Shown here piece by piece: positions 1-64,000 of a DNA stretch of 64,000 nt. Source of the stretch: Leptotrichia hofstadii (GTDB lineage: Bacteria > Fusobacteriota > Fusobacteriia > Fusobacteriales > Leptotrichiaceae); assembly GCF_007990525.1 (NCBI RefSeq), contig NZ_AP019823.1, forward strand, positions 1,488,001 to 1,552,000, written 5' to 3'. The position numbers and the translations under genes were made by a program. The notes under the pieces were generated by a model. It saw only the letters and a program-made list of their open reading frames with translations, was not told the DNA's origin and made no database searches. Position 1 is the first letter of the stretch. Every line of letters starts with the position of its first letter.

Positions 1-676
<676 letters not shown>

Positions 677-786
677 TTAATAATATGATTTTTATTTTAA
701 TAAGAAATTAAAATTACTTGTTTTGTAATGTCTGTCTTATTTTTTTATACATTTAATTTTCATTCAAATTTATTTTTAAATTTTTA

Positions 787-1050
787 TTATTCAACGATTG
801 CCAAAACATTGTCTTTTTCCAAAATCAAGTAACTTTCTTCCCCATCCTTAACTTCAGTTCCAGAATATTTTTCAAAAATTACTTTATCTCCAGCTTTAAC
901 TTCCTCAACCTTTGAACCAACTGCTAAAACTTCTCCAATTATCGGTTTTTCCTTTGAAGCTGTCCCCGGCAATACAATCCCGCTTTTTGTAACTTCTTCC
1001 TGTTCTGTCTGTTTTATTAAAATTCTTTCTCCCAATGGTTTAATTATCAT
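787..1050 (-). CDS. groES: 10 kDa co-chaperonin GroES
   Basis: This is the lid of the GroEL folding chamber, 87 residues, close to the usual family size of about 95. The sequence starts MIIKPLGERILIKQ and contains the mobile-loop region TKSGIVLPGTASKEKP, then GEVLAVG and GDKVIFEKYSGTEVK, all typical of Cpn10. A TAGGAGGAAAA ribosome site precedes the ATG. It is the first gene of the groES-groEL operon. A CIRCE operator and a sigma-A-type promoter lie directly upstream, so HrcA repression released by heat is the expected control. Confidence 0.98.
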   Translation of the reverse strand: MIIKPLGERILIKQTEQEEVTKSGIVLPGTASKEKPIIGEVLAVGSKVEEVKAGDKVIFEKYSGTEVKDGEESYLILEKDNVLAIVE

Positions 1051-1081
1051 TTTTCCTCCTAAAATTTGCTTTTTTAATTTT

Positions 1082-1108
1082 TTAGCACTCTATTAGACTA
1101 AGTGCTAA
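1082..1108. promoter_or_regulatory. CIRCE operator (HrcA site) of groESL
   Basis: The inverted repeat TTAGCACTC, nine bases, then AAGTGCTAA matches the CIRCE consensus TTAGCACTC-N9-GAGTGCTAA at all but one position. It sits between the groESL promoter and groES, the usual place for binding of the HrcA repressor. Confidence 0.96.
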
Positions 1109-1112
1109 CAAC

Positions 1113-1141
1113 ATAATAATACATTTTAAAAAATTTTGCAA
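1113..1141 (-). promoter_or_regulatory. Sigma-A-type promoter of groESL
   Basis: On the minus strand TTGCAA (1136-1141) is followed after 17 bases by TATTAT (1113-1118), and the CIRCE repeat follows at once. Bound HrcA would therefore cover the transcription start. Confidence 0.8.
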
Positions 1142-1182
1142 GTCTTTTTTCCATTTTTTTCAAAATTTTTATATTTTTTCAA

Positions 1183-1217
1183 TGATTAGAAAAAATGACC
1201 CATTTCTGAGCCATTTT
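1183..1217 (-). terminator. Rho-independent terminator after the anchored hypothetical gene
   Basis: On the minus strand a 10-bp stem with two G-T pairs (arms 1208-1217 and 1192-1201, loop AGAAAT) is followed by a run of T. It lies 7 bases beyond the stop codon of the 208-residue gene. Confidence 0.8.
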
Positions 1218-1223
1218 AATTTT

Positions 1224-1850
1224 TTATTTCTTGCCTTTATCTTTATAGTAGCTGTCCCTTATTTCTTTAAGCACTCTGTCTGCTTTATCATTTTTTTCCT
1301 TTGGAGTGTTTTTTGCTACTTCAATGTTACCCCTGCTAGTATTTATGATTATAATTTTGTCTGTAGTCTTTGGAGCTTTTGCAAATGTTGAGCCTTTATT
1401 TCCGCTGTAATAACTTGCTCTTGCTTCTTTTAGGGCTTTTTTTGCTCTTTTTAGCTCCTCTTTTGTTAATTCACGCCTTACGACTGGAGCTTGTACAGGC
1501 TCATGAACAGGGGCAGAATCTGTTATTCTTAGCTTTTCCTTTTTCACCTTGATTACATTTGGCTTAGTTTCTATAGCTTGCTGTTTTTTTTCTGGCTTTT
1601 TCTGAATTATGTACTTTTCCATTTCAGATTTATTTTGTACAGTTTTTTTCTCTGACTGAGCCTTTTCTTCTGCTAATTTACGTTGTATTTCAGCTTCTTC
1701 CCTCTCCTTTTCGGCTTCAATCTGATTCTTTTGGTTTTTGTAATAATCATCCCTTACTTTTTTTATTATTGTTCTTGTCCCGATGGCTAGCAGCGGAATC
1801 CCTACTGCAAGGATTGAACTTACAACTATTAATTTTTTCCTATTTTTCAT
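1224..1850 (-). CDS. Membrane-anchored, coiled-coil hypothetical protein
   Basis: Not recognised. The 208-residue product has one N-terminal membrane segment (about residues 7-26, KLIVVSSILAVGIPLLAIG), so it is probably anchored with its body outside the cytoplasm. A highly charged Glu/Lys/Gln stretch of coiled-coil character follows (about 35-90), then a Pro-rich linker. The motif R-x-x-YY occurs three times, as VRDDYYK, ARASYYSG and IRDSYYKD, at the membrane exit, in the middle and at the C-terminus. Upstream lie a plausible promoter (1949-1977) and a strong hairpin in the leader; a terminator follows directly, so it is probably transcribed alone. A role in the cell envelope is only a guess. 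Confidence 0.75.
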   Translation of the reverse strand: MKNRKKLIVVSSILAVGIPLLAIGTRTIIKKVRDDYYKNQKNQIEAEKEREEAEIQRKLAEEKAQSEKKTVQNKSEMEKYIIQKKPEKKQQAIETKPNVIKVKKEKLRITDSAPVHEPVQAPVVRRELTKEELKRAKKALKEARASYYSGNKGSTFAKAPKTTDKIIIINTSRGNIEVAKNTPKEKNDKADRVLKEIRDSYYKDKGKK

Positions 1851-1877
1851 AAATTTTCCTCCCAGTTTAACTTTAAG

Positions 1878-1911
1878 TAAAGCAAATCAGACACTTTTCA
1901 AATTTGCTTTA
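1878..1911. other. Perfect 10-bp hairpin in the leader of the anchored protein gene
   Basis: The arms TAAAGCAAAT (1878-1887) and ATTTGCTTTA (1902-1911) are perfectly complementary around a 14-base loop. The structure lies between the putative promoter and the start codon on the minus strand. It could be a transcript-stabilising hairpin or a dyad operator; the sequence does not decide. Confidence 0.5.
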
Positions 1912-1948
1912 AAATTTTATTTATTTTAGTTTTATTAAATTTCGTTTA

Positions 1949-1977
1949 GTTATACTCTATTAATAATATTACCACAA
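1949..1977 (-). promoter_or_regulatory. Putative promoter of the anchored hypothetical gene
   Basis: On the minus strand TTGTGG (1972-1977) and TATAAC (1949-1954) are 17 bases apart, about 100 bases before the start codon. The match to sigma-A consensus is moderate. Confidence 0.45.
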
Positions 1978-2166
1978 TTTTTTAAATTTTTCAATTTATT
2001 TTTGCTTATATTTTTTTTAATATTCTCAGAAATATATATCAGTAATTTTAAAATTTGCTTGGAACATATAAGAAATATGTTAAATAGCCTTGCTTTTTTA
2101 TTTATAATATGTTATCCTTTGCTTGTAAAAATATTGAGAAACATGTTAAAGAAAATAGGAGGTAAC

Positions 2167-3429
2167 ATGGCGTTAATTATACAGAAATATGGAGGAACTT
2201 CCGTTGCGAACGCCGAGAGGGTAAAGGAAGTCGCAAAACGAGTTGTAAAATACAGAAAGGCTGGACATGATGTAATTGTTGTTGTTTCTGCACCAGCTGG
2301 GAGAACTGATGAGCTAATAAAACGGGCTTATGAACTGTCAGATTCTCCAAATAAACGTGAATTTGACATGCTTTTGACATCAGGTGAGCAAATTTCTATT
2401 GCATCTCTTGCCATTGCTGTTGCTGATTTGGGAGAAAAGGCAGTTTCATTAAATGCTTTTCAAGTCAATTTTAAAACAACATCTGTGCATACAAAAGCTA
2501 AAATCATTGACATTGATACCCAAATTATACAGGAAAAACTAGACGAGGGAAATGTAGTTGTGTTTGCTGGATTTCAAGGAATTACTGAAAACAATGAAAT
2601 TACTACGCTTGGGCGTGGTGGTTCTGATACAACTGCTGTCGCGCTGGGAGCTGCCCTTAATGCTGATGAAGTGGAAATTTATACCGATGTTGACGGAGTT
2701 TACACAGCGGATCCCAGAATTGTAAAAAACGCTAAAAAGCTGCAAACTATCTCATATCAGGAAATGCTGGAATTGGCCGCTTCGGGAGCAAAAGTGCTGC
2801 ATCCAAGATCAGTTGAAATTGCAGCAAAGTATGGTATAAAAATACATTTACGTTCATCATTTGATGATTCTGAAGGAACGATTGTGCAAAGGGAAGAAGG
2901 ATTTGATGAAATAGGAAATCAAAATATTGACATAAAAGGAGAAGCTATGGAAAAAGTAAAAATCGCTGGTATTACCTCTTCTAAAAATGAAGGGAAAATA
3001 ACACTATTTGGAGTACCTGATAAGCCAGGAATTGCTGCAAAAGTATTTTCTAGACTTGCTAAGGAAAAAATTAATACAGACATAATCTTGCAAAGTTCAA
3101 GTGCTAGCAAAGAATTAAATAATATATCATTTACTGTAAAAAGTGATGATTTGAAGGAAGCTGTGGCTATTTCGGAACAGATAAAAGAGAATATTGGGGC
3201 TGAAGGTGTTTCGTATGAAGAAAAAATTGCAAAAGTATCTGTTGTTGGAATTGGGCTAAAAAGCCATTATGAAACAACATCTGAAATTTTTGACACACTT
3301 GCAGAAAACAATATAAACATTGATATGATTTCTTGCTCTGAAATTAATGTTTCATGCATTATCCATGAAGACGATGTAGATAAAGCTGTTACTGCGCTTC
3401 ATAAAAGATTTATTGAAATTGATAATTAA
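2167..3429 (+). CDS. lysC: Aspartate kinase
   Basis: This enzyme phosphorylates aspartate, the first step to lysine, threonine and methionine. The N-terminal kinase domain starts with the signature MALIIQKYGGTSVANAERVK and contains GFQGITENNEITTLGRGGSDTTAVALGAAL; two ACT regulatory domains follow from about residue 260, with PDKPGIAAKVF and the C-terminal DMISCSEINVSC. The length of 420 residues is normal. An open frame extends upstream, but the ATG with AATAGGAGGTAAC before it is the real start. A second ribosome site inside the gene precedes an in-frame ATG at 2947, as in Bacillus-type enzymes that also make the ACT domains as a separate beta subunit. It forms an operon with hom, 41 bases downstream. 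No lysine riboswitch was recognised upstream. Confidence 0.97.
   Translation: MALIIQKYGGTSVANAERVKEVAKRVVKYRKAGHDVIVVVSAPAGRTDELIKRAYELSDSPNKREFDMLLTSGEQISIASLAIAVADLGEKAVSLNAFQVNFKTTSVHTKAKIIDIDTQIIQEKLDEGNVVVFAGFQGITENNEITTLGRGGSDTTAVALGAALNADEVEIYTDVDGVYTADPRIVKNAKKLQTISYQEMLELAASGAKVLHPRSVEIAAKYGIKIHLRSSFDDSEGTIVQREEGFDEIGNQNIDIKGEAMEKVKIAGITSSKNEGKITLFGVPDKPGIAAKVFSRLAKEKINTDIILQSSSASKELNNISFTVKSDDLKEAVAISEQIKENIGAEGVSYEEKIAKVSVVGIGLKSHYETTSEIFDTLAENNINIDMISCSEINVSCIIHEDDVDKAVTALHKRFIEIDN
2935..2949 (+). promoter_or_regulatory. Internal ribosome site and start for an aspartokinase beta subunit
   Basis: AAAAGGAGAAGCT directly precedes an in-frame ATG at codon 261 of lysC, at the junction between the kinase domain and the first ACT domain. 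The predicted product, MEKVKIAGITSSKNEGK onward, is about 160 residues. Bacillus subtilis LysC makes its beta subunit in just this way; that it is used here is inference. Confidence 0.6.
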
Positions 3430-3470
3430 AAAACAAAAACAAACAACTTAAAAGGAGGTCTTTTAAAAAT

Positions 3471-4670
3471 ATGAAAATAGGAATTGTTGGACTTGGAACT
3501 GTCGGAGAAGGAGTTCTTAAAGTATTAACTAACGAAAAAGAAAGCATTTTTGAAAAATCAAGAGCCGACATTGAAGTGAAATATGCTTGTGATTTAAACA
3601 TTAACCGTGATTTTTCTTTTGATTTTGATAAATCAATACTTACAAATGATTACAAAAAAATATTAAATGATCCTGAAATTAAAATCATTGTAGAACTAAT
3701 TGGTGGAGAAACTGTAGCAAAACAAATAATTATTGAAGCATTTGAAGCTAAAAAAAGTGTTGTTACAGCAAACAAGGCCCTAATTGCAAAATACGGGGTG
3801 GAACTATTCCAGCGTGCAAAACAAAATGGAGTGTCATTCCTGTTTGAAGCCGCTGTTGGTGGAGGAATTCCTATTGTAACGCCTTTGATGGAAAGTCTAG
3901 TTGCAAATACAGTTACTGAAATTCGTGGAATTATGAACGGAACTTCAAATTATATTTTGACAAAAATGAAAGAAGATAATTTATCATTTGATGAAGCACT
4001 AAAAATTGCCTCTGAAAAAGGATATGCAGAAGCTGATCCTACTTATGACGTAGATGGAATTGATGCAGGGCATAAAATAAATATTCTTGCCTCACTTGCC
4101 TACGGAGGTTCAATCAAATTTAAAGATATGCAATTATCAGGAATAAGAGAAATCAGCACTGTTGACATCTTCTCAGCAAACCAGCTAAACTCAACTATAA
4201 AATTAATCGCAAGTTCAAAGCTGCTGTCTGATACATCAGCACAAATTTCTGTAGAGCCATCATTAATTCCAAATAGCGAAATTTTAGCAAAAGTTGACGA
4301 TGTTTACAATGCAATTGAAACAACTGGTTCTTACACAGACAAAACTTTATTTTATGGAAAAGGTGCTGGAATGGATCCTACTGCGTCAGCTGTAGTGGCA
4401 GACATCGTAAAAATTGTAACAAGAAATCACATTGAATCAGATTATTTCTTTAATTCTACAAAAGTATTTGAAATTGTGGACTCAAACACAGTGAAAGATT
4501 CTTACTATATAAGAGTTTCAGATGACTTTGATATAGAAAATTCGCCATTTGAACTAATAAATCAAATTGAAAATTACTATATCATCTTGGCAAATAATAT
4601 TTCAAAAAATGAAATTAATGAGATCTTAAAGGATGCAAAAGAGAAGCTTATATTGAGAGTTATGAAATAA
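3471..4670 (+). CDS. hom: Homoserine dehydrogenase
   Basis: This enzyme reduces aspartate semialdehyde to homoserine, the branch point to threonine and methionine. The protein opens with the nucleotide-binding motif GIVGLGTVGEGV (residues 3-14). It also contains VVTANKALIAKYG, FEAAVGGGIPIV, IMNGTSNYILTKM and the catalytic-region segment EADPTYDVDGIDAGHK. At 399 residues it is somewhat shorter than the 430-residue forms with a full C-terminal ACT domain, so the regulatory tail appears reduced. The ATG follows AAAGGAGGTC. It lies downstream of lysC in the same operon; thrB, for the next threonine step, is about 55 kb away in this window. Confidence 0.97.
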   Translation: MKIGIVGLGTVGEGVLKVLTNEKESIFEKSRADIEVKYACDLNINRDFSFDFDKSILTNDYKKILNDPEIKIIVELIGGETVAKQIIIEAFEAKKSVVTANKALIAKYGVELFQRAKQNGVSFLFEAAVGGGIPIVTPLMESLVANTVTEIRGIMNGTSNYILTKMKEDNLSFDEALKIASEKGYAEADPTYDVDGIDAGHKINILASLAYGGSIKFKDMQLSGIREISTVDIFSANQLNSTIKLIASSKLLSDTSAQISVEPSLIPNSEILAKVDDVYNAIETTGSYTDKTLFYGKGAGMDPTASAVVADIVKIVTRNHIESDYFFNSTKVFEIVDSNTVKDSYYIRVSDDFDIENSPFELINQIENYYIILANNISKNEINEILKDAKEKLILRVMK

Positions 4671-4697
4671 TATATTTTTATAATTTATATAATTAAA

Positions 4698-4722
4698 GGG
4701 GCATTTTTATGCCCTATTTTTT
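4698..4722 (+). terminator. Terminator of the lysC-hom operon
   Basis: GGGCAT, four T, then ATGCCC (arms 4699-4704 and 4709-4714) followed by TATTTTTTG forms a classical intrinsic terminator. It sits in the convergent gap between hom and the Fic gene. Confidence 0.9.
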
Positions 4723-4728
4723 GTATTT

Positions 4729-5496
4729 TTATAATTTTGTTTCTTTTTCTTTAAATGAATTTATAAAATCAATTCTTTCTTCACATTTTTTAGCAACAAA
4801 CTGTATAAAATCACTCCAGTCGCCTGTTAGCGAACCTTTTTCCAGACTTTCAAAATAAATTGCTCTTTCCGACTTTTCAATAATTATCGGAGGATAGCCA
4901 TTTTTCATAAGTTCAAAATTTAGAAGCAGTCTGGAAGTTCTTCCATTTCCATCTAAAAATGGATGTATTTTGACAAATTCACCATGTAAAATAGTCGCTC
5001 TTTCTATCGGATGCAACTCATTTGCCTCATTTCTATACCATAACATTAATTTTTCCATTTCAGGAAGTATCATATAAGGCTGTGGCGGAATATGATCTGC
5101 ACCGCTTATATATACTGGGACTGTTCGATACTGTCCTGGATTTATATTTTCAATGCCTTTTGTTATTAAACTATGAATATTTCTTATCTCTTTTTCTGAT
5201 AGTTCTGTATCATCTTTTATAATTTCTTCCAAATAATAAATGGCTTCAGCATGCCCTATTATTTCAAGATGTTCTCTCATAGTCTTCCCCCCAACAGTTA
5301 TTCCATCTTCAAGCAGAACTTTTGTTTCCATCAATGTAAAAGTGCTTCCTTCAATTGCATTGCTGTTGTATGTCCATTTTATTATCAGATCCTTTCTTAA
5401 TTGTTTCAATAAATGTTCATTAAGTTTTGGTTCTTTGTATTTATTTAATTTTTTATCTATTTCTTCAAAATTTATTTCATATTTTTTTATTTTCAT
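4729..5496 (-). CDS. Fic-domain protein (AMP-transferase family), self-inhibited class
   Basis: Fic enzymes usually transfer AMP from ATP to a hydroxyl side chain of a target protein. The complete active-site motif HPFLDGNGR is at residues 178-186, with H178 as the catalytic base. SNAIEG at residues 45-50 matches the (S/T)xxxE(G/N) inhibitory helix, whose Glu blocks ATP binding. Because it lies before the Fic domain in the same chain, this is a class II Fic. At 255 residues it lacks the C-terminal winged helix of many longer relatives. The ATG is preceded by GAGGAATAAT. It stands alone, with no antitoxin-like neighbour. The target is unknown. Confidence 0.93.
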   Translation of the reverse strand: MKIKKYEINFEEIDKKLNKYKEPKLNEHLLKQLRKDLIIKWTYNSNAIEGSTFTLMETKVLLEDGITVGGKTMREHLEIIGHAEAIYYLEEIIKDDTELSEKEIRNIHSLITKGIENINPGQYRTVPVYISGADHIPPQPYMILPEMEKLMLWYRNEANELHPIERATILHGEFVKIHPFLDGNGRTSRLLLNFELMKNGYPPIIIEKSERAIYFESLEKGSLTGDWSDFIQFVAKKCEERIDFINSFKEKETKL

Positions 5497-5710
5497 ATTA
5501 TTCCTCGCTTTATTATTTAAAAAATAAACTTGAAAATTATAACTATTTTCTCGAAACTTTTGTTTTATTTAACTTTTATAAACTTAATTTTATAAAACAA
5601 GTATATCAAATTTTTTTTTGAAATACAATTTTGATTTTTAAGAAAAAGAAAGAATATAAAAAAATCAGAAAATCCTTCAAAAAGTCATTCCTGATTTCAT
5701 TTAATACAAA

Positions 5711-7459
5711 TTATTTCACAATGTCTAAAATATCTTGTGTAACCTGCTCTTTAGTTAATCTATTACTTTTAAATGCCACATCTGGAGCCACTCTATCAGT
5801 AAATTCTTTCTTAATACCATAATTTAAGACTTTCATATCAGAAGTCCCGTAGAATCTCGCAATTTTTTCTCCAAATCCGCCATCTATTACACCATCTTCT
5901 AGTGTAACAACTAATTTGTGTTCTGCTTTTAATTCGTTTAGCAATGTTTCATCAATCCCTGAAGCATATCTTGGATTAATTAATGTTGCATCAATTCCAT
6001 TTTCTTTTAAAAGTTCTTTTACTTCTTTTCCTAATTTGTAAAAGTTACCTAGCCCTAAGATTGCTACATCTTTTCCTTTTTCAGTAACAAGATATTTGTT
6101 TAAGTCGCTAAAATCTTTTTGTACATTTCCTGTATCTTCTGACAATTGAGAAGGCACTCTTATTGCAACTGGATGCCCTTTGTATTCAATTGACCAGTCT
6201 AGCATTGCGAAATATTCTTCTTTGCTTGTTGGAGCTAGAAATACGATGTTTGGAATATTTGACACTAATGAGATATCAAACCAGCATAAATGGGTAACAT
6301 CACTCATTCCACCTAGTCCTCCGCCGAAAATAAGAATGGTAGCTGAATTATTATTTATTGCCAAATCTTGAGAAAGCTGATCATAAGTTCTTTGAATAAA
6401 TGTGCTAAAAACTCCATATATTGGTTTTCCACCATTTTTAGCCATTCCAGAAATCATTGCTACAGCCTGTTCCTCTACAATTCCGACATCAATAAACTGT
6501 TTTGCAAATTTTTCTCTTCTATCCCTTGTAAATCCTAAAACAGTTGGTGTTCCGGAAGTTGCAACAGCTACTATCGAATCTTTTTCCATTTTATCCATCA
6601 AAAATTCAGCAGTATCATTACTCAATCCGCCAGAATAAGAATTACGTTTTTCTCCTGTTTCTGAGTCAAAAGGCATTCCATAGTGCCAAGTTTCCTTATC
6701 CTTTTCAGCGTAAGACAGCCCTTTTCCTTTTTGAGTATGCACGTGAACAACTATTGGATGGTTAATGTCTTTTACTTTCTCAAAAACTTCTATCAAAGCA
6801 TCCAAATCATTTCCTTTATCCACATAAACATAGTCAAGCCCCAACGATTTAAAATAATTATTTTGAGCCTGTCCGTTACTTTCTCTTAATTCTCTTAAAT
6901 TTTTATAAAGCCCTCCATGATTTTCAGCAATCGACATATCATTATCATTTGCAACAACAATCATATTCGTACCAAGTTCAGAAGCCATATTAAGTCCTTC
7001 AAATGCTTCTCCGCCACTAAGAGAACCATCCCCAATAATTGCAATTATATTTTCTTTTACACCACGTAAATCTCTCGCTTTAGCAAGTCCAGTCGCTAAA
7101 CTGACAGATGTCGAAGTATGCCCGATTTTAAAGAAATCATGTTCACTTTCATCTTGATTGGTATACCCCGAAACTTCCGAATACCTATCCAAATCTAAAA
7201 ATCCAAATTTTCTCCCAGTAATGATTTTATGCGGATAACATTGGTGTGAAACGTCAAATACAAATTTATCAACAGGTGAATTAAACACTTTGTGTAATGC
7301 AATTATTAGTTCAACTGCTCCAAAGTCAGGTCCCACATGTCCCCCTTTATTACTAACTCTGTGAAGCATTGCATCCCTAATATCCTGTGCCAATACTATT
7401 AATTCTTCTCTACTTAATTTTTTCAAGTCTTCTGGCGAATTTACCTTTTCTAATGCCAT
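5711..7459 (-). CDS. 1-deoxy-D-xylulose-5-phosphate synthase-like thiamine-diphosphate enzyme
   Basis: This is a member of the DXS/transketolase superfamily, which joins pyruvate and glyceraldehyde-3-phosphate to make DXP for isoprenoids and thiamine. Family segments are VSHQCYPHKIITGR, GHTSTSVSLATGLA, the cofactor site GDGSLSGGEAFEGLN and the Glu-bearing GIVEEQAVAMISGMA. The protein is divergent. The usual GIAEQHAV is GIVEEQAV, the substrate-side DG-THQG is SDVTHLCW, and the length is 582 rather than about 620 residues. The start at MALEKVNSPE follows AGGAGGAAAAAG; an upstream extension of the frame is not used. It could be a real DXS or a paralogue with another donor or acceptor; I favour the paralogue weakly. 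It appears to be a single-gene unit. Confidence 0.75.
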   Translation of the reverse strand: MALEKVNSPEDLKKLSREELIVLAQDIRDAMLHRVSNKGGHVGPDFGAVELIIALHKVFNSPVDKFVFDVSHQCYPHKIITGRKFGFLDLDRYSEVSGYTNQDESEHDFFKIGHTSTSVSLATGLAKARDLRGVKENIIAIIGDGSLSGGEAFEGLNMASELGTNMIVVANDNDMSIAENHGGLYKNLRELRESNGQAQNNYFKSLGLDYVYVDKGNDLDALIEVFEKVKDINHPIVVHVHTQKGKGLSYAEKDKETWHYGMPFDSETGEKRNSYSGGLSNDTAEFLMDKMEKDSIVAVATSGTPTVLGFTRDRREKFAKQFIDVGIVEEQAVAMISGMAKNGGKPIYGVFSTFIQRTYDQLSQDLAINNNSATILIFGGGLGGMSDVTHLCWFDISLVSNIPNIVFLAPTSKEEYFAMLDWSIEYKGHPVAIRVPSQLSEDTGNVQKDFSDLNKYLVTEKGKDVAILGLGNFYKLGKEVKELLKENGIDATLINPRYASGIDETLLNELKAEHKLVVTLEDGVIDGGFGEKIARFYGTSDMKVLNYGIKKEFTDRVAPDVAFKSNRLTKEQVTQDILDIVK

Positions 7460-7601
7460 CTTTTTCCTCCTAAAGTTATTATTTTTCATTAAATCTATAC
7501 CCAATTGTAACAAATATTACTTAAAATCTCAAATGATTTTTTCTTATAATCACTATGTCTTTTAGCAATAGCTAAATCTAAATTTTGATATTTTTTTGAA
7601 A

Positions 7602-7625
7602 ATTAAAAAGACAGTACTTTTTAAT
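7602..7625. terminator. AT-rich palindrome, possible bidirectional terminator
   Basis: ATTAAAAAG, six bases, CTTTTTAAT is a perfect 9-bp inverted repeat lying beyond the stop codon of the 47-residue gene on the minus strand. A second palindrome, ATTAACT-N7-AGTTAAT, lies next to it at 7631-7651. The T run lies inside the arm, so termination is plausible but weak. Confidence 0.4.
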
Positions 7626-7689
7626 AATAGATTAACTAATAATCAGTTAATATTAAAAAGCCTGTGCTTATATTTATTTTTTATTTACC

Positions 7690-7833
7690 TTATCTGTTTC
7701 TACCTGAACCGCTTCCACTATCTGCAGATTTTCCTGAAATTCCTTTACAGTAACTTCCCTTCTGTACTTTTATATTTTGCGAAAAACTTAACAGTCCAAA
7801 TGATAATAATGCTCCTAAAACTAATTTTTTCAT
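7690..7833 (-). CDS. Small secreted peptide (47 residues)
   Basis: This short open frame reads MKKLVLGALLSFGLLSFSQN and onward. It begins with a clear signal peptide (basic start, hydrophobic core LVLGALLSFGLLSF, possible cleavage after SFS), and ends in a Gly/Ser-rich tail, SADSGSGSGRNR. The mature part would be about 28 residues with a single Cys. A second ATG directly upstream could add one Met. The ribosome site is weak (GAAAG). Its gene neighbours on the same strand are a YwqK-type protein before it and the DXS-like enzyme after it. No function is recognised; the signal peptide is the main reason to believe it. Confidence 0.5.
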   Translation of the reverse strand: MKKLVLGALLSFGLLSFSQNIKVQKGSYCKGISGKSADSGSGSGRNR

Positions 7834-7882
7834 CATAAATCATTACTTTCAAAATATTTATACTTTAATTCTTTCTATTGTA

Positions 7883-9022
7883 CTACTTAATTACAGGATT
7901 TTTCAAAAATTCTCTCAAAGCTTTTGGATCTTTATTGTAATCCTTCACAAAACTTAATGAACTTTCCGAAGGAACTTTACAATAACTCTTGAAATATTTT
8001 GTAATAAAATCTTTGTCGTTAAGTTCAGTATATTTTTTTGATACTTTTTTAATATCTTTAGACATCTTTAATAAATATGATTCTATAAGTGCTTGAACAG
8101 GCTCTCCTTCAAATATATAATACTGAGGGATAACCATTCCCAACGAAGAACAAAAAGATTTGCTTCCAAAAAGTTTTACTTGTTCCTTATAGTGTTCTTC
8201 TGTCAATCCCTTTAAATTGAATTCCTTCAATGTCTTGAAAAAGTAGTCCCTATCCTCAACATTTACCTTATAAGTGCTATCTTGTGCAATAAATCCTAGA
8301 AACTTATCAATCTTTGTTGAACTTACAACTTCATCATCTTTATAGGTTCCTTCTTCTAAAAGTCGTCCTTTATTATCAAAAACTTCAAATTTACCATCTC
8401 TAATAAATGTATAATAGGAATAGACAATTCTATTTATTTCTTTGTATATTACTTCAACTTTCATTGTAGTTTCTTTATTTCCTTCTTTTGTGTGAATTTC
8501 CATTATACCTCTATTTCCTGAAGTTTGAGTATATGTGGATTTAATACTTCCATCTTGATTGTATACTTTAGCAAAAGTCAAAACATCATTTTTAAATATT
8601 TGTATATTCATTAGTTGTCCATCTTCATAATAATTTTTAGATTCACCATCTTTTACCCCATTTTTCCATTCACCAGCATCAATTAATTGTCCATTATCTG
8701 TATAAGCATAAAGTTTTCCATGATTTTTACCATTTTTTATAGTGGATAATCCAATAATTTTCCCATCTAAATAGAGAACTGCCACTCCACTAAATCCTTT
8801 TCCCGGTTGTCGCGGAATTCCATTTATTATTTTAAGCGTTGTTATATCACTCACATCAACATCTTTAAGCTCGTTATAATTACTCAACTTTGAAAGCCCT
8901 TTTATTGTTCCTAATTTTACTCCAAACGAAATTGTACTTACTAGCATAGCTAGTATTAATATTACTAATTTTCCTAGATAACTTTGTTTTTTTGAATTTA
9001 TTTCACAAAAATAGTATTTCAT
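7883..9022 (-). CDS. YwqK/MORN-repeat-type exported protein
   Basis: The 379-residue product has an N-terminal hydrophobic segment (about residues 18-36, LGKLVILILAMLVSTISFG) that acts as a signal or anchor. Short repeats of the MORN_2/YwqK kind follow, such as NGKNHGKLYAYTDNGQLID, GEWKNGVKDGESKNYYEDGQL and DGKFEVFDNKGRLLEEGTYKDD. The C-terminal 130 residues are unrelated to the repeats and contain two Cys. Database names often call this family the YwqK antitoxin, but nothing here shows a toxin partner. The start at MKYYF is chosen because GATAGGAGAGATTAAA precedes it; an ATG 21 bases upstream lacks this. A role outside the cytoplasmic membrane is likely. Confidence 0.75.
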   Translation of the reverse strand: MKYYFCEINSKKQSYLGKLVILILAMLVSTISFGVKLGTIKGLSKLSNYNELKDVDVSDITTLKIINGIPRQPGKGFSGVAVLYLDGKIIGLSTIKNGKNHGKLYAYTDNGQLIDAGEWKNGVKDGESKNYYEDGQLMNIQIFKNDVLTFAKVYNQDGSIKSTYTQTSGNRGIMEIHTKEGNKETTMKVEVIYKEINRIVYSYYTFIRDGKFEVFDNKGRLLEEGTYKDDEVVSSTKIDKFLGFIAQDSTYKVNVEDRDYFFKTLKEFNLKGLTEEHYKEQVKLFGSKSFCSSLGMVIPQYYIFEGEPVQALIESYLLKMSKDIKKVSKKYTELNDKDFITKYFKSYCKVPSESSLSFVKDYNKDPKALREFLKNPVIK

Positions 9023-9235
9023 TTTAATCTCTCCTATCTTCATTTACATATTTTACAATAGCACATTATTTCATAAATTACATCATAATATAATCTTATT
9101 AATGAAATTCAATAAATTATACCACATATATCTGATATTATTCTTTTTTTATACTGTTAATATTGAGGTTTTATTAACAAATATTAAATCACAATATATC
9201 TAGTAAAAATAACTGTAAAATTAAGAAAAAATATA

Positions 9236-9264
9236 TTGACAATAAATATTAAATATAGTAAAAT
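9236..9264 (+). promoter_or_regulatory. Strong sigma-A promoter of the metal ATPase gene
   Basis: A perfect TTGACA (9236-9241) and TAAAAT (9259-9264) are separated by 17 bases, about 75 bases before the start codon. The palindrome that follows overlaps the expected transcription start. Confidence 0.9.
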
Positions 9265-9267
9265 ATA

Positions 9268-9285
9268 TATGAATAAATGTTCATA
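9268..9285. promoter_or_regulatory. Putative ArsR/SmtB-type metal-sensor operator
   Basis: TATGAA, six bases (TAAATG), TTCATA forms an inverted repeat right after the -10 box. Its shape and ATGAA/TTCAT arms resemble the operators of ArsR/SmtB zinc and cadmium sensors (SmtB, CzrA, CadC). The regulator is not encoded nearby, so the assignment rests on the site and on the metal-exporting gene it controls. Confidence 0.6.
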
Positions 9286-9337
9286 CGTTTGAATAAAATA
9301 AATTTGATAAATAAAAAAACTTTTGGAGGTTAGGCTC

Positions 9338-11551
9338 ATGAAAACTAATGAATGCACGTTATTTATTGAAGGGATAGACTGCCCTAACTGTGCCGCTAAG
9401 ATTGAACGTAAATTAAATACGCTGGAGAGAATTAAGGCGGCTACTGTTGATTTTCTTGGGAAAAGGGTTATTGTGGAGTCTGAGAATTTTTCACAGGATG
9501 AACTGGCTGAATTTATTCAAGCCGAAGTGAATAAAATTGAGCATGGAGTAAAGATTTCTACCAAAAAACTTCATGCCCACAGCCATAGTCACTCACATTC
9601 TCATGCACATATCCATGATCATAGCCACTCTCACGCTCATGGAGAAGAGGATACTGATAAAATAAAGAAAAAATTATTAATTGGTGGAATTTTATTTGTT
9701 TTAGGAATTTTTATTCCAAAAACTCTATTTATTCCTAAATTAGCTGTATTTTTAATAAGTTATTTCATAATCGGCGGCGATGTTCTGCTTTCTGCTGTAA
9801 AAAATATTTTGAAGGGACAAGTTTTTGATGAAAACTTTCTGATGGCAGTTGCGACAATTGGGGCATTTGCTATTGGAGAGTATCCTGAAGGTGTGGCTGT
9901 TATGCTATTCTATCAGCTTGGAGAACTGTTTCAAGGCATTGCAGTTAATAATTCAAGAAAATCTATTATAGCGTTAATGGACATTCGTCCTGATTATGCA
10001 AATCTTAAAACTGATACTGGAATAAAAAAAGTAAATCCTGAAAAAATCAAAGTCGCTGACATTATTGTAGTAAAACCAGGAGAAAAAGTACCTTTGGATG
10101 GAAGAATTATAAATGGAAATTCAGCTTTTGACACTTCTGCACTAACAGGAGAATCACTTCCTCGTGAAGCAAAAACAGGAGACAACGTCCTAAGTGGGTT
10201 TATAAATAAAACGGGGCTTGTGGAAATTGAAGTTGCAAAAGTATTTTCAGAATCAACTGTTTCCAAAATACTTAACTTGGTGGAAAATGCCAGCAGTAAA
10301 AAGTCAAAAACAGAAAATTTTATTACAAAATTTGCAAAATATTATACTCCAGCAGTTGTAATAACAGCTTTAATTATGGCAATTTTCCCTCCATTGTTAA
10401 TTTCAGGCGCAACATTTACAGACTGGATTTATCGTGCTTTAATTTTCCTTGTTGTATCTTGTCCATGTGCTTTGATTATCTCTATTCCATTAGGGTTTTT
10501 CGGTGGAATTGGTGGTGCCTCAAAACATGGGATTCTAGTAAAAGGTGCAAATTATCTGGAAGCACTGAATGATGTGGAAAGTGTCGTTATGGACAAGACT
10601 GGAACTTTGACAAAAGGTGTCTTCAAAGTTACTGAAATAAACGTTGAAAATAATGTAAAAATAAATGATTTTGAAAATAATAAAACTGATTTGACACAAT
10701 CTTTACTATTAAAATATGCCGCACATATTGAAAAATTTTCAAATCATCCTATTGCACAGTCAATAGTTTCTGAATATGAAAATTCTGCTACAAAAATTGA
10801 TGAAAGCATTGTAAAAGATTTTGAAGAAATTTCAGGATTTGGAATAAAGGCTAATATAAATAATCATCAGATTTTAGCTGGAAATTCCAAATTAATGAAC
10901 TTAGAAAATATTAAATTTACTGAAAAAGAGAATTTAGGAACTGTAATTTACATTGCATTTGATGGACAATATATCGGAAATATCCTAATTTCTGATGAAA
11001 TAAAAGCAGATTCTCCAAAAGCAATCAAGGGAATAAAGGCAAACGGAATCAAGGAAATTGTGATGCTTACTGGCGATAACAATGCAATCGGTAAAAACAT
11101 TGCTCAAAAACTTGGAATTGACAAAGTTTTTGCTGAACTGCTTCCAAATGAGAAAGTTGAAAAGCTGGAAGAAATTTACAAGACTAAAAGCGAAAAAGGG
11201 AAAGTTGTATTTGTAGGAGATGGAATAAATGACGCACCTGTACTTGCCAGAGCCGACATTGGAATCGCAATGGGAGGTGTCGGAAGTGATGCCGCCATCG
11301 AAGCTGCCGATGTTGTAATAATGAATGATGAACCTTCAAAAATTGTAACTGCTATGAAAATAGCTAAAAAAACTAAAACAATTGTTTGGCAAAACATTAC
11401 TTTAGCATTTGCTGTAAAATTAATAGTTCTAATTCTAGGGCTTTTTGGGGATGCAACAATGTGGGAAGCTGTATTTGCAGACGTTGGTGTTGCTTTGCTT
11501 GCTGTATTGAATGCAACTAAAGTTTTGAAATATAAAGTTAACGAAAGCTAA
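9338..11551 (+). CDS. zntA: Zinc/cadmium/lead-exporting P1B-type ATPase
   Basis: This inner-membrane pump uses ATP to expel divalent soft metals. In order it shows an HMA metal-binding domain with GIDCPNC (C15, C18) and a His-rich linker (about residues 83-103). Then come the membrane segments, TGES in the actuator domain, and the CPC metal site in VVSCPCALIISIP. DKTGTLT with the phosphorylated Asp, the HP motif SNHPIAQS and GDGINDAPVLARADIGIAMG follow. The last membrane helix has the Asp (FADVGVALLAVLN) typical of zinc-type pumps rather than copper pumps. The start follows TTTTGGAGGTTAGGCTC. It has its own promoter and a probable metal-sensor operator. The gene symbol follows the best-known family member. 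Confidence 0.92.
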   Translation: MKTNECTLFIEGIDCPNCAAKIERKLNTLERIKAATVDFLGKRVIVESENFSQDELAEFIQAEVNKIEHGVKISTKKLHAHSHSHSHSHAHIHDHSHSHAHGEEDTDKIKKKLLIGGILFVLGIFIPKTLFIPKLAVFLISYFIIGGDVLLSAVKNILKGQVFDENFLMAVATIGAFAIGEYPEGVAVMLFYQLGELFQGIAVNNSRKSIIALMDIRPDYANLKTDTGIKKVNPEKIKVADIIVVKPGEKVPLDGRIINGNSAFDTSALTGESLPREAKTGDNVLSGFINKTGLVEIEVAKVFSESTVSKILNLVENASSKKSKTENFITKFAKYYTPAVVITALIMAIFPPLLISGATFTDWIYRALIFLVVSCPCALIISIPLGFFGGIGGASKHGILVKGANYLEALNDVESVVMDKTGTLTKGVFKVTEINVENNVKINDFENNKTDLTQSLLLKYAAHIEKFSNHPIAQSIVSEYENSATKIDESIVKDFEEISGFGIKANINNHQILAGNSKLMNLENIKFTEKENLGTVIYIAFDGQYIGNILISDEIKADSPKAIKGIKANGIKEIVMLTGDNNAIGKNIAQKLGIDKVFAELLPNEKVEKLEEIYKTKSEKGKVVFVGDGINDAPVLARADIGIAMGGVGSDAAIEAADVVIMNDEPSKIVTAMKIAKKTKTIVWQNITLAFAVKLIVLILGLFGDATMWEAVFADVGVALLAVLNATKVLKYKVNES

Positions 11552-11664
11552 ATAAATCAGTGCTTAAATGAATTTTGGCTAATCTTTAAATTTAGCCTCA
11601 AAATTATTTTGTCACGGTTTATGAAAATAAATTTTAAAAATTAAGTACAAAAAGCTAAAAAATA

Positions 11665-11673
11665 TGATATAAT
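11665..11673 (+). promoter_or_regulatory. Extended -10 promoter of the RNA helicase gene
   Basis: TGATATAAT is a perfect extended -10 box (TG-n-TATAAT). No clear -35 box is seen 17 bases upstream, as is common for extended -10 promoters. The leader of about 70 bases is AT-rich. Confidence 0.7.
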
Positions 11674-11749
11674 AACACGTACAAAAAATTTTTTTAAAAT
11701 AATAAGTATAAATTAAACTATAAAACGAAAGAAGGTAAATAAAAAAGTA

Positions 11750-13459
11750 ATGCAAAGATTTGAAGATTTTGGATTAAGCACGGAGATGCTTAACGCTTTA
11801 AGCAAAAAAGGATTCGAGGAGCCAAGTGAAATACAAAAATTGGTAGTCCCTGAATTATTAAAGGAAAGAACCCACTTGATAGGACAAGCTCAGACAGGAA
11901 CAGGTAAAACTGCAGCATTTGGTATCCCAATTTTAGAAACAATTGAAGCTGATAAGACAGTTAGAGCCTTAATTTTAGCACCAACAAGAGAACTTGCCAA
12001 TCAAGTTGCCGATGAAATTTATTCATTGAAAGGAGCAAAGGATTTAAAAGTGCTCGCTGTCTATGGTGGTGCATCTATCGAAAATCAGATAAAAAAATTA
12101 AAATCTGGAGTAGATATTGTCGTTGGAACGCCAGGACGTGTTATGGACTTAATGAGAAAAAAAGTACTAAAAGTTGACAACTTAGATTATTTTGTGCTTG
12201 ATGAAGCCGATGAAATGCTAAATATGGGATTTTTGGAAGATATTGAAGCTATTCTGGAAAAAACTAACGATGAGAAAAAAATGTTATTCTTTTCAGCAAC
12301 AATCCCTAAAGCAATTATGGCTATTGCCAAAAGATTTATGCCAGAACACAAATTATTAAAAGTTGAGAAAAAAGAACTTACAACTAATTTGACCGAACAA
12401 ATTTACTATGAAGTAAAACAGGAAGATAAATTTGAAGCTTTATGTAGAGTTCTTGATTATGAACAGGATTTTTATGGAATTGTATTTTGCCGTACAAAAT
12501 CTGAAGTAGATGATGTTACAAACAAATTAAAAGCTAGAAACTACGATGCAGAGTGTATTCATGGAGATATTACTCAAGCTCTCAGACAAAAGGCGCTTGA
12601 TCTATTCAAGAAAAAAATATTGACAATATTAGTTGCGACAGATGTTGCCGCACGTGGAATTGATGTAAGCAACCTGACACATGTTATCAACTACTCTATC
12701 CCACAAGAAGCCGAGTCCTATGTTCACAGAATAGGAAGAACAGGACGTGCTGGACAAAAAGGTGTCGCAATAACTTTTGTAACTCCGAGAGAGGCTAGCA
12801 AACTTGCTCAAATTAAACGTATCACAAAAACTGACATAAAACGGGAAGACATTCCGAATGTAGAAGAAATTCTTGAGGCAAAAAGAGAAGCATTGGTTGC
12901 TTACGTTGACGAAATCATTAAGGAAAATGACTTTGATGCCTATAAGGAACTGGCTGAAAAACTGATGGACGGAAGAGATGCGAAACAAGTCCTTGCATCT
13001 GTATTAAGACATGTTTATGAAGATGAATTCTTACCTGACAATTATAGTGAAATTCAAGATGTGAAAGTTAAAATTGATGACAAAACAAGATTATTTATCG
13101 CACTTGGAAGTAAAGATGGCTATAATGTTGGACGATTGCTTGATTTATTAAATAAAAAAGCAAAAACACCAGGAAGAAAAGTAAAAGATGTTAAAATTAT
13201 GGACAAATACTCTTTCATAACAGTACCGTTACAGGAAGCCCAATACATAATGCGAGCCTTAAATTCTAAAAAAGATGCAAAACCGCTTGTTGAAGAAGCT
13301 ACTGGAAATAGAAACAGTGGAGAAAAGTCTGGTAAAAAATCAGACAAAAGAAAAGATAGAAAAGGAAGAAAAAAATCTTCTGATAAAAAATCATCAAAGG
13401 GATCAAAAGCAAAAAAAGACAGCAAAAAAGACAAAAAAACAAGAAAAGTAAAAAAATAA
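11750..13459 (+). CDS. deaD: DEAD-box ATP-dependent RNA helicase (CsdA/DeaD type)
   Basis: The protein unwinds RNA for ribosome assembly and mRNA decay, often in the cold. All helicase motifs are present in order: the Q motif FEEPSEIQ, AQTGTGKT, PTRELA, TPGR, DEAD, SAT, GIVFCRTK, ATDVAARGIDV and HRIGRTGRAG. After the two RecA-like domains, residues of about 440-515 (TRLFIALGSKDGYNVGRLL) form a DbpA-like RNA-binding domain. The last 45 residues are a Lys/Ser/Asp tail of low complexity. The length of 569 residues fits CsdA. The ribosome site AGAAGG is about 13 bases from the ATG, rather far, but no better start exists. A hairpin terminator follows. Confidence 0.95.
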   Translation: MQRFEDFGLSTEMLNALSKKGFEEPSEIQKLVVPELLKERTHLIGQAQTGTGKTAAFGIPILETIEADKTVRALILAPTRELANQVADEIYSLKGAKDLKVLAVYGGASIENQIKKLKSGVDIVVGTPGRVMDLMRKKVLKVDNLDYFVLDEADEMLNMGFLEDIEAILEKTNDEKKMLFFSATIPKAIMAIAKRFMPEHKLLKVEKKELTTNLTEQIYYEVKQEDKFEALCRVLDYEQDFYGIVFCRTKSEVDDVTNKLKARNYDAECIHGDITQALRQKALDLFKKKILTILVATDVAARGIDVSNLTHVINYSIPQEAESYVHRIGRTGRAGQKGVAITFVTPREASKLAQIKRITKTDIKREDIPNVEEILEAKREALVAYVDEIIKENDFDAYKELAEKLMDGRDAKQVLASVLRHVYEDEFLPDNYSEIQDVKVKIDDKTRLFIALGSKDGYNVGRLLDLLNKKAKTPGRKVKDVKIMDKYSFITVPLQEAQYIMRALNSKKDAKPLVEEATGNRNSGEKSGKKSDKRKDRKGRKKSSDKKSSKGSKAKKDSKKDKKTRKVKK

Positions 13460-13487
13460 TCTAATTATTTAATTTCTTAAACAAAAA

Positions 13488-13522
13488 AACTCGGAAAATA
13501 ATATTTATCTTCTGAGTTTTTT
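13488..13522 (+). terminator. Terminator of the RNA helicase gene
   Basis: AACTCGGAA (13488-13496) pairs with TTCTGAGTT (13510-13518), with one G-T pair, and is followed by a T run. It is an intrinsic terminator downstream of deaD. Confidence 0.85.
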
Positions 13523-13587
13523 ATTTTATTATTTTAAGTATCTTATTATTATGTTTTTTCTTTTTTATTTTCGTAGGATTACTCATT
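13521..13587 (-). repeat. Copy 1 of a dispersed element with a tiny Lys-rich frame (MSNPTK...)
   Basis: The segment 13560-13587 matches 62031-62058 at 26 of 28 positions. On the minus strand both copies open a tiny frame starting MSNPTK-x-KKKK. Here it is 21 codons and lies beyond the stop of a lipoprotein gene. No ribosome site is seen in this copy. It may be a repeat remnant rather than a gene. Confidence 0.55.
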
Positions 13588-13639
13588 AAACAATTTCTAT
13601 TCTTTAAGAAGATTTGATATTGAAAGTAAATTTACAAAA

Positions 13640-14518
13640 CTAAAATTTTCTTAATTCTTCTATTGGAAATTTCCATTCAGGTGTTACAAGTACATCTTTT
13701 CCTTTCAATGAATACCATACTCCTCCATTTTCAGGATTTATCAAAATTTGAGTCTGCTGAGCAGGCATATACGATTGAGCAAGCATAAATATTTTTTCTC
13801 CTTCCTCATTTTCAGCCATATCCACTACAATAACAGCGTGTCCTGGACTGCCACCCATAATAAACACATCTCCAATTTTCATATTTTCGATTTTTTGCGG
13901 TGTCATTTCCTTTTCAAGGGATAATGTTCCTGCATATCCAAAAACAATATTCATAAAGTTTCTAAAGTCCTTGTATGTATTAGATGGAGCAGATTTTTTA
14001 TAGTAACTTCCTTTTCCATTAGGATTTATTCGATAACCTTGCATCCACTTAGAATATTGCGCATTAAATCCTGTCACAAAATTAAAATTAATTTTATCGT
14101 ATTCTTTTTTACTATAAAAATATTCACCACGTAAAAGCATTATTGCATCAGCACATTGGTGCAAATCCCTGTCGCCTATTTCCACATCAAATACACTGTC
14201 ATAAATCCCTTCACTCTGTTTGTAATTTCCGTTAAAATACTTCACTTTTTCTCCATAAGGCTTTAATTTCTGATTTCTTAAAAATTCAGCAAAACTGCCT
14301 TTTTCTACCGCTACTCTTTTGTATCCTTGCGGAACACCGTATCTTGCTTGCAGTGTCATTTCCTCTGGATTTATTAATTTTTCAGATTTCATATTATTTT
14401 CTGAATTTATTTCTTTAGAATTATTTTTTACTTCATTACTACAAGCAAATTGAAAAACTGCCAATAAACTTATTCCAGCAAATAATTTCCATGATTTTTT
14501 TCTTGTAAAAAAAAGCAT
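13640..14518 (-). CDS. DUF4846-family lipoprotein
   Basis: The 292-residue product has a lipoprotein signal (KLFAGISLLAVFQFAC), with lipid attachment expected on the Cys at about residue 26. The body matches what I know of the DUF4846 family: VAVEKGSFAEFLRN near the start, DLHQCADAIMLLRGEYFYS, FNFVTGFNAQYSKWMQGYR and GSPGHAVIVVDMAENEEGE. The conserved His and Asp in the last segment suggest a hydrolase-like pocket, but no activity is established. It follows a DUF4300 lipoprotein with a 33-base gap in the same orientation, so the two are probably co-transcribed and act together at the cell surface or in the periplasm. The start has AAGAGGAGTATC upstream. Confidence 0.85.
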   Translation of the reverse strand: MLFFTRKKSWKLFAGISLLAVFQFACSNEVKNNSKEINSENNMKSEKLINPEEMTLQARYGVPQGYKRVAVEKGSFAEFLRNQKLKPYGEKVKYFNGNYKQSEGIYDSVFDVEIGDRDLHQCADAIMLLRGEYFYSKKEYDKINFNFVTGFNAQYSKWMQGYRINPNGKGSYYKKSAPSNTYKDFRNFMNIVFGYAGTLSLEKEMTPQKIENMKIGDVFIMGGSPGHAVIVVDMAENEEGEKIFMLAQSYMPAQQTQILINPENGGVWYSLKGKDVLVTPEWKFPIEELRKF

Positions 14519-14551
14519 TGTTAGATACTCCTCTTAAAATATTTTAAATAA

Positions 14552-15514
14552 TTATTTATTATTATTTGGATTCCCTCTGTAGCCCTTTAGCAAGTCATCG
14601 TTTTCCATAATAAATGGCTTCGCAGTCTGTTGTCCCCATGCAGTATCATATTTGTTCATAAGATAATCATTCAGCTCTGTTCGATTATTAAATTTTAATA
14701 CTTGGTAAGGCTGTTGAAATGCCAATTTTTCAATAAACATAAGTTTTCCATTGCTTTCTGGGATGAGAACTCCAACATGTCCAACAAATAAAATATTTTC
14801 TTCAGGTTCATCATTAAAATGAAAAAACACAGAAATCATTGATATTTTACTATTTTTATCAAATGTAACTCCTCGCTCTTTCCACGCATTTTTCACATTT
14901 TCAACGTGAATATTTACATCTTTAGTAGCCTTTGTCGGAATTTCTGAAAATAAATTTACAAATCTATCCTTTTCATTTTGTGAAAATAATTCAAATGGTA
15001 CATTTTTCAGTGACTCCATATCCATAAAAAGCATTTCTCCTGTTTTTACAACTGGTTTTTCTACTTTTACGTAATCTTTCATAAATGTAAATGCTGTTAT
15101 CCGGCAATTAAAGCCTGGAAAATTCTTATTTTTTTTATCCCAGATTTGCTGGATAGCCACTTCATCATAAGTTGGATTTATATTTTCAGAATTAACAAAG
15201 CCTTCTTTTATAAGCCCTTTATTTTGAGTTGCTTCGTTATAGTAATTTACACTTTTGAAAAAAAGATTTATATTGCTGGAATTAACTCCAGCATTTTCTA
15301 AATTTTTCTCAACCTCTCCCTTCACAGTTTTATCTGCTAAATTTGAATAATTTATATTTTTTAAGTACTCTTTTTCTGAAGTTCCTGTAACTTTTCCACT
15401 TTCAGTGGTATTCTGCTTTTTTAAATCATTAGCCTTACTGTCACTTTTTTTGGAACATCCTGCTGTCAATATTATTGTTAATGCTAAAATTAATAGTAAC
15501 TTTCTATTTCTCAT
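14552..15514 (-). CDS. DUF4300-family lipoprotein
   Basis: The protein has 320 residues with a lipoprotein signal peptide ending ILTAGCSKK. Family-typical segments are FPGFNCRITAFTFMKD, WKERGVTFDKNSKISMISV, LFVGHVGVLIPESNGKLMF, EKLAFQQPYQVLKF and the C-terminal PFIMENDDLLKGYRGNP. The function is unknown for the family. The paired DUF4846 gene downstream also has a His-containing GHAV segment, comparable to GHVGVL here, hinting that the two share a fold. I chose MRNRKLL because TGGTGAATACA lies before it; a start 12 bases upstream is possible. It is preceded by the 180-residue gene with a 44-base gap. Confidence 0.82.
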   Translation of the reverse strand: MRNRKLLLILALTIILTAGCSKKSDSKANDLKKQNTTESGKVTGTSEKEYLKNINYSNLADKTVKGEVEKNLENAGVNSSNINLFFKSVNYYNEATQNKGLIKEGFVNSENINPTYDEVAIQQIWDKKNKNFPGFNCRITAFTFMKDYVKVEKPVVKTGEMLFMDMESLKNVPFELFSQNEKDRFVNLFSEIPTKATKDVNIHVENVKNAWKERGVTFDKNSKISMISVFFHFNDEPEENILFVGHVGVLIPESNGKLMFIEKLAFQQPYQVLKFNNRTELNDYLMNKYDTAWGQQTAKPFIMENDDLLKGYRGNPNNNK

Positions 15515-15558
15515 TGTATTCACCATTCTATTAAATATTTTTCTTTCTAAAAATTTCT

Positions 15559-16101
15559 TTACGATTTACTGCTCACATTAAAACTTTTGCTGTTTGTAAA
15601 ATAGTTAGCTTTATCCTCTGAAATTGATATTTTTAAATTTTCAAGATTTTTCTGTGCAGATTCCTTATTGGAATTTTTATCTTCAGCAAGTTCCAAATAA
15701 AGATATTTTCCATTCTTTGCTTCTACATTATCATCTATCTTGTCACTTGTATATATTTTTGAAACTTCCCTATTTATCCTAGTTTCAGTCGTGTTGATTA
15801 TTGGCTCGTCTATTTCATCGCCTGCGCTGTTTTTTGAAATGCTCTTTTGAGTTACAGTAACTGCATTTTTTGATAATTTTGAATTTTTTATTGTTTTATC
15901 AAATTCGATAATTACAGCCTTAACTTTTTTTCTTGAACCTTGCTGTTCAGTTACTGCTGTTACATTTTTCACATTATCTACACTCAGATTCTCTTTATCT
16001 GCAATTTTTATATCAATATGATTGTCGTTACTTTCTGTTAAAATTACAAGTCCAACTAACATGATTAGAGCTCCAAGTATTATATTCCCTATTTTTCTCA
16101 T
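15559..16101 (-). CDS. Hypothetical membrane-anchored or exported protein
   Basis: Not recognised. The 180 residues begin MRKIGNIILGALIMLVGLVIL, one hydrophobic segment that is an anchor or signal. The rest is hydrophilic and rich in Lys, Asn, Ser and Thr, without Cys. Segments such as KVKAVIIEFDKTIKNSKLSKNAVTV resemble beta-rich extracellular domains of the Ig-like kind with a predicted new-bond pattern, but this is only an impression. It is first in the run with the DUF4300 and DUF4846 lipoproteins, same strand, small gaps, so an operon is likely. The start follows AAAGGAGGATGATTAACT. Confidence 0.75.
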   Translation of the reverse strand: MRKIGNIILGALIMLVGLVILTESNDNHIDIKIADKENLSVDNVKNVTAVTEQQGSRKKVKAVIIEFDKTIKNSKLSKNAVTVTQKSISKNSAGDEIDEPIINTTETRINREVSKIYTSDKIDDNVEAKNGKYLYLELAEDKNSNKESAQKNLENLKISISEDKANYFTNSKSFNVSSKS

Positions 16102-16477
16102 AGTTAATCATCCTCCTTTAATTTCATAACTATTTCTTATTATTTTTGCAGAATAACCACTTCCACTACTATATTATACTCCACAATATTGTCAAACTTT
16201 TGTTTTTTTCCTTAAAAAATTCTGTAATTTTTTCTTTAATTTTAATTTCAGTAAGTCACGTTCTATGCCTAGCCCCTATTAATACTATATAAAAGCAAAC
16301 ATTTCCTAATTCCTTTTGTTGAGTTTTAGATAAAATAGTGTAATTTTCTTTTGGAATAGCTAAATTTCTATTTGCTATCTAAAATATCCTAAAATTTTAC
16401 TATCTTAAAAAAATTCAATATATTTAAGAAAATAGAAGCTTTAAAAATATAACAAAGTTTTTGTTTCCAAATATAAA
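16102..16477. other. Intergenic region with a gapped inverted repeat
   Basis: This 376-base stretch has no convincing gene. It should carry the promoter for the lipoprotein operon. At 16324-16384 a gapped inverted repeat has arms TTTTAGATA-AAATAG and CTATTT-GC-TATCTAAAA around about 29 bases. Its right part resembles sequence at 7558-7586. It is AT-rich and otherwise featureless. Confidence 0.55.
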
Positions 16478-16499
16478 AATAAGCTATCACTAGCCTATT
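16478..16499 (-). terminator. Terminator of the Na/phosphate cotransporter gene
   Basis: On the minus strand AATAGGCTA, GTGA, TAGCTTATT (9-bp stem with one G-T pair) is followed by TTTATATTT, 11 bases after the stop codon. Confidence 0.8.
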
Positions 16500-16509
16500 C
16501 TTATATCCC

Positions 16510-18162
16510 CTAATTTGCTTTGTTTTCAATCATTTTCTCAACTAAGTTTCTCGCATGGTCTCCAATTCTTGTGAAGTGTGACACAACATCTATGTAGTAA
16601 AGTCCTGCTTTTACATCACATTCCTGTTTACTTACACGTTTTATGTGAGCCTTTCTTACTTCTTTTTCCTTAGTGTAAAGTTTGTTGTGCAAATCTACTA
16701 CTGCGAAGGCTTTTTCTGTGTCATTATTTCTTAGCGCCTCTTCAGCAGTTTCAATAATTTGTTTTGAAATTAGGAACAATTTTTGTATTTCTTCATGAGC
16801 TGTCTCTGTAAATACCAATTTCTTCTTAATTTCATATCTGGTATCTCTTACGATTCCAGCCGCGTGATCCCCTATACGCTCTACATCACGGCACATGTCA
16901 AGATACATGCTGATTTCTTCTCCATCTTTTTCAGTTATATGTTCCTGTGATAATGAAGTTAAGTATTTTGTAATTTCCTGATCAATGTTATTTATTGCTT
17001 CCTCTGTTTTGTCAACTCTTTCTGCAGTTTTCTCGTTATGATCATGAAAAAATTCAACTGATCTTTCCAAACTTTTTAATGCAATTGAAATCATAGAAAG
17101 CATTTCCTGTTTTACTTGACCCAATGCGATTGAAGGGGTGTATATTAATGCAGCATCCAGATATCTTGGCTTATGTTCAACTTTGTCCTCTTCTTTTTCT
17201 CTGATTAATTTTACAACAATGTATTCCAGCACTCCAATAAACGGAAACAGCAAAATTGTTGTCATAGCATTAAACGATCCATGTGCAAACGCTATTGTTA
17301 CTTTTGGATTCAAATGAAAAAACTGGGCCATTTTTTCCACAAACATTGAAAATGGCGATAAGAAAATCATAAAAATAACTGTTCCTATGACATTGAACAT
17401 TGTGTGAGACAAAGCAAGTCTTTTTGCCGAAGTATTTGCTCCAATTACTGCAATTATCGCTGTTATTGTTGTTCCGATGTTATCCCCAAAAAGTACAGGC
17501 AATGCCGCTTTTAAGGTTATAAGGTTTTCCTGATACACATTTTGTAAAATACTGATTGTAGCACTTGAAGCCTGAACCAGCATTGTAATCATTGTACCGA
17601 TAAATACTCCTAAAACTGGACTGTTGCTTAATTTTATTGTTAATTCTGTAAATGCTGGCAGATGTTTAAGCGGTTCCATTGCACCTGACATTAATGTCAA
17701 TGCAAAAAATATTCCCCCAAAACCAAATAAAATTCTACCTAAATTATTTATGAAATTATGTTTTACGAAAAATAGGCACGCCGCTCCTAAAAACAGTATC
17801 GGCAATGCATAATGCGTAATGTTAAATCCAATTATGAAAGTTGTAATTGTTGTACCGATATTTGCTCCCATAATGATTCCTATTGCCTGTCTTAAAGTTA
17901 AAAGCCCTGCTCCAACTAAACCTATAGTAATAACTGATGTTCCTGAACTCGACTGTATCAAAGCCGTTACAAAAATTCCAACTAGAACTCCTAAAAACGG
18001 TGAAGTTGTATATTTATCCAAGATATATCGAAGCCTATCTCCAGCTGCCATTTGCAGCCCATCCCCCATATACTTTATACAAAATAGGAATAATCCCAGT
18101 CCTCCCAGGAATCCAAATGCCATCTGCTGATAATTAATTGCACTAGCTGCTGCTCCGTTCAT
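16510..18162 (-). CDS. Na+/phosphate cotransporter family protein with C-terminal PhoU domain
   Basis: This is an inner-membrane transporter of the NptA/YjbB (PNaS) family that moves phosphate with sodium. Two inverted halves carry the family signatures LIQSSSGTSVITIGLVGAG and LVQASSATISILQNVYQ, each followed by an NIGTTIT segment (MGANIGTTITTF and GDNIGTTITAI). The C-terminal 200 residues (from about 345) are alpha-helical with ERIGDHAAGIVRD and TRIGDHARNLVEKM, the paired PhoU motifs that bind metal and sense phosphate. The length of 550 is normal. The ATG follows GAGAGGATTGGTTTG; a TTG one codon earlier is possible. It stands alone with its own terminator. Confidence 0.93.
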   Translation of the reverse strand: MNGAAASAINYQQMAFGFLGGLGLFLFCIKYMGDGLQMAAGDRLRYILDKYTTSPFLGVLVGIFVTALIQSSSGTSVITIGLVGAGLLTLRQAIGIIMGANIGTTITTFIIGFNITHYALPILFLGAACLFFVKHNFINNLGRILFGFGGIFFALTLMSGAMEPLKHLPAFTELTIKLSNSPVLGVFIGTMITMLVQASSATISILQNVYQENLITLKAALPVLFGDNIGTTITAIIAVIGANTSAKRLALSHTMFNVIGTVIFMIFLSPFSMFVEKMAQFFHLNPKVTIAFAHGSFNAMTTILLFPFIGVLEYIVVKLIREKEEDKVEHKPRYLDAALIYTPSIALGQVKQEMLSMISIALKSLERSVEFFHDHNEKTAERVDKTEEAINNIDQEITKYLTSLSQEHITEKDGEEISMYLDMCRDVERIGDHAAGIVRDTRYEIKKKLVFTETAHEEIQKLFLISKQIIETAEEALRNNDTEKAFAVVDLHNKLYTKEKEVRKAHIKRVSKQECDVKAGLYYIDVVSHFTRIGDHARNLVEKMIENKAN

Positions 18163-18360
18163 CAAACCAATCCTCTCTTATTTTTTATTTTTTGATTGTG
18201 ATTTCTTATTAAAGTTCAAATTTTAGATAAATTCTCCCTTTGTTATATTTATATCATATTTTCTTTAAATTTTCTATTATTTTTCCACAAAAAATTGTAA
18301 TTTTTTTTTCTAAGAATGCTAATTATTTTTCAAGTTTTTAAAATTACTATCTGTCTGTAT

Positions 18361-18386
18361 ATAATACTATTTCCAGTTTAAATAGC
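18361..18386. repeat. Short dispersed intergenic motif, copy A
   Basis: ACTATTTCCAGTTTAAATAG is closely matched by copies at 62380-62404 and 61861-61884. The shared core is roughly T-CC-n-n-TTTAAA-[C/T]-AGC. All three lie in non-coding DNA. See the finding on this motif. Confidence 0.5.
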
Positions 18387-18396
18387 AGAAATAAAA

Positions 18397-18441
18397 AAAA
18401 TACTCAAAATAATAATTAGCGCTATTAAATCCGAGTATTTT
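18397..18441 (-). terminator. Terminator of the DUF421 gene
   Basis: On the minus strand the arms AAAATACTC and GAGTATTTT pair perfectly over 9 bp around a 27-base loop and run into a stretch of eight T. The loop contains the small palindrome TAGCGCTA. Confidence 0.75.
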
Positions 18442-18451
18442 ATATTTTATA

Positions 18452-19084
18452 TTATTTCTTCACAATAAAAAGTTTATCATCATTACTGTATTCCACTAAG
18501 AAAATATCATTAATATCTAAAACATTGTACTTTGCCAGTTCTTCCTTAAGCCATTCATCATTTTTTCCAATATGCTCTAGATTATCTTCCATTATTTTAC
18601 CTTCGGAAACTAATAAATTTGAATAATTTTCATCGTTTTTTTGTATAACAATTAGCTGTCCGTTTGATTCCATAAAAGCATCTTCAATATCAGATATTTG
18701 AAAAATTCCTTTTGTTCTTAATTTTGTATAGAAATCAGGGATAGAAAGAGTTGCCTGAGCAAAATTTTCTGTTATCATTTTTCCGCCTTTTATTAAGTAT
18801 ACAATTTCTCCGTCTATCATTTTTTTTACATTTTTGTTTGAATTTTTTAGAAAATCTATTGTTGTCATCAACAGTCCCCATATTAACAATACTATTAAAA
18901 ATTGAACTATTGTTATGCTCGGATTGTAAATTACACCACCAATAATTCCCCCAAGAACATAGTTACCTATCTGATCTTCTGTTGAAGTTGGTGCCAGCTG
19001 GCTTCGTCCGTTTAAATTCATAAATACTACTAAAGCAATAAATCCAATTGTAAGTTTTATCGCCAAAGGAATTATAAAATCCAA
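18452..19084 (-). CDS. DUF421 (YetF-type) membrane protein
   Basis: The N-terminal third has three hydrophobic segments (about residues 4-21, 42-58 and 60-76), with LNGRSQLAPTSTEDQIGNYVLGG in between, a typical DUF421 start. The C-terminal cytosolic domain (DGEIVYLIKGGKMITENFAQATLS, GIFQISDIEDAFMESNGQLIVIQK) is the YetF fold. Function is unknown. Initiation must be at TTG, because the frame is closed just upstream by a stop and the next ATG would delete the first membrane helix. It follows a DUF3290 gene with a 55-base gap; these two families are commonly found side by side, so a two-gene unit acting as one membrane complex is likely. Confidence 0.88.
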   Translation of the reverse strand: MDFIIPLAIKLTIGFIALVVFMNLNGRSQLAPTSTEDQIGNYVLGGIIGGVIYNPSITIVQFLIVLLIWGLLMTTIDFLKNSNKNVKKMIDGEIVYLIKGGKMITENFAQATLSIPDFYTKLRTKGIFQISDIEDAFMESNGQLIVIQKNDENYSNLLVSEGKIMEDNLEHIGKNDEWLKEELAKYNVLDINDIFLVEYSNDDKLFIVKK

Positions 19085-19139
19085 ATTACATCATCTCACT
19101 TTCTTTATTATCTTTCCTTATTAAAAACAAGAAGTTTCA

Positions 19140-19583
19140 TTATTCTTTAAATGTTTTAATTTCATCTACGTAAGGAACTGTCATTTGTTCAACCAGAATA
19201 TTATTGTCTACCCAGTGAATCTGATAGAATTTATCCCTTATTTTATAAACAGTATGTTCTGTTATTTCAGGAGTATTTATAAAAATCTCATCTTCTCTTA
19301 CTTTAAATTTTTCAGCTAATTTTTTAATAACACTTGCCGAATTTTTATAAACTTTTTCCCGATTATTATTAGCTCTGTAATTTTCAAAATGATACAATCC
19401 AAACAAGAAAATAAACATCAAACCAAGCATACTAAGCTGCTTATCTCTTAAAGAAATACTTCCTCTAAACCATTTCCAGAATGCAAATAATACAAATGCA
19501 ATTACAAAAATAATCATAATAAGAAAAAACTTGTCAATTACAAGCTTTTTATTCTCTAAATAAATAAAATTATAAAATTCCAT
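19140..19583 (-). CDS. DUF3290 membrane protein
   Basis: The 147-residue protein has two membrane helices (about residues 18-38 and 50-64). Between them is the family-like stretch FWKWFRGSISLRDKQLSMLGLMF. A soluble C-terminal domain follows with VYKNSASVIKKLAEKF and NTPEITEHTVYKIRDKFYQIHW. DUF3290 proteins are usual partners of DUF421 proteins, and the DUF421 gene is the next gene downstream. The ribosome site AAGGAGAG is about 14 bases before the ATG, long but the only one. Activity is unknown. Confidence 0.87.
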   Translation of the reverse strand: MEFYNFIYLENKKLVIDKFFLIMIIFVIAFVLFAFWKWFRGSISLRDKQLSMLGLMFIFLFGLYHFENYRANNNREKVYKNSASVIKKLAEKFKVREDEIFINTPEITEHTVYKIRDKFYQIHWVDNNILVEQMTVPYVDEIKTFKE

Positions 19584-19803
19584 ATTTTTAGCATTCTCTC
19601 CTTTCTTTATAATTTACATCCTATATAGTATCATTTTTTTATCAAAAAATAAAGAGTTTTATAAAAAAAATAATTTGAATTTCTAAATATGTTTCTAAAT
19701 TTTATTCTTAAAATTTTCAAATTAGTGATTTTTATTGAAAGTTTATCAAGAAATGATTATTAATAAATATTTTTTATAATTTTCAAGTTTATTAAAAAAT
19801 AAA

Positions 19804-19832
19804 TTGGAAAAAAATACCAAATTTGCTATAAT
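19804..19832 (+). promoter_or_regulatory. Promoter of the U32-trmD gene run
   Basis: TTGGAA (19804-19809), 17 bases, perfect TATAAT (19827-19832), about 40 bases before the first start codon of the long plus-strand run. Confidence 0.85.
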
Positions 19833-19873
19833 ATATAAGATAAAACTTTTAGAAAAATGGAGAGAAAATTAAA

Positions 19874-22168
19874 TTGGAACAAGATATAAATTTTGATAAA
19901 AAAGGAAAAATGAATATTTTAGCACCAGCTGGAAATTATGAAAAACTAGTTGCCGCTGTGAAAGCTGGAGCTAATGAAGTATTTTTTGGTCTGAAAGGAT
20001 TTGGAGCGAGAAGAAATAATGAGAATCTCGCAATGCAGGAAGTATTCGATGGAATTGATTATGCTCATTCACGTGGAGTTAAGACACTTATGACTTTAAA
20101 TACGATTTTGAAAGATAGTGAGATTAACAGCATGTATAACAACATTAAAAGAGTTTATGAGCATGGGATTGACGCTGTTATTGTGCAGGATTTGGGATTT
20201 GTGAAATTTTTGAAGGAAAATTTTCCAGATTTAAAAATTCACGGAAGTACGCAGATGACTGTGGCAAATCACGTGGAAGCCAATAAATTAAAAGAACTAG
20301 GACTTACACGTGTCTGCCTTGCTAGAGAACTTTCCTTTGAAGAAATAAAAAGCATTCGTGAAAAAACTGACATTGAACTGGAAATATTTGTTTCAGGTTC
20401 ACTTTGCATTTCTTATTCTGGAAATTGCTACATAAGCAGCTTTATTGGAGGAAGAAGCGGAAACCGTGGACTTTGTGCCTATTCCTGCCGTAAAAGGTTT
20501 ACAGATGAAAATGGAGAAAGTGCTTATTTTTTAAGCCCGAATGATCAGTTATTGCAAGAAAAGGAAATCAATATGTTAAAGAATATTGGAATTGATGCAA
20601 TAAAAGTTGAAGGACGGAAAAAATCGAGCGAGTACGTTTTCGAGACTGTAAGCTACTATGACAATATTCTAAAAGGCACTCCACGTCCGACAGAAAGTTA
20701 CAAATTGTTTAACCGTGGATATTCAAAAGGATATTTTTATTTGGATAACAAACTTATGAACTTTAAATATTCTTCAAATTTTGGATATTTTCTTGGAGCA
20801 AGGATTGGAGAATCAAATAACTTTAAAATTGATGATGAACTTATTTTAGGAGATGGTGTTCAATTTGTAGATGAGACTTTTGAGCAGATTGGCGGAGAAT
20901 ATGTAAATAAAATTCGGATTATTGAAGCTGGAGAAAATAGAAATTCTGAAAAGAAAAATAAAAAGCAAAATAGTCACAATGAGAAAGAAAAAGTCCAAAA
21001 AGCAAATAGATTTGATATTGTTTCAATCGGAAAATTACCAAAAGGAACAAAATATATTTACAAAAATTATTCTAAAGAAATTAACGACAGGATTATCCAT
21101 AATATAAAAGTTTCTAAAAGGTATGCCGCTATTAATGCGACATTACTTGCAAAAAAAGGGGAGGAAATCGAACTTACGCTGGAAATTGAAAATTTGAAAA
21201 ACGAGATAATTTCTGTGACAAAGAAAGGAAATCTTATTGAACAAGATGCCAAAAAATTGATTACGAAAGAACAAATCGCAGAGAAAATTGGCGAACTTGG
21301 AGATACGACTTTTGAACTTGGTAAAATTCAAATTGATTATGATGGAACTTCGTTCATTCCTTTTAGTGAACTAAAAAATCTCAAAAGAGAATGTGTTTCA
21401 GAACTTTTGGAAAAATTGCTTGAATCTTACAAAAGAAAAGCTATTGAGCGAAAAAAATATAATTTTGAAACGATTAATCTGGAAAATGGAAAATCTAAAG
21501 ATAGTAAAAAACCTGTTATCTCAGCACTTGTTACAAATGATGACCAGGAAAATGCTTGCCGTGAAATGGGAATAACAAAAATTTACCGAAAACAGTTTGA
21601 CGTTGCAAAGGAAAAGAATTTGTCAAAAACAGATAAGATAAAAATAGGTACAAACCTAGTTTCCAATCTTTATCAGGCAATTATGGGAGAAAAAACTGGA
21701 ATAAAAGGACAAACGCTGGACTGGAACTTAAATATTTTCAATAATCATACAATTGAGATGTTTTCTACTTTCAAAAATCTTGAAACAGTATTTTTATCGC
21801 CAGAATTAAGTTATCGGCAATTAAAAAACATAAAATCTGACAAACTGAAAAAAGGGCTTGTGATTTACGGTTACCTAAAAGGAATGTATATCGAACATAA
21901 AATTTTTGATAAGGAATACAAGGAGCTGGAAGGCGAATTTTATGACAAGTACAAAATTGTAAGAAATGAACTTGATAATATTGAACTCTATCTAGACAAG
22001 CCGATGAACCTGATACCAAGGCTGGATGATATTTATGAACTGAATTTAGATGAATTGAGGCTAGATTTCACATTTGAAACAACAACGGAAGTAAAAAAAA
22101 TCATTAAAAGCATTGATACAAAAAGTGGCAAATATACTCCTTATGCCTTTGAGCAGGGAGTCTTATAA
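19874..22168 (+). CDS. Peptidase U32 family protein, RlhA-like (23S rRNA hydroxylation)
   Basis: U32 proteins are named as peptidases, but characterised members such as RlhA, TrhP and UbiU/V act in hydroxylation with iron-sulfur clusters. The barrel domain begins MNILAPAGNYEKLVAAVKAGANEVFFG. The U32 signature IFVSGSLCISYSGNCYISSF follows, then RGLCAYSCRKRF, giving the clustered Cys residues. The 764 residues and the long C-terminal part fit the RlhA/YdcP-like subgroup. Translation may start at TTG (19874, GGAGAG nine bases upstream) or at ATG 19910 (AAAAGGAAAA upstream, matching where family members begin). Its substrate is inferred from the family. Confidence 0.85.
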   Translation: MEQDINFDKKGKMNILAPAGNYEKLVAAVKAGANEVFFGLKGFGARRNNENLAMQEVFDGIDYAHSRGVKTLMTLNTILKDSEINSMYNNIKRVYEHGIDAVIVQDLGFVKFLKENFPDLKIHGSTQMTVANHVEANKLKELGLTRVCLARELSFEEIKSIREKTDIELEIFVSGSLCISYSGNCYISSFIGGRSGNRGLCAYSCRKRFTDENGESAYFLSPNDQLLQEKEINMLKNIGIDAIKVEGRKKSSEYVFETVSYYDNILKGTPRPTESYKLFNRGYSKGYFYLDNKLMNFKYSSNFGYFLGARIGESNNFKIDDELILGDGVQFVDETFEQIGGEYVNKIRIIEAGENRNSEKKNKKQNSHNEKEKVQKANRFDIVSIGKLPKGTKYIYKNYSKEINDRIIHNIKVSKRYAAINATLLAKKGEEIELTLEIENLKNEIISVTKKGNLIEQDAKKLITKEQIAEKIGELGDTTFELGKIQIDYDGTSFIPFSELKNLKRECVSELLEKLLESYKRKAIERKKYNFETINLENGKSKDSKKPVISALVTNDDQENACREMGITKIYRKQFDVAKEKNLSKTDKIKIGTNLVSNLYQAIMGEKTGIKGQTLDWNLNIFNNHTIEMFSTFKNLETVFLSPELSYRQLKNIKSDKLKKGLVIYGYLKGMYIEHKIFDKEYKELEGEFYDKYKIVRNELDNIELYLDKPMNLIPRLDDIYELNLDELRLDFTFETTTEVKKIIKSIDTKSGKYTPYAFEQGVL

Positions 22169-22219
22169 AAAAATTTAAAATTTAATTTTACTATGTTATT
22201 ATAATTATAAGGAGGAAAC

Positions 22220-23305
22220 TTGGATACAAAAAATCAGAAGTATCTGGAAAAATTGTATTTACTTTTAGGTGCTTCAATTTTTATACATTATGCTTTAGTT
22301 ATCTTATTTAGCATTCTAATATTAATAAATATATTTATAACTGGAGAATATAAAAAAATATTTAAGGACAAGTCGCTCATTACAGTGGGAATTGTTTTGG
22401 GATTTTCACTTATAACTTCCGCCTTTTATAAAAATATTTTAGGTCTAATGGCAATTCCCATATTTTTATGTATTGTAGTTGGGCGTTACTATACGTTAAT
22501 TGTTGATGTAGAATTTAAAAAAAATAATTTGGAATGGATGGCAAAATTTTCGGGAATTTCACTTTTAGTGGGAATGGGAGAATTTTTATTCACACATAAC
22601 AGAATCGGATATTTTGCATACTTTAATCCTAATTATCTAGGAAGCATTATGATGATGTCTGCAATCATAAATTTATATTTTACATTTGAAAAAAAATCAA
22701 AAATTAATTTTGCTGTATTTTTAATGAATATTCTGACAATATTGCTTACTGGATCAAGATCTTCACTAATTGCAGTTGTTTTAGGAATATTTACATTATT
22801 TTTCTACTTTTTACGAAGAAGATATTTTGCTGGATGTATTTTAATTCTTTTATCATATATTTTGGGAGTAGTTTCAGGCGTTTTCCCATTCTTGCGTGAA
22901 AGTACATTAATAGAATATTTCTGGCTAAGAGTTGAAATTATTGATATGGCATTTAGAATTTTTAAAAAAACAAATATTCTGTATGGACACGGAAACTTTT
23001 TTTACTATAAATTTACAAATTATGTGTATCCGCATTCACATAATGCACTTGTAGAACTGCTTTTAAGTTATGGGCTAATCGGAACAATAGCCTTGCTTGC
23101 GGTATTTTTACGTTACTTATACGATATTTTGAGAAATGACAGAAATAATGTGCTAAAAATTGCTCTAATTGCTGGAATTGTAATTCATAATTTTACTGAT
23201 TTTGCAATTTTCTGGGTACAAACTGTACTGCTGTTTATTATGGCTTTAGCTTACAAAGAGCAAAATGAACAGATACGTGGCTACAGGCAGAAAAGAAAGA
23301 AATAA
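22220..23305 (+). CDS. O-antigen ligase/polymerase-like membrane protein
   Basis: The 361-residue protein has about ten hydrophobic segments and the Wzy_C-type loop: FTHNRIGYFAYFNPNYLGSIMMM, then LLTGSRSSLIAVVLGIF, then YGHGNFFYYKFTNYVYPHSHNALVELLLSYGLIG. The Arg of GSRSS and the His-rich PHSHN segment are the usual catalytic features of the WaaL/Wzy ligase superfamily, which joins glycans to lipid A core or to growing polymer on the outer face of the inner membrane. The start is TTG after AAGGAGGAAAC. It follows the U32 gene by 51 bases and precedes the RNA methyltransferase by 21, although no other glycan gene is nearby. Confidence 0.82.
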   Translation: MDTKNQKYLEKLYLLLGASIFIHYALVILFSILILINIFITGEYKKIFKDKSLITVGIVLGFSLITSAFYKNILGLMAIPIFLCIVVGRYYTLIVDVEFKKNNLEWMAKFSGISLLVGMGEFLFTHNRIGYFAYFNPNYLGSIMMMSAIINLYFTFEKKSKINFAVFLMNILTILLTGSRSSLIAVVLGIFTLFFYFLRRRYFAGCILILLSYILGVVSGVFPFLRESTLIEYFWLRVEIIDMAFRIFKKTNILYGHGNFFYYKFTNYVYPHSHNALVELLLSYGLIGTIALLAVFLRYLYDILRNDRNNVLKIALIAGIVIHNFTDFAIFWVQTVLLFIMALAYKEQNEQIRGYRQKRKK

Positions 23306-23326
23306 AAAACTGAAAGGAATATCAAA

Positions 23327-23890
23327 ATGAGAGATAATATATATGTGGGGCTTGTCCACTACCCTGTTTACAACAGAAATAACGATGTTGTGGCAACTTC
23401 TGTCACAAATTTTGATATACACGATATTTCCAGAACTTGCAGAACTTACGATATAAAAAAATATTTCATTATAACTCCAGTTGATGCCCAGAAAGAGCTG
23501 ACTGGCAGAATTATTGGCTACTGGACTGAAGGAAATGGGATAGAATTTAACAAAAATAGAAACGAAGCCTTTGAAAACACAGAACTTGAAGATTCTGTCC
23601 AAAGTGCTATAGAAACAATTGAAAAAATTGAAGGAAAAAAACCAAAAATTATTACAACTTCAGCAAAAATTTTCCCAAATACTGTTGGATATGCTGATTT
23701 AGGCAAGGAAATCGTGGAAGATAATACTCCGTATTTAATTTTATTTGGAACAGGATGGGGACTTACAAATGAAATTATGGATTTATCCTATAAAATTCTG
23801 GAGCCAATCCGCGGGAATACCAGATACAATCATTTGTGTGTCAGAAGCGCTGTTTCAATAATTTTAGACAGATTACTAGGAGAAAACTAA
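23327..23890 (+). CDS. SPOUT-type RNA methyltransferase (Methyltrn_RNA_4 family)
   Basis: The 187-residue protein resembles the TM1570 family, SAM-dependent RNA methyltransferases with the knotted SPOUT fold. It opens IYVGLVHYPVYNRNNDVVATSVTNFDIHDISRTCRTY. The SAM-binding end is YLILFGTGWGLTNEIMDLSYKILEPIRG followed by YNHLCVRSAVSIILDRLLG. The same family often lies beside trmD, and here rimM and trmD are two genes downstream, so genome context supports the call. The modified base is unknown. The start follows GAAAGGAATATC. Confidence 0.86.
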   Translation: MRDNIYVGLVHYPVYNRNNDVVATSVTNFDIHDISRTCRTYDIKKYFIITPVDAQKELTGRIIGYWTEGNGIEFNKNRNEAFENTELEDSVQSAIETIEKIEGKKPKIITTSAKIFPNTVGYADLGKEIVEDNTPYLILFGTGWGLTNEIMDLSYKILEPIRGNTRYNHLCVRSAVSIILDRLLGEN

Positions 23891-23926
23891 AAATACAACC
23901 ATAATATGAAAGGACAGAAATAAAAA

Positions 23927-24343
23927 ATGAAAGAAAATAATCATAAATTAGTAGGAATTGTGGTAGTTAGCCACAGTAACACGCTTGCACAGGAAATTAT
24001 TAATTTTGTAAAAGTATTTAAACAGGAAGACTTTGCATTGGAAAACGGGGGAGATGTAAAAAGAGAAGTTTATGGAACAAATGTAGAGAATGTGAAAGAA
24101 GCAATAATCCGAGCAGATAATGGAGCCGGAGTGCTTGTTTTCGTAGATATGGGAAGTTCTGTATTTAATGCATCTAAGGCAATAAAAGAGCTGGAAGGAC
24201 AAGTTGAAGCAAAAATTGCAGATGCTCCATTAGTGGAAGGAGTAATTTCAGCAGTTGCAGCTAACTTTGATGAAATAGATCTGGATGAATTGAAAATGAT
24301 TGCAGAAGACAGCAGAAAGTTTACAAAATTGAAAAAAATTTAA
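23927..24343 (+). CDS. DhaM-like phosphotransferase (PTS EIIA-mannose type)
   Basis: DhaM passes phosphate from HPr to the ADP bound on DhaL, which then phosphorylates dihydroxyacetone held by DhaK. The 138-residue protein has the EIIA-Man-type start LVGIVVVSHSNTLAQEI with the phosphorylated His at H16. It also has GAGVLVFVDMGSSVFNASKAI and DAPLVEGVISAVAANFD, matching DhaM. It lacks the HPr-like and EI-like domains of long DhaM proteins. No dhaK or dhaL is next to it; it lies between an RNA methyltransferase and rimM in one run, which is odd. A different acceptor protein is possible. Confidence 0.8.
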   Translation: MKENNHKLVGIVVVSHSNTLAQEIINFVKVFKQEDFALENGGDVKREVYGTNVENVKEAIIRADNGAGVLVFVDMGSSVFNASKAIKELEGQVEAKIADAPLVEGVISAVAANFDEIDLDELKMIAEDSRKFTKLKKI

Positions 24344-24367
24344 GAAAGCGAGAAATTTAACTAAAAA

Positions 24368-24877
24368 ATGGAAAATTTAATAAATATAGGAACAATTGTC
24401 GGAACACACCATTTACGTGGAAGTGTTAAAATCAATTCAATTTTTGAAAACATTGAACTTATTGAAAATGAACGTGTTCTTCTTGAAAAAAATGACAAAA
24501 AAAAATTATTTGTTGTAAAAAATGTAAAAAGGCTAAATGATAAAAAAGCAATCTTGGACTTTGAAGGGATTGACAATATTGATGCCGCAAAGGAACTGAA
24601 TGGCTATAAAGTTAAAATCCGTCGTGATTTACTGCCTGAAAGAAATGAAGAGGAGTTTTATGTAAAAGACTTGTTTGGAATAGAAGTATTTTCTGAAAAT
24701 GAAAAAATTGGAGAAGTTACAGATGTTATGGAAACTGCTGCACATAATATTTTAATTATTGAGGATATTGTAACAAAAAAAGAAATAATGATTCCATTAA
24801 TCGATGAATTTGTAACAAAAATCGATTTTTCAAACAACAGAATCGAAGTAACCCTGATTGATGGAATGAGAGAATAA
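24368..24877 (+). CDS. rimM: Ribosome maturation factor RimM
   Basis: This factor helps assemble the head of the 30S ribosomal subunit by binding protein S19. The N-terminal domain has INIGTIVGTHHLRGSVKINS, equivalent to the usual G-x-hGxxGxxGhhkV start. The PRC-barrel C-terminal domain contains EEEFYVKDLFGIEVF and HNILIIEDIVTKKEIMIPLIDEFV. The length of 169 is typical. It is directly upstream of trmD, the classical pair. The ribosome site is GAAAGCGAGAAATT, weak but suitably placed. Confidence 0.96.
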   Translation: MENLINIGTIVGTHHLRGSVKINSIFENIELIENERVLLEKNDKKKLFVVKNVKRLNDKKAILDFEGIDNIDAAKELNGYKVKIRRDLLPERNEEEFYVKDLFGIEVFSENEKIGEVTDVMETAAHNILIIEDIVTKKEIMIPLIDEFVTKIDFSNNRIEVTLIDGMRE

Positions 24878-24912
24878 AAAGAATTTGAAACTAAACGCAA
24901 GAGGTAAAATCA

Positions 24913-25674
24913 ATGAAATTTAACGTACTTACACTTTTTCCAGAATTATTTGAACAATATTTATCCCAAACTATACTAAAAAGAGCAGCCGAAAGAGATA
25001 TTATCAACTTTAACATCGTAAACATAAGGGATTATGCCAGAAATAAACACAGCCAGATGGACGACATCCCTTTTGGCGGCGGTGCTGGAATGGTTTTAAA
25101 GCCAGAAGCCTACTGGAACTTCTTTTACGAAAACTATGAATTTTACAACAACGAAAATTCAAAAAAACCTTATGTAATTTTTTTATCCCCACAAGGAAAA
25201 CAGCTGACTCACAATAAAGTTACAGAACTTTCAGAAAAAGAGGAAATCGTACTTATTTCAGGTCGTTATGAAGGACTGGACCAAAGGGTAATTGATAAAT
25301 TTGTGGATGAAGAAATTTCCATTGGAGATTACGTCTTAAGCAGTGGCGATCTACCTTCCCTTGTAATTATGGACTCTGTAATCCGTATAAAAGAAGGCAT
25401 AATAAAAAAAGAATCCTTTGAAACCGACTCTTTCTATAACGGACTTTTAGGCTTCCCGCAATACACAAGGCCCGTAGAAATTGACGGATACACCGTTCCA
25501 GAAGTCCTGCGAAGCGGCAATCATGCTAAAATTGATGAATACAGGCAATTTCATTCGATTGAGAAAACTATGAAGAATAGAATAGATTTATTTGAGAAAA
25601 AGTTAGAAAGTATTGATGAGGATTTGGAATTTAAGAAAGTTTATAAGAAATACTTGAAAAAGAAAAATATGTAG
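24913..25674 (+). CDS. trmD: tRNA (guanine-N1-)-methyltransferase TrmD
   Basis: TrmD methylates guanine 37 next to the anticodon in tRNAs for Leu, Pro and Arg and so prevents frameshifting. The sequence has NVLTLFPELFEQYL, DDIPFGGGAGMVLKPE, LISGRYEGLDQRV and the trefoil-knot region DEEISIGDYVLSSGDLPSLV. LPSLVIMDSVIR and LLGFPQYTRPVEIDGY with the conserved proline-rich C-terminal lead HAKIDEYRQFHSIEKT complete it. The length of 253 residues is normal. It follows rimM by 35 bases; AACGCAAGAGGTAAAATC precedes the ATG. It is the universal neighbour of rimM. Confidence 0.98.
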   Translation: MKFNVLTLFPELFEQYLSQTILKRAAERDIINFNIVNIRDYARNKHSQMDDIPFGGGAGMVLKPEAYWNFFYENYEFYNNENSKKPYVIFLSPQGKQLTHNKVTELSEKEEIVLISGRYEGLDQRVIDKFVDEEISIGDYVLSSGDLPSLVIMDSVIRIKEGIIKKESFETDSFYNGLLGFPQYTRPVEIDGYTVPEVLRSGNHAKIDEYRQFHSIEKTMKNRIDLFEKKLESIDEDLEFKKVYKKYLKKKNM

Positions 25675-25693
25675 TTAGGAGAGTGTGTTCAGG

Positions 25694-26218
25694 ATGATTT
25701 ATGAATTGGACGGAATAAAACCTAAAATATCGGGAGAGGTATTTATTGCTGAAAGTGCTGATGTTATGGGAAATGTAGAACTGAATGACGGGGTAAATAT
25801 ATGGTTCGGTGCGGTACTAAGAGGAGATGTGGAGAAAATAATTATAGGGAAAAATAGCAATGTTCAGGATAATTCGACATTACATACTGATTTTGGACTT
25901 CCCTGTATCGTGGGAGAAAATGTTACTGTAGGTCATAATGTGATACTTCATAGCTGTGAAATAGGAGATAATGTAATCGTAGGAATGGGCAGCGCAGTTT
26001 TAAATGGATCAAAAATCGCTCCTAACTGTCTTATAGGTGCAGGTTCTTTAGTCACTCATAAAATTCCTTACGAGAAAGGCGTTCTCATTTTAGGAAGTCC
26101 TGCTAAAATAGTGAGAAAACTGACTGATGAAGAGATAGAGCATATTCAAAAAAACGCTGACCATTATGTGAAAAATGGAAAACTATTTGCTAAAGCTCTG
26201 AAAAAAGAGAATATTTAA
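25694..26218 (+). CDS. Gamma-type carbonic anhydrase family protein
   Basis: This is a left-handed beta-helix protein built from hexapeptide repeats (IIIGKNSNVQDNSTL, CIVGENVTVGHNVIL, CEIGDNVIVGMGSAVL). Three His residues, H64, H81 and H86, are in the positions that bind the metal in gamma-carbonic anhydrases such as Cam and YrdA. The spacing of 17 and 5 residues is right. Family members hydrate CO2 or have related acyltransferase-like roles. The start at MIYELDGIKPKI fits the family's usual beginning; a GTG three codons upstream is possible since AGGAGAG lies very near it. It ends the plus-strand run and is followed by a terminator. Confidence 0.88.
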   Translation: MIYELDGIKPKISGEVFIAESADVMGNVELNDGVNIWFGAVLRGDVEKIIIGKNSNVQDNSTLHTDFGLPCIVGENVTVGHNVILHSCEIGDNVIVGMGSAVLNGSKIAPNCLIGAGSLVTHKIPYEKGVLILGSPAKIVRKLTDEEIEHIQKNADHYVKNGKLFAKALKKENI

Positions 26219-26240
26219 AAATCGTAAAGTGTCATTGTTT

Positions 26241-26268
26241 AAGGACAGCCTAAAGGTTGTCTTTTTTT
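26241..26268 (+). terminator. Terminator of the U32-trmD-carbonic anhydrase run
   Basis: AAGGACAGCC (26241-26250), TAAA loop, GGTTGTCTTT, then a T run: a 10-bp stem with two G-T pairs. Confidence 0.88.
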
Positions 26269-26391
26269 ATTATTTACATTTATATTTTCTTGGAAATAAT
26301 AAATTTGGAAAATTGCTTTATTAATAAGAATTAAGTTGAAATCACAAAACGAAAAATAAAATACTAAAAATTTTAAAATAAACTCTTCACA

Positions 26392-26406
26392 ATACCTAAT
26401 AGGTAT
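26392..26406. promoter_or_regulatory. Palindromic operator before the PadR gene
   Basis: ATACCTA-A-TAGGTAT is a perfect 15-base palindrome about 35 bases before the PadR start codon, where a promoter would lie. It is the natural candidate for autoregulation by the PadR protein. Confidence 0.6.
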
Positions 26407-26438
26407 GTTACTATAAGATATATAGGAGGTATATTATT

Positions 26439-27044
26439 ATGGATAAAATAATTTTAGGAATTTTAATGTTACACAGAATGACGGCATACGAGCTTCGAAA
26501 TGTAATCAGAAACAATTTTAAATCTATGTGCAGCGACAGCCTCGGGAGCATTCAGACAGCTCTCAAAAAATTGCTTATGTCGAAAATGGTTACTTTTGAA
26601 GAGCTTGTTGAAAAAGGAGTAAATAAAAAAAGATACTCAATAACTGATGTTGGACAAAAAACACTGATAGAATGGATAAGTGTTCCTATTGACATGTCAA
26701 AAACAAAAAATTTAGATATTGGAAAACTTCTTTTTATGGGATATATTTCAAAAAATGAACAAAAAAATCTGATTGATAAAATCATTCATTCTTTAGAGAA
26801 GGAATATACGTCGCTAAAAAAATTAAGGGAATCAATACATATTGAAAAAGAAAGGGAAACACTTAAAGACCATCTGCTTAAAGATACAGAATATCAAGAA
26901 AGAATTAAAAATTTAAATAAAGAAAACGATATATATGAAAACATTAAAGAAATCAGTAAATTTACATTGGCTACTTTAGATTATGGAATTGATATTACTG
27001 CTTTTAACATAGAATGGTTTAAAAAATTGAAGAAAAAAATATAA
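26439..27044 (+). CDS. PadR-family transcriptional regulator
   Basis: The N-terminal winged helix starts MDKIILGILMLHRMTAYELRNVIRNNF and continues with SLGSIQTALKKLLMSKMVTFEE and KKRYSITDVGQKTLIEW. This is the PadR pattern: I-L-G-h-L, then wing Y-x-h-T-x-x-G. The C-terminal 110 residues are helical, as in the Vir_act_alpha_C half of the family, and would make the dimer. Such repressors respond to drugs, phenolics or cell-wall stress. It sits 18 bases before a CPBP protease gene and behind its own 15-base palindrome, so it very likely represses itself and that gene. The ligand is unknown. The ATG follows ATAGGAGGTATATTATT. Confidence 0.93.
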   Translation: MDKIILGILMLHRMTAYELRNVIRNNFKSMCSDSLGSIQTALKKLLMSKMVTFEELVEKGVNKKRYSITDVGQKTLIEWISVPIDMSKTKNLDIGKLLFMGYISKNEQKNLIDKIIHSLEKEYTSLKKLRESIHIEKERETLKDHLLKDTEYQERIKNLNKENDIYENIKEISKFTLATLDYGIDITAFNIEWFKKLKKKI

Positions 27045-27062
27045 AAAGAAAGGTGAAACAAG

Positions 27063-27926
27063 ATGAATGATATAAGTAAGATTAAACGAAACATAATTAT
27101 CTTTACAATTGTTAGTACTGCTTGTGGCTGGATTGGATACCTTGTTGATAAATTGTCTGGTCAAGCCCATTATGAAAATGTTGGAACAATGGCAGGAGAA
27201 GAACCTTTTGGAATGCTTATCTGGTTACTATCTCCATTAATTTGTACAATTCTTCTTCGCATTTTTGGAGAAGATGGGTGGAAAAATTCAGCGGTTTCCA
27301 TTAATTTTAAAAATAATAAAAAGTTATATTTGATTAGCTTTTTAGTATACCCCACTGTCACTTTAATTGTTATATTACTGGGATTAATAACGAAAGGGAT
27401 TAAATTTCCCAATGTAAATATTGGAATTACAGCCTATATTGGGGTTTTATCTGTACAAATTGCCATTCAATTTATAAAAAATATATTTGAAGAGTCAGTT
27501 TGGAGAGCCTATCTTACAAACCAATTGTTAAAATTAAAATTATCCGATTTGAAATTGTACTTACTTATCGGATTTATCTGGTGGATTTGGCACTTGCCAT
27601 ATATTATGATATTTTTGTCCGAAAGTGAAATACAAAACACTTTACCTGTTGAGAGACTAACTTTTTTCCTTGCTGGAACAATAGTAGTGATATGCTGGAC
27701 GGTAATATATACAGAAATTTTTAGAGTTACTAAATCTATGTGGCCATTAGTTATTATGCATACTATGGAAGATGCAGTGATAAATCCGTTGCTTCTTTTA
27801 GGAATTGTATCTGTAGAAAAAAATCAGGCATTTCTTTTTTCACTTTCAGTAGGTATAATTTCGACAATTCTTTACTTGACAGTGGGATTAGTTATTAGAA
27901 ATTGGAGAAAAAGACAAGATAGATAA
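27063..27926 (+). CDS. CPBP-family intramembrane metalloprotease (with PadR)
   Basis: This polytopic membrane protein of 287 residues belongs to the CAAX protease/bacteriocin-processing (CPBP, Abi) family. It shows the three motifs in order: FEESVWRAYL (the EExxxR motif), WWIWHLPYIM (FxxxH-like, with His) and MHTMEDAVINP (HxxxN/D). Family members cleave within membranes or give immunity to peptides. It is co-transcribed with the PadR gene 18 bases upstream. It differs clearly from the two minus-strand paralogues downstream, whose motif is EEIIFRG or EEIVFRG. AGAAAGGTGAAACAAG precedes the start. Confidence 0.88.
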   Translation: MNDISKIKRNIIIFTIVSTACGWIGYLVDKLSGQAHYENVGTMAGEEPFGMLIWLLSPLICTILLRIFGEDGWKNSAVSINFKNNKKLYLISFLVYPTVTLIVILLGLITKGIKFPNVNIGITAYIGVLSVQIAIQFIKNIFEESVWRAYLTNQLLKLKLSDLKLYLLIGFIWWIWHLPYIMIFLSESEIQNTLPVERLTFFLAGTIVVICWTVIYTEIFRVTKSMWPLVIMHTMEDAVINPLLLLGIVSVEKNQAFLFSLSVGIISTILYLTVGLVIRNWRKRQDR

Positions 27927-27990
27927 AGCAAAAAAGAAATAAGCACTGATATAAAAGAAAAAACTAAAAACTAAAAACTCCCTATTTACC

Positions 27991-28863
27991 CTAAAACAAC
28001 TTGTAATTAAGTAGCAAGCCAGAAATTACAATAACAAGTATTACCACTAAATACAATCCATTAGTTTTCAGAAATCCAGCAACATTTTTTCTATCTTCAT
28101 CACTTAATTTAAATACTAAAAATATATCTTTATAGCTTTTCTTTATTAATCCAGATATAAAGAAAGATAGATAGAATATAAGCAAAAATACGGCGATTAT
28201 CACAAAAATAAGCAGGGAGGCTTCTCCTATTTCAGGTGTTTCAGAAATCATATTTATTAGAATATGCATTAAAATAGAATATTTAATAGAATATCTATAT
28301 GCAACATAAGACAGTACAATACCTATAAAGAATGCTGGAATAATCATATCTATATTATAATGAGATAATCCAAAAAGAATTGAGCTGGAAATTATTGCTG
28401 TTTTGATTCCATACTTTTTCAAATTATTCATTATAACTCCACGAAATATTATTTCCTCTAAAACAGGTGCAATACATATTGCATGAATTATATGTAAATA
28501 TAAAGGTCTCTCTATTACAAAATCCTGTTCATAAATATTGCTTACTATTGAAATTATAAAACCTAAAGCGATATTTATCCAAAAAATCGATGCAAAATAT
28601 ATATTGAAATCTCGTTTGCTTAGTGTTTCATTCACTTTAAAATATTTGTATTCCTTGTTATTTTTTATAAAGTAATAAAGAAACGGAATACAGAATAAAA
28701 ATTTGTCTATTCTAAAAAAATACATGTATCTTAACACATCATTGTTTGTTATCGCTATTCCTTTTTGAATAAACACTTTAAATACTAGATAACTGCAATA
28801 TATTATACATAAAATTAACGAAATATCTCTTTTTTCATTATTTTTTGCTAACATTTTTTGCAT
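27991..28863 (-). CDS. CPBP-family intramembrane metalloprotease, paralogue 1
   Basis: The 290-residue polytopic protein has the catalytic triad of motifs APVLEEIIFRGVIMNNL, ILFGLSHYNIDMIIPAFF and LMHILINMIS. It is closely related to the gene at 29330-30220: both share IVFRGVIMNNL-x-KYGI-type core and the YSIKYSIL segment. A tandem duplication separated by a small hydrophobic gene is the simplest history. CPBP proteins include the self-immunity proteins of several bacteriocin loci and prenyl-protein proteases. The start follows GGGAGATGGTTTTAA. It converges with the PadR-linked CPBP gene on the other strand. Confidence 0.88.
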   Translation of the reverse strand: MQKMLAKNNEKRDISLILCIIYCSYLVFKVFIQKGIAITNNDVLRYMYFFRIDKFLFCIPFLYYFIKNNKEYKYFKVNETLSKRDFNIYFASIFWINIALGFIISIVSNIYEQDFVIERPLYLHIIHAICIAPVLEEIIFRGVIMNNLKKYGIKTAIISSSILFGLSHYNIDMIIPAFFIGIVLSYVAYRYSIKYSILMHILINMISETPEIGEASLLIFVIIAVFLLIFYLSFFISGLIKKSYKDIFLVFKLSDEDRKNVAGFLKTNGLYLVVILVIVISGLLLNYKLF

Positions 28864-28991
28864 TTAAAACCATCTCCCATTTGATTCCATAATTTTTTTT
28901 ATTATTAACAGACATATTATACCTTTCTCCCATATTTTGTCAAATTAATTTTTTATTTAATTTTCAATCAGTTTAAAATTATAGCAAAATA

Positions 28992-29017
28992 GGAGCTTCT
29001 GCATATACAGAAACTCC
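28992..29017 (-). terminator. Hairpin after the 60-residue peptide gene
   Basis: On the minus strand GGAGTTTCTG, TATATG, CAGAAGCTCC pairs over 10 bp with one mismatch and leads into TATTTTGCTATAATTTT. It lies about 40 bases beyond the stop codon, an intrinsic terminator with a modest T run. Confidence 0.65.
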
Positions 29018-29055
29018 CTTTCTCATACAATATTAAATTTAAATCTATAAATTAC

Positions 29056-29238
29056 CTATTCAGTTTTATTAAAAAACTTAAACAAATACTTTCCACCTAA
29101 CCCAATAACAGCACCTGTTACTGCAGCTGTCAATAATCCTGGAATCCACCCGTACATATCAATAACTTTGCTTCCAAGTATGGAAGAAATTACAGAGATT
29201 ACTATAACTAATAAATTTTGATATTTTTTGCTACTCAT
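29056..29238 (-). CDS. Small hydrophobic two-helix peptide between CPBP proteases
   Basis: The 60-residue product starts MSSKKYQNLLVIVISVISS. It has two hydrophobic segments, about residues 9-24 and 31-53, the second Gly/Ala-rich (GWIPGLLTAAVTGAVIGLGG). The C-terminus is basic (KYLFKFFNKTE). GTTGGTGGAGGCAGAACT upstream of the ATG is a very good ribosome site, so it is a real gene. It sits alone between two paralogous CPBP proteases of the same strand, the arrangement in which bacteriocin-like peptides and their immunity or processing proteins are found. It could equally be a holin-like or stress-membrane peptide. No family was recognised. Confidence 0.72.
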   Translation of the reverse strand: MSSKKYQNLLVIVISVISSILGSKVIDMYGWIPGLLTAAVTGAVIGLGGKYLFKFFNKTE

Positions 29239-29329
29239 AGTTCTGCCTCCACCAACGATATTTTAATTTATTTTATCTTTCTGCATATATATTACTCCAA
29301 TTTAAATATTTTGTCAAATTACTTATTAA

Positions 29330-30220
29330 TTAAAATATTTTATAATTAAAGAAAAAATTACAAACCACAATCGCAAATATTATCAGCAAATACAGAAAAT
29401 CATTTTTCACAAATTCAACTAATTTCTTCCTGTCTTCAACATTTAATTTTAAAATAAAAAATATCTCCTTGTATCTTCCTTTTGCCAGTCCAATTATAAA
29501 AAATATTAATAAAAAGATAATTAAAAACAGCAAAAACAAACCAAATACTGCTATGAACATTCCAATTTTTGAAAGTATTATAACCTGTAATATTTGTGTT
29601 ATCGTGTTTAACAGAAAATGTATTAAAATAGAATATTTTATCGAATATTTGCATGCAACATAAGAAAAGATGATTCCCGTCAAAAATGCTGGAATAATCA
29701 TCTCTACATTATAATGGGATAGTCCAAAAAGAAGGGAATTAATAATTATTGCTGCTCTAATCCCATATTTTCTCAAATTATTCATTATAACTCCACGAAA
29801 TACAATTTCTTCCAATATCGGTGCTACAAATACTGTCATTATTACATCTATATACAAAGGCTCATTTATTAAAGACGTTCGCCCTTTAAATTTAAACATT
29901 GATACAATCAATAAATTGGAAAGATTACCTACATAAAAAGCTAGTGCAAAATATGTATTAAAGTCTTTTATATTAAATTTTTCGTTCGTTTTAAAATATT
30001 CATATTTTTTATAAGTTTTTACAAAATAATAAATTATTGGAAAACTAAGTATCCAACTATATATTCTAAACATGTATACATATCTAAATATCTTACTGTC
30101 TGTAATTACTGTTTTATTATTTACAAAAATCATAAATGTTAGATGAAGTATATAAATTATAAACAAAAATAGAGAAATATCCTTTTTCATGCTATGCTTC
30201 AAATTTATTATTTTTTTCAT
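29330..30220 (-). CDS. CPBP-family intramembrane metalloprotease, paralogue 2
   Basis: The protein has 296 residues with about eight membrane helices. The motifs are APILEEIVFRGVIMNNL (EExxFRG), LLFGLSHYNVEMIIPAF and LIHFLLNTITQI. The paralogue at 27991-28863 aligns with it from the first helix (KKDISLFLFIIYILHL versus KRDISLILCIIYCSYL) to the end. The start at MKKIINLKH follows GGAGGCAAAGGTAA; a second Met (MKKDIS) ten codons later aligns better with the paralogue's N-terminus. It lies upstream of the small hydrophobic gene on the same strand. Confidence 0.88.
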   Translation of the reverse strand: MKKIINLKHSMKKDISLFLFIIYILHLTFMIFVNNKTVITDSKIFRYVYMFRIYSWILSFPIIYYFVKTYKKYEYFKTNEKFNIKDFNTYFALAFYVGNLSNLLIVSMFKFKGRTSLINEPLYIDVIMTVFVAPILEEIVFRGVIMNNLRKYGIRAAIIINSLLFGLSHYNVEMIIPAFLTGIIFSYVACKYSIKYSILIHFLLNTITQILQVIILSKIGMFIAVFGLFLLFLIIFLLIFFIIGLAKGRYKEIFFILKLNVEDRKKLVEFVKNDFLYLLIIFAIVVCNFFFNYKIF

Positions 30221-30257
30221 TTACCTTTGCCTCCAACTATTTTTTATTGTTAATTTA

Positions 30258-30290
30258 AAAAAATACCATCCTATTTCTAAGACAGTATTT
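30258..30290 (-). terminator. Terminator of the rplU-prp-rpmA operon
   Basis: On the minus strand AAATACTGTC, ten bases, GATGGTATTT forms a 10-bp stem (two G-T pairs), followed by a T run, about 25 bases beyond rpmA. Confidence 0.8.
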
Positions 30291-30315
30291 CAAAAATATA
30301 TTATACAATTTATTA

Positions 30316-30609
30316 CTATGCTTCTGCTCTTTCAGGATAAATACTTACTCTTTTTTTACCATTTCCAAATTTTTCAAATTTTACATATCCATCAGTTAAT
30401 GCGAATAAAGTGTAATCTTTTCCTAATTTAGCGTTAGTTCCTGCGTGAAATTTACTTCCTCTTTGTCTTACAATAATGTTTCCAGCTTTTACAGCTTCTC
30501 CATCATATTTTTTTACTCCTAAATATTTAGGGTTAGAATCTCTACCATTTCTAGTTGATCCTTGCCCTTTTTTTGAGGCAAATAACTGTAAGTTTAATTT
30601 TAATAACAT
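30316..30609 (-). CDS. rpmA: 50S ribosomal protein L27 with cleavable N-terminal extension
   Basis: L27 reaches into the peptidyl-transferase centre of the 50S subunit. The sequence [20 protein letters not shown] has the N-terminal extension known from Staphylococcus and relatives, removed between Phe and Ala by the protease Prp. Here the expected cut is after F10, leaving [21 protein letters not shown]. Prp is encoded by the very next gene upstream. The length of 97 is normal. It is the last gene of the rplU-prp-rpmA operon; GAGGAGGTTGGAAAAT lies before the ATG. Confidence 0.98.
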
Positions 30610-30685
30610 TTTCCAACCTCCTCGATTTCTTTTTCATATTTTATTTCTTGGATTCTTTTCAAATCTTAACTTCTGAACTTAAAAT

Positions 30686-31024
30686 TTATATTTTTATTTC
30701 TTTAAGTTTCACAAAATTACTATAACTTTTTGCAACTTCCTTCAAATACGAATACATTGATTCAACCAAAATATCTGCATTTTCTAGTTCATCATCAGTC
30801 AATCCAGAATTTTTTAAATCACAGGAAATATACCCATCTTCTTCAGTAAACTTTAGTTTTTTCTTAAGTTTCAAAGTTTCAATAAGTCCATTTACTGTCA
30901 TTTGTCCTACTGATGAAACAGCTGCACAAATTACATCTTCTCCATATTCTGAAAAATTTGCATGTCCTTTTATTTCAAAATATGTTATTTTATTTTTTTG
31001 TCTTTGAATTTCTATTCTTATCAT
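30686..31024 (-). CDS. prp: Ribosomal-processing cysteine protease Prp
   Basis: Prp cleaves the N-terminal extension of L27, an essential step in Staphylococcus aureus. The 112-residue protein has the catalytic pair H21 in EIKGHANFSEYGED and C33 in VICAAVSSVGQMTVNG, the normal H...C spacing of the family (YsxB). It lies between rplU and rpmA, the classical arrangement, and the L27 gene in this operon has the matching cleavage site. The start ATGATAAGAATAG follows the rplU stop by 46 bases with a poor ribosome site, so translation may be coupled. Confidence 0.95.
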   Translation of the reverse strand: MIRIEIQRQKNKITYFEIKGHANFSEYGEDVICAAVSSVGQMTVNGLIETLKLKKKLKFTEEDGYISCDLKNSGLTDDELENADILVESMYSYLKEVAKSYSNFVKLKEIKI

Positions 31025-31070
31025 TCAAACCACAACAGCTTTCACAATCTAAATTATATTAAAAAATACA

Positions 31071-31379
31071 TTAAGCATTGATTGATTTAATTTCAATTGC
31101 TGTAAAAGATTGTCTATGCCCTTTTTTTCTGTAGTAAGTTTTTTTGTTATATTTAAAGTTAATTTTTTTATCAGCTTTTCCATGAGATTTAACTGTAGCT
31201 ACAACTTTAGCTCCTTCTACAACTGGAGTTCCAACTGTTACGTTATCTCCTTCTCCAACTAATAGAACTTCGTTAATTTCGATGTCTGAATCAACATCAG
31301 CTGCTAATTTTTCAACTTTTAATACAGTTCCAACTTCTACTTTGTACTGTTTTCCACCTGTTTTAATTACTGCAAACAT
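31071..31379 (-). CDS. rplU: 50S ribosomal protein L21
   Basis: L21 binds 23S rRNA in the large subunit. The protein has [25 protein letters not shown] and ends with the signature [19 protein letters not shown]. The length of 102 residues is standard. It heads the operon with prp and rpmA. A strong promoter and a small hairpin lie in the leader, and AATTATTTGGAGGTGAACATA precedes the ATG. Confidence 0.98.
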
Positions 31380-31411
31380 TTATGTTCACCTCCAAATAAT
31401 TTATCGCTATC

Positions 31412-31430
31412 ATTGGTATTAGCCACCAAT
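31412..31430 (-). promoter_or_regulatory. Leader hairpin before rplU
   Basis: ATTGGT, seven bases, ACCAAT is a perfect 6-bp inverted repeat between the rplU promoter and its ribosome site. It could be part of an L21 autoregulatory leader, but I could not match it to the known leader structure. Confidence 0.4.
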
Positions 31431-31450
31431 TTTATGCGTATATCTTAATT

Positions 31451-31479
31451 AGTTTACTATATTTTCACTAATTTGTCAA
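31451..31479 (-). promoter_or_regulatory. Promoter of rplU-prp-rpmA
   Basis: On the minus strand TTGACA (31474-31479), 17 bases, TAAACT (31451-31456). It lies just downstream of the tRNA-Ser gene, so the operon has its own start even if tRNA transcription reads through. Confidence 0.88.
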
Positions 31480-31493
31480 ATTATTTTTATAAA

Positions 31494-31580
31494 TGGCGGA
31501 AGTAGAGGGACTCGAACCCACAAGACGTTTAACCGCCCACAGCTTTCCAAGCTGCTGCCATACCATTAGGCGATACTTCC
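31494..31580 (-). tRNA. tRNA-Ser (anticodon GGA)
   Basis: On the minus strand the acceptor arms GGAAGTA and TACTTCC pair over 7 bp, followed by discriminator G and encoded CCA. The anticodon arm is GCAGC-TTGGAAA-GCTGT with anticodon GGA at 31546-31548, reading UCC and UCU codons. A long variable arm, typical of serine tRNA, and a TTCGAGT T-loop are present. A near-consensus promoter lies 25 bases upstream. Confidence 0.97.
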
Positions 31581-31604
31581 CCTTCCAAAAAATAATTACA
31601 AACT

Positions 31605-31633
31605 ATTATACTAAACTTATTTATAAAAGTCAA
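31605..31633 (-). promoter_or_regulatory. Promoter of tRNA-Ser
   Basis: On the minus strand TTGACT (31628-31633), 17 bases, perfect TATAAT (31605-31610), ending 25 bases before the tRNA 5' end. Confidence 0.9.
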
Positions 31634-31689
31634 TGAATTTGTTTAGCGTATTTTGTACATCTTTACTATGTATTTACTATCTCAGACCA

Positions 31690-32460
31690 TTATTTATTTT
31701 GATTTTTTCTGTAAATATTAAATCCAGTCGCCTGATTTGTCGCCATTATTGTAATATCTGAAATTTGTACGTGTTTTGGCTGATTTGCAATATAAACTAT
31801 TGTATTTGCAATATCTTCTGGCTTCAATGCCTCAATTCCTTCATAAACCTTCTTAGCCTGCTCTGTATTCCCATGGAATCTTACATTACTAAAATTAGTT
31901 TCCACAATCCCGGGCTGAACAGTAGTTACTTTAATATTTTTATCAATGGTATCAATTCTAATTCCATCGCTCAAAACCTTTACAGCCGATTTAGTCGCAC
32001 AATATACAGCAGCTCCTGCATAAGCGTAAATTCCAGCAGTTGAACCAATATTTATAATATGCCCCTCATCATTTTCAACCATGCTTGGCAAAATTTGTCT
32101 TGTAACATATAACAGACCTTTTATATTAGTGTCTATCATTTGTTCAATATCCACAATATCATATTCCTGAAATTTATCCAGCCCCAATGCAAGTCCTGCA
32201 TTATTTACAAGAATATCTACCTTTTTCACATCATCCAATATTTTCTTGGTAAATTTTACAACATCGTTATATTTAGTAACATCCAATACAAAAATATATG
32301 CGTTAGTTCCATATTTTCTATCAATATCAATCTTTATTTCCTTCAATTTATCCGCATTTCTAGCGCACAAAATCACATTATCCCCATTTTTCGCAAAGGC
32401 ATAAGCTGTTTCCTTCCCAATTCCGCTTGTAGCTCCAGTAATAAAAATATTTCTATTCAT
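31690..32460 (-). CDS. Short-chain dehydrogenase/reductase (YdfG-like SDR)
   Basis: The 256-residue NAD(P)-dependent oxidoreductase has the cofactor motif TGATSGIGKE (residues 8-17), DILVNNAGL, and the catalytic S140, Y153 and K157 in GSTAGIYAYAGAAVYCATKSA. The adenine-side loop has CARNADKL, which favours NADP. PGIVETNFSNVRFHGNTEQA after the active site is characteristic of the YdfG branch, which oxidises serine, allo-threonine or reduces malonic semialdehyde. The substrate here is not shown. It lies between tRNA-Ser and a toxin-antitoxin pair. Confidence 0.9.
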   Translation of the reverse strand: MNRNIFITGATSGIGKETAYAFAKNGDNVILCARNADKLKEIKIDIDRKYGTNAYIFVLDVTKYNDVVKFTKKILDDVKKVDILVNNAGLALGLDKFQEYDIVDIEQMIDTNIKGLLYVTRQILPSMVENDEGHIINIGSTAGIYAYAGAAVYCATKSAVKVLSDGIRIDTIDKNIKVTTVQPGIVETNFSNVRFHGNTEQAKKVYEGIEALKPEDIANTIVYIANQPKHVQISDITIMATNQATGFNIYRKNQNK

Positions 32461-32495
32461 AAAAACTCACTCCCTATATTTGAATTTATCATTAT

Positions 32496-32795
32496 TTATT
32501 TTAAAAATGATTTTTTTAATTTATTTAAAATCAAATATACTTTACTCCTATGTTCTATTTCAACAGCTAAAACTATTAATTTATCATCTTGTATTTCAAC
32601 TATTATCCTGTAATTTTTTAATGGTTTGTACTTCCAATATCCTTTTAAATTATGGCTCAAAGCCTCCCCTTTGATTCTTGGATTTTCAGAATTGTTTATT
32701 TTTTTCAGAAAATCATAAATTTTTTTACTTGTATTTTTATCCATCTTTTGTAATTTTTTTGCTGTATATTGAGATAACAATACTCTGTATTTCAC
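32496..32795 (-). CDS. RelE/ParE-family toxin
   Basis: The 99-residue protein starts KYRVLLSQYTAKKLQKMDKNTSKKIYDFLKKI. It continues ALSHNLKGYWKYKPLKNYRIIVEIQDDKLIVLAVEIEHRSKVYL, the pattern of RelE-type mRNA interferases that cut ribosome-bound mRNA (family members have G-x-W-R-h-R and a late H-R-x-x-V-Y). Here the usual first basic residue after W is Lys. Translation begins at GTG directly after the TAA of the antitoxin gene, with no gap, so expression is coupled. The pair is a typical type II module. Confidence 0.88.
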   Translation of the reverse strand: MKYRVLLSQYTAKKLQKMDKNTSKKIYDFLKKINNSENPRIKGEALSHNLKGYWKYKPLKNYRIIVEIQDDKLIVLAVEIEHRSKVYLILNKLKKSFLK

Positions 32796-33023
32796 TTAAA
32801 ATCCCATTTTCTTTCCAAAATCTTCAAGAGGTATCATTGGGGATTTTTTAGCTTTTTCAGATAACTTCACTATTCTTTTTATTTCTGATTTGGAAATTTG
32901 TTCATTTTCTTCTATTTTATCTAATTCTTTTGATATCAAATTATTAATAAAGTTGTTATCATATTCCAAAACTTCTTTTAACTGTTTTTGTTTTTTTTCG
33001 TTTAATTCAACATCTATAATCAT
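32796..33023 (-). CDS. Antitoxin of the RelE-type toxin
   Basis: The 75-residue protein starts MIIDVELNEKKQKQLKEVLEYDN, ends KKSPMIPLEDFGKKMGF, and is Lys/Glu-rich, helical. An open frame continues upstream, but TTTTAGGAGGAAATACT before this ATG decides the start. As in type II modules the antitoxin is upstream and its C-terminal tail (MIPLEDFGKKMGF) should wrap the toxin, while the N-terminal half should be a DNA-binding or dimerising unit. The exact antitoxin family (RelB-like) is an assignment by context. Confidence 0.78.
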   Translation of the reverse strand: MIIDVELNEKKQKQLKEVLEYDNNFINNLISKELDKIEENEQISKSEIKRIVKLSEKAKKSPMIPLEDFGKKMGF

Positions 33024-33136
33024 AGTATTTCCTCCTAAAATAAATTTTGTAATTTTTTTAGAAATCGAATGATTTTTAAGTTCATTTAATAGAACATCTA
33101 TATTTTTATTATACCACAAAATTTTCATTATAAGTA

Positions 33137-33601
33137 TTATTTTATATCAAGTTTATTTTTTTGATGAAATTTTTGTCTCAACTTCAGCTTAAAAATCCCT
33201 ATCCCTTTTTCAATGCTCATTTCCTGCGAAAAATTATACACAAACATATTTGTAAATTTCAAATCCATTTTTTTATTTGAACCTAAATCAACAAACATTT
33301 CCAAATTTCTGTAATCACTTTTTTCCAGATAGGATTCTGCCCATTCCACTAAATCTATTATATTCTTTTTATTTTTTTCATACAAATCATCATTTATGCT
33401 CTCATTTTCCAAATTATTTCCTGTATTTTCCAAGTTTGAAATGATTTTTCCTATTATTTCCATTTCTACTGTGCTTCTGCTGTTTGCAAGATTTGTATCT
33501 TCTGCAAGTCCAATTTTGTATTTTACTTCCATAATTTCATCTTCACTTACATTTATTTCCTTTTTGTTTTCCTCATCTGTAATCTTCAATCTATATTTCA
33601 T
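33137..33601 (-). CDS. Putative contractile-tail tube-like (Hcp-like) protein
   Basis: The 154-residue product is not assigned by a strong motif. Its layout recalls a family of Firmicute proteins near VgrG-like genes that I believe are tube (Hcp-like) subunits. The points of similarity are LAEDTNLANSRSTVEMEIIGKI in the first half, a short helical stretch IDLVEWAESYLEKSDYRNLEMFV, and an end with FTNMFVYNFSQEMSIEKGIGIFKLKLRQK. This is recognition from memory, not a search. It follows the 276-residue gene by 21 bases and ends the three-gene run. A VgrG-like gene 5 kb away supports the context. Confidence 0.5.
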   Translation of the reverse strand: MKYRLKITDEENKKEINVSEDEIMEVKYKIGLAEDTNLANSRSTVEMEIIGKIISNLENTGNNLENESINDDLYEKNKKNIIDLVEWAESYLEKSDYRNLEMFVDLGSNKKMDLKFTNMFVYNFSQEMSIEKGIGIFKLKLRQKFHQKNKLDIK

Positions 33602-33622
33602 TTATTCCACTCCTTCATTTTT

Positions 33623-34453
33623 CTAAAAAACTGCTATTTCATCAATTTTTACTGTTTCATCAACATTTACAACTCCAAAATGATTTTCCCAAAATACTTT
33701 TAATTCCATCCCAAGTTCCAGGAACAATAATTCCAAAGTTTTTATTTTTGCAATATTTACCTTATTTTTGGGTTTATTTATATAAACTATTATTTTATTT
33801 TTTTCTGATTTTTGTCTATAAATAAGAGAATCAATAAAAAAATATTTTATTCCCAATCTAAAATTTTTCATGCAATTTACATTATTTATTTTTTCATTAT
33901 AAATTAAAAGTGCTATATATTGCTGTTCTTCGCTACTCAAAAGTAAAAAATACTTTTTCAAGCTTATTCCTAGAATTCCTTTTTTTATATCTTCCAAAAT
34001 TTTTTCACAAATAACATCAATTACCGTTGTTCCACTAACAAAATCAAGTTCCTGCAAATAATTTATCGCATTATTTTCAATATTTTTCTTAAAATTTCTT
34101 AAAACTGATATATTTTCCTTTTCTTCTTTAACTATGTTGTTCCTGCGTCTAAAACTATTTATTTTAGATTTTTTTTTAGGTACATTCTCCATTGTCAGAT
34201 TTTTAATTTTAGTATCTTTCTCCAGTTCATTTTCAAACTCAAAAAAATTATCATAATAATTTACAAAACTAGCAAAAATTTTATTAAATCTTACATACGG
34301 ATTTACTTTTACAGCCTTTTTTTTCACAATTTTATTATTCAAAAAATCTGCATTTACCTCAATATATGCCGAAATATTATTTGCCAGTTCAAATTGCACA
34401 TTTGGAGGAACTGCCCATATATATGTGTATCCTTTTTTATTTTTATTGGCCAT
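33623..34453 (-). CDS. Hypothetical protein of the injection-system-like cluster (276 residues)
   Basis: Not recognised. The start at MANKNKKGYTYIWAVPPNVQ is fixed by AGGGGGTATCTAT and overlaps the end of the 425-residue gene by 11 bases, so translation is coupled. The protein has no signal or membrane segment. It is basic in the middle (KVNPYVRFNKIF, KKKSKINSFRRRNN) and predicted mixed alpha/beta, and ends with LGMELKVFWENHFGVVNVDE. The close coupling with the flanking genes suggests one complex. A baseplate or tail-fitting role is only inference from neighbours. Confidence 0.65.
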   Translation of the reverse strand: MANKNKKGYTYIWAVPPNVQFELANNISAYIEVNADFLNNKIVKKKAVKVNPYVRFNKIFASFVNYYDNFFEFENELEKDTKIKNLTMENVPKKKSKINSFRRRNNIVKEEKENISVLRNFKKNIENNAINYLQELDFVSGTTVIDVICEKILEDIKKGILGISLKKYFLLLSSEEQQYIALLIYNEKINNVNCMKNFRLGIKYFFIDSLIYRQKSEKNKIIVYINKPKNKVNIAKIKTLELLFLELGMELKVFWENHFGVVNVDETVKIDEIAVF

Positions 34454-35720
34454 ATAGATACCCCCTGCATTCAAATTCATTATAATCATTTTGAATTTCT
34501 GAAATCAAAAAACTTACCTTATCTTCTGAATAATCATCAAAATCCTTTATTTCCAGAAATAAATTCATCTTTGGCTTTTTATCGAAATATCCCTTTTGAA
34601 AATCATTTCTCAAACTTTCATTACAGTCATAAGTATCTAGATTTTTTTCGATGTTTTCTTTAAAATTAATATCTTTTAACAAAATTTTATCCTTTGTAAA
34701 CTCATATTCCAAGAAATATTTTTCCAAAAATGCACGGCTTCTAGTATTTTTATTTTTAGTTTGAATTTTATCAATAAAGCTCTTATTTCTAAAATTTGTA
34801 AAATGAAAATAATTTTCTTGATTCTCACTACTTTTTCCATAAAGTTCAAGAATTTTTCTACATTTTTCGATTGGCTTTACTGAAAATACATCCCAAATAT
34901 TGCCTGTATTTTTCTTTGAAAGAATATTTAATTTGTTTTTTCCGCTGTAATAGCAACACAAAATATCTTCATTTTCATGATTTGATACCAAAATCTGTTC
35001 ATCACTTTCAAAATTTATTGTATATTCAAAAGATAAGTTAATTTTTGTCGGACGTACAAAAATGGTGCTTATTATCTTTTTCTTTTCAATATTCCAAAGC
35101 AATTCCCTATCTCTTAGAACTTTATCCTGAATTTCTTCAAAATCATAAGTAATCTCATATTTTCCATTTTGAATTTTATCCAAAATATCCTGTGGCATAT
35201 CAAAACCATACTCAGCCAGTTTAACCCTATAACACCTCATAAAATGTGCCATATTAATGGTTTTCCATTTTTTTCCATTAAGTTCAAAAGAATTATGCAA
35301 TTTTTTTATTTCGTCAAAATATCTCTCATCTTTTACAAACCTGACTTTAACCTCATAATTATCTCCGTCAATGTCTATCCACCCAAAAAATTCCCTTTCT
35401 AGAACTTCCTCAATCTTATGCAAGCTCAAATTCAAATATACATTTTCCAAATAAATATCCTTATAATTCTCATCAAGAATATCTATTTTATCAACTACAG
35501 GAAAAAAAACTCCATCCATCTTAAATACATCTTCTTTTTCCGCTAATACCGTTTCAACAAAAATATCTTCATATTCGGAAATTTCATTAATTTTTGCTTC
35601 TAAAAACTTATCTTTGATTTCTCGAAACCTCTCCTCCATCTCCAAATTCAACTCAAAAAACATCTCTCTTAAAGTTTTTCCAAGCATTTCCCTCTCAAAA
35701 ATTTCATTCTCTCTATTCAT
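34443..35720 (-). CDS. Hypothetical protein of the injection-system-like cluster (425 residues)
   Basis: The protein opens with EREMLGKTLREMFFELNLEMEERFREIKDKFL, then EDIFVETVLAEKEDVFKMDGVFFPVV. This helix followed by a downstream beta-rich part is like a family I remember beside VgrG-type genes in Clostridia under misleading names. There is no signal peptide or membrane segment and it is strongly acidic. The next gene begins inside its last codons. It begins the minus-strand run and its start is not preceded by a very strong ribosome site, although GGAGGGGTT lies before the ATG. Function unknown; I infer a structural or adaptor role in a contractile system. Confidence 0.6.
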   Translation of the reverse strand: MNRENEIFEREMLGKTLREMFFELNLEMEERFREIKDKFLEAKINEISEYEDIFVETVLAEKEDVFKMDGVFFPVVDKIDILDENYKDIYLENVYLNLSLHKIEEVLEREFFGWIDIDGDNYEVKVRFVKDERYFDEIKKLHNSFELNGKKWKTINMAHFMRCYRVKLAEYGFDMPQDILDKIQNGKYEITYDFEEIQDKVLRDRELLWNIEKKKIISTIFVRPTKINLSFEYTINFESDEQILVSNHENEDILCCYYSGKNKLNILSKKNTGNIWDVFSVKPIEKCRKILELYGKSSENQENYFHFTNFRNKSFIDKIQTKNKNTRSRAFLEKYFLEYEFTKDKILLKDINFKENIEKNLDTYDCNESLRNDFQKGYFDKKPKMNLFLEIKDFDDYSEDKVSFLISEIQNDYNEFECRGYLYGQ

Positions 35721-35834
35721 AACCCCTCCAATATTTAACTATATTTTAATTTTATCATATAATTAAATTTTTTTCAAACATTTTTATTAAATTTTTAATT
35801 TTAAAAAAATATAAAATTTTAAACTTTTACATTA

Positions 35835-35863
35835 TTGTAAAACTGTAAAAAAAATGCTAAAAT
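35835..35863 (+). promoter_or_regulatory. Promoter of udk
   Basis: TTGTAA (35835-35840), 17 bases, TAAAAT (35858-35863), with TGC before the -10 box adding an extended -10 element. It is divergent from the 425-residue gene. Confidence 0.85.
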
Positions 35864-35943
35864 TATTTAAAAACTATAACAAGATACAAGTCTTCTAAAA
35901 AAATTCAAAAATTACTAAAATCTATTTGGGAGGAAATATTTTT

Positions 35944-36591
35944 ATGAGCTATCAAACTATAATTGTCGGAATTGCTGGAGGTACTGGTTCTGGTAAGACT
36001 AGCGTTACTCAAGCTATTATCAAAAATTTAGAAAGAACGGGAATTCATTCGATTTTGCTGGAGCAGGATTCTTATTATAAGAGAAATGATCATCTAACTT
36101 ATGAAGAGAGGGCTAAGTTAAATTATGATCATCCAGATGCAATTGACTTTGACTTGCTTGAAAAGCATATACTTGCATTGAAGGATGGAAAATCTATTGA
36201 AAAGCCTATTTATGATTTTCAGGTTCATAACAGAGTTGATGAGACTCAGCATATTGAGCCTGCAAATATAATTATTGTTGAAGGAATTTTGGTGCTTGCA
36301 ATTGCAAAAATTAGAAATCTTTTTGATACAAAGATTTTTGTTGATACTGATGATGATGAAAGACTGCTTAGAAGAATTGAACGGGATTTAAACGAGCGGG
36401 CAAGAAGTTTTGAAAGTGTAAAAAATCAGTACATAAATACAGTAAAACCGATGCATTTGGAATTTGTTGAACCTTCTAAAAGATATGCAGATGTTATAAT
36501 TCCACGTGGGAAAGACAACAAAGTAGGTATAAATATGGTAGCAAGCAGACTTAGGTATCTATTTAATAAAATGAATCAAGAACAAAAATAA
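35944..36591 (+). CDS. udk: Uridine kinase
   Basis: This enzyme phosphorylates uridine and cytidine to the monophosphates in pyrimidine salvage. The P-loop is GIAGGTGSGKTS. After it come EQDSYYKRNDHLTYEERAKLNYDHPDAIDFDLL, which carries the nucleoside-binding DH-P-D-A-F pattern, and the late RIERDLNERARSF. At 215 residues it is standard. The ATG at 35944 lies 10 bases after GGGAGG; an upstream frame extension is not preceded by a ribosome site. It heads a plus-strand run of three genes that share little functionally. Confidence 0.96.
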   Translation: MSYQTIIVGIAGGTGSGKTSVTQAIIKNLERTGIHSILLEQDSYYKRNDHLTYEERAKLNYDHPDAIDFDLLEKHILALKDGKSIEKPIYDFQVHNRVDETQHIEPANIIIVEGILVLAIAKIRNLFDTKIFVDTDDDERLLRRIERDLNERARSFESVKNQYINTVKPMHLEFVEPSKRYADVIIPRGKDNKVGINMVASRLRYLFNKMNQEQK

Positions 36592-36610
36592 CAAAAAATG
36601 AAAGGAGTGT

Positions 36611-36622
36611 ATGATTTTATAA
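36611..36622 (+). other. Minimal upstream frame before the NADH oxidase-like gene
   Basis: ATG ATT TTA TAA, three codons and a stop, follows AAAGGAG closely and lies 21 bases before the probable start of the flavoprotein gene. The AAAGGAG has no better partner, which leaves the flavoprotein gene without a clear ribosome site of its own. Confidence 0.35.
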
Positions 36623-36642
36623 ATTATCATGCAAAAAATATT

Positions 36643-37980
36643 ATGAAAATAGTTGTAATTGGAGGCGGAGCAGCTGGAATGATGTTTTCGACTCAATATA
36701 AAAAAGCAAATCCTGAAGATGAGGTTATTTTATTTGAAAAATCATCTTATGTGGCTTGGGCTGGATGTCCAACACCTTATTTCATTGCTGATGAATTGAA
36801 GAAAAGTGATGTTCTTCACGGAACACCGGAAGATTTTATAAAGCGTGGAATTGATGTGAAAATTCATCACGAAGTTACAGAAATTAACTTTGAAAATAAA
36901 ACTGTAACAGTAAAAGGGAATGAAATTAACGGAATAATCTTTTACGACAAACTGGTAATTGCCGTTGGGGCAAAATCATTTGTGCCAAATATTGCTGGAT
37001 ATTCAAAGGATCTGGAAAATGTGTTTACTTTATCTCACGCAGAACATGCCTTTAAAATAAAAGATTATCTTAATGAAAATAAATCAAAATTAAAAAATGC
37101 AGTTGTTGTAGGAGCTGGATTTATTGGACTGGAAATGGCTGAATCATTTAGAAAAAATGGATTAAATGTTACATTGATTGAAAAAGCTGATCAAATTTTT
37201 CCAAATGTTTCTGAAAACTTGAAAAAAAGAATTTATAAAGAAATAGAAAATAATGATGTTGAATTAAAATTAAACTCTGGCGTTTCAGAAATAATTTCTG
37301 AAAATAATATAGCAAAATCAGTAAAATTGGATAATGGGGAAACTGTAGACTTTGATATTGCACTATTTAGTATCGGAATTACTCCAAACATTGATTTCTT
37401 GCCGAAAGAATTAAAAACTGATTCTGGGAAAATTGTTGTAAATGATAAATTTGAGACAAATATTAAAGATGTATATGCCATTGGAGATTGCGTTTTTAAC
37501 AAATATTACAAAACTGACAGAAATTTATATGCTCCATTTGGAGATGTAGCAAACAAGCATGGAATGTTCCTTGCAAAACACTTATCTGGAAAAGATGTTA
37601 GCTGGAAAGGGTTAATCCGTTCTTTTGCAACTTCATTTTATGATGTAAAACTAGCACAAACTGGACTTTCTCTAAAAGAAGCTCTGCAATTAGGATACAA
37701 TGCTGATATAGTTTCAATGAAAGCAATGTATAAAAATTCTGGCTTTGAAGATTCTGTTCCTGCAAGTGCTGAAATTATTTATGACAAAGATAAAAAAATC
37801 GTTCTTGGCGGAGCAATGGTGGGAAAAGAAGCAGTAGCACAATTTGTAGATCAAATAGCTATCGTTATTGCTCTTGAAACACCTATTAAAAAATTCATAG
37901 AAATTGACTTTGCATATTCCCCAACAAATGCAAGTGTTTGGAATCCGTTATTAGTAACATATAGAAAAGTTATTAAATAA
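36643..37980 (+). CDS. NADH oxidase / CoA-disulfide reductase-like flavoprotein
   Basis: The 445-residue flavoprotein has the FAD motif MKIVVIGGGAAGM at the N-terminus. C42 in AWAGCPTPYFIA is the redox Cys of the NADH oxidase/CoA-disulfide reductase group, whose reference enzymes have Cys42. The NAD motif VVVGAGFIGLEMAESF, the second FAD motif DVYAIGDCVFN and a C-terminal dimerisation domain follow. It should reduce oxygen or a disulfide with NADH. An in-frame ATG at 36598 would add 15 residues, but the Cys numbering and the family start argue for 36643. It lies 51 bases after udk. A disulfide substrate other than oxygen is possible. Confidence 0.88.
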   Translation: MKIVVIGGGAAGMMFSTQYKKANPEDEVILFEKSSYVAWAGCPTPYFIADELKKSDVLHGTPEDFIKRGIDVKIHHEVTEINFENKTVTVKGNEINGIIFYDKLVIAVGAKSFVPNIAGYSKDLENVFTLSHAEHAFKIKDYLNENKSKLKNAVVVGAGFIGLEMAESFRKNGLNVTLIEKADQIFPNVSENLKKRIYKEIENNDVELKLNSGVSEIISENNIAKSVKLDNGETVDFDIALFSIGITPNIDFLPKELKTDSGKIVVNDKFETNIKDVYAIGDCVFNKYYKTDRNLYAPFGDVANKHGMFLAKHLSGKDVSWKGLIRSFATSFYDVKLAQTGLSLKEALQLGYNADIVSMKAMYKNSGFEDSVPASAEIIYDKDKKIVLGGAMVGKEAVAQFVDQIAIVIALETPIKKFIEIDFAYSPTNASVWNPLLVTYRKVIK

Positions 37981-37993
37981 AACAGGAGTTTTT

Positions 37994-38776
37994 ATGAAAA
38001 AGAAAATTGAAAAATTACATAAAAACAAAAGATTTCGTATAAGTTATCAGGTTATTTTTATTTTCTTGGCATTATACAGCTTTGTCACTACACTTTTAGA
38101 TTTACATGGCGATATTAGCATTTTTAATAATCCAATCCTGGAATTTATTGATGTATCAATTTATTTAATTTTTGCAGTTGATTATTTTATACGTTTTACA
38201 CATTCAGAAAATAAATTAGATTTTATTGAAAGCAATATTCCTGATTTAATCTCAATTATTCCGTATTATTCTATTTTTAGGCTATTCAGAATTTTTAAGA
38301 TTAGACGTTTAGCAAGAGTTTTTAAGCATTTAAAACTGACAAAAGCTTATTTGTCTGTAAAAAAATTCTACAAAAAAATAAAAAAAATCTTGAGAGCAAA
38401 TGGACTTATTTATTTGTTAATATTTGCTGTACTTGGAATCATAGTATCTGCCCTAATAGTTTCCTATGTCGAAAAACTCTCTTATTTTAATAGCCTATGG
38501 TGGGCTTTTGTAACTGCAACTACTGTTGGTTATGGAGATGTCTATCCGCATACATTTATTGGAAGAATAATTGCTATTTTTCTGATACTGATTGGAATGG
38601 GAACTTTTGGAATGATTACGGGAGCAATCACAAGTTATTTCTTAAATCGGCAAACTGATTTAATTCCAGATGATGATTTAGATGAATATGTTTTAAACTC
38701 CCAAAATTATACAGATACAGAAAAACAGGAAATTATAACTTTTATACAATTTATAAGAAACAAAAGAAAAAAATAA
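37994..38776 (+). CDS. Voltage-gated-type potassium channel
   Basis: This is an inner-membrane potassium channel of 260 residues. Helices S1-S4 lie before residue 130, with an Arg/Lys-bearing S4-like stretch FRLFRIFKIRRLARVFKHLK. The pore follows S5 as SLWWAFVTATTVGYGDVYPHT, whose filter TVGYGD gives potassium selectivity, then S6. The last 50 residues are cytosolic and short, without a RCK domain. It follows the flavoprotein gene by 13 bases with AACAGGAGTTTTT as ribosome site, so the two are probably co-transcribed. Confidence 0.92.
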   Translation: MKKKIEKLHKNKRFRISYQVIFIFLALYSFVTTLLDLHGDISIFNNPILEFIDVSIYLIFAVDYFIRFTHSENKLDFIESNIPDLISIIPYYSIFRLFRIFKIRRLARVFKHLKLTKAYLSVKKFYKKIKKILRANGLIYLLIFAVLGIIVSALIVSYVEKLSYFNSLWWAFVTATTVGYGDVYPHTFIGRIIAIFLILIGMGTFGMITGAITSYFLNRQTDLIPDDDLDEYVLNSQNYTDTEKQEIITFIQFIRNKRKK

Positions 38777-38795
38777 ATTATACTAAAATCTTTTC

Positions 38796-38850
38796 AATAC
38801 AGGAAGAACAGTAAGCTTTAACTAATCTTATTATTCTCCTGTATTTTTTT
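38796..38850 (+). terminator. Terminator after the potassium channel gene
   Basis: AATACAGGA-(A)-GAA and TTCTCCTGTATT form a 12-bp stem with one bulged base around a 25-base loop, followed by TTTTTTTA. It lies in the convergent gap before the VgrG-like gene and may also serve the minus strand. Confidence 0.75.
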
Positions 38851-38861
38851 ATTAACTGCTA

Positions 38862-40394
38862 TTAATTACTGTGAACTTTTTTCCCTTTAATTCTAACATC
38901 TGAACTTAATGATTCCATCGTTATTTCCTTCTCTTTCCCAATAATATTTATCTTAGAGCCATAAAAATCAGCATCCCCAATCGACTCTATCCCCAAATAA
39001 TTATTAGAAGCCACTATCATATTTTGATTAGCCTTATTTACAAAATTATCTGCATTTTCAACTATATTTGGTGATTCTACGCTATATTTCTCAGCCGTTT
39101 TCACTTCAAAACTGTTCAAATTCAAGCTAAAATTAAAATCACTCTGATTAACCTGAAAATTTCTTTTGGTATAATCACTAAACCTTCCATTTCCTTTATT
39201 GTTTATTGCCCACGACACTTTTGCAAATCGCTCGTCTTCATTTGGAAAATAAACTTCCACAGTATCATTTACTTCGGGAGTACAGAAAAATCCAGTATTT
39301 GTCTGCGAATAAAAAGTCTGATAACTTAATGGAAATCTTTTTATTCCATAATCATCGTACGCTTTGTCATTACTTTCCTCATTGCTTCTTTCCTGAACAA
39401 TTTTTTTCAGCCCTTCTGCAAATCTGACTTCCATTTTCGCAATTCCGCTATCTTCAAACACCCGTTCAACATTTGCTTCAATTCTGCACCCTTTTATTTT
39501 TTCATTATATTTCTTGAATATGTGATAACTCTTCATATCCGTTGCTAAAAATTCACTTTTTAAAATAAAATCCTTCAAAAATATTCTAGTTTGTAATACA
39601 GAAAAACTGCCTTTATTCCCACTAGAATTTTTATCATTTCCTTCATTTTCTACAGCGTTTTCAGAAATAGAAACAGTATCTCCCAAATTTATTACTTTAT
39701 TTGACTGAACTTTATAATATAGATTTTTATAATCTCTTACCAGCGAATAATCTGAAAAATATTTATTTTCCTTCTTAATTTCTCCCATTTCTACTATTCC
39801 AAACAATATTATTCCCTGTTCAATTACAAACATCCCCGTTTTTAATTGACTTGCAAGTCTTACCAAAAATTCCCAGTCTGTTTCATCAAACTGAACAATC
39901 AAACTGCCTATCTGCTTTTTCGCAATATCAGAATATTTTATTTCCACCTTTTTATCAGCATAATCCTTATTAATCTCATCAATTATATCTGAAAACATTA
40001 AATTCCTATCTTGAAAAACCCGATATTTCTTCTCATTTTTCCTGTCAAAAAGCACACTCTTAGAAAACGCCCTCATCAAAATCCTGCATCCATAACTCCC
40101 ATAATCCAGAATCTCAAAATAATCAACAATCCCACTAAAAACTTTTCTTTTGACATCCTTATCTACATTAGCAAGCTCAATTTCAATCCCAACATCTTCT
40201 TTTTCAATAATTCTTTCCAAATTTTTTCTCTGCTCATCATCCATTTCCAATTTAATTTCCAGTTTCTGATGTTCATTAATATTTTCATCCAACACAAATT
40301 CCTGAATCACAAAATTCTCTAACTTTGTTTTATTTAGTATGATTCCAATATTTTTTCCTTCATACATATTTTCAACATTTACATCTTTACTCAT
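38862..40394 (-). CDS. VgrG-like spike protein (phage late control D / contractile injection system)
   Basis: The 510-residue protein has the layout of a VgrG/gp27-gp5 spike. The first 320 residues resemble the gpD-like hub: KRKVFSGIVDYFEILDYGSYGCRILMRAFS, VQFDETDWEFLVRLASQLKTGMFV. The gp5-like OB-fold segment follows as TGFFCTPEVNDTVEVYFPNEDERFAKVSWAIN, with the usual aromatic VEVYFPNED core. The last 70 residues, FYGSKINIIGKEKEITMESLSSDVRIKGKKVH, are short beta repeats typical of a spike tip. The start MSKDV follows GAGGTGGTAAAA. The three related genes lie beyond the udk run. Effector domains are not seen. Confidence 0.78.
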   Translation of the reverse strand: MSKDVNVENMYEGKNIGIILNKTKLENFVIQEFVLDENINEHQKLEIKLEMDDEQRKNLERIIEKEDVGIEIELANVDKDVKRKVFSGIVDYFEILDYGSYGCRILMRAFSKSVLFDRKNEKKYRVFQDRNLMFSDIIDEINKDYADKKVEIKYSDIAKKQIGSLIVQFDETDWEFLVRLASQLKTGMFVIEQGIILFGIVEMGEIKKENKYFSDYSLVRDYKNLYYKVQSNKVINLGDTVSISENAVENEGNDKNSSGNKGSFSVLQTRIFLKDFILKSEFLATDMKSYHIFKKYNEKIKGCRIEANVERVFEDSGIAKMEVRFAEGLKKIVQERSNEESNDKAYDDYGIKRFPLSYQTFYSQTNTGFFCTPEVNDTVEVYFPNEDERFAKVSWAINNKGNGRFSDYTKRNFQVNQSDFNFSLNLNSFEVKTAEKYSVESPNIVENADNFVNKANQNMIVASNNYLGIESIGDADFYGSKINIIGKEKEITMESLSSDVRIKGKKVHSN

Positions 40395-40565
40395 TTTTAC
40401 CACCTCAATTATTTCCTTTTATTAATTTATATATTATTTAATTAATTATTAATATATATTTTATTATACTATATTTTTAATCAAATTTCAATTATAATTT
40501 CAAAAAAAATAATCGCTGCTATAAAAAACAACAATTTATCAAAATTCTTTTCAGAAATATTTTAA

Positions 40566-41294
40566 TTAGTATACATTTTCTATATCCTTTAAATTTAAAT
40601 TATATTTAGACATCATCCTTCTTATTTCGTATGCTCGATTTTCCTTTCTTTGCTTAAAAAAACTTTCTGGTAATTCATTATAAAATAATGATATTAACTC
40701 CTCATATAATCTGTTCTCTTCTGGTGCAAAAAAATCAGGATTTTTGAAAATTATCTTATTTGGTGTCATTATTGTCATCATCTCTCCATAATCTGGTACA
40801 GAATAGTAACCTTGTGCATTATTTTTATCTATATCATTTATATACCAATTCATATGATACACTTGTCCTAAATTTGGAGATTTATTATACTTATTTTTAT
40901 GTATATTTCCATTTTCATCTACAGTTACTATATACAATTCCACATTATTGTCATTATTATTTGTGATAATCCATTTACCATACAAGAACTGTCCATAATA
41001 AGATTTATCTTTAGGATTAAATTTTGAATAATAATTTTCTAAATTTTCTAATGTCATATATTTTAATATTTCATCCTTATTGTAACTATGTGTTATTCCA
41101 TTATACAAACCCTTTAATCTAAAATAAAACACCAATTTATTTTCATTTTTATGCTTTATTATGTAATTTCGTTCTGATATACTTATTGGAGGATCTGTAT
41201 AAGGATATTCAAAATATTTTAAATCTCTAAAATATTCTTCTGAATAGACAATACCACTTACTAATATTAATATAAATAAAAATTTTTTTATCAT
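40566..41294 (-). CDS. Secreted hypothetical protein (242 residues)
   Basis: Not recognised. The product starts MIKKFLFILILVSGIVYSEE, a clean signal peptide with a cut probably after VYS. The mature protein is rich in Tyr and Asn (YEYPYTDPPISISERNYI, FNPKDKSYYGQFLYG) and has no Cys, so disulfides are not expected. It lies 172 bases upstream of the VgrG-like gene on the same strand and could be secreted by, or simply be beside, that system. The ATG follows AAAAGGAGATTAAA. Confidence 0.72.
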   Translation of the reverse strand: MIKKFLFILILVSGIVYSEEYFRDLKYFEYPYTDPPISISERNYIIKHKNENKLVFYFRLKGLYNGITHSYNKDEILKYMTLENLENYYSKFNPKDKSYYGQFLYGKWIITNNNDNNVELYIVTVDENGNIHKNKYNKSPNLGQVYHMNWYINDIDKNNAQGYYSVPDYGEMMTIMTPNKIIFKNPDFFAPEENRLYEELISLFYNELPESFFKQRKENRAYEIRRMMSKYNLNLKDIENVY

Positions 41295-41321
41295 TTTAAT
41301 CTCCTTTTTAGAATTTAAAGA

Positions 41322-41359
41322 AAGCTCTTTAAATAAGCAACAAACTTAAAAAAGAGCTT
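41322..41359 (-). terminator. Terminator of ychF
   Basis: On the minus strand AAGCTCTTT (41351-41359) and AAAGAGCTT (41322-41330) pair perfectly over 9 bp around a 20-base loop, followed by TCTTTAAATTC. It lies between the ychF stop and the secreted hypothetical gene. Confidence 0.75.
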
Positions 41360-41380
41360 CTAAAATTAATAAATATTTTC

Positions 41381-42484
41381 TTAAACATTAAATCTGAAGA
41401 ACATTACATCCCCATCTTGCACAATGTACTCTTTTCCTTCCAGTCTCATTGCACCTTTTTCTTTTGCGCCGTTCCATCCGTTTAGTTCGATGAATTTGTC
41501 GAAAGACACTACTTCTGCTCTGATAAATCCTTTTTCAATGTCTGTATGAATTTCACTGGCAGATTTTTGAGCGTTTGTTCCTTGTTTTATTGTCCATGCT
41601 CTTACTTCTTTTACTCCAGCTGTAAAGTATGTGATTAGTCCTAACAATTTGAATCCTGCTCTAATTAGTCTGTTTAGACTTGGTTCTTTTATTCCTAATT
41701 CGTCAATGAACATTTGTCTTTCTTCTTCGTCTTCGATTTCGATTAGTTCTGCTTCTACTTTTGCTGAAAAGGTTACCACTTCGCTGTCATACTGCTTTGC
41801 AAATTCACGCACTTTTTTTACGTAATCATTTTCAATTCCAGCCGTCAAGTCTTCTTCCGAAATATTTGCGGCAAACATCATTGGTTTTACTGTTAAAAAT
41901 TGATAAACTTTTATTAATTCCTCTTCTCTTTGAGTAAATTCCAATGTTTTTAATAATTTAAATTCTTCCAGATGAACTTTACATCTTTCAAGAACTGCGA
42001 CTAATTCTTTTCCTTCTGCGTTTCCTCCACGAGCCAGCTTCTGATTTTTCTGAATTGCCCTTTCAACTGTGTCTAAATCAGCAAAAATCAATTCTGCATT
42101 AATTGTTTCAATATCTCTTATAGGATCAACGCTTCCTTCCACGTGAATAATATTGTCATCGTCAAAACATCTTACAACCTGACAAATTGCAGCTGTATTT
42201 CTAATGTTTGATAAAAACTGGTTTCCTAGTCCTTCTCCCTTTGATGCGCCTTTTACAAGCCCCGCAATATCTACAAATTCAACTGTCGCTCCAACCGTTC
42301 TTTCTGGATTAACTACTTTCTCCAAATCTTTTAAACGTGGATCTGGCACGCTTACAAGCCCTACATTTGGCTCAATTGTTGCAAATGGATAGTTTGCCGC
42401 CTCTGCATTCTGTGTTTTTGTTATTGCGTTAAATAATGTTGATTTTCCCACGTTTGGTAATCCTACAATTCCTATTCCTATCAT
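41381..42484 (-). CDS. ychF: Redox-regulated ATPase/GTPase YchF (Obg family)
   Basis: YchF binds ATP in preference to GTP and associates with the ribosome. It has the P-loop [14 protein letters not shown], switch regions [23 protein letters not shown] and the unusual NMSEEDL-like region [13 protein letters not shown]. The C-terminal TGS domain with [34 protein letters not shown] follows. The length of 367 residues is typical. The start follows GAAAGGAAATAAAAAAAGA. It heads a minus-strand run with the uracil-DNA glycosylase-like gene upstream by 24 bases. Confidence 0.97.
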
Positions 42485-42508
42485 TCTTTTTTTATTTCCT
42501 TTCTTCTT

Positions 42509-43042
42509 TTATAATTTTTCCAAAATTTTTATTAATTTCCACTTTTCCTTATCTGTCGCTTTAAACAAATAGGAAATATCGTAAATCGGCACAACCTTAA
42601 TTTCTCCATAAAAATCAAACACTTTTCCTACCAAATCTTTTATATCCTCTTTTTTTACATCTTCTAAAAGTGATTTAGTCGCTCTTTCTCCAACTGTTAC
42701 AATGTACTTTGGGTTAATTAAGGCAATTTGCGCTACAAGAAACTCATTACACTTTGTAATACTGTCTTTCTCGATTAAATTACCATGTGAACTGCATTTT
42801 GTGAGAGTTGTAAAATAACATTTCTTTAAATCCAGCTTTGAATACTCCAAAAATTTTTTAAAATATTTTCCATTTCTGTCAATCAAAAGTTTCTGCTTTA
42901 CATCCTCTTCCTCACTTATGCTATCCAGTACAAATAAAATTTCTGCCTTTTTATTCCCTTCGCCAACAATTGGATTAATTCTAGTTTTTTCTAATATACA
43001 TTTAGTACAAATATCGATTTCCAGCTTTAAGTCATTCCACAT
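42509..43042 (-). CDS. Uracil-DNA glycosylase superfamily protein, divergent
   Basis: The 177-residue protein resembles family 4 uracil-DNA glycosylases. It has the N-terminal Cys pair CTKC in IDICTKCILEKTRINPIVGEG, then the region around FTTLTKCSSHGNLIEKDSITKC, which supplies the further Cys expected for an iron-sulfur cluster. PKYIVTVGERATKSLL matches the core. However, the family's catalytic motif A (GEAPG-x-x-E) is replaced by LDSISEEED, and the late motif HPS-P-L-L by YDISYLF. Activity on uracil is thus doubtful. It lies directly between ychF and the WalJ-like gene. Confidence 0.72.
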   Translation of the reverse strand: MWNDLKLEIDICTKCILEKTRINPIVGEGNKKAEILFVLDSISEEEDVKQKLLIDRNGKYFKKFLEYSKLDLKKCYFTTLTKCSSHGNLIEKDSITKCNEFLVAQIALINPKYIVTVGERATKSLLEDVKKEDIKDLVGKVFDFYGEIKVVPIYDISYLFKATDKEKWKLIKILEKL

Positions 43043-43072
43043 AACTTTTTCCTTATTCTTTATTCTAATATT

Positions 43073-43846
43073 CTATATTTTATAAATTTCTGTTCCTTCT
43101 TCGTTAATAATTTCAATTTCTAAATGGCTTTTATTTTCACGCTCCAAAATTTGATACAGCGAATTATAAGCCAGCTCTGGCGTGTTATTATCCTTGCTTA
43201 TATGCATTAAATAAATTTTTTTCAATTTTTCGTTAAGCACCTGTCCAATCAGCTTTGATGCTTCTGCATTTGACAAATGTCCATTTCTTCCCTTCACACG
43301 GTTTTTCAGTTCCCAATGATAAGGCCCTGTCATTAGCATATTATAGTCATAGTTACTTTCCAGCACAATTACATCGCTATTTTTCAAATTTTCCTTAATA
43401 ATATTGTTTACACAGCCAACATCACTTGCATAGGACAATTTTTTCCCTTCGTATTCAAATGTATATCCCAAGCACTTTTCAGCATCGTGCATTACTTCAA
43501 AATTATTTATTACGCAATTATCAATTACAGTTTTTTCATCTCTTATAAAATTTAAATTTTTTTTCTCAATTTTTCCAATTCTGTCCTTAATTACATTATA
43601 AGTTGCTTCATGAAGATAAATTGGAATATCATATTTTCGTGAAACAACACCAAGTCCCTGAATATGGTCAGAATGTTCATGCGTCACAAATATCCCCATT
43701 ATATCCTCAATTCTTTTTTCAATATTATTCAATTTTTCTACAATTTTTTTACCACTAAATCCTGCATCTATAAGAAATTTCTTGTTTCCCATTTCAATAT
43801 AGCTGGAGTTTCCACTGCTTCCACTTCCCAAACTTGAAAATTTCAT
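43073..43846 (-). CDS. Metallo-beta-lactamase-fold hydrolase, WalJ/YycJ-like
   Basis: This is a cytosolic di-metal hydrolase of the MBL fold. It has the family-specific start MKFSSLGSGSSGNSSYIEMG, the metal motif THEHSDHIQGL (HxHxDH), SYASDVGC with the Asp ligand, and the late MHISKDNNTPE with His. YycJ relatives act as exonucleases in DNA repair or cell-wall coordination. At 257 residues it fits. It is preceded by a gap of 66 bases and followed by the glycosylase-like gene, all on the minus strand. Confidence 0.9.
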   Translation of the reverse strand: MKFSSLGSGSSGNSSYIEMGNKKFLIDAGFSGKKIVEKLNNIEKRIEDIMGIFVTHEHSDHIQGLGVVSRKYDIPIYLHEATYNVIKDRIGKIEKKNLNFIRDEKTVIDNCVINNFEVMHDAEKCLGYTFEYEGKKLSYASDVGCVNNIIKENLKNSDVIVLESNYDYNMLMTGPYHWELKNRVKGRNGHLSNAEASKLIGQVLNEKLKKIYLMHISKDNNTPELAYNSLYQILERENKSHLEIEIINEEGTEIYKI

Positions 43847-43912
43847 TTTTTTACTAATCTTCTTTCTAATTGAGTTTATTTATTTAACTCCCCCATTTTT
43901 CACTTTATAATT

Positions 43913-44350
43913 TTAAATATTTGGCGAAACAGTCCCTTTTGCCTCGTCATAGACCCATCCGCCTTTTTTATCCTTTTTTGTTACAATTCTATTGCTTCTT
44001 TCCCTAGAATTTTCTATGCTTTCAGGAATTTCATAAATTTTTTCACTTCCATAAAAAGTTTCAAAATCATATTTTCCATCTGCACTCTTTACATCCCTAA
44101 GATTATTTTCAAATCCTGTTAATTTAGGATTTGCTCCAGTTTTTTCGTTAAATTTCTTTACCGCATTCTGTAATTTTACAGTTTCTACCTGAATATCGGC
44201 AGTTATAAGTTTATCTATTTTTCTTGAAAATAAAATAACGACATTAAATATCGCAATGAACACTATCACAAGAAAAGTTATCCCACGAAGAGCAATTTTT
44301 CTAGTCATTCTATTTTTATTATTTCCATAATAATTACTATTAAAAGCCAT
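43913..44350 (-). CDS. Pseudopilin-like membrane protein
   Basis: The 145 residues contain one N-terminal hydrophobic segment (IALRGITFLVIVFIAIFNVVILF). The following alpha helix KLITADIQVETVKLQNAVKKFNEKTG leads to a C-terminal part ending KKGGWVYDEAKGTVSPNI. The long helix and the closing WVYD-x-x-x-G-x-h-x-P phrase are like type II secretion major pseudopilins (GspG). However, the prepilin cleavage G-F-T-L motif is not visible, and the segment before the helix is MTRKIALRG. No other secretion genes lie here, so the assignment is tentative. It sits between walJ-like and yqeH. Confidence 0.55.
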   Translation of the reverse strand: MAFNSNYYGNNKNRMTRKIALRGITFLVIVFIAIFNVVILFSRKIDKLITADIQVETVKLQNAVKKFNEKTGANPKLTGFENNLRDVKSADGKYDFETFYGSEKIYEIPESIENSRERSNRIVTKKDKKGGWVYDEAKGTVSPNI

Positions 44351-44513
44351 TTTCCCGCATGAAATTTACAAAATTTTAAATTTGACAATTATAATGTAAA
44401 AAATCACGCCCTCCTTCCTTCAGATTTTTTTACTTCAATTTTCCTATTTTTTCAGTCTGTTTTTTCAAAAATCAAACCTTCACTATATTCAAGTTTCTAA
44501 TAATTTCTTAAAT

Positions 44514-45635
44514 TTATTTTTTATTTCTAAAAATTGACGGCCTAACAATCACTTTTACATTTTCTGGAACTTCCAGCTGTACCTTTAGCGGACCTCTTTT
44601 AACATTTATCCAGCCTAGCCCTGCTATTACCAGTTCCTCATTTTCCTCAATTTCTACTTCATGAGTTACAAATTCATTTTGAAAATACTTTTCTTTTTCA
44701 GCTCCTTGTAAAATTTCAAAGTAATTTCCATTTAGCAAGGCTTCCACTCTTTCCTCACGAGCTACATGGAACTTCACACTTTTTGAAGCATAAGCAGAAA
44801 AAATAGGCTTGCTTCCACTTTCTAAAAGTTCATTTCCAAGTATTTTAAATCTGCAGAAAACATCAAACATAAATACTTGATTTTCTTCAAGTTTAAAAGT
44901 TTTTCGTGAAATTTCTCCAGCTGGCACCAGCTTTAATCCATTTTCTACACTGATTAAATCAGAAATTCTTCCATCTGGAATAAGTCCAGGCGTGTCAATT
45001 ATCGTAATTTCACTATTTGGAATTTTATTGTTAATTGATTTTAAAGTAGTTCCAGAATATTTAGAAGTTGTTATTTTATTGTTCCCAAGAAGTAAGTTTA
45101 TAACTGATGATTTTCCAACATTTGAAACTCCAAGTACAGTTGCCTTTACTTTTTTGTTATGAAAAATATTTTTAATTTTTCTGATTATTCCATTTACTCC
45201 GTATTTATTTTTCGCACTGATAAAAGCAATATCATCAGGTACAATATCTTCTTCGGCAAGCCTGTCCTTTACCCAGTTTGAAATTTCAGTTGGATGTATA
45301 AAGTCAGGCAGTAAATCTATTTTGTTAATTAAAATTATAGATCTGTAATCTCGCAAGTAATCTAAAATTTCTTCAGTAAATGAGCCTTCAAAGTCAATAA
45401 TATCAAAAATCGGAAGTATTATATCAGATTTTTTCACACTTTCATTTACTTCCTTCAGATAATCTTCCCTGCTAAAATTATTTACAAGATTTTCCCCATA
45501 ATTTTTAATTTTAAAACATCTCTGACAAAGTAAATTATCCTCTGTTATAAACTTCTCTTCAGGAACATATCCTTCCTTATTTTTATCTTCAAACTGCAGT
45601 TCAATTCCGCAACCGCTACATTTTTTTATAATCAA
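44514..45635 (-). CDS. yqeH: Ribosome biogenesis GTPase YqeH
   Basis: This GTPase helps assemble the 30S subunit. The N-terminal zinc finger is CSGCGIELQFEDKNKEGY and CQRC. The circularly permuted G-domain has the motif order G4 (NKIDLLP), G5 (ISAKNKYG), then the P-loop GVSNVGKSSVINLLLG, then DTPGL, which is the YqeH/YlqF permutation. The C-terminal part has the beta-rich ending typical of YqeH. The length of 373 residues is normal. The ATG follows ATAGGAGGAAATTTTG. Confidence 0.95.
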   Translation of the reverse strand: MIIKKCSGCGIELQFEDKNKEGYVPEEKFITEDNLLCQRCFKIKNYGENLVNNFSREDYLKEVNESVKKSDIILPIFDIIDFEGSFTEEILDYLRDYRSIILINKIDLLPDFIHPTEISNWVKDRLAEEDIVPDDIAFISAKNKYGVNGIIRKIKNIFHNKKVKATVLGVSNVGKSSVINLLLGNNKITTSKYSGTTLKSINNKIPNSEITIIDTPGLIPDGRISDLISVENGLKLVPAGEISRKTFKLEENQVFMFDVFCRFKILGNELLESGSKPIFSAYASKSVKFHVAREERVEALLNGNYFEILQGAEKEKYFQNEFVTHEVEIEENEELVIAGLGWINVKRGPLKVQLEVPENVKVIVRPSIFRNKK

Positions 45636-45691
45636 AATTTCCTCCTATTTTCTCATTCCTTTTACATTAAAATTCAATCCAATCAAATCCA

Positions 45692-46819
45692 TTATTCCTT
45701 AGCCAACGGATGAGTATTCATATAAATATCCCGCAAGAAAGCCTTGCTCACATGTGTATAAACTTGCGTTGTCGCAATACTGCTATGCCCAAGCAATTCC
45801 TGTAAATATCGGATATCCACTCCGTTATTTAAAAGTTCTGTTGCAAATGAATGCCTAAACACATGTGGTGTTATTTCCTTTTGTATCCCAGCTTCATGTG
45901 CGTGTGCCGAAATAAGCCTTCTTAGCGAACGTGTTGTCAATTTTTTTCCTTTACTGTTTACAATCAATACTTCCCTAGTGTAATTTTCATATTGCTTTTT
46001 CTTTTCCTCAATATACTTTATCAGCCATTTCTTAGCATTTTCACTAAAAAAAGTTATCCGTTCCTTATCCCCTTTTCCAATAACCCTAATTTCCCGCTCT
46101 TCAATATCAATCATAAATTCACTCAAATTAATAAGTTCCATCGAACGAAGCCCGCTAGAATAAAGAAGTTCAATAATTAATCTATCCCGAATCCCAGTAA
46201 TTTTTTCGGTATTTATAACATTTCTCAATCTATTTAAGTCATCCCTATTCAACACATTTGGCAATTCCTTCTCAAATTTCGGAACATTAATATAAGCCGC
46301 CTTGTTTGTTTCAATCACTTTTATTTCCTGAAGATATTTAAAAAATGTCCTAAGTGCTGAAATCTTTCTATTTATAGTTCTTTTAGACACTGGCTTGACA
46401 CTTATTTTTGTATTTAATTCTTCCATATCTTCAATATTTTTTATCTTATCAATCTCTGATTCTGTATCATCAATTTCCGTATTTGCAGTATTTTTCTGAG
46501 AATCCTTTTTTTCCTTCGCTTCCTCTTTAGCCAGCTTCTGAGGAGAATTTAAATACGCAATAAAAGATCTGAATGTCATCATTTCAATTTCCTCAAAATT
46601 ATGAATTTCCTCATATTCATCCAGATATTCCATAAACTGCAGTAAATCCCTCCGATAACTTCTAATCGTATTAAAACTTTTCCCAAGAATAACCTCTTCA
46701 TAATACAAAAATTTGTCAACATACATCACAAGATTTTCATTTTTTACATTTTCTTTTTCTGTATTCCCAATATCTTTTTCAATTTTGATTTTTTTCTCAA
46801 TATCTGTATTATTATTCAT
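45692..46819 (-). CDS. Tyrosine recombinase, XerC/XerD-like, with an acidic insertion
   Basis: The 375-residue recombinase probably resolves chromosome dimers. The catalytic domain has all residues: Arg in SSGLRSMELI, Lys in GKGDKERI, H-x-x-R in TPHVFRHSFATELL, His in LGHSSIATTQ and the nucleophile Tyr in VYTHV. The N-terminal SAM-like domain is YYEEVILGKSFNTIRSYRRDL. Between it and the second helix pair, about residues 93-140, there is an insertion rich in Glu, Asp and Lys (KEEAKEKKDSQ, IDDTESEIDKI), not usual in XerC/D. The ATG follows GGAGAAATCTTG. It lies upstream of yqeH. Confidence 0.9.
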   Translation of the reverse strand: MNNNTDIEKKIKIEKDIGNTEKENVKNENLVMYVDKFLYYEEVILGKSFNTIRSYRRDLLQFMEYLDEYEEIHNFEEIEMMTFRSFIAYLNSPQKLAKEEAKEKKDSQKNTANTEIDDTESEIDKIKNIEDMEELNTKISVKPVSKRTINRKISALRTFFKYLQEIKVIETNKAAYINVPKFEKELPNVLNRDDLNRLRNVINTEKITGIRDRLIIELLYSSGLRSMELINLSEFMIDIEEREIRVIGKGDKERITFFSENAKKWLIKYIEEKKKQYENYTREVLIVNSKGKKLTTRSLRRLISAHAHEAGIQKEITPHVFRHSFATELLNNGVDIRYLQELLGHSSIATTQVYTHVSKAFLRDIYMNTHPLAKE

Positions 46820-46891
46820 CAAGATTTCTCCATTTTTCTCTATATCAATAACCTAAAAAAAATTATAAAATTTATTTTTTATAAATTTAAT

Positions 46892-47380
46892 TTATTCTTC
46901 TAAAAAAACTACATTAAAAGTATAGCATTGAAGATTATCATAATAAAATGATTCCTTATATTCTTTTAAAAGAAATTTTTCCATAACCTTCCATTGTATT
47001 CCGACTTTATTAAATATTTCAACTACTTCAGGAATTAGTACTTCTCTAAAAAATTCTAATGTTTCAAATTTTTTCAACTGTTTCTTAGCTTCTTCATAAT
47101 TTTCACATTCATCGCCAGCCGCTGAATAAATTCCAATCCAATTATCTCTATCAGCCTCATAAAACAAACTCAATCCAATTTCATCTTCACAATAACTTAA
47201 ATCAATCTGTAAATTTTTATACATCGGAAATAATGTCAGACATAATTTTGAATTAATATAATCTGATTTTAATTCAAATACGCTTCCATTATGATTTTTA
47301 TCTATAAATTCCAATTTTTTACTTTTATTCAATAACTTAACATATTTTTCATATAATTCATCTCTTTTTTCTTTTTCCAT
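46892..47380 (-). CDS. Hypothetical acidic protein (162 residues)
   Basis: Not recognised. The product is soluble, acidic and has no signal or membrane segment. It starts MEKEKRDELYEKYVKLLNKSK and has LKSDYINSKLCLTLFPMYKNLQIDLSYCEDE, SLFYEADRDNWIGIYSAAGDECENYEEAKK and a helix at the end. The Cys residues (four in all) are scattered. Its lone position between the recombinase and topA gives no context; short soluble genes of this type are often immunity or contact-dependent proteins, which is a guess only. The ATG follows AATTGAGGAATAATACATA. Confidence 0.7.
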   Translation of the reverse strand: MEKEKRDELYEKYVKLLNKSKKLEFIDKNHNGSVFELKSDYINSKLCLTLFPMYKNLQIDLSYCEDEIGLSLFYEADRDNWIGIYSAAGDECENYEEAKKQLKKFETLEFFREVLIPEVVEIFNKVGIQWKVMEKFLLKEYKESFYYDNLQCYTFNVVFLEE

Positions 47381-47427
47381 TATGTATTATTCCTCAATTT
47401 TTAAATTTCTAAGTAATTACAATTTTT

Positions 47428-49767
47428 TTATTTGGTTTTATTTTTCTTTTTGGTCGTCGCAGATTTTGCTTTAGTCGCTTTTTTTGTAGTTTTCTTGGCT
47501 TTTTCCGATTTTTCAGTCACTCTTGTAACTTTCCCAGTTTTTATATTTTTTATAGTCTTACATTCTGGGTAGCCTGTACAAGCCAAAAATTTTCCAAATC
47601 TTCCAGTTTTTATTTCATACGGTTTTCCGCAAAATTCACATGTTCCTGCTTCTTCTATTATTTTTCTGTCAATTTCCTGCAACCGTTTCATTTCCTCGCT
47701 TATTTGCAATACTCCATCCAGCTCTATTACAGCTCCTTTTTTATATTTTTGCTTCAATTCAGCTGGCAACGACATTCTTTTTTCATCTTTTTCATAATTT
47801 TCACTTTCAAGATATTCCCCAAATCGTCCAACTTTAAGCACATATCTGTTTCCAGCTTCATCAAAATAATCGGTCAAAATTCCTTTTTTATTGTTTTGAA
47901 GTTTCTCTACTTCCTCTTTTACAAAGATTTCTCCCTTTTTAAGAACTTCTGGCGATATTGCAATTCCTTTTAACGAAATTTTTTCCTTCTCGTTTGTTTC
48001 GCTGATTAAATATTTCCCATAAAGCCCTGTTTTTAAAACCATCGGATTACCCTCTGAATCCAGCACATCCGACACAATTCTGCGATTCTTTATTTTATCA
48101 ATTTCCTTCTCAAACTTATCAATATCCTTTTCAAGCGAATCATAAAAAGTTCTCAAAAGCTGTACCCATTCAACTGTCCCTTCTTCAACCTTATCCAGTT
48201 CCTTTTCCATATTCGCCGTAAATTTTACATTCATAATGTCCTTAAAGTTCTTAACAAGTTCATCCTTTACCTCGTATCCCAAATATGTTGGATAAAAACG
48301 CTTTTCAATAAGTTCAACATATTCCCTAGATTTAAGCGTTTCAACAATTGAAGCATAAGTCGATGGACGGCCAATTCCCTCTGATTCCAGTTTTTTTACA
48401 AGCGTCGCTTCAGAAAATCTTGTTGGAGGCTTTGTTATTCCTTCTTCCACATTCAATTTGTCTATTGGATGAACATTGCCTTCCTTTAATTCTGGAAAAT
48501 CACCAGTCTTAATTTCATCCTCGTCTTTAAAAATCTTGTAATATCCATCAAAAATTACTTTATTAATAGTCCCACGAAAATTGTAATCCCCATTTACAGC
48601 GTTAATTTGCATCTGCTCGTACTGCATAGCTGCAAACTGTGAAACTAGAAATCTATCCCAAATCAATTTATACAATCTGTACTGATCATTATTCAAATAA
48701 GCTTTTATATTGTCTGGAACTAAGTTAATATCAGATGGACGGATTCCTTCGTGGGCATCCTGAACATTTGATTTTGAATTTTTTACAATATATTTTCCAA
48801 CGTATTTTTCACCATAATTTTTTGTAATATAATCTTTTGCCATATTTAGGGCATCAACAGAAATTCTTGTGGAATCTGTTCTCATATATGTTATTAGTCC
48901 TTTATTTTCCCCATTAATTGCAAGTCCTTCATAAAGCTGCTGTGCAATATTCATTGTTTTGCTTGCACCGTAACCAAGATATGATGAAGCAAGCTGCTGC
49001 AGTGTACTTGTCTTAAATACAAGTGGTGGTCTTTGCGATTTTTTCTTAACTTCTATTTTTTCAAGCGTCAATGCTTCATTTTTCAGATCTTTTTTCAATT
49101 TTTTTATAACTTTTTCATCAAAGATTTTATCCACTTTTTCATCTGCAATTTTTACTAAATTAAGATTAATATCTTTTTCAATTAATGCACTTACTTCCCA
49201 ATATTTTTGGGGTACAAACGCATTTATCTCATCTTCCAGGTCACAAATCAGCTTTAATGCAACTGACTGTACACGACCAGCACTGGCGTTACGATTAATT
49301 ATTTTCCATAAAAGCGGACTTATCTTATATCCCACAATTCTATCCAATAGTCTTCTTGCCTGCTGTGCATTTACAAGGTTATCATTAATATCTCTTGGGT
49401 TTTTAATCGCATTATTTACAGCCGTCTTTGTTATCTCGTTAAATTCTATCCTTTTTACCTTGTCAGGCTGCTTAATATAATTAGAAATGTGCCAAGCAAT
49501 CGCTTCCCCTTCCCTATCCTGATCTGATGCCAGGTAAACAGCGTTTGCACTTTTCGCTTTTTCCTTTAATTTCTTTAAAACCTCACCTTTTCCTTTTATA
49601 ACCTTATATTGAGGCTCAAAATTATTTTCCACATCTATCCCAAACTTTGTTTTAGGTAAATCAATCACATGTCCGTAAGATGCAACAACTTCGTAGTTTC
49701 TACCAAGTATTTTTTCAATAGTTTTTGCCTTCGACGGTGACTCAACAATAACTAACTTTCTAGCCAA
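47428..49767 (-). CDS. topA: DNA topoisomerase I
   Basis: This type IA enzyme removes negative supercoils. The Toprim domain starts KLVIVESPSKAKTIEKILG and has VYLASDQDREGEAIAWH with the catalytic acidic residues. The active-site Tyr lies in ITYMRTDSTRIS. SEGIGRPSTYASIV follows, and a C4 zinc finger, CEFCGKPYEIKTGRFGKFLAC, then YPEC, is near the C-terminus. The last 30 residues are Lys/Thr/Ala-rich. At 779 residues it is normal. It begins at TTG after AAGGAGAAAATAGAG. Confidence 0.97.
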   Translation of the reverse strand: MARKLVIVESPSKAKTIEKILGRNYEVVASYGHVIDLPKTKFGIDVENNFEPQYKVIKGKGEVLKKLKEKAKSANAVYLASDQDREGEAIAWHISNYIKQPDKVKRIEFNEITKTAVNNAIKNPRDINDNLVNAQQARRLLDRIVGYKISPLLWKIINRNASAGRVQSVALKLICDLEDEINAFVPQKYWEVSALIEKDINLNLVKIADEKVDKIFDEKVIKKLKKDLKNEALTLEKIEVKKKSQRPPLVFKTSTLQQLASSYLGYGASKTMNIAQQLYEGLAINGENKGLITYMRTDSTRISVDALNMAKDYITKNYGEKYVGKYIVKNSKSNVQDAHEGIRPSDINLVPDNIKAYLNNDQYRLYKLIWDRFLVSQFAAMQYEQMQINAVNGDYNFRGTINKVIFDGYYKIFKDEDEIKTGDFPELKEGNVHPIDKLNVEEGITKPPTRFSEATLVKKLESEGIGRPSTYASIVETLKSREYVELIEKRFYPTYLGYEVKDELVKNFKDIMNVKFTANMEKELDKVEEGTVEWVQLLRTFYDSLEKDIDKFEKEIDKIKNRRIVSDVLDSEGNPMVLKTGLYGKYLISETNEKEKISLKGIAISPEVLKKGEIFVKEEVEKLQNNKKGILTDYFDEAGNRYVLKVGRFGEYLESENYEKDEKRMSLPAELKQKYKKGAVIELDGVLQISEEMKRLQEIDRKIIEEAGTCEFCGKPYEIKTGRFGKFLACTGYPECKTIKNIKTGKVTRVTEKSEKAKKTTKKATKAKSATTKKKNKTK

Positions 49768-49944
49768 CTCTATTTTCTCCTTATTTCTTTATCTACTTAT
49801 CTATGTTTATTTTTAAATTATTTTGATTAATAATTACTTTTCTTACTTTATTCATATTATTTTTTTAATATCCATTGTATTACTAAATAAAAAATACTTA
49901 GACAATCGCGGAATGCAAGGTATAGTACTAATTCCTTACTTTAA

Positions 49945-51036
49945 TTATACTATCCTTATATACTTCGCCCCATTTGTTTCTGTAATTAATCCTCTGATTT
50001 TTAGACTCATAATTATTGAAAACAATTTATTTTTTTCGATTTTTTCTTTTACATTTTGCAGAATTTGCTCAAAACTTACTTCTTCCATTATTGTTTCAAA
50101 TACAATTTGCTCTTCTGATGTAAGTTTTTGTAATTTACTTTTTTCTTTTTTTATATCCCACAAAAATTCTTCAGCAATGTCATTCCCACAAGTTACTAAT
50201 TTTGCTTTGTTGTTTTTTATTAAATCATTACAGCCTTCAAAAGATGGATAATTTATGAATCCAGGTACAGCAAAAACTTCACGGTTCATGCTAAAAGCCA
50301 GTTCTGCTGTAATTAATGCACCACCTTTTTTAAAACTTTCGGCTACCAGAACTCCATCTGACATTCCTGCTATAATTCGATTTCTTCTAGGAAAAGTCCA
50401 TCTTGTGGGTTGTGTCCCAAGCGGATATTCGCTTATAAGAGTTCCAGTTTCTCCTATTCTTTCCCATAAATCCCAATTTTCGTATGGATAAACTACATCC
50501 AGCCCTGTTCCAACTACTGACACAACTTCTATTTCCTTATCCAGTGCTGTTTTTAATGCAATTGTATCTATTCCATCAGCAAGTCCACTAATTATAGTTA
50601 CATTATAGTTCACAAGTTCATTTACAATTTTTTCACAGGCTGTTTTTCCAAATTTAGTAGCTCTTCTTGTACCCACTACACCAATATTTCGCTTACTATC
50701 TACTGAAATTTTGTCTTTATCCATTTTTATTTTATCGTAATCTTTTAATTTTTTTCCCTTTAAATATAAAAAAACTGGAAAATCTTTTATTTCCTTTAGT
50801 TTTTTTGGATATTCCTTATCATTTGCACTTATTATTCTTACTCTGTTTCGTTCGTAGAGTTCCAGCCTTGCCTTCAAATCAATTTTCATTGCTTCTTCCA
50901 ATTGATTTTTCAGTTCATCGTTAAACAATTTAAAATTTTCTTCATAAAATAACTCTTCAAAATCTTGAAAAATTAACATAAGTTTTTTTATATGAGCATT
51001 TTTCATCCCATATTCCTTTAATCTAAGCCATTCCAC
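49945..51036 (-). CDS. dprA: DNA-processing protein DprA
   Basis: DprA loads RecA on incoming single strands during natural transformation. The Rossmann core has VVGTRRATKFGK, ISGLADGIDTIALKTAL, VVGTGLDVVYPYEN, GTLISEYPLGTQPTRWTFPRRNRIIAGMSDGVLVAESFKKGGALITA and FAVPGFINYPSFEGCNDLIK. The C-terminal winged helix (about residues 300-360) is present. At 363 residues the length is as expected. It starts at GTG after AGGGGGGATTATT. It is next to topA, as in many bacteria. Confidence 0.95.
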   Translation of the reverse strand: MEWLRLKEYGMKNAHIKKLMLIFQDFEELFYEENFKLFNDELKNQLEEAMKIDLKARLELYERNRVRIISANDKEYPKKLKEIKDFPVFLYLKGKKLKDYDKIKMDKDKISVDSKRNIGVVGTRRATKFGKTACEKIVNELVNYNVTIISGLADGIDTIALKTALDKEIEVVSVVGTGLDVVYPYENWDLWERIGETGTLISEYPLGTQPTRWTFPRRNRIIAGMSDGVLVAESFKKGGALITAELAFSMNREVFAVPGFINYPSFEGCNDLIKNNKAKLVTCGNDIAEEFLWDIKKEKSKLQKLTSEEQIVFETIMEEVSFEQILQNVKEKIEKNKLFSIIMSLKIRGLITETNGAKYIRIV

Positions 51037-51054
51037 AATAATCCCCCCTAATTT

Positions 51055-51747
51055 TTATCTTGAACCGGCTAATATTTCATTTAATACTGCGATTTCTTTT
51101 TTTACTTCATCATCAGAATGTTTTGAATTATAGTCTTTCAAATATCCTAACGCTTTTGAAAAATCCCCTTTTGATTTATAGGCAATGCCTATTCCTAATT
51201 TTGCTTCCGCCTGATTTTCATCCTGCGATAATATTCTAGTATAGTAATCAATTGACTTGTCATTATCTCCCATTAATCGCGAACCAATCGCAATTACATA
51301 CATTACAGGAATATCAGGTGCTTCATCCTTTAATGCCAAATTTACTGCTTTTTCGTAAAGTCCGTCACGAAAGTAAAGCTGTGCCATTCTGAATGTAGCT
51401 GATGAACTTTTTTTAGCAAGTGTAGCATTTTCATAATTTGCATAGGAATTGTATTTTGCCTCAGTTGATATGTCTTCAGTCTGTGTTGCTGGCATAGTTC
51501 CTGTGTCAACTGTCTTTTTTTCCTCTTTGGGCTTGCTTTTTTCAGTTCCTTGCTCAAGCGCCTTTTTTGTATTGTCATCAGCTTCAGTTGTCGGCGGCAC
51601 TACTGCCGGCGTTCTTTCTTCTTCAACAGTTGTCGCATCGCCTCCACTATTAGTGACTGTGTTTTCTGCAATATAATAGTTTGCTTTTACTACAGTTGTG
51701 AAGAAAAGCAGCAGCATTCCCATTGTTATTCGTCTTAATTTCTCCAT
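51055..51747 (-). CDS. Exported tetratricopeptide-repeat protein
   Basis: The protein has 230 residues with an N-terminal signal (RRITMGMLLLFFTTVVKAN). A low-complexity Thr/Glu/Lys/Pro linker (about residues 30-90) follows, and then TPR helices: ATFRMAQLYFRDGLYEKAVNLAL, DKSIDYYTRILSQDENQAEAKLGIGIAYKSKGDFSKALGYLKDY. It should act as a scaffold in the periplasm, perhaps near the cell wall. It is upstream of dprA by 18 bases, so the two may be co-transcribed. The start follows CAGGAGGGAAAA. No partner is implied by the sequence. Confidence 0.85.
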   Translation of the reverse strand: MEKLRRITMGMLLLFFTTVVKANYYIAENTVTNSGGDATTVEEERTPAVVPPTTEADDNTKKALEQGTEKSKPKEEKKTVDTGTMPATQTEDISTEAKYNSYANYENATLAKKSSSATFRMAQLYFRDGLYEKAVNLALKDEAPDIPVMYVIAIGSRLMGDNDKSIDYYTRILSQDENQAEAKLGIGIAYKSKGDFSKALGYLKDYNSKHSDDEVKKEIAVLNEILAGSR

Positions 51748-51947
51748 TTTTCCCTCCTGACTGTATAATTTTAATATTATATAACATCTAAAATCAAATA
51801 AATTTATTTATTCAAAAATTTTAATTTCAGAATTTCAAAGTATTTTCACTTAAATTATACACAAAAGACATACCTCTTATATTTGGCTTTTCTTTGAATA
51901 TAATTTTAATATTTTGTCAAGCTGAATTTGAGGAATCGAAGATTAAA

Positions 51948-53336
51948 TTAGAATTCCAAATTTTTAGTTGTTCTTGGAAATGGAATTACATCTCTTATAT
52001 TTGTCATTCCAGTAATGTACATAAGCATTCTGTCAAACCCAAGCCCAAATCCTGAATGTGGCACACTTCCATATTTTCTAAGGTCTAAGTACCACCAGTA
52101 ATCTTCCTCTTTTAATCCCATTTCCTTAATTTTCCCTAGCAGAGTTTCATAATCATCTTCCCTTTGGCTTCCACCTACGATTTCTCCAATTCCTGGTGCC
52201 AATAAATCAACTGCTCTTACAGTTTTTCCATCTTCATTTAACTTCATATAAAATGCTTTTATATCTTTTGGATAATCAGTTACAAATACAGGTTTTTTAA
52301 AGTGTTTCTCTGCCAAGTATCTTTCATGCTCAGTTTGCAGGTCAATTCCCCATTCTACTTCATACTCAAATTTCTGTTTTGAATTTTTCAAAATTTCGAT
52401 TGCTTCTGTATAAGTAATTCTCCCAAATTCATTGTTTACTAAAGTATCAAGCCTATTAAATAAGTCCTTGTCTACAAATTGGTTGAAGAATTCCATTTCT
52501 TCCTTAGCGTTTTCCCTTACATAATTTACAATATATTTTATCATTTCCTCAATAACATCCATATTTACATCCAAATCTGCAAATGCAATTTCAGGCTCCA
52601 TCATCCAAAATTCTGCAGCATGTTTTGGAGTATTAGATTTCTCAGCTCTAAATGTAGGTCCAAAAGTGTATGTATTTTTAAACGCTGTTGCAAATGTTTC
52701 AACATTTAGCTGCCCACTTACTGTAAGATTTGCTTCTTTTCCAAAGAAATCCTGCTTAAAGTCAATACTTCCATTTTCAGTTTTTGGAACATTATTTATA
52801 TCAAGTGTCGTAAGTCTAAACATTTCTCCAGCACCTTCAGCATCACTTCCAGTAATTATAGGTGTTTGAACATATACAAAGTTTTTTTCCTGAAAAAATT
52901 TATGAATTGCATAAGATAAAATTGAACGCACTCTGAATGTTGCAAAAAAAGCATTAGTTCTAGGACGTAAATGTGCAATTGTTCTCAAAAATTCAAAACT
53001 ATGTCTTTTGTTTTGCAATGGATAATTTGAATCAGCTTTTTGATAAACAGAAATTTTTGTTGCTTTAATTTCGTAAGCTTGTCCCTTTCCTAATGATTCA
53101 ACTACAATTCCTGTAACTTTAACAGAAGTAGAAATTGTAAGTTTAGAAATTTCCTCAAAATTTTCCAATTCTTCATCAAATACGACTTGTATTCCAGTAA
53201 AGAAAGTTCCATCATTCAGTTCGATAAATCCAAAGTTCTTTTGGCTTCTAATTTTTTTTACCCATCCATTAATTTCAATTTCTTTTCCCAAATACTCTTT
53301 TGTATTCTTCTGAAGTTCTCTTAATTCTAATAACAT
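51948..53336 (-). CDS. asnS: Asparaginyl-tRNA synthetase
   Basis: This enzyme charges tRNA-Asn directly. The anticodon-binding OB fold is [21 protein letters not shown]. The class II core has motif 1 [16 protein letters not shown], motif 2 [33 protein letters not shown] and motif 3 [28 protein letters not shown]. The presence of the Asn-type rather than Asp-type motif 2 and the IPFPRT end identifies AsnRS. At 462 residues it is standard. The ATG follows AAAAGGAGAATAATAATAT. An extended -10 promoter lies about 65 bases upstream. Confidence 0.97.
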
Positions 53337-53401
53337 ATATTATTATTCTCCTTTTCCTAAAAATTATTTAAATATTTTTATTTATTCCTTTACATTTTCA
53401 C

Positions 53402-53410
53402 ATTATAACA
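53402..53410 (-). promoter_or_regulatory. Extended -10 promoter of asnS
   Basis: On the minus strand TGTTATAAT is a perfect extended -10 element (TG-n-TATAAT), about 65 bases from the start codon. Confidence 0.75.
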
Positions 53411-53653
53411 CACTTTTACGTATATTTTAATAACAAATTTGAAATATCTTTCTATTTTTAATATATTTTTGTGTAAACTTTAGATTTATACTCCAACTTC
53501 TTCAAATTCAAAATAATAAAACTAAACAAATTTACTATTTAAACAAATATATTCTTTAAACTGTCTTTTAAAACAATATCACTCTACAAAATTAAAATAT
53601 GTTTTGATATTGAAAATAAAATTTATATTTCTATATACACATAAAGTTTTTTA

Positions 53654-53662
53654 TGATAAAAT
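53654..53662 (+). promoter_or_regulatory. Candidate extended -10 promoter of metH
   Basis: TGATAAAAT (TG-n-TAAAAT) lies 38 bases before the metH start codon. No good -35 box is seen, so the assignment is moderate. Confidence 0.5.
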
Positions 53663-53699
53663 AGTAGGATAAAATTTACTAAAAACAGGAGTTGAATAA

Positions 53700-56600
53700 A
53701 TGACAAAAAATAAATACAAAAATTCTTACAATTTATTGCAAAATGATTTGAAAAATAAAATATTACTGCTGGATGGAGCGATGGGGACTATGATTCAGCA
53801 GGAAAAACTGACTGCAAGTGATTTTGGCGGAGAAAAATATGAAGGGTGCAATGATTATCTTGTATTGCAAAGACCTGACGTTATTAAAAATATCCATAAA
53901 AGATATTTAGAAGCTGGGAGTGATATTATTGAAACTAACAGTTTTGGAGCTTTGGATATTGTATTAAAGGATTACGATTTGGAAGATAAAGTTTTTGAGA
54001 TGAATAAAGCTGCGGCAAAGCTTGTAAATGAAGCTATTGCTGAATATAGAAGCGAGCATCCTGAAGTTACGAGAAATCTTTATGTTGCAGGAGCATTAGG
54101 ACCTTCCAATAAGTCTATCAGCGTTACTGGGGGAGTAACTTTTGAAGAGCTTATCCATAGCTATTATACAGCTGTTTCTGGGCTTATGGCTGGTGGAGTT
54201 GACTTAATTCTGTTTGAAACTATTCAAGATACAAGAAATTTGAAAGCGGCTTATTTGGGGCTTAAAAAGGCTATGGAAGAAAATTATACTGTTCCGTTAA
54301 TGCTCTCGTTTACAATTGAAAGTACAGGAACTACACTTGCAGGACAAACTGCAGATGCTTTTTACTACGCTGTAAACCACATGAATCCATTTTCTGTGGG
54401 ACTGAACTGTGCAACGGGGCCTGAATTTATGACACAATTTTTAAAGACACTAAATAATATTTCAAATACATATATTTCAGTTTATCCAAATGCTGGACTT
54501 CCTAACGAAGATGGCGAATACGAAGAAACTCCAGACACATTGTCGGCAAAAATTGAGCCGTTTTTTCAAAATAATTATCTAAATATTGTTGGAGGGTGCT
54601 GTGGAACTACGCCTGAACATATTCAGAAAATTAAGGAAAAAAGTGTAAACTATTCTCCAAGAGTTATTGACGAAAACAAAGATTTTAACGATGTATCAGG
54701 ACTAATTGCTTTAGAAACTCCAAAAAACCGTCCGATTTACGTGGGAGAACGTACAAATGTAATTGGTTCACGTATTTTTAAAAACTTAATTGCAAGCGAG
54801 AAATTTGATGAGGCGACAGAAGTTGCCAGACTTCAGATTAAAGGGCGTGCGGATGTAATTGATATTTGTCTTGCGAATCCTGATAGAGATGAAATCGCCG
54901 ACATGAAGGCATTTTTAGATAAAGTGGCAAAATTTGCAAAAGTTCCTCTTATGATTGACTCAACTGATATAAATGTTGTTAAAGAAGGGCTTACTTACTT
55001 GCAAGGGAAAGGAATTATAAATTCGATTAACCTTGAAGATGGAGAAAAGAAATTTGCTGACATGGCAAAGGTTATTAAGGATTTTGGGGCTTCTGTCGTT
55101 GTAGGACTGATTGATGAGGAAGGAATGGCTGTTTCAGTTGAGAAAAAATTGAAAGTTGCTAGAAGAAGTTACGAACTTCTTACGAAAAAATACGGAATTG
55201 ATGAAAGAGATATAATTTTTGACACATTAGTTTTCCCAGTTGCTACAGGAGATCAGAAGTATATCGGCTCTGCCACAGCAACAATTGAGGCAATTAGGCA
55301 AATTAAAGCTGAAATGCCGAATGTAAAAACAATTTTAGGGGTAAGTAATGTTTCATTTGGACTGCCTGTCGCAGGAAGAGAAGTTTTGAATACCTACTAT
55401 ATGCAAAAAGCCTACGAAGCTGGACTTGACTATGCGATAGTGAATACTGAAAAAGTTATGCCAATGGACGAAATTTCAGATGAAGAAAAGGAATTGGCAG
55501 AAAATCTATTATTCCATACAAACGATGAAAATGTATCAAAATTTGCAAACTTCTACCGTGAAAAAAAAGCCATCCAAAAAGTGGTCGATACAAGCAACTT
55601 AACTACTGAAGAAAAAGTCTCAAATTTAGTTGTTGAAGGAAGTAAAAAAGATTTGATTGTCTATCTTGATGAATTACTTCAGAAATATTCTCCAATTGAC
55701 ATAATAAACGGTCCTCTGATGACTGGAATGGATGAAGTTGGAAGATTGTTTAACAACAATGACTTAATTGTTGCCGAAGTTTTGCAAAGTGCAGAAGTTA
55801 TGAAAGCCTCAGTTTCTCATCTAGAACAGTTTATGGAAAAAGATGAATCATCTGTAAAAGGAAAAGTAATTATGGCAACAGTAAAAGGGGATGTTCACGA
55901 CATTGGAAAAAATCTGGTTGGGATAATCATTGGAAATAATGGTTACGAAGTAATTGACTTAGGAATAAATACACCTGCTGAAAAAATCCGTGAAGCAATT
56001 ATTGAACATAAAGCAGATTTCTTGGGCCTTTCCGGACTTCTTGTAAAATCTGCCACAGAAATGGTGAATACTATGGGCGTTCTGCATGAAGCTGGTATTG
56101 ATATTCCAATATTTGTAGGAGGTGCTGCACTTACGGAAAAATTCACTGTAAATAAAATTGAGCCTGCCTACAAAAATAACATTGTAATTTACTCAAGAGA
56201 TGCAATGACAGCTCTTGCTGACTTAAACAAAATGATTGATGAGAAAAAATTTGAAGAATTTAAGGAATATTTACAAAAGCGTAGAGAGCTTGTAACAATT
56301 AAGGATGCAAAAAAACTTGAACAGCTAAAAGTTAAACCAACGGTAAGTGATATTAAGGATGCTGATGGAACATTTGATTTTTCAAAAGTTGAACTTCCAA
56401 AATATGACTTTGAAAAAATTTATAAGCCACAAACATTAAATAAACAAATTATAACAAATATAAAAGCAAAAGATGTATTCCCATTCATAAATTTACAAAT
56501 GTTAATTGGAAAACATCTTGGAATGAAATGGATTGTAAATAATCTAATTGAAAAGCAAGACCCTAGAACAATAAAATTATACAATGAAATTTTGGATATT

Positions 56601-57209
56601 ATCGAAAATGGCGATGAATACTTTGATATAAAAGCCATTTACAAGTTTTTCCCTGTACGTCGAAAAGCTGGAGAAAGAAAGGAAGATTTCAAAATCGAAG
56701 TTTTATCCGATGACTTGTCAACTGTTTTAGAAACATTTGATTTCCCAAGACAAAAATATGGACAGTATTTATCATTAAATGACTATGTAAGCCCAGATGG
56801 AATTGACTACATTGGATTCTTCGTTGCAACTGCAGGAGAAAAATCAAGACTTGTTTCAAATGAACTTAAAGAAAAAGGTGAATTTTACAGAGGGCATATT
56901 GTAAATTCTGTAGGACTTGAACTTGCTGAAGCAACATCAGAATACATTCACAAGATGATGCGTCAGGATGTAGGAATTATCGACAAGGACATCTCCTTAA
57001 ACGAAATTTTAAACGCTCAGTATCAAGGAAACCGTTACTCTTTCGGCTACCCAGCCTGCCCAGATTTAAGTGACCAGAGAAAATTATTTAATCTTTTAAA
57101 ACCAGAAAGATACGGAATCTCTCTAACAGAAGAATTTATGATGTATCCAGAAGCTACGGTAAGTGCAATTGTATTCTCACAGCCATTCTGTAAATATTTT
57201 AATATGTAA
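53700..57209 (+). CDS. metH: Cobalamin-dependent methionine synthase
   Basis: This large enzyme moves a methyl group from methyltetrahydrofolate to homocysteine through cobalamin. The four modules appear in order. First is the homocysteine domain with LLLDGAMGTMIQ and the zinc Cys residues in GLNCATGPE and VGGCCGTTPEHI. Next is the pterin domain, GERTNVIGSRIFKNLI. Then come the cobalamin cap and fold with TVKGDVHDIGKNLVGII (His ligand in DVHDIGKN), and finally the reactivation domain with QYQGNRYSFGYPACPDLSDQ near the end. The length of 1169 residues is near the usual 1200. It stands alone with its own promoter region. It implies a cobalamin supply. Confidence 0.98.
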   Translation: MTKNKYKNSYNLLQNDLKNKILLLDGAMGTMIQQEKLTASDFGGEKYEGCNDYLVLQRPDVIKNIHKRYLEAGSDIIETNSFGALDIVLKDYDLEDKVFEMNKAAAKLVNEAIAEYRSEHPEVTRNLYVAGALGPSNKSISVTGGVTFEELIHSYYTAVSGLMAGGVDLILFETIQDTRNLKAAYLGLKKAMEENYTVPLMLSFTIESTGTTLAGQTADAFYYAVNHMNPFSVGLNCATGPEFMTQFLKTLNNISNTYISVYPNAGLPNEDGEYEETPDTLSAKIEPFFQNNYLNIVGGCCGTTPEHIQKIKEKSVNYSPRVIDENKDFNDVSGLIALETPKNRPIYVGERTNVIGSRIFKNLIASEKFDEATEVARLQIKGRADVIDICLANPDRDEIADMKAFLDKVAKFAKVPLMIDSTDINVVKEGLTYLQGKGIINSINLEDGEKKFADMAKVIKDFGASVVVGLIDEEGMAVSVEKKLKVARRSYELLTKKYGIDERDIIFDTLVFPVATGDQKYIGSATATIEAIRQIKAEMPNVKTILGVSNVSFGLPVAGREVLNTYYMQKAYEAGLDYAIVNTEKVMPMDEISDEEKELAENLLFHTNDENVSKFANFYREKKAIQKVVDTSNLTTEEKVSNLVVEGSKKDLIVYLDELLQKYSPIDIINGPLMTGMDEVGRLFNNNDLIVAEVLQSAEVMKASVSHLEQFMEKDESSVKGKVIMATVKGDVHDIGKNLVGIIIGNNGYEVIDLGINTPAEKIREAIIEHKADFLGLSGLLVKSATEMVNTMGVLHEAGIDIPIFVGGAALTEKFTVNKIEPAYKNNIVIYSRDAMTALADLNKMIDEKKFEEFKEYLQKRRELVTIKDAKKLEQLKVKPTVSDIKDADGTFDFSKVELPKYDFEKIYKPQTLNKQIITNIKAKDVFPFINLQMLIGKHLGMKWIVNNLIEKQDPRTIKLYNEILDIIENGDEYFDIKAIYKFFPVRRKAGERKEDFKIEVLSDDLSTVLETFDFPRQKYGQYLSLNDYVSPDGIDYIGFFVATAGEKSRLVSNELKEKGEFYRGHIVNSVGLELAEATSEYIHKMMRQDVGIIDKDISLNEILNAQYQGNRYSFGYPACPDLSDQRKLFNLLKPERYGISLTEEFMMYPEATVSAIVFSQPFCKYFNM

Positions 57210-57285
57210 TTTTTTGAATTTTTTATAAGTGAAGTGTGTTATTTTAACTTATATAATGCACTTTTCTTATGAAAGGAGAAACAAA

Positions 57286-57825
57286 ATGTATCAAATAATA
57301 AAAATGATTTTATTAAGTTCAATTTTTATGGATTATATTGATATTCAAAAATTGGATAAAAACGGATTTACAATACATATTATTGAAATAATGCTTGTTT
57401 TGTCACTAATTAACGGAATTATAAATTTATATGACGAGAAAAAATTTTTTATAATTGAATTTCTTATGATTATTTTATTTCATCTAACGGGAAACAAGAT
57501 TATTCTAGAAAATTTTTCATTTTTTTGGCAATCAATAAAATTAATCGGCGTTTATATCCTTCATCTTCTTATTACAACTGATGTTGGAATGGATGACAAT
57601 AATATCAATCCTTTTTCTAAAATTGAATGGACAATAGTTTCAATTACTGTTTTAATATTTTTACTGCTAATGTTAATTTTTAATATTGAAATTAACAGTT
57701 TAAACATTTTATCACTTTATTGCATTACATTATTTGAATTAAAAGGAATTTTTATAAACATTACAGAATATATAGAAAATCAAAAGAAAATCGAAAAGGA
57801 AAATAGAGATAAATGGCAAAAATAA
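57286..57825 (+). CDS. Hypothetical polytopic membrane protein (179 residues)
   Basis: Not recognised. The product has about five hydrophobic segments (LLSSIFMDYI, IIEIMLVLSLINGIINLY, FFIIEFLMIILFHLTG, LIGVYILHLLITT, VSITVLIFLLLMLIF) and a charged end, QKKIEKENRDKWQK. The start at MYQIIK is chosen because GAAAGGAGAAACAAA precedes it; the frame is open for 19 more codons. The next gene begins inside its last codons, so translation is coupled. Composition resembles small membrane proteins of unknown function near metabolic genes; I can say no more. Confidence 0.7.
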   Translation: MYQIIKMILLSSIFMDYIDIQKLDKNGFTIHIIEIMLVLSLINGIINLYDEKKFFIIEFLMIILFHLTGNKIILENFSFFWQSIKLIGVYILHLLITTDVGMDDNNINPFSKIEWTIVSITVLIFLLLMLIFNIEINSLNILSLYCITLFELKGIFINITEYIENQKKIEKENRDKWQK

Positions 57826-58190
57826 TAATTCGTGATAAATTAAAATTTAGGATATTCCCAAAAATAATATGGATTGATAATGAAAAGATAAAATTAAAAG
57901 CAAATTCTGAAACTATTTTTGAAACTGATGAAAAGTATGTAATCCTTTCAGAAAACAAGGCTAAAAACAGGAGATTAGGAATAGATCTTGAAGATAAAAA
58001 GGACATTTTAATAGAAATAAAATACGACCTTTTTAGGTTAATAACTATATTTTTAATAATTCCAATATTTGCAGGTATTGTAAAATTATTTTTACTTTCA
58101 GATGTCGAAGCCAGTCACTTAGGTACTTTTGCTGGGGTTCTTATTGTTGTTCTGTGGAAAAGAGAAAAATTGGAAGTGGTTGATATTTAA
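57813..58190 (+). CDS. Hypothetical membrane protein (125 residues)
   Basis: Not recognised. The N-terminal half is soluble and beta-rich (MAKIIIRDKLKFRIFPKIIWIDN, ANSETIFETDEKYVILSENKAKNRRLGIDLED). Two membrane helices follow (about residues 73-92 and 100-116, LITIFLIIPIFAGIVKLFLL and LGTFAGVLIVVLW). It overlaps the preceding gene by 13 bases. Both proteins may form one membrane unit. There is no clear homologue by motif. Confidence 0.68.
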   Translation: MAKIIIRDKLKFRIFPKIIWIDNEKIKLKANSETIFETDEKYVILSENKAKNRRLGIDLEDKKDILIEIKYDLFRLITIFLIIPIFAGIVKLFLLSDVEASHLGTFAGVLIVVLWKREKLEVVDI

Positions 58191-58266
58191 AAGAAAATTG
58201 AGAGTAAAATATTGTATTAAATTTTACAGAAATAAATTTCATTTCATTAAATCATCTATTTTATGA

Positions 58267-58355
58267 GGGTGTATCTGAAAATTGTCAAAATAATAAATTT
58301 AGAGTAAGTCTTCTAAATATCAAAAATAATATAAATTCTGAGTTTTCAGACACCC
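58267..58355. repeat. Deleted-transposon-like element with terminal inverted repeats
   Basis: The 89-bp unit starts GGGTGTATCTGAAAA and ends TTTTCAGACACCC, terminal repeats that match over 13 positions save a two-base insertion. The inside (about 60 bases, AATAATAAATTTAGAG...) has no coding sequence. This is the look of a MITE or an internally deleted insertion sequence. It could also fold as a large hairpin and act as a terminator for the genes before it. Confidence 0.55.
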
Positions 58356-58364
58356 CTAATAATT

Positions 58365-58529
58365 TTACTTCATAGATGAAAATATTTTATTCAAGGCTTC
58401 TTCAGCTTTTTTTGAAAGATTACTTTTTGGAAATTCTTTTACTGTATAAGTACGTCTTTCAGCTAAATTTCTTTTTGCAATCTCTTTATTTATTTTTTCT
58501 AACTGTCCTTTTTTTACAATTATAGCCAT
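58365..58529 (-). CDS. Small basic protein downstream of hicB (54 residues)
   Basis: The frame reads MAIIVKKGQLEKINKEIAKR and onward to NKIFSSMK, and has GGAGAAATCATT as a good ribosome site. The product is basic and helical with no signal. It lies 20 bases after hicB on the same strand, so it would be the third gene of a hicA-hicB unit. It could be a third module component, or an unrelated small gene. No family was recognised. Support is the ribosome site and the tight spacing. Confidence 0.6.
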   Translation of the reverse strand: MAIIVKKGQLEKINKEIAKRNLAERRTYTVKEFPKSNLSKKAEEALNKIFSSMK

Positions 58530-58548
58530 AATGATTTCTCCATTTTCA

Positions 58549-58830
58549 CTAAATATTTAACTTTTTTATAAAATCTGTATCTGCTGTTATTAATTGTAAT
58601 ATTTCATTTTCTTTTAAATTTTTATCAAGTTCGTAATATGTGCTTGGCTCTCTTATAAATTCGTTATCTTCTTCAGAAATTAATAAATACCCTTCCAAAG
58701 CATCTTTTGCCATATATAATGCTTCTTCCATATTATCTCCACATGAAAAACAACCTGGTAAATCAGGATAATAAATGCTGTATTTCCCATCTTTTTCTTT
58801 TTCAAAGACTGCATAATAATTATATTTCAT
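58549..58830 (-). CDS. hicB: HicB-family antitoxin
   Basis: The 93-residue protein starts MKYNYYAVFEKEKDGKYSIYYPDLPGCFSCGDNMEEALYMAKDALEGYL. This is the HicB RNase H-like fold (Y-x-h-x-h-P-D-L-P-G-C, then E-A-x-x-x-h-x-E-A-L). The usual C-terminal DNA-binding module is absent or very short. It follows hicA by 43 bases, the hicA-hicB order. It should bind and block the HicA toxin. Confidence 0.92.
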   Translation of the reverse strand: MKYNYYAVFEKEKDGKYSIYYPDLPGCFSCGDNMEEALYMAKDALEGYLLISEEDNEFIREPSTYYELDKNLKENEILQLITADTDFIKKLNI

Positions 58831-58873
58831 AGATTTATCACTCCTTTTAAGCTATTTTAGTGGAACAAACTGG

Positions 58874-59056
58874 CTATTTCAAGCCAGCCTGTTTCAAGAT
58901 ACTGTTTACTATTCCTGCCGTTAAATCCTTTTTAGGATGAGGAACAGTAACTTTTCCAATTTTGTTAGGATGTTTGAAATGATGATGGCTACCAACTATT
59001 TTTCTTAATATCCAGCCATCTTTTTCCAACATTTTAATAATTTCCTTTGAAGACAT
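58874..59056 (-). CDS. hicA: HicA-family mRNA interferase toxin
   Basis: The 60-residue double-stranded RNA-binding-like toxin cleaves mRNA. The motif IVGSHHHFKHP with the catalytic His (H24) is intact, preceded by EIIKMLEKDGWIL and followed by VTVPHPKKDLTAGIVNSILKQAGL. The length is normal. The ATG follows TTAGGAGGATAA. The module is complete with hicB. The catalytic His is present, so it should be active when free. Confidence 0.93.
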   Translation of the reverse strand: MSSKEIIKMLEKDGWILRKIVGSHHHFKHPNKIGKVTVPHPKKDLTAGIVNSILKQAGLK

Positions 59057-59134
59057 TTATCCTCCTAACAAAACTATTTTAGCACACATCTTCAAATATG
59101 TAAATAAGCTTTGAAAAATTAATTTTTTATAAAA

Positions 59135-60028
59135 TTAATAAACCTCCGCACATTTCAAATTGATTTTCTTCTTTTCGATAGTCCAATTATCTGATAATTC
59201 TGCAAGTTCTTTTTTCATATTTTCCAAAAATTCATCATTGTCATAATTCAAGGAAATCAATGTAGGACCTGCACCGCTTATATATTCTCCCAATGCACCG
59301 TGTTTTTTAGACGCTTCAAAGATTTTTTCTGAATCGTTTATTAATGCGAATCTGTAAGGCTGGTGAATTTTATCGCCTAAAAGGAAACGTAAATTGTCGT
59401 ATTTTCCTTTGTTAAAGGCATCTACAAGCAATCCTAACTTTGAAATGTTGTTTATTGCGTCAGAAACTAAGTAGGTTTTGGGCAATACACTTCTTGCTTT
59501 TTCTGTCGATAATTTAAAATTTGGGATCATTACGTAGAAACATAAATCATCAGAATTTATCAATGAACTGTAGACAAGGTTTTCCTTATCATGTGCAGTA
59601 AGCACCATTCCTCCGAAAATTGCAGGCACTACATTATCAGGATGTCCTTCCATTTCCACAGCCAATTTTGCCACCTCATTAATATCCAGCACATCACCAG
59701 CAAATTTATTTGCAATCATAATCCCAGCAACAATAGCAGATGAACTGCTTCCAAGCCCACGTGAAATTGGAATATCATTTTTTACAACATTCACTTTATA
59801 ACTAGGAATATTTTTTACTAAATGTTTTTCCGTATATTTTATCGCTTCAAAAATCAAATTCTCTTCAATCGGAATCGAAAACGGCTCTCCATTTTCCAAA
59901 AATTCTATTTTATCGCTTTCCTCCACTTCCAGTTCCAGAAAGTAATCCAGCGCAACTCCCAGACAATCATATCCCACACCAATATTAGCCGATGTTCCCG
60001 GCACTTTTACTCTAAATTTTAAACCCAT
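59135..60028 (-). CDS. thrB: Homoserine kinase
   Basis: This GHMP kinase phosphorylates homoserine on the way to threonine. Key segments are KFRVKVPGTSANIGVGYDCLGVAL, the ATP motif ISRGLGSSSSAIVAGIMIANKFAG and GALGEYISGAGPTLISL. At 297 residues it is standard. The start MGLKFRVK follows AAAGGAATAGAT; upstream frame is not used. It is far from hom and from lysC in this window, and thrC is not here. serA is upstream, 131 bases away. Confidence 0.96.
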   Translation of the reverse strand: MGLKFRVKVPGTSANIGVGYDCLGVALDYFLELEVEESDKIEFLENGEPFSIPIEENLIFEAIKYTEKHLVKNIPSYKVNVVKNDIPISRGLGSSSSAIVAGIMIANKFAGDVLDINEVAKLAVEMEGHPDNVVPAIFGGMVLTAHDKENLVYSSLINSDDLCFYVMIPNFKLSTEKARSVLPKTYLVSDAINNISKLGLLVDAFNKGKYDNLRFLLGDKIHQPYRFALINDSEKIFEASKKHGALGEYISGAGPTLISLNYDNDEFLENMKKELAELSDNWTIEKKKINLKCAEVY

Positions 60029-60158
60029 ATCTATTCCTTTCATTTTATCATCATAATTTCTACAAGAAGAACCATGTTGCAAAACTTAATCTAAAAATCC
60101 AACAAAATACCAATAAAAAATATACCAATTTATAATCTTTATTTTCTTTCACAAAATA

Positions 60159-61751
60159 CTATATTGTCAAATCCAAGTAATGAGCCCATTTTATCTGACT
60201 CAGTCCTCTAAGTTCCTTCAATGATCTTCTTCCAACTTCACTGTCAACTGTAAGCAGCATAATTGCACTGTTTTCACGTCTACCTACGTTCATTGTGGCA
60301 ATATTTATATTCCCTTTTCCTAAAGTTGCCCCCACAGCTCCGATAACTCCCGGCACATCTTCATTTCCTAAGTAAATCATATTGTCAGAAATTGCCATAT
60401 CCACATCGTGATTCTTTATGCTGATAATTCTTTCCTCGTTATTCATTCCAATTGTTCCGACAACATATATTTTCTTGCCTTCTTCATTTGTTATTACAAA
60501 TTCTATTGCTGAAGAATAATTTTTATATTTATGTTCCTTTTTATTTATTGAAATATTAATCCCTCTTTTTTCAGCAAGCGGCTTTGAGTTAATATAATTA
60601 ACTTCCTCTTTTAAAACTGGCTCCAGAATCCCTTTTATTGCTGTAGAATCCACAAGCGCAGTTTCCTGCTCGGCAATTTCTCCGTAATAGTTAAGCACAA
60701 CATTTGTAATTGGAGTTTTTTCAATTTGGAAATAAATTTTTCCTAATTTTTCAGCCAGATTTATAAACGGTTTTACAATTAAAAATTCCTCTCTTCCAAT
60801 TGCAGGCAGATTCACAGCCGTTTCAACTATTTCCCCACGAAGTCCATTTAATACCTGCTTTACAACCTGAGTCCCTACATTTCGCTGCGCTTCATAAGTT
60901 GTCGCTCCAATATGTGGCGTTGTAATTGCATTTTCAAATTCATAAAGAATACATTCAGAACGCGGCTCGACCGTATGAACATCGTATCCAAAACTTGCAA
61001 TTTTCCCGCTTCTTAATCCTTCAGCCACAGCCTCCTCGTTAAATAATCCTCCACGTGCCGCATTTACAAGTCTTACACCATCTTTTAACTTGTGAATATT
61101 TTCAGCGTTTATCATATCCACAGTTTCTTTAGTCTTAGGCGTATGAATAGTTATCACATCCGCTTTTTCCAACAGTTCATCCAATGTTTTAGCCTTTTCA
61201 CAGCCATATCTCTTAAAACGTTCGTCCGAAATATACGGATCATAAGCAACAAGTTTCATTCCAAACGCTTTCATTCTCGTAGCAACCAGTCCACCAATTC
61301 TTCCAAGTCCGATAATCCCCAATGTTTTTTCAAACATTTCGCTTCCTACAAATATCTCTCTTTCCCATTTTCCACTTTTTATAAAATTATTTGCCGCAAC
61401 AATATTTCTCGCAGAGGCAAGCATTAGCCCAATCGCAATTTCACAAGCCGAAACCGTATTGCTGTCAGGAGTATTCGCCACAATTACCCCATGTGCAGTC
61501 GCCTCAGGAATATTAATATTATCTGTACCGTTTCCCGCACGTCCGACTATTTTCAGATTTTTTGCCTTATCCAGCAGTTCCTTATCTACTTTTATAACAC
61601 TTCTCACAATAAGAGCGTCATATTCGCCAATTATATCCAAAATTTCCTCACGTGAAATCCCAACTTTCACATCAACTTTCACATCTCTAGCTTCCTGCAG
61701 TCCCGCAATCGCATCATCATCAATATATTCACCAACTAATACTTTATACAT
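60159..61751 (-). CDS. serA: D-3-phosphoglycerate dehydrogenase
   Basis: This NAD enzyme opens the serine pathway. The Rossmann part has LGIIGLGRIGGLVATRMKAFGMKLVAYDPYIS. The catalytic Arg lies in VNAARGGLFNEEAV, and the catalytic His in TTPHIGATTYEAQ. After the substrate domain comes an intervening ASB-type domain and a C-terminal ACT domain (EDVPGVIGAVGATLGKGNINIATMNVGRRENSAIMLL). The length of 530 fits the long form, which may be controlled by serine. A strong ribosome site and a promoter with TTGAAT-17-TAATAT lie before it. Confidence 0.97.
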   Translation of the reverse strand: MYKVLVGEYIDDDAIAGLQEARDVKVDVKVGISREEILDIIGEYDALIVRSVIKVDKELLDKAKNLKIVGRAGNGTDNINIPEATAHGVIVANTPDSNTVSACEIAIGLMLASARNIVAANNFIKSGKWEREIFVGSEMFEKTLGIIGLGRIGGLVATRMKAFGMKLVAYDPYISDERFKRYGCEKAKTLDELLEKADVITIHTPKTKETVDMINAENIHKLKDGVRLVNAARGGLFNEEAVAEGLRSGKIASFGYDVHTVEPRSECILYEFENAITTPHIGATTYEAQRNVGTQVVKQVLNGLRGEIVETAVNLPAIGREEFLIVKPFINLAEKLGKIYFQIEKTPITNVVLNYYGEIAEQETALVDSTAIKGILEPVLKEEVNYINSKPLAEKRGINISINKKEHKYKNYSSAIEFVITNEEGKKIYVVGTIGMNNEERIISIKNHDVDMAISDNMIYLGNEDVPGVIGAVGATLGKGNINIATMNVGRRENSAIMLLTVDSEVGRRSLKELRGLSQIKWAHYLDLTI

Positions 61752-61796
61752 TTATTTTTCCTCCTCAAATCTAATCAACACATTTATTTAATTAAT

Positions 61797-61825
61797 ATAT
61801 TACCATAATTTCCAGTACAATTCAA
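61797..61825 (-). promoter_or_regulatory. Promoter of serA
   Basis: On the minus strand TTGAAT (61820-61825), 17 bases, TAATAT (61797-61802); TGG before the -10 box gives an extended element. It lies about 45 bases before the start codon. Confidence 0.8.
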
Positions 61826-61860
61826 CAACATCACTTTTTTACATCAAAATAAATTAATTT

Positions 61861-61884
61861 TACATTATTCCCCGTTTAAATAGC
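61861..61884. repeat. Short dispersed intergenic motif, copy C
   Basis: ATTATTCCCCGTTTAAATAG resembles the copies at 18361-18386 and 62380-62404 over its TTTAAA-[C/T]-AGC core and the preceding pyrimidines. It is upstream of the serA promoter. Confidence 0.45.
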
Positions 61885-62000
61885 GAATGTTTAATAAATT
61901 TTGAATTACATAATATATTTAGTAAATAATTAAAACTTTTTATCCTTGATATAGTTTCTATTTTATAATGAGATTTAGTATTAGATTATTTTATTTAATA

Positions 62001-62058
62001 TTAGTTTTTACTATTTTTATTAGTTTTTTTCTTTTTTCTTTTCGTAGGATTGCTCATT
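62001..62058 (-). repeat. Copy 2 of the MSNPTK element with tiny frame
   Basis: Positions 62031-62058 match copy 1 at 26 of 28. The tiny frame on the minus strand encodes MSNPTKRKKKKTNKNSKN, 18 residues. Here AAGGAT lies eight bases before the ATG, so translation is possible. The two frames share the first six residues and the following Lys run, despite one synonymous change. Confidence 0.55.
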
Positions 62059-62148
62059 GCCGCAAATCCTTATCTTGCAATAAAGATTTATCCTAAGAAT
62101 CAAAATGTATGGCAAGATTGCTGCGCAACACCTATGGCTAAACTACGA

Positions 62149-62216
62149 CTTTTATTTGCCCAACTCCGAAACTCCTCCCTTCAGTCGTCAAACAGTCATA
62201 GTTGAACAAATAAAAG
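62149..62216. repeat. Large palindromic element beside the MSNPTK element
   Basis: The arms CTTTTATTTG-CCCAACT (62149-62165) and AGTTGAA-CAAATAAAAG (62200-62216) match at 15 of 17 positions around a 34-base loop. The region is much richer in G and C than its surroundings. It lies 90 bases upstream (on the minus strand) of the MSNPTK frame, and the block between them (GGCAAGATTGCTGCGC etc.) is equally unlike the local background. Confidence 0.6.
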
Positions 62217-62379
62217 CTCCGTCGGTTTATTAAAAAATTACACTTTAATTATTTTGAAATACCAAATTTTTATCCTTTGATTGGAAAAGTTTGTAATAAA
62301 TCCATTATTTAAATAGGGTTTAGTATTAAAATATTTTTTACACAAATAAAAATAACCGCTGCTTTTCACAACGATTATC

Positions 62380-62404
62380 TAACACTATTTCCCATTTAAA
62401 CAGC
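62380..62404. repeat. Short dispersed intergenic motif, copy B
   Basis: ACTATTTCCCATTTAAACAG differs from copy A only at three positions over the same span. It lies about 115 bases downstream of the lipoprotein gene. Confidence 0.5.
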
Positions 62405-62521
62405 CAAAATTGGAATTAAAGCAATTTTTTTACAAGATTACGCTACCATGCAGCTTGTCTAACTATTATTCCTATTAATTTTTCAAATTATTTCTCCAAA
62501 ATTTTGAATACACTCCAATTC

Positions 62522-63106
62522 TTACATTTTTTCTAATAAATAATCATAAATTTCTTGTATTTCTTTTGAATGTTCATCACTTTCATAAAAACTTGCTAAG
62601 GCATAATAATTTTTTGAAAGTTTTTTTAATTTTAAAATTAATCCTTCTTTGTCTTTTAATGTCTGTACACCCTTATTAACATTTATAATTTTATAATCTT
62701 TTCTATCAGTTCCATTAAATATTTTTTCTATGTCTCTTTTATCATAACTTTGAGAGGCTCTTAAATCCTCTATTACAAAAAAGCCTATTTTCTTTTCTTC
62801 ATCATATAGATAATAACCATCTTTTATTTTTTTTAATATAAAGCTTTTAGGAAGATTAACATTAAAAGTTTCATTATTTCCAGCTTTTACCATTACAGTT
62901 TCTCTTTTCTTTAATGACTCAAAATAATTTTTAAATTCTATAAAATTTTCTTCTGCAAAGATTTCTACTCCCTCGATTCCATTTTTTTTTGGTGATGGAG
63001 TACACCCGTATTGTTCACATATCCCCCAACCTACCATTGTAGTTAAACAAGAATTTAATCCAAATACTAACATTACAAACAATAAAGTATATTTTAATTT
63101 CCTCAT
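62522..63106 (-). CDS. Lipoprotein, hypothetical (194 residues)
   Basis: Not recognised beyond the lipoprotein signal MRKLKYTLLFVMLVFGLNSC, in which the last Cys is the lipid-attachment site. A short Cys-containing loop follows (MVGWGICEQYGCTPSPKK). The body is Lys/Glu-rich with FIEFKNYFESLKKRETVMVKAGNNETFNVNLPKSFI and ends with a helix (SKEIQEIYDYLLEKM). It should be an envelope protein. The start is chosen at MRKLK; a TTG four codons earlier would be a weaker choice. It stands apart from other genes. Confidence 0.75.
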   Translation of the reverse strand: MRKLKYTLLFVMLVFGLNSCLTTMVGWGICEQYGCTPSPKKNGIEGVEIFAEENFIEFKNYFESLKKRETVMVKAGNNETFNVNLPKSFILKKIKDGYYLYDEEKKIGFFVIEDLRASQSYDKRDIEKIFNGTDRKDYKIINVNKGVQTLKDKEGLILKLKKLSKNYYALASFYESDEHSKEIQEIYDYLLEKM

Positions 63107-63778
63107 TCTATTTACCAATCCTTTCTCTCAAATTTTAAAATATTCTAACATATATTAAAAAAAAATACAATAGCTTTGGAATAGATTTATTCTGCTAACT
63201 TTGTAAATATTTCTTTTTACTCTTTTAGTTGCCTAGTTGCCGTATTTATCATTCAGATTTTATTACTTCCGATTTTAATTGCTTCTATTTTATACGAAAA
63301 ATCCAATCAGATTAATGACTGTGATTAGTTTTTCAATATTTTTAGTAAATCTGTAAAATAATATTTTTTATTTATTTTCCTATCATCTGTATAAAAATAT
63401 CCTCTTTTCAATATTTCTCTCAGACTTCTTTGTTATTAAGCTAAAAAAATGTTTATTCTTTCCATTTTGAATGTTCTTCTATAAGATTGTTTAGTAAAGG
63501 CTGTAAGACTGTTCGCTCTTTACCTTTAAAAAAAACTTTCCTTCTTGAAAACAATATTTAATTTCGTTAATATTTTCAAATTTACATGTCTATCGGCTGA
63601 TTTAATACCGTTTATTTTGTCAGCATTTGATTTTAAAATAAAAATTCAGATCTAAATTATGATTATTTATTAATCCGATTCAATAAATTAATGATATTTT
63701 AAGTTTTTTAAAATTGAAATTAAAGTTGTTGCTGGTATAATAATATTACCAAAGTTCAAAGGTAGATTGGAGGTTCTA
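63107..63778. other. Intergenic region before the NlpC/P60 gene
   Basis: Some 670 bases without a supported gene on either strand. Apart from the promoter at 63714-63741 it shows no clear repeat, tRNA or small RNA. Short frames are broken by many stops, and no ribosome site pairs with a frame longer than about 40 codons. It could be a decayed gene. Confidence 0.55.
63714..63741 (+). promoter_or_regulatory. Promoter of the NlpC/P60 gene
   Basis: TTGAAA (63714-63719), 16 bases, TATAAT (63736-63741) with TGG in front, an extended -10 promoter, about 38 bases before the start codon. Confidence 0.85.
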
Positions 63779-64000
63779 ATGAAGAAAATATTGATGCTAG
63801 CTGGAGCTTTAATTATTTCTGCTGTATCTCTTGCAGATTTACAAAGTACAATCAAAAATCATTATAGCAACAAGACTATAGATTTATCAGTTGTATCAAA
63901 ACCTAAACCAAAAGAGGTGAGTAGTAGTAGTGGAACTTCTTCCACAGCAGTAAGAGATCAGATTATCTCTTTCGCACAAACAAAATTAGGTTCACCGTAC
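63779..64000 (+). CDS. NlpC/P60-type (C40) cell-wall peptidase, N-terminal part
   Basis: Only 74 codons lie in the window. The product begins MKKILMLAGALIISAVSLAD, a signal peptide with a cut probably after SLA. A linker rich in Ser and Thr (EVSSSSGTSSTAV) follows, then RDQIISFAQTKLGSPY, which is the typical start of an NlpC/P60 domain (the A-x-x-x-x-G-x-P-Y lead before the catalytic Cys). The Cys itself would lie just beyond the end. It should be an exported peptidoglycan endopeptidase. AGATTGGAGGTTCTA precedes the ATG, and a good promoter lies upstream. Confidence 0.8.
   Translation, partial: MKKILMLAGALIISAVSLADLQSTIKNHYSNKTIDLSVVSKPKPKEVSSSSGTSSTAVRDQIISFAQTKLGSPY

Follow-up and report, generated by a model that had tools for sequence, protein, structure and literature searches.

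Candidate orphan immunity genes in Leptotrichia hofstadii, probably left by displaced double-glycine bacteriocin operons

The window analysed here is a 64,000-nucleotide stretch of Leptotrichia hofstadii DNA, from a genome of 2.60 Mb (G000; relatives are coded G001 upward). It contains two paralogous genes for Rce1-like intramembrane protease homologues on either side of a short peptide gene, all three on the minus strand, as described by a first-pass annotation made from the sequence alone. The 296-residue protein (CPBP1; 29330..30220) and the 290-residue protein (CPBP2; 27991..28863) are 44% identical across 296 columns, exceed the cut-off of Pfam PF02517 (22.4 bits; CPBP1, 71.2 bits; CPBP2, 68.6 bits), and both possess EExxxR, FxxxH, and HxxxN, the motifs of the CPBP/Rce1-like family. 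The peptide gene (29056..29238) encodes 60 residues with a net charge of +4 and has a strong ribosome site, GGAGG, seven bases 5′ of the ATG. The Gly/Ala-rich character ascribed to the peptide is real but modest (7 Gly and 3 Ala in 60 residues, counted by eye). An AlphaFold2 model of this putative two-helix membrane peptide places helices at residues 3–29 and 31–58 with moderate confidence (mean pLDDT, 72.4; pTM, 0.35).

A single operon spanning the three genes was rejected as unlikely, given a terminator-like stem-loop 3′ of the peptide gene (28991..29018, minus strand; 12 pairs, 5 of them G-C, then a T-rich tail) and separate promoter-like sites. A site ahead of the peptide gene (29289..29317, minus strand; TTGACA and TAATAT spaced by 17) matches the consensus at 10/12 positions, and a sigma-70-type site ahead of CPBP2 (28943-28916, minus strand; TTGACA-16-TATAAT) matches at 12/12. 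The scan returned 43 promoter-like sites, compared to 31.7 (sd 5.7) in shuffled sequence, so that the peptide’s 10/12 site carries little weight alone. The stem after the peptide and the complete promoter match before CPBP2 are the reasons that CPBP1, the peptide, and CPBP2 look separately transcribed.

Homologues were sought in 60 relatives (own genome counted in) and in a wider set of 96 genomes of the order, with the genus represented by 13 genomes. The peptide was found in 10 of the 60 and in the identical 10 of the 96, comprising nine of the 13 genus genomes and one from a second genus. Copies from G011, G007, and G012 are 90–93% identical to it and six others 54–59%. A scan of genome contigs returned one locus, in L. 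hongkongensis JMUB5056. The window peptide had no Pfam match over cut-off, no NCBIfam match, and no PHROG family. Origin as a phage or plasmid gene was unsupported: the G010 copy had a single weak PHROGs match, of unknown function, and no match as a query in the plasmid search, and the viral-contig scan produced 266 pattern matches, none of them confirmed.

By the Nei-Gojobori method, a rough measure on 59–60 codons, comparison of the peptide with the copies from G011 and G007, the closest homologues that are intact, gave dN/dS of 0.18 and 0.22, and comparison with the 54–59% group gave 0.42–0.49 (up to 0.64 for the G007 copy). Values for CPBP1 were 0.25–0.36 against six other copies, one of them a C-terminal part; CPBP2, compared over the stretch of its G019 counterpart that is still open, had 0.35; trmD had 0.04 in two comparisons and was saturated in the third (G012). 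The gene names trmD, trpS, and L27 are presumptive in these loci, assigned from sequence. The peptide and CPBP genes are real genes under weaker constraint than the core.

All parts of an operon into which the peptide family fits are intact in G010 only, among the genus genomes (L035, the G010 locus, 9198-13159). The trmD region of this genome, the same region as in the window, contains CPBP1, then on the opposite strand the third CPBP gene and PadR, and a partial second trmD. The double-glycine leader (GG) gene of the operon encodes a 116-residue peptide that has the leader MKIVELNEMELMTIDGG and is rich in Gly and Ala in its second half. The homologue of the window peptide, 59 residues long, 59% identical, and without a leader of its own, starts 25 bp later, and is followed by a 718-residue C39-peptidase ABC exporter (TIGR01193, 660.7 bits, cut-off 523.85; PF03412 C39 domain, 131.8 bits), an HlyD-type protein with an HlyD_3 domain, and the gene that follows trmD in the window. 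A GG peptide, a membrane protein, a C39 ABC exporter, and an HlyD-type protein constitute a set of the class II microcin type. The GG peptides were called from leader and context; against PF10439 (cut-off 27.1) those of G005 (20.4 bits) and G029 (13.9 bits) fell below the cut-off and that of G010 was not listed. With its 60 residues, two predicted helices, and a homologue adjoining a GG gene, the window peptide resembles a small immunity-type protein with membrane helices. The PadR gene and third CPBP gene, which had been suggested as part of the window’s cluster, are not supported as members of it: they lie on the opposite strand and are present in G001, which has no peptide copy.

Six loci with a GG candidate and a C39 exporter or its remnant were read (G002, G005, G010, G012, G014, and G029), and in five of them the order was GG gene, one membrane-protein gene, and C39 exporter sequence. 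The gene in this slot belongs to the peptide family in G010 and encodes a CPBP protein in G005, G012, G002, and G029. Exporters are incomplete in G005 (a 404-residue piece), G002 (about 20 residues), and G029 (the first 43 residues, close to where the contig ends). The sixth locus, in G014, has GG candidates on both sides of the exporter and HlyD gene, three on each; no CPBP or peptide homologue lies in this group, and the CPBP of this genome is on another contig. In G031, G025, and G034 a regular expression found no GG candidate near the C39 exporter; a CPBP relative lies about 1.9 kb from the exporter in G031 and 8.2 kb in G025, and none was found in the exporter stretch examined in G034. 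Because two unrelated families share one slot, both would be best explained as immunity proteins for different peptides, with the CPBPs more likely to be alternative immunity genes than partners of the peptide. As its homologue occupies a CPBP-type slot after a GG gene, the peptide is likewise more likely to be an immunity protein than a bacteriocin.

Leaderless bacteriocins are small, cationic, membrane-active, hydrophobic helical peptides, and the window peptide could be one of these, with the CPBPs as its immunity: its size, charge, and hydrophobic two-helix build fit, and CPBP genes flank it on both sides. We consider this unlikely, as the G010 copy comes after a true GG-leader peptide, where other loci have a CPBP, and four of the 10 peptide-bearing genomes (G003, G006, G011, and G022) lack any relative of CPBP1 and CPBP2 (E ≤ 1e-10). 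The same evidence, together with the leaderless G010 homologue, speaks against the first-pass annotation’s proposals that the peptide is a bacteriocin and that it forms a fixed pair with the CPBPs. That annotation would have abandoned its reading were the peptide common in relatives lacking CPBP genes, and the four genomes bear this out in part.

A second possibility is that the CPBPs process or help export a peptide. SilX, a CAAX protease of Streptococcus anginosus, is described as required to produce the bacteriocin but not to confer immunity (PMC9298176), and the catalytic motifs are intact in 16 of 17 CPBP alignment rows, the remaining row being partial. However, the C39 exporter of the complete operon already supplies leader removal, the window genome retains its CPBPs with neither GG peptide nor C39 exporter, and the G010 slot gene is not a CPBP, making a role in maturation improbable.

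Within the window no trace of a GG peptide (four queries), C39 exporter, or HlyD protein was detected (tblastn, E ≤ 0.1), and its genome has no PF03412 (C39) match at E ≤ 0.001, compared to 6 of 13 genus genomes with a match. A C39-ABC protein query matched ordinary ABC transporters in 60/60 genomes, and its best stretch in the window’s genome starts at residue 156, past the peptidase domain. The leader DNA pattern had no match in this genome, compared to 5 of 60 relatives, a silence that is weak because the GG gene of G029 escapes the pattern too. The TIGR01847 profile (15 positions) gave only sub-cut-off matches in the 13 genomes and is uninformative on absence because the known GG genes here are not listed by it. 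The 26.4–30.2 kb block was originally put forward as a peptide-and-immunity cluster; the immunity half of that description is supported for the CPBP1, peptide, and CPBP2 genes, whose families lie beside GG and C39 genes in relatives, and the bacteriocin is most likely missing.

A promoter block ahead of CPBP2 (28889..28983, minus strand) is homologous to the GG-leader gene promoter of relatives. The 150 bases 5′ of CPBP2 aligned to GG promoters with scores of 117–126 (G010 and G005) and 110–113 (G012 and G002), compared to maxima of 69–77 in 500 shuffles each, and the block matches L035 9168-9073 at 82% by blastn. The peptide’s promoter has a weak likeness to GG promoters, with 1 to 10 of 500 shuffles reaching the scores, and the CPBP1 promoter has no resemblance in the same shuffle-controlled alignment. 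The simplest account would be that a bacteriocin gene was lost from between a GG-type promoter and CPBP2, which would make CPBP2 an orphan immunity protein with a captured bacteriocin promoter.

A recent tandem duplication of CPBP1 and CPBP2 in their own genome was rejected on the basis of the tree, in which CPBP1 clusters with its namesakes from five other species, and CPBP2 with the copy from G019 (93/96, not starred, and with a long-branch warning). The G019 gene is the nearest known copy of CPBP2 (59–60% identical) but is broken, and its surroundings contain no GG gene and no C39 domain. CPBP2 is 40–42% identical to the slot CPBPs of G005, G012, and G002, from which it lies on a separate branch, and is not their ortholog. 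CPBP1 occurs in 7 of the 13 genus genomes (the G007 copy is broken), and because it stands in G001 and G008 (L042 and L043) without GG gene or exporter, it is proposed as an orphan immunity protein by paralogy only. Searched against plasmids, CPBP1 had four distant matches.

Loci in several relatives are decayed to different degrees. G012 has kept the exporter and adaptor, with the GG gene frameshifted, the peptide gene interrupted by one stop, and transposase-like genes in the locus; in G002 the GG gene is broken and the CPBP intact. At a second site, locus B (G002, G003, G005, G006, and G022), an intact 59-residue gene lies amid remnants of the GG gene (last 20 codons of the G010 type) and the exporter (codons 1, or 8 in G022, to about 101). 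The locus B genes differ from that of G010 by dS of only 0.026–0.079 (dN/dS 0 to 0.87 or undefined), indicating that the cassette moved recently; the intact state of genes this young is in itself no proof of selection. In addition, G012 and G011 share a block of 352 columns, peptide included, at 95% identity, despite the saturated synonymous sites of the window’s trmD against G012 (dS against G011, 0.55), which suggests that the peptide unit was transferred horizontally.

The same observations bear on whether the peptide is a commonplace small membrane protein with an unrelated function, placed near bacteriocin genes fortuitously. Sub-cut-off likenesses of the G010 copy to TIGR04086 (22.2 vs 30 bits) and DUF3792 (19.2 vs 31.3 bits) would suit such a protein, as would its occurrence without CPBPs in four genomes. 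A patchy spread over 10 of 96 order genomes, the mobility indicated by the G012/G011 block, and the position of all G010-type copies (6/6) between GG-gene and C39 sequence make it very improbable.

Taken over anatomy, homology, synteny, promoter homology, the absent C39 domain, and purifying selection, the block probably represents orphan immunity genes that remained when double-glycine operons of the class II microcin or class II bacteriocin type were displaced. The window has the features of an orphan array, with tandem immunity-like genes without effector or exporter, and with likeness to effector-paired immunity genes elsewhere (the peptide to its G010 homologue at 59%, CPBP2 to slot CPBPs at about 40–42%). 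A complete operon, as in G010, consists of a single promoter followed by genes for a GG-leader peptide, a small membrane protein for immunity (the proposed role), a C39 ABC exporter, and an HlyD-type adaptor. The exporter would cleave the GG leader as the peptide is exported, the peptide would hit neighbouring cells at the inner membrane, and the slot protein in the producer’s own membrane would block it. In the lineage of the window the bacteriocin and exporter genes would have been lost, whereas the genes for CPBP1, the peptide, and CPBP2 were kept, the last now directly behind the former bacteriocin promoter. The retained proteins would most likely reside in the inner membrane and guard against the matching peptides that neighbouring Leptotrichia make. 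What we infer from this comparison is that each protein acts in immunity, in what order genes were lost, and that protection continues at the present day.

The G010 operon resembles the microcin V system (CvaC, Cvi, CvaB, CvaA, and TolC) in its GG peptide, membrane protein, C39 exporter, and HlyD-type adaptor, but the window has immunity-like genes only, the lineage is Leptotrichia, and the slot is sometimes held by a CPBP. A 2022 review gives class II microcin immunity proteins as 51–216 residues long with predicted transmembrane helices and adjoining the pre-peptide gene, counts 15 microcin examples, all from Enterobacteriaceae, and mentions that bioinformatics has already shown the pairing of double-glycine signals and exporters of this type to be widespread, with a related class in Bacteroides (PMC10233263). 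In streptococcal blp-type loci a CPBP/Abi gene adjoins GG peptides, as in the slots of the relatives, though the window has no remaining bacteriocin and the loci read showed no pheromone or regulator gene on casual inspection. Published accounts discuss CPBP proteins beside class II bacteriocins as possible self-immunity (PMC8692603), describe bacteriocin and immunity genes as freely mixed at the blp locus (PMC4860687), and report a Bacteroides cluster with a CAAX protein and C39 exporter, as well as linocin M18 type clusters named for two Fusobacterium species (PMC4573289). The membrane immunity proteins CbnZ, LagC, and LciM, with one to four transmembrane domains (PMC6957408), are likened to the peptide by transmembrane build alone, and belong to two-peptide bacteriocins, whereas the G010 slot adjoins a single GG peptide. 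In the Vibrio cholerae type VI secretion system (T6SS), immunity genes are kept after effector replacement and have been proposed as a shield against kin (PMC5361080). As in those orphan arrays, immunity genes would here outlast the effector; the difference is that secreted peptides, three genes, and two unrelated families are involved, with displacement that would have been stepwise. Among the titles and abstract starts listed, from a literature only partly covered, there was no earlier account of such a locus in Leptotrichia or other fusobacteria.

In the GG promoters of G010 and G012 the two boxes are separated by spacers of 17 and 20, which contain unbroken runs of 11 and 14 G, respectively, and the combination of TTGACA, at least 8 G, and TATAAT is confined to these two promoters among the 13 genus genomes. 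The G005 GG promoter has GGGGAGGG (spacer 14, with TTGATA), both boxes are absent in this form from that of G002, and the window’s CPBP2 promoter has a broken G tract, GGGAGAAAGG (spacer 16). These lengths, a comparison between species with one genome for each, hint that bacteriocin expression may be switchable by poly-G slippage; phase-variable bacteriocin promoters were not reported in the titles and abstract starts searched. In the captured promoter copy the broken-up G tract would lock the CPBP2 shield on. A horizontally shuffled Leptotrichia microcin-type system, with a two-family immunity slot, a poly-G-switched bacteriocin, a growing stack of shields, and CPBP2 locked on, is a tentative extension of these observations, on balance doubtful as a whole.

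The block is most likely an immunity cluster that has lost its bacteriocin; orphan immunity genes as such are a known kind, with the setting and arrangement new. If the reading as orphan immunity genes is true, microcin-like warfare would extend to Leptotrichia, and immunity-gene stacking, known in T6SS, would occur in a peptide-bacteriocin setting as well. A function is thereby proposed for a peptide family without an over-cut-off database match, the G010 GG peptide and the 59/60-residue family are named as a testable pair, and a bacteriocin promoter that may be switchable is pointed to.

Sequence neighbourhoods differ on the right of CPBP1, one of two paralogous CPBP protease homologues flanking the 60-aa peptide gene. 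Its immediate neighbour in the window (30220-30609) is a ribosomal gene that we take to be L27-like; such a gene likewise lies on the right of CPBP1 in G011, though a few kb off, while in six other relatives (G001, G005, G007, G008, G010 and G012) a presumably trpS-like gene occupies that side instead. Judged from this gene content, 30220-30609 is a putative rearrangement breakpoint. On the + strand, 26439-27926 carries a gene for a PadR-type regulator and, after it, a third CPBP gene (PF02517, 39.5 bits); the pair recurs near CPBP1 in G001 and G010 (90–93% DNA identity), with the peptide absent from G001. The tail of the second paralogue, CPBP2, and its downstream bases (27964-28053) recur in G012 as a separate stub (L034 8067-8156; 84% over 90 bp), suggesting that CPBP genes recombine at their conserved 3′ ends.

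In G010, a second, partial copy of a trmD-like gene (L035, about 8323-8907) adjoins the operon encoding a double-glycine-leader (GG) peptide, an arrangement that would fit insertion of the operon accompanied by a duplication. The GG-peptide promoter has a poly-G tract between its -35 and -10 boxes, 11 G long in G010 (L035 9112-9140) and 14 G long in G012 (L034 7871-7902). A pattern scan found this arrangement in 2 of 13 genus genomes, these two, both times at the GG-peptide promoter, which is possibly phase-variable. In G014, from another genus of the same family, six short double-glycine-leader candidates surround a C39 ABC exporter and an HlyD gene (L082 197-6786), a predicted multi-peptide bacteriocin-type locus.
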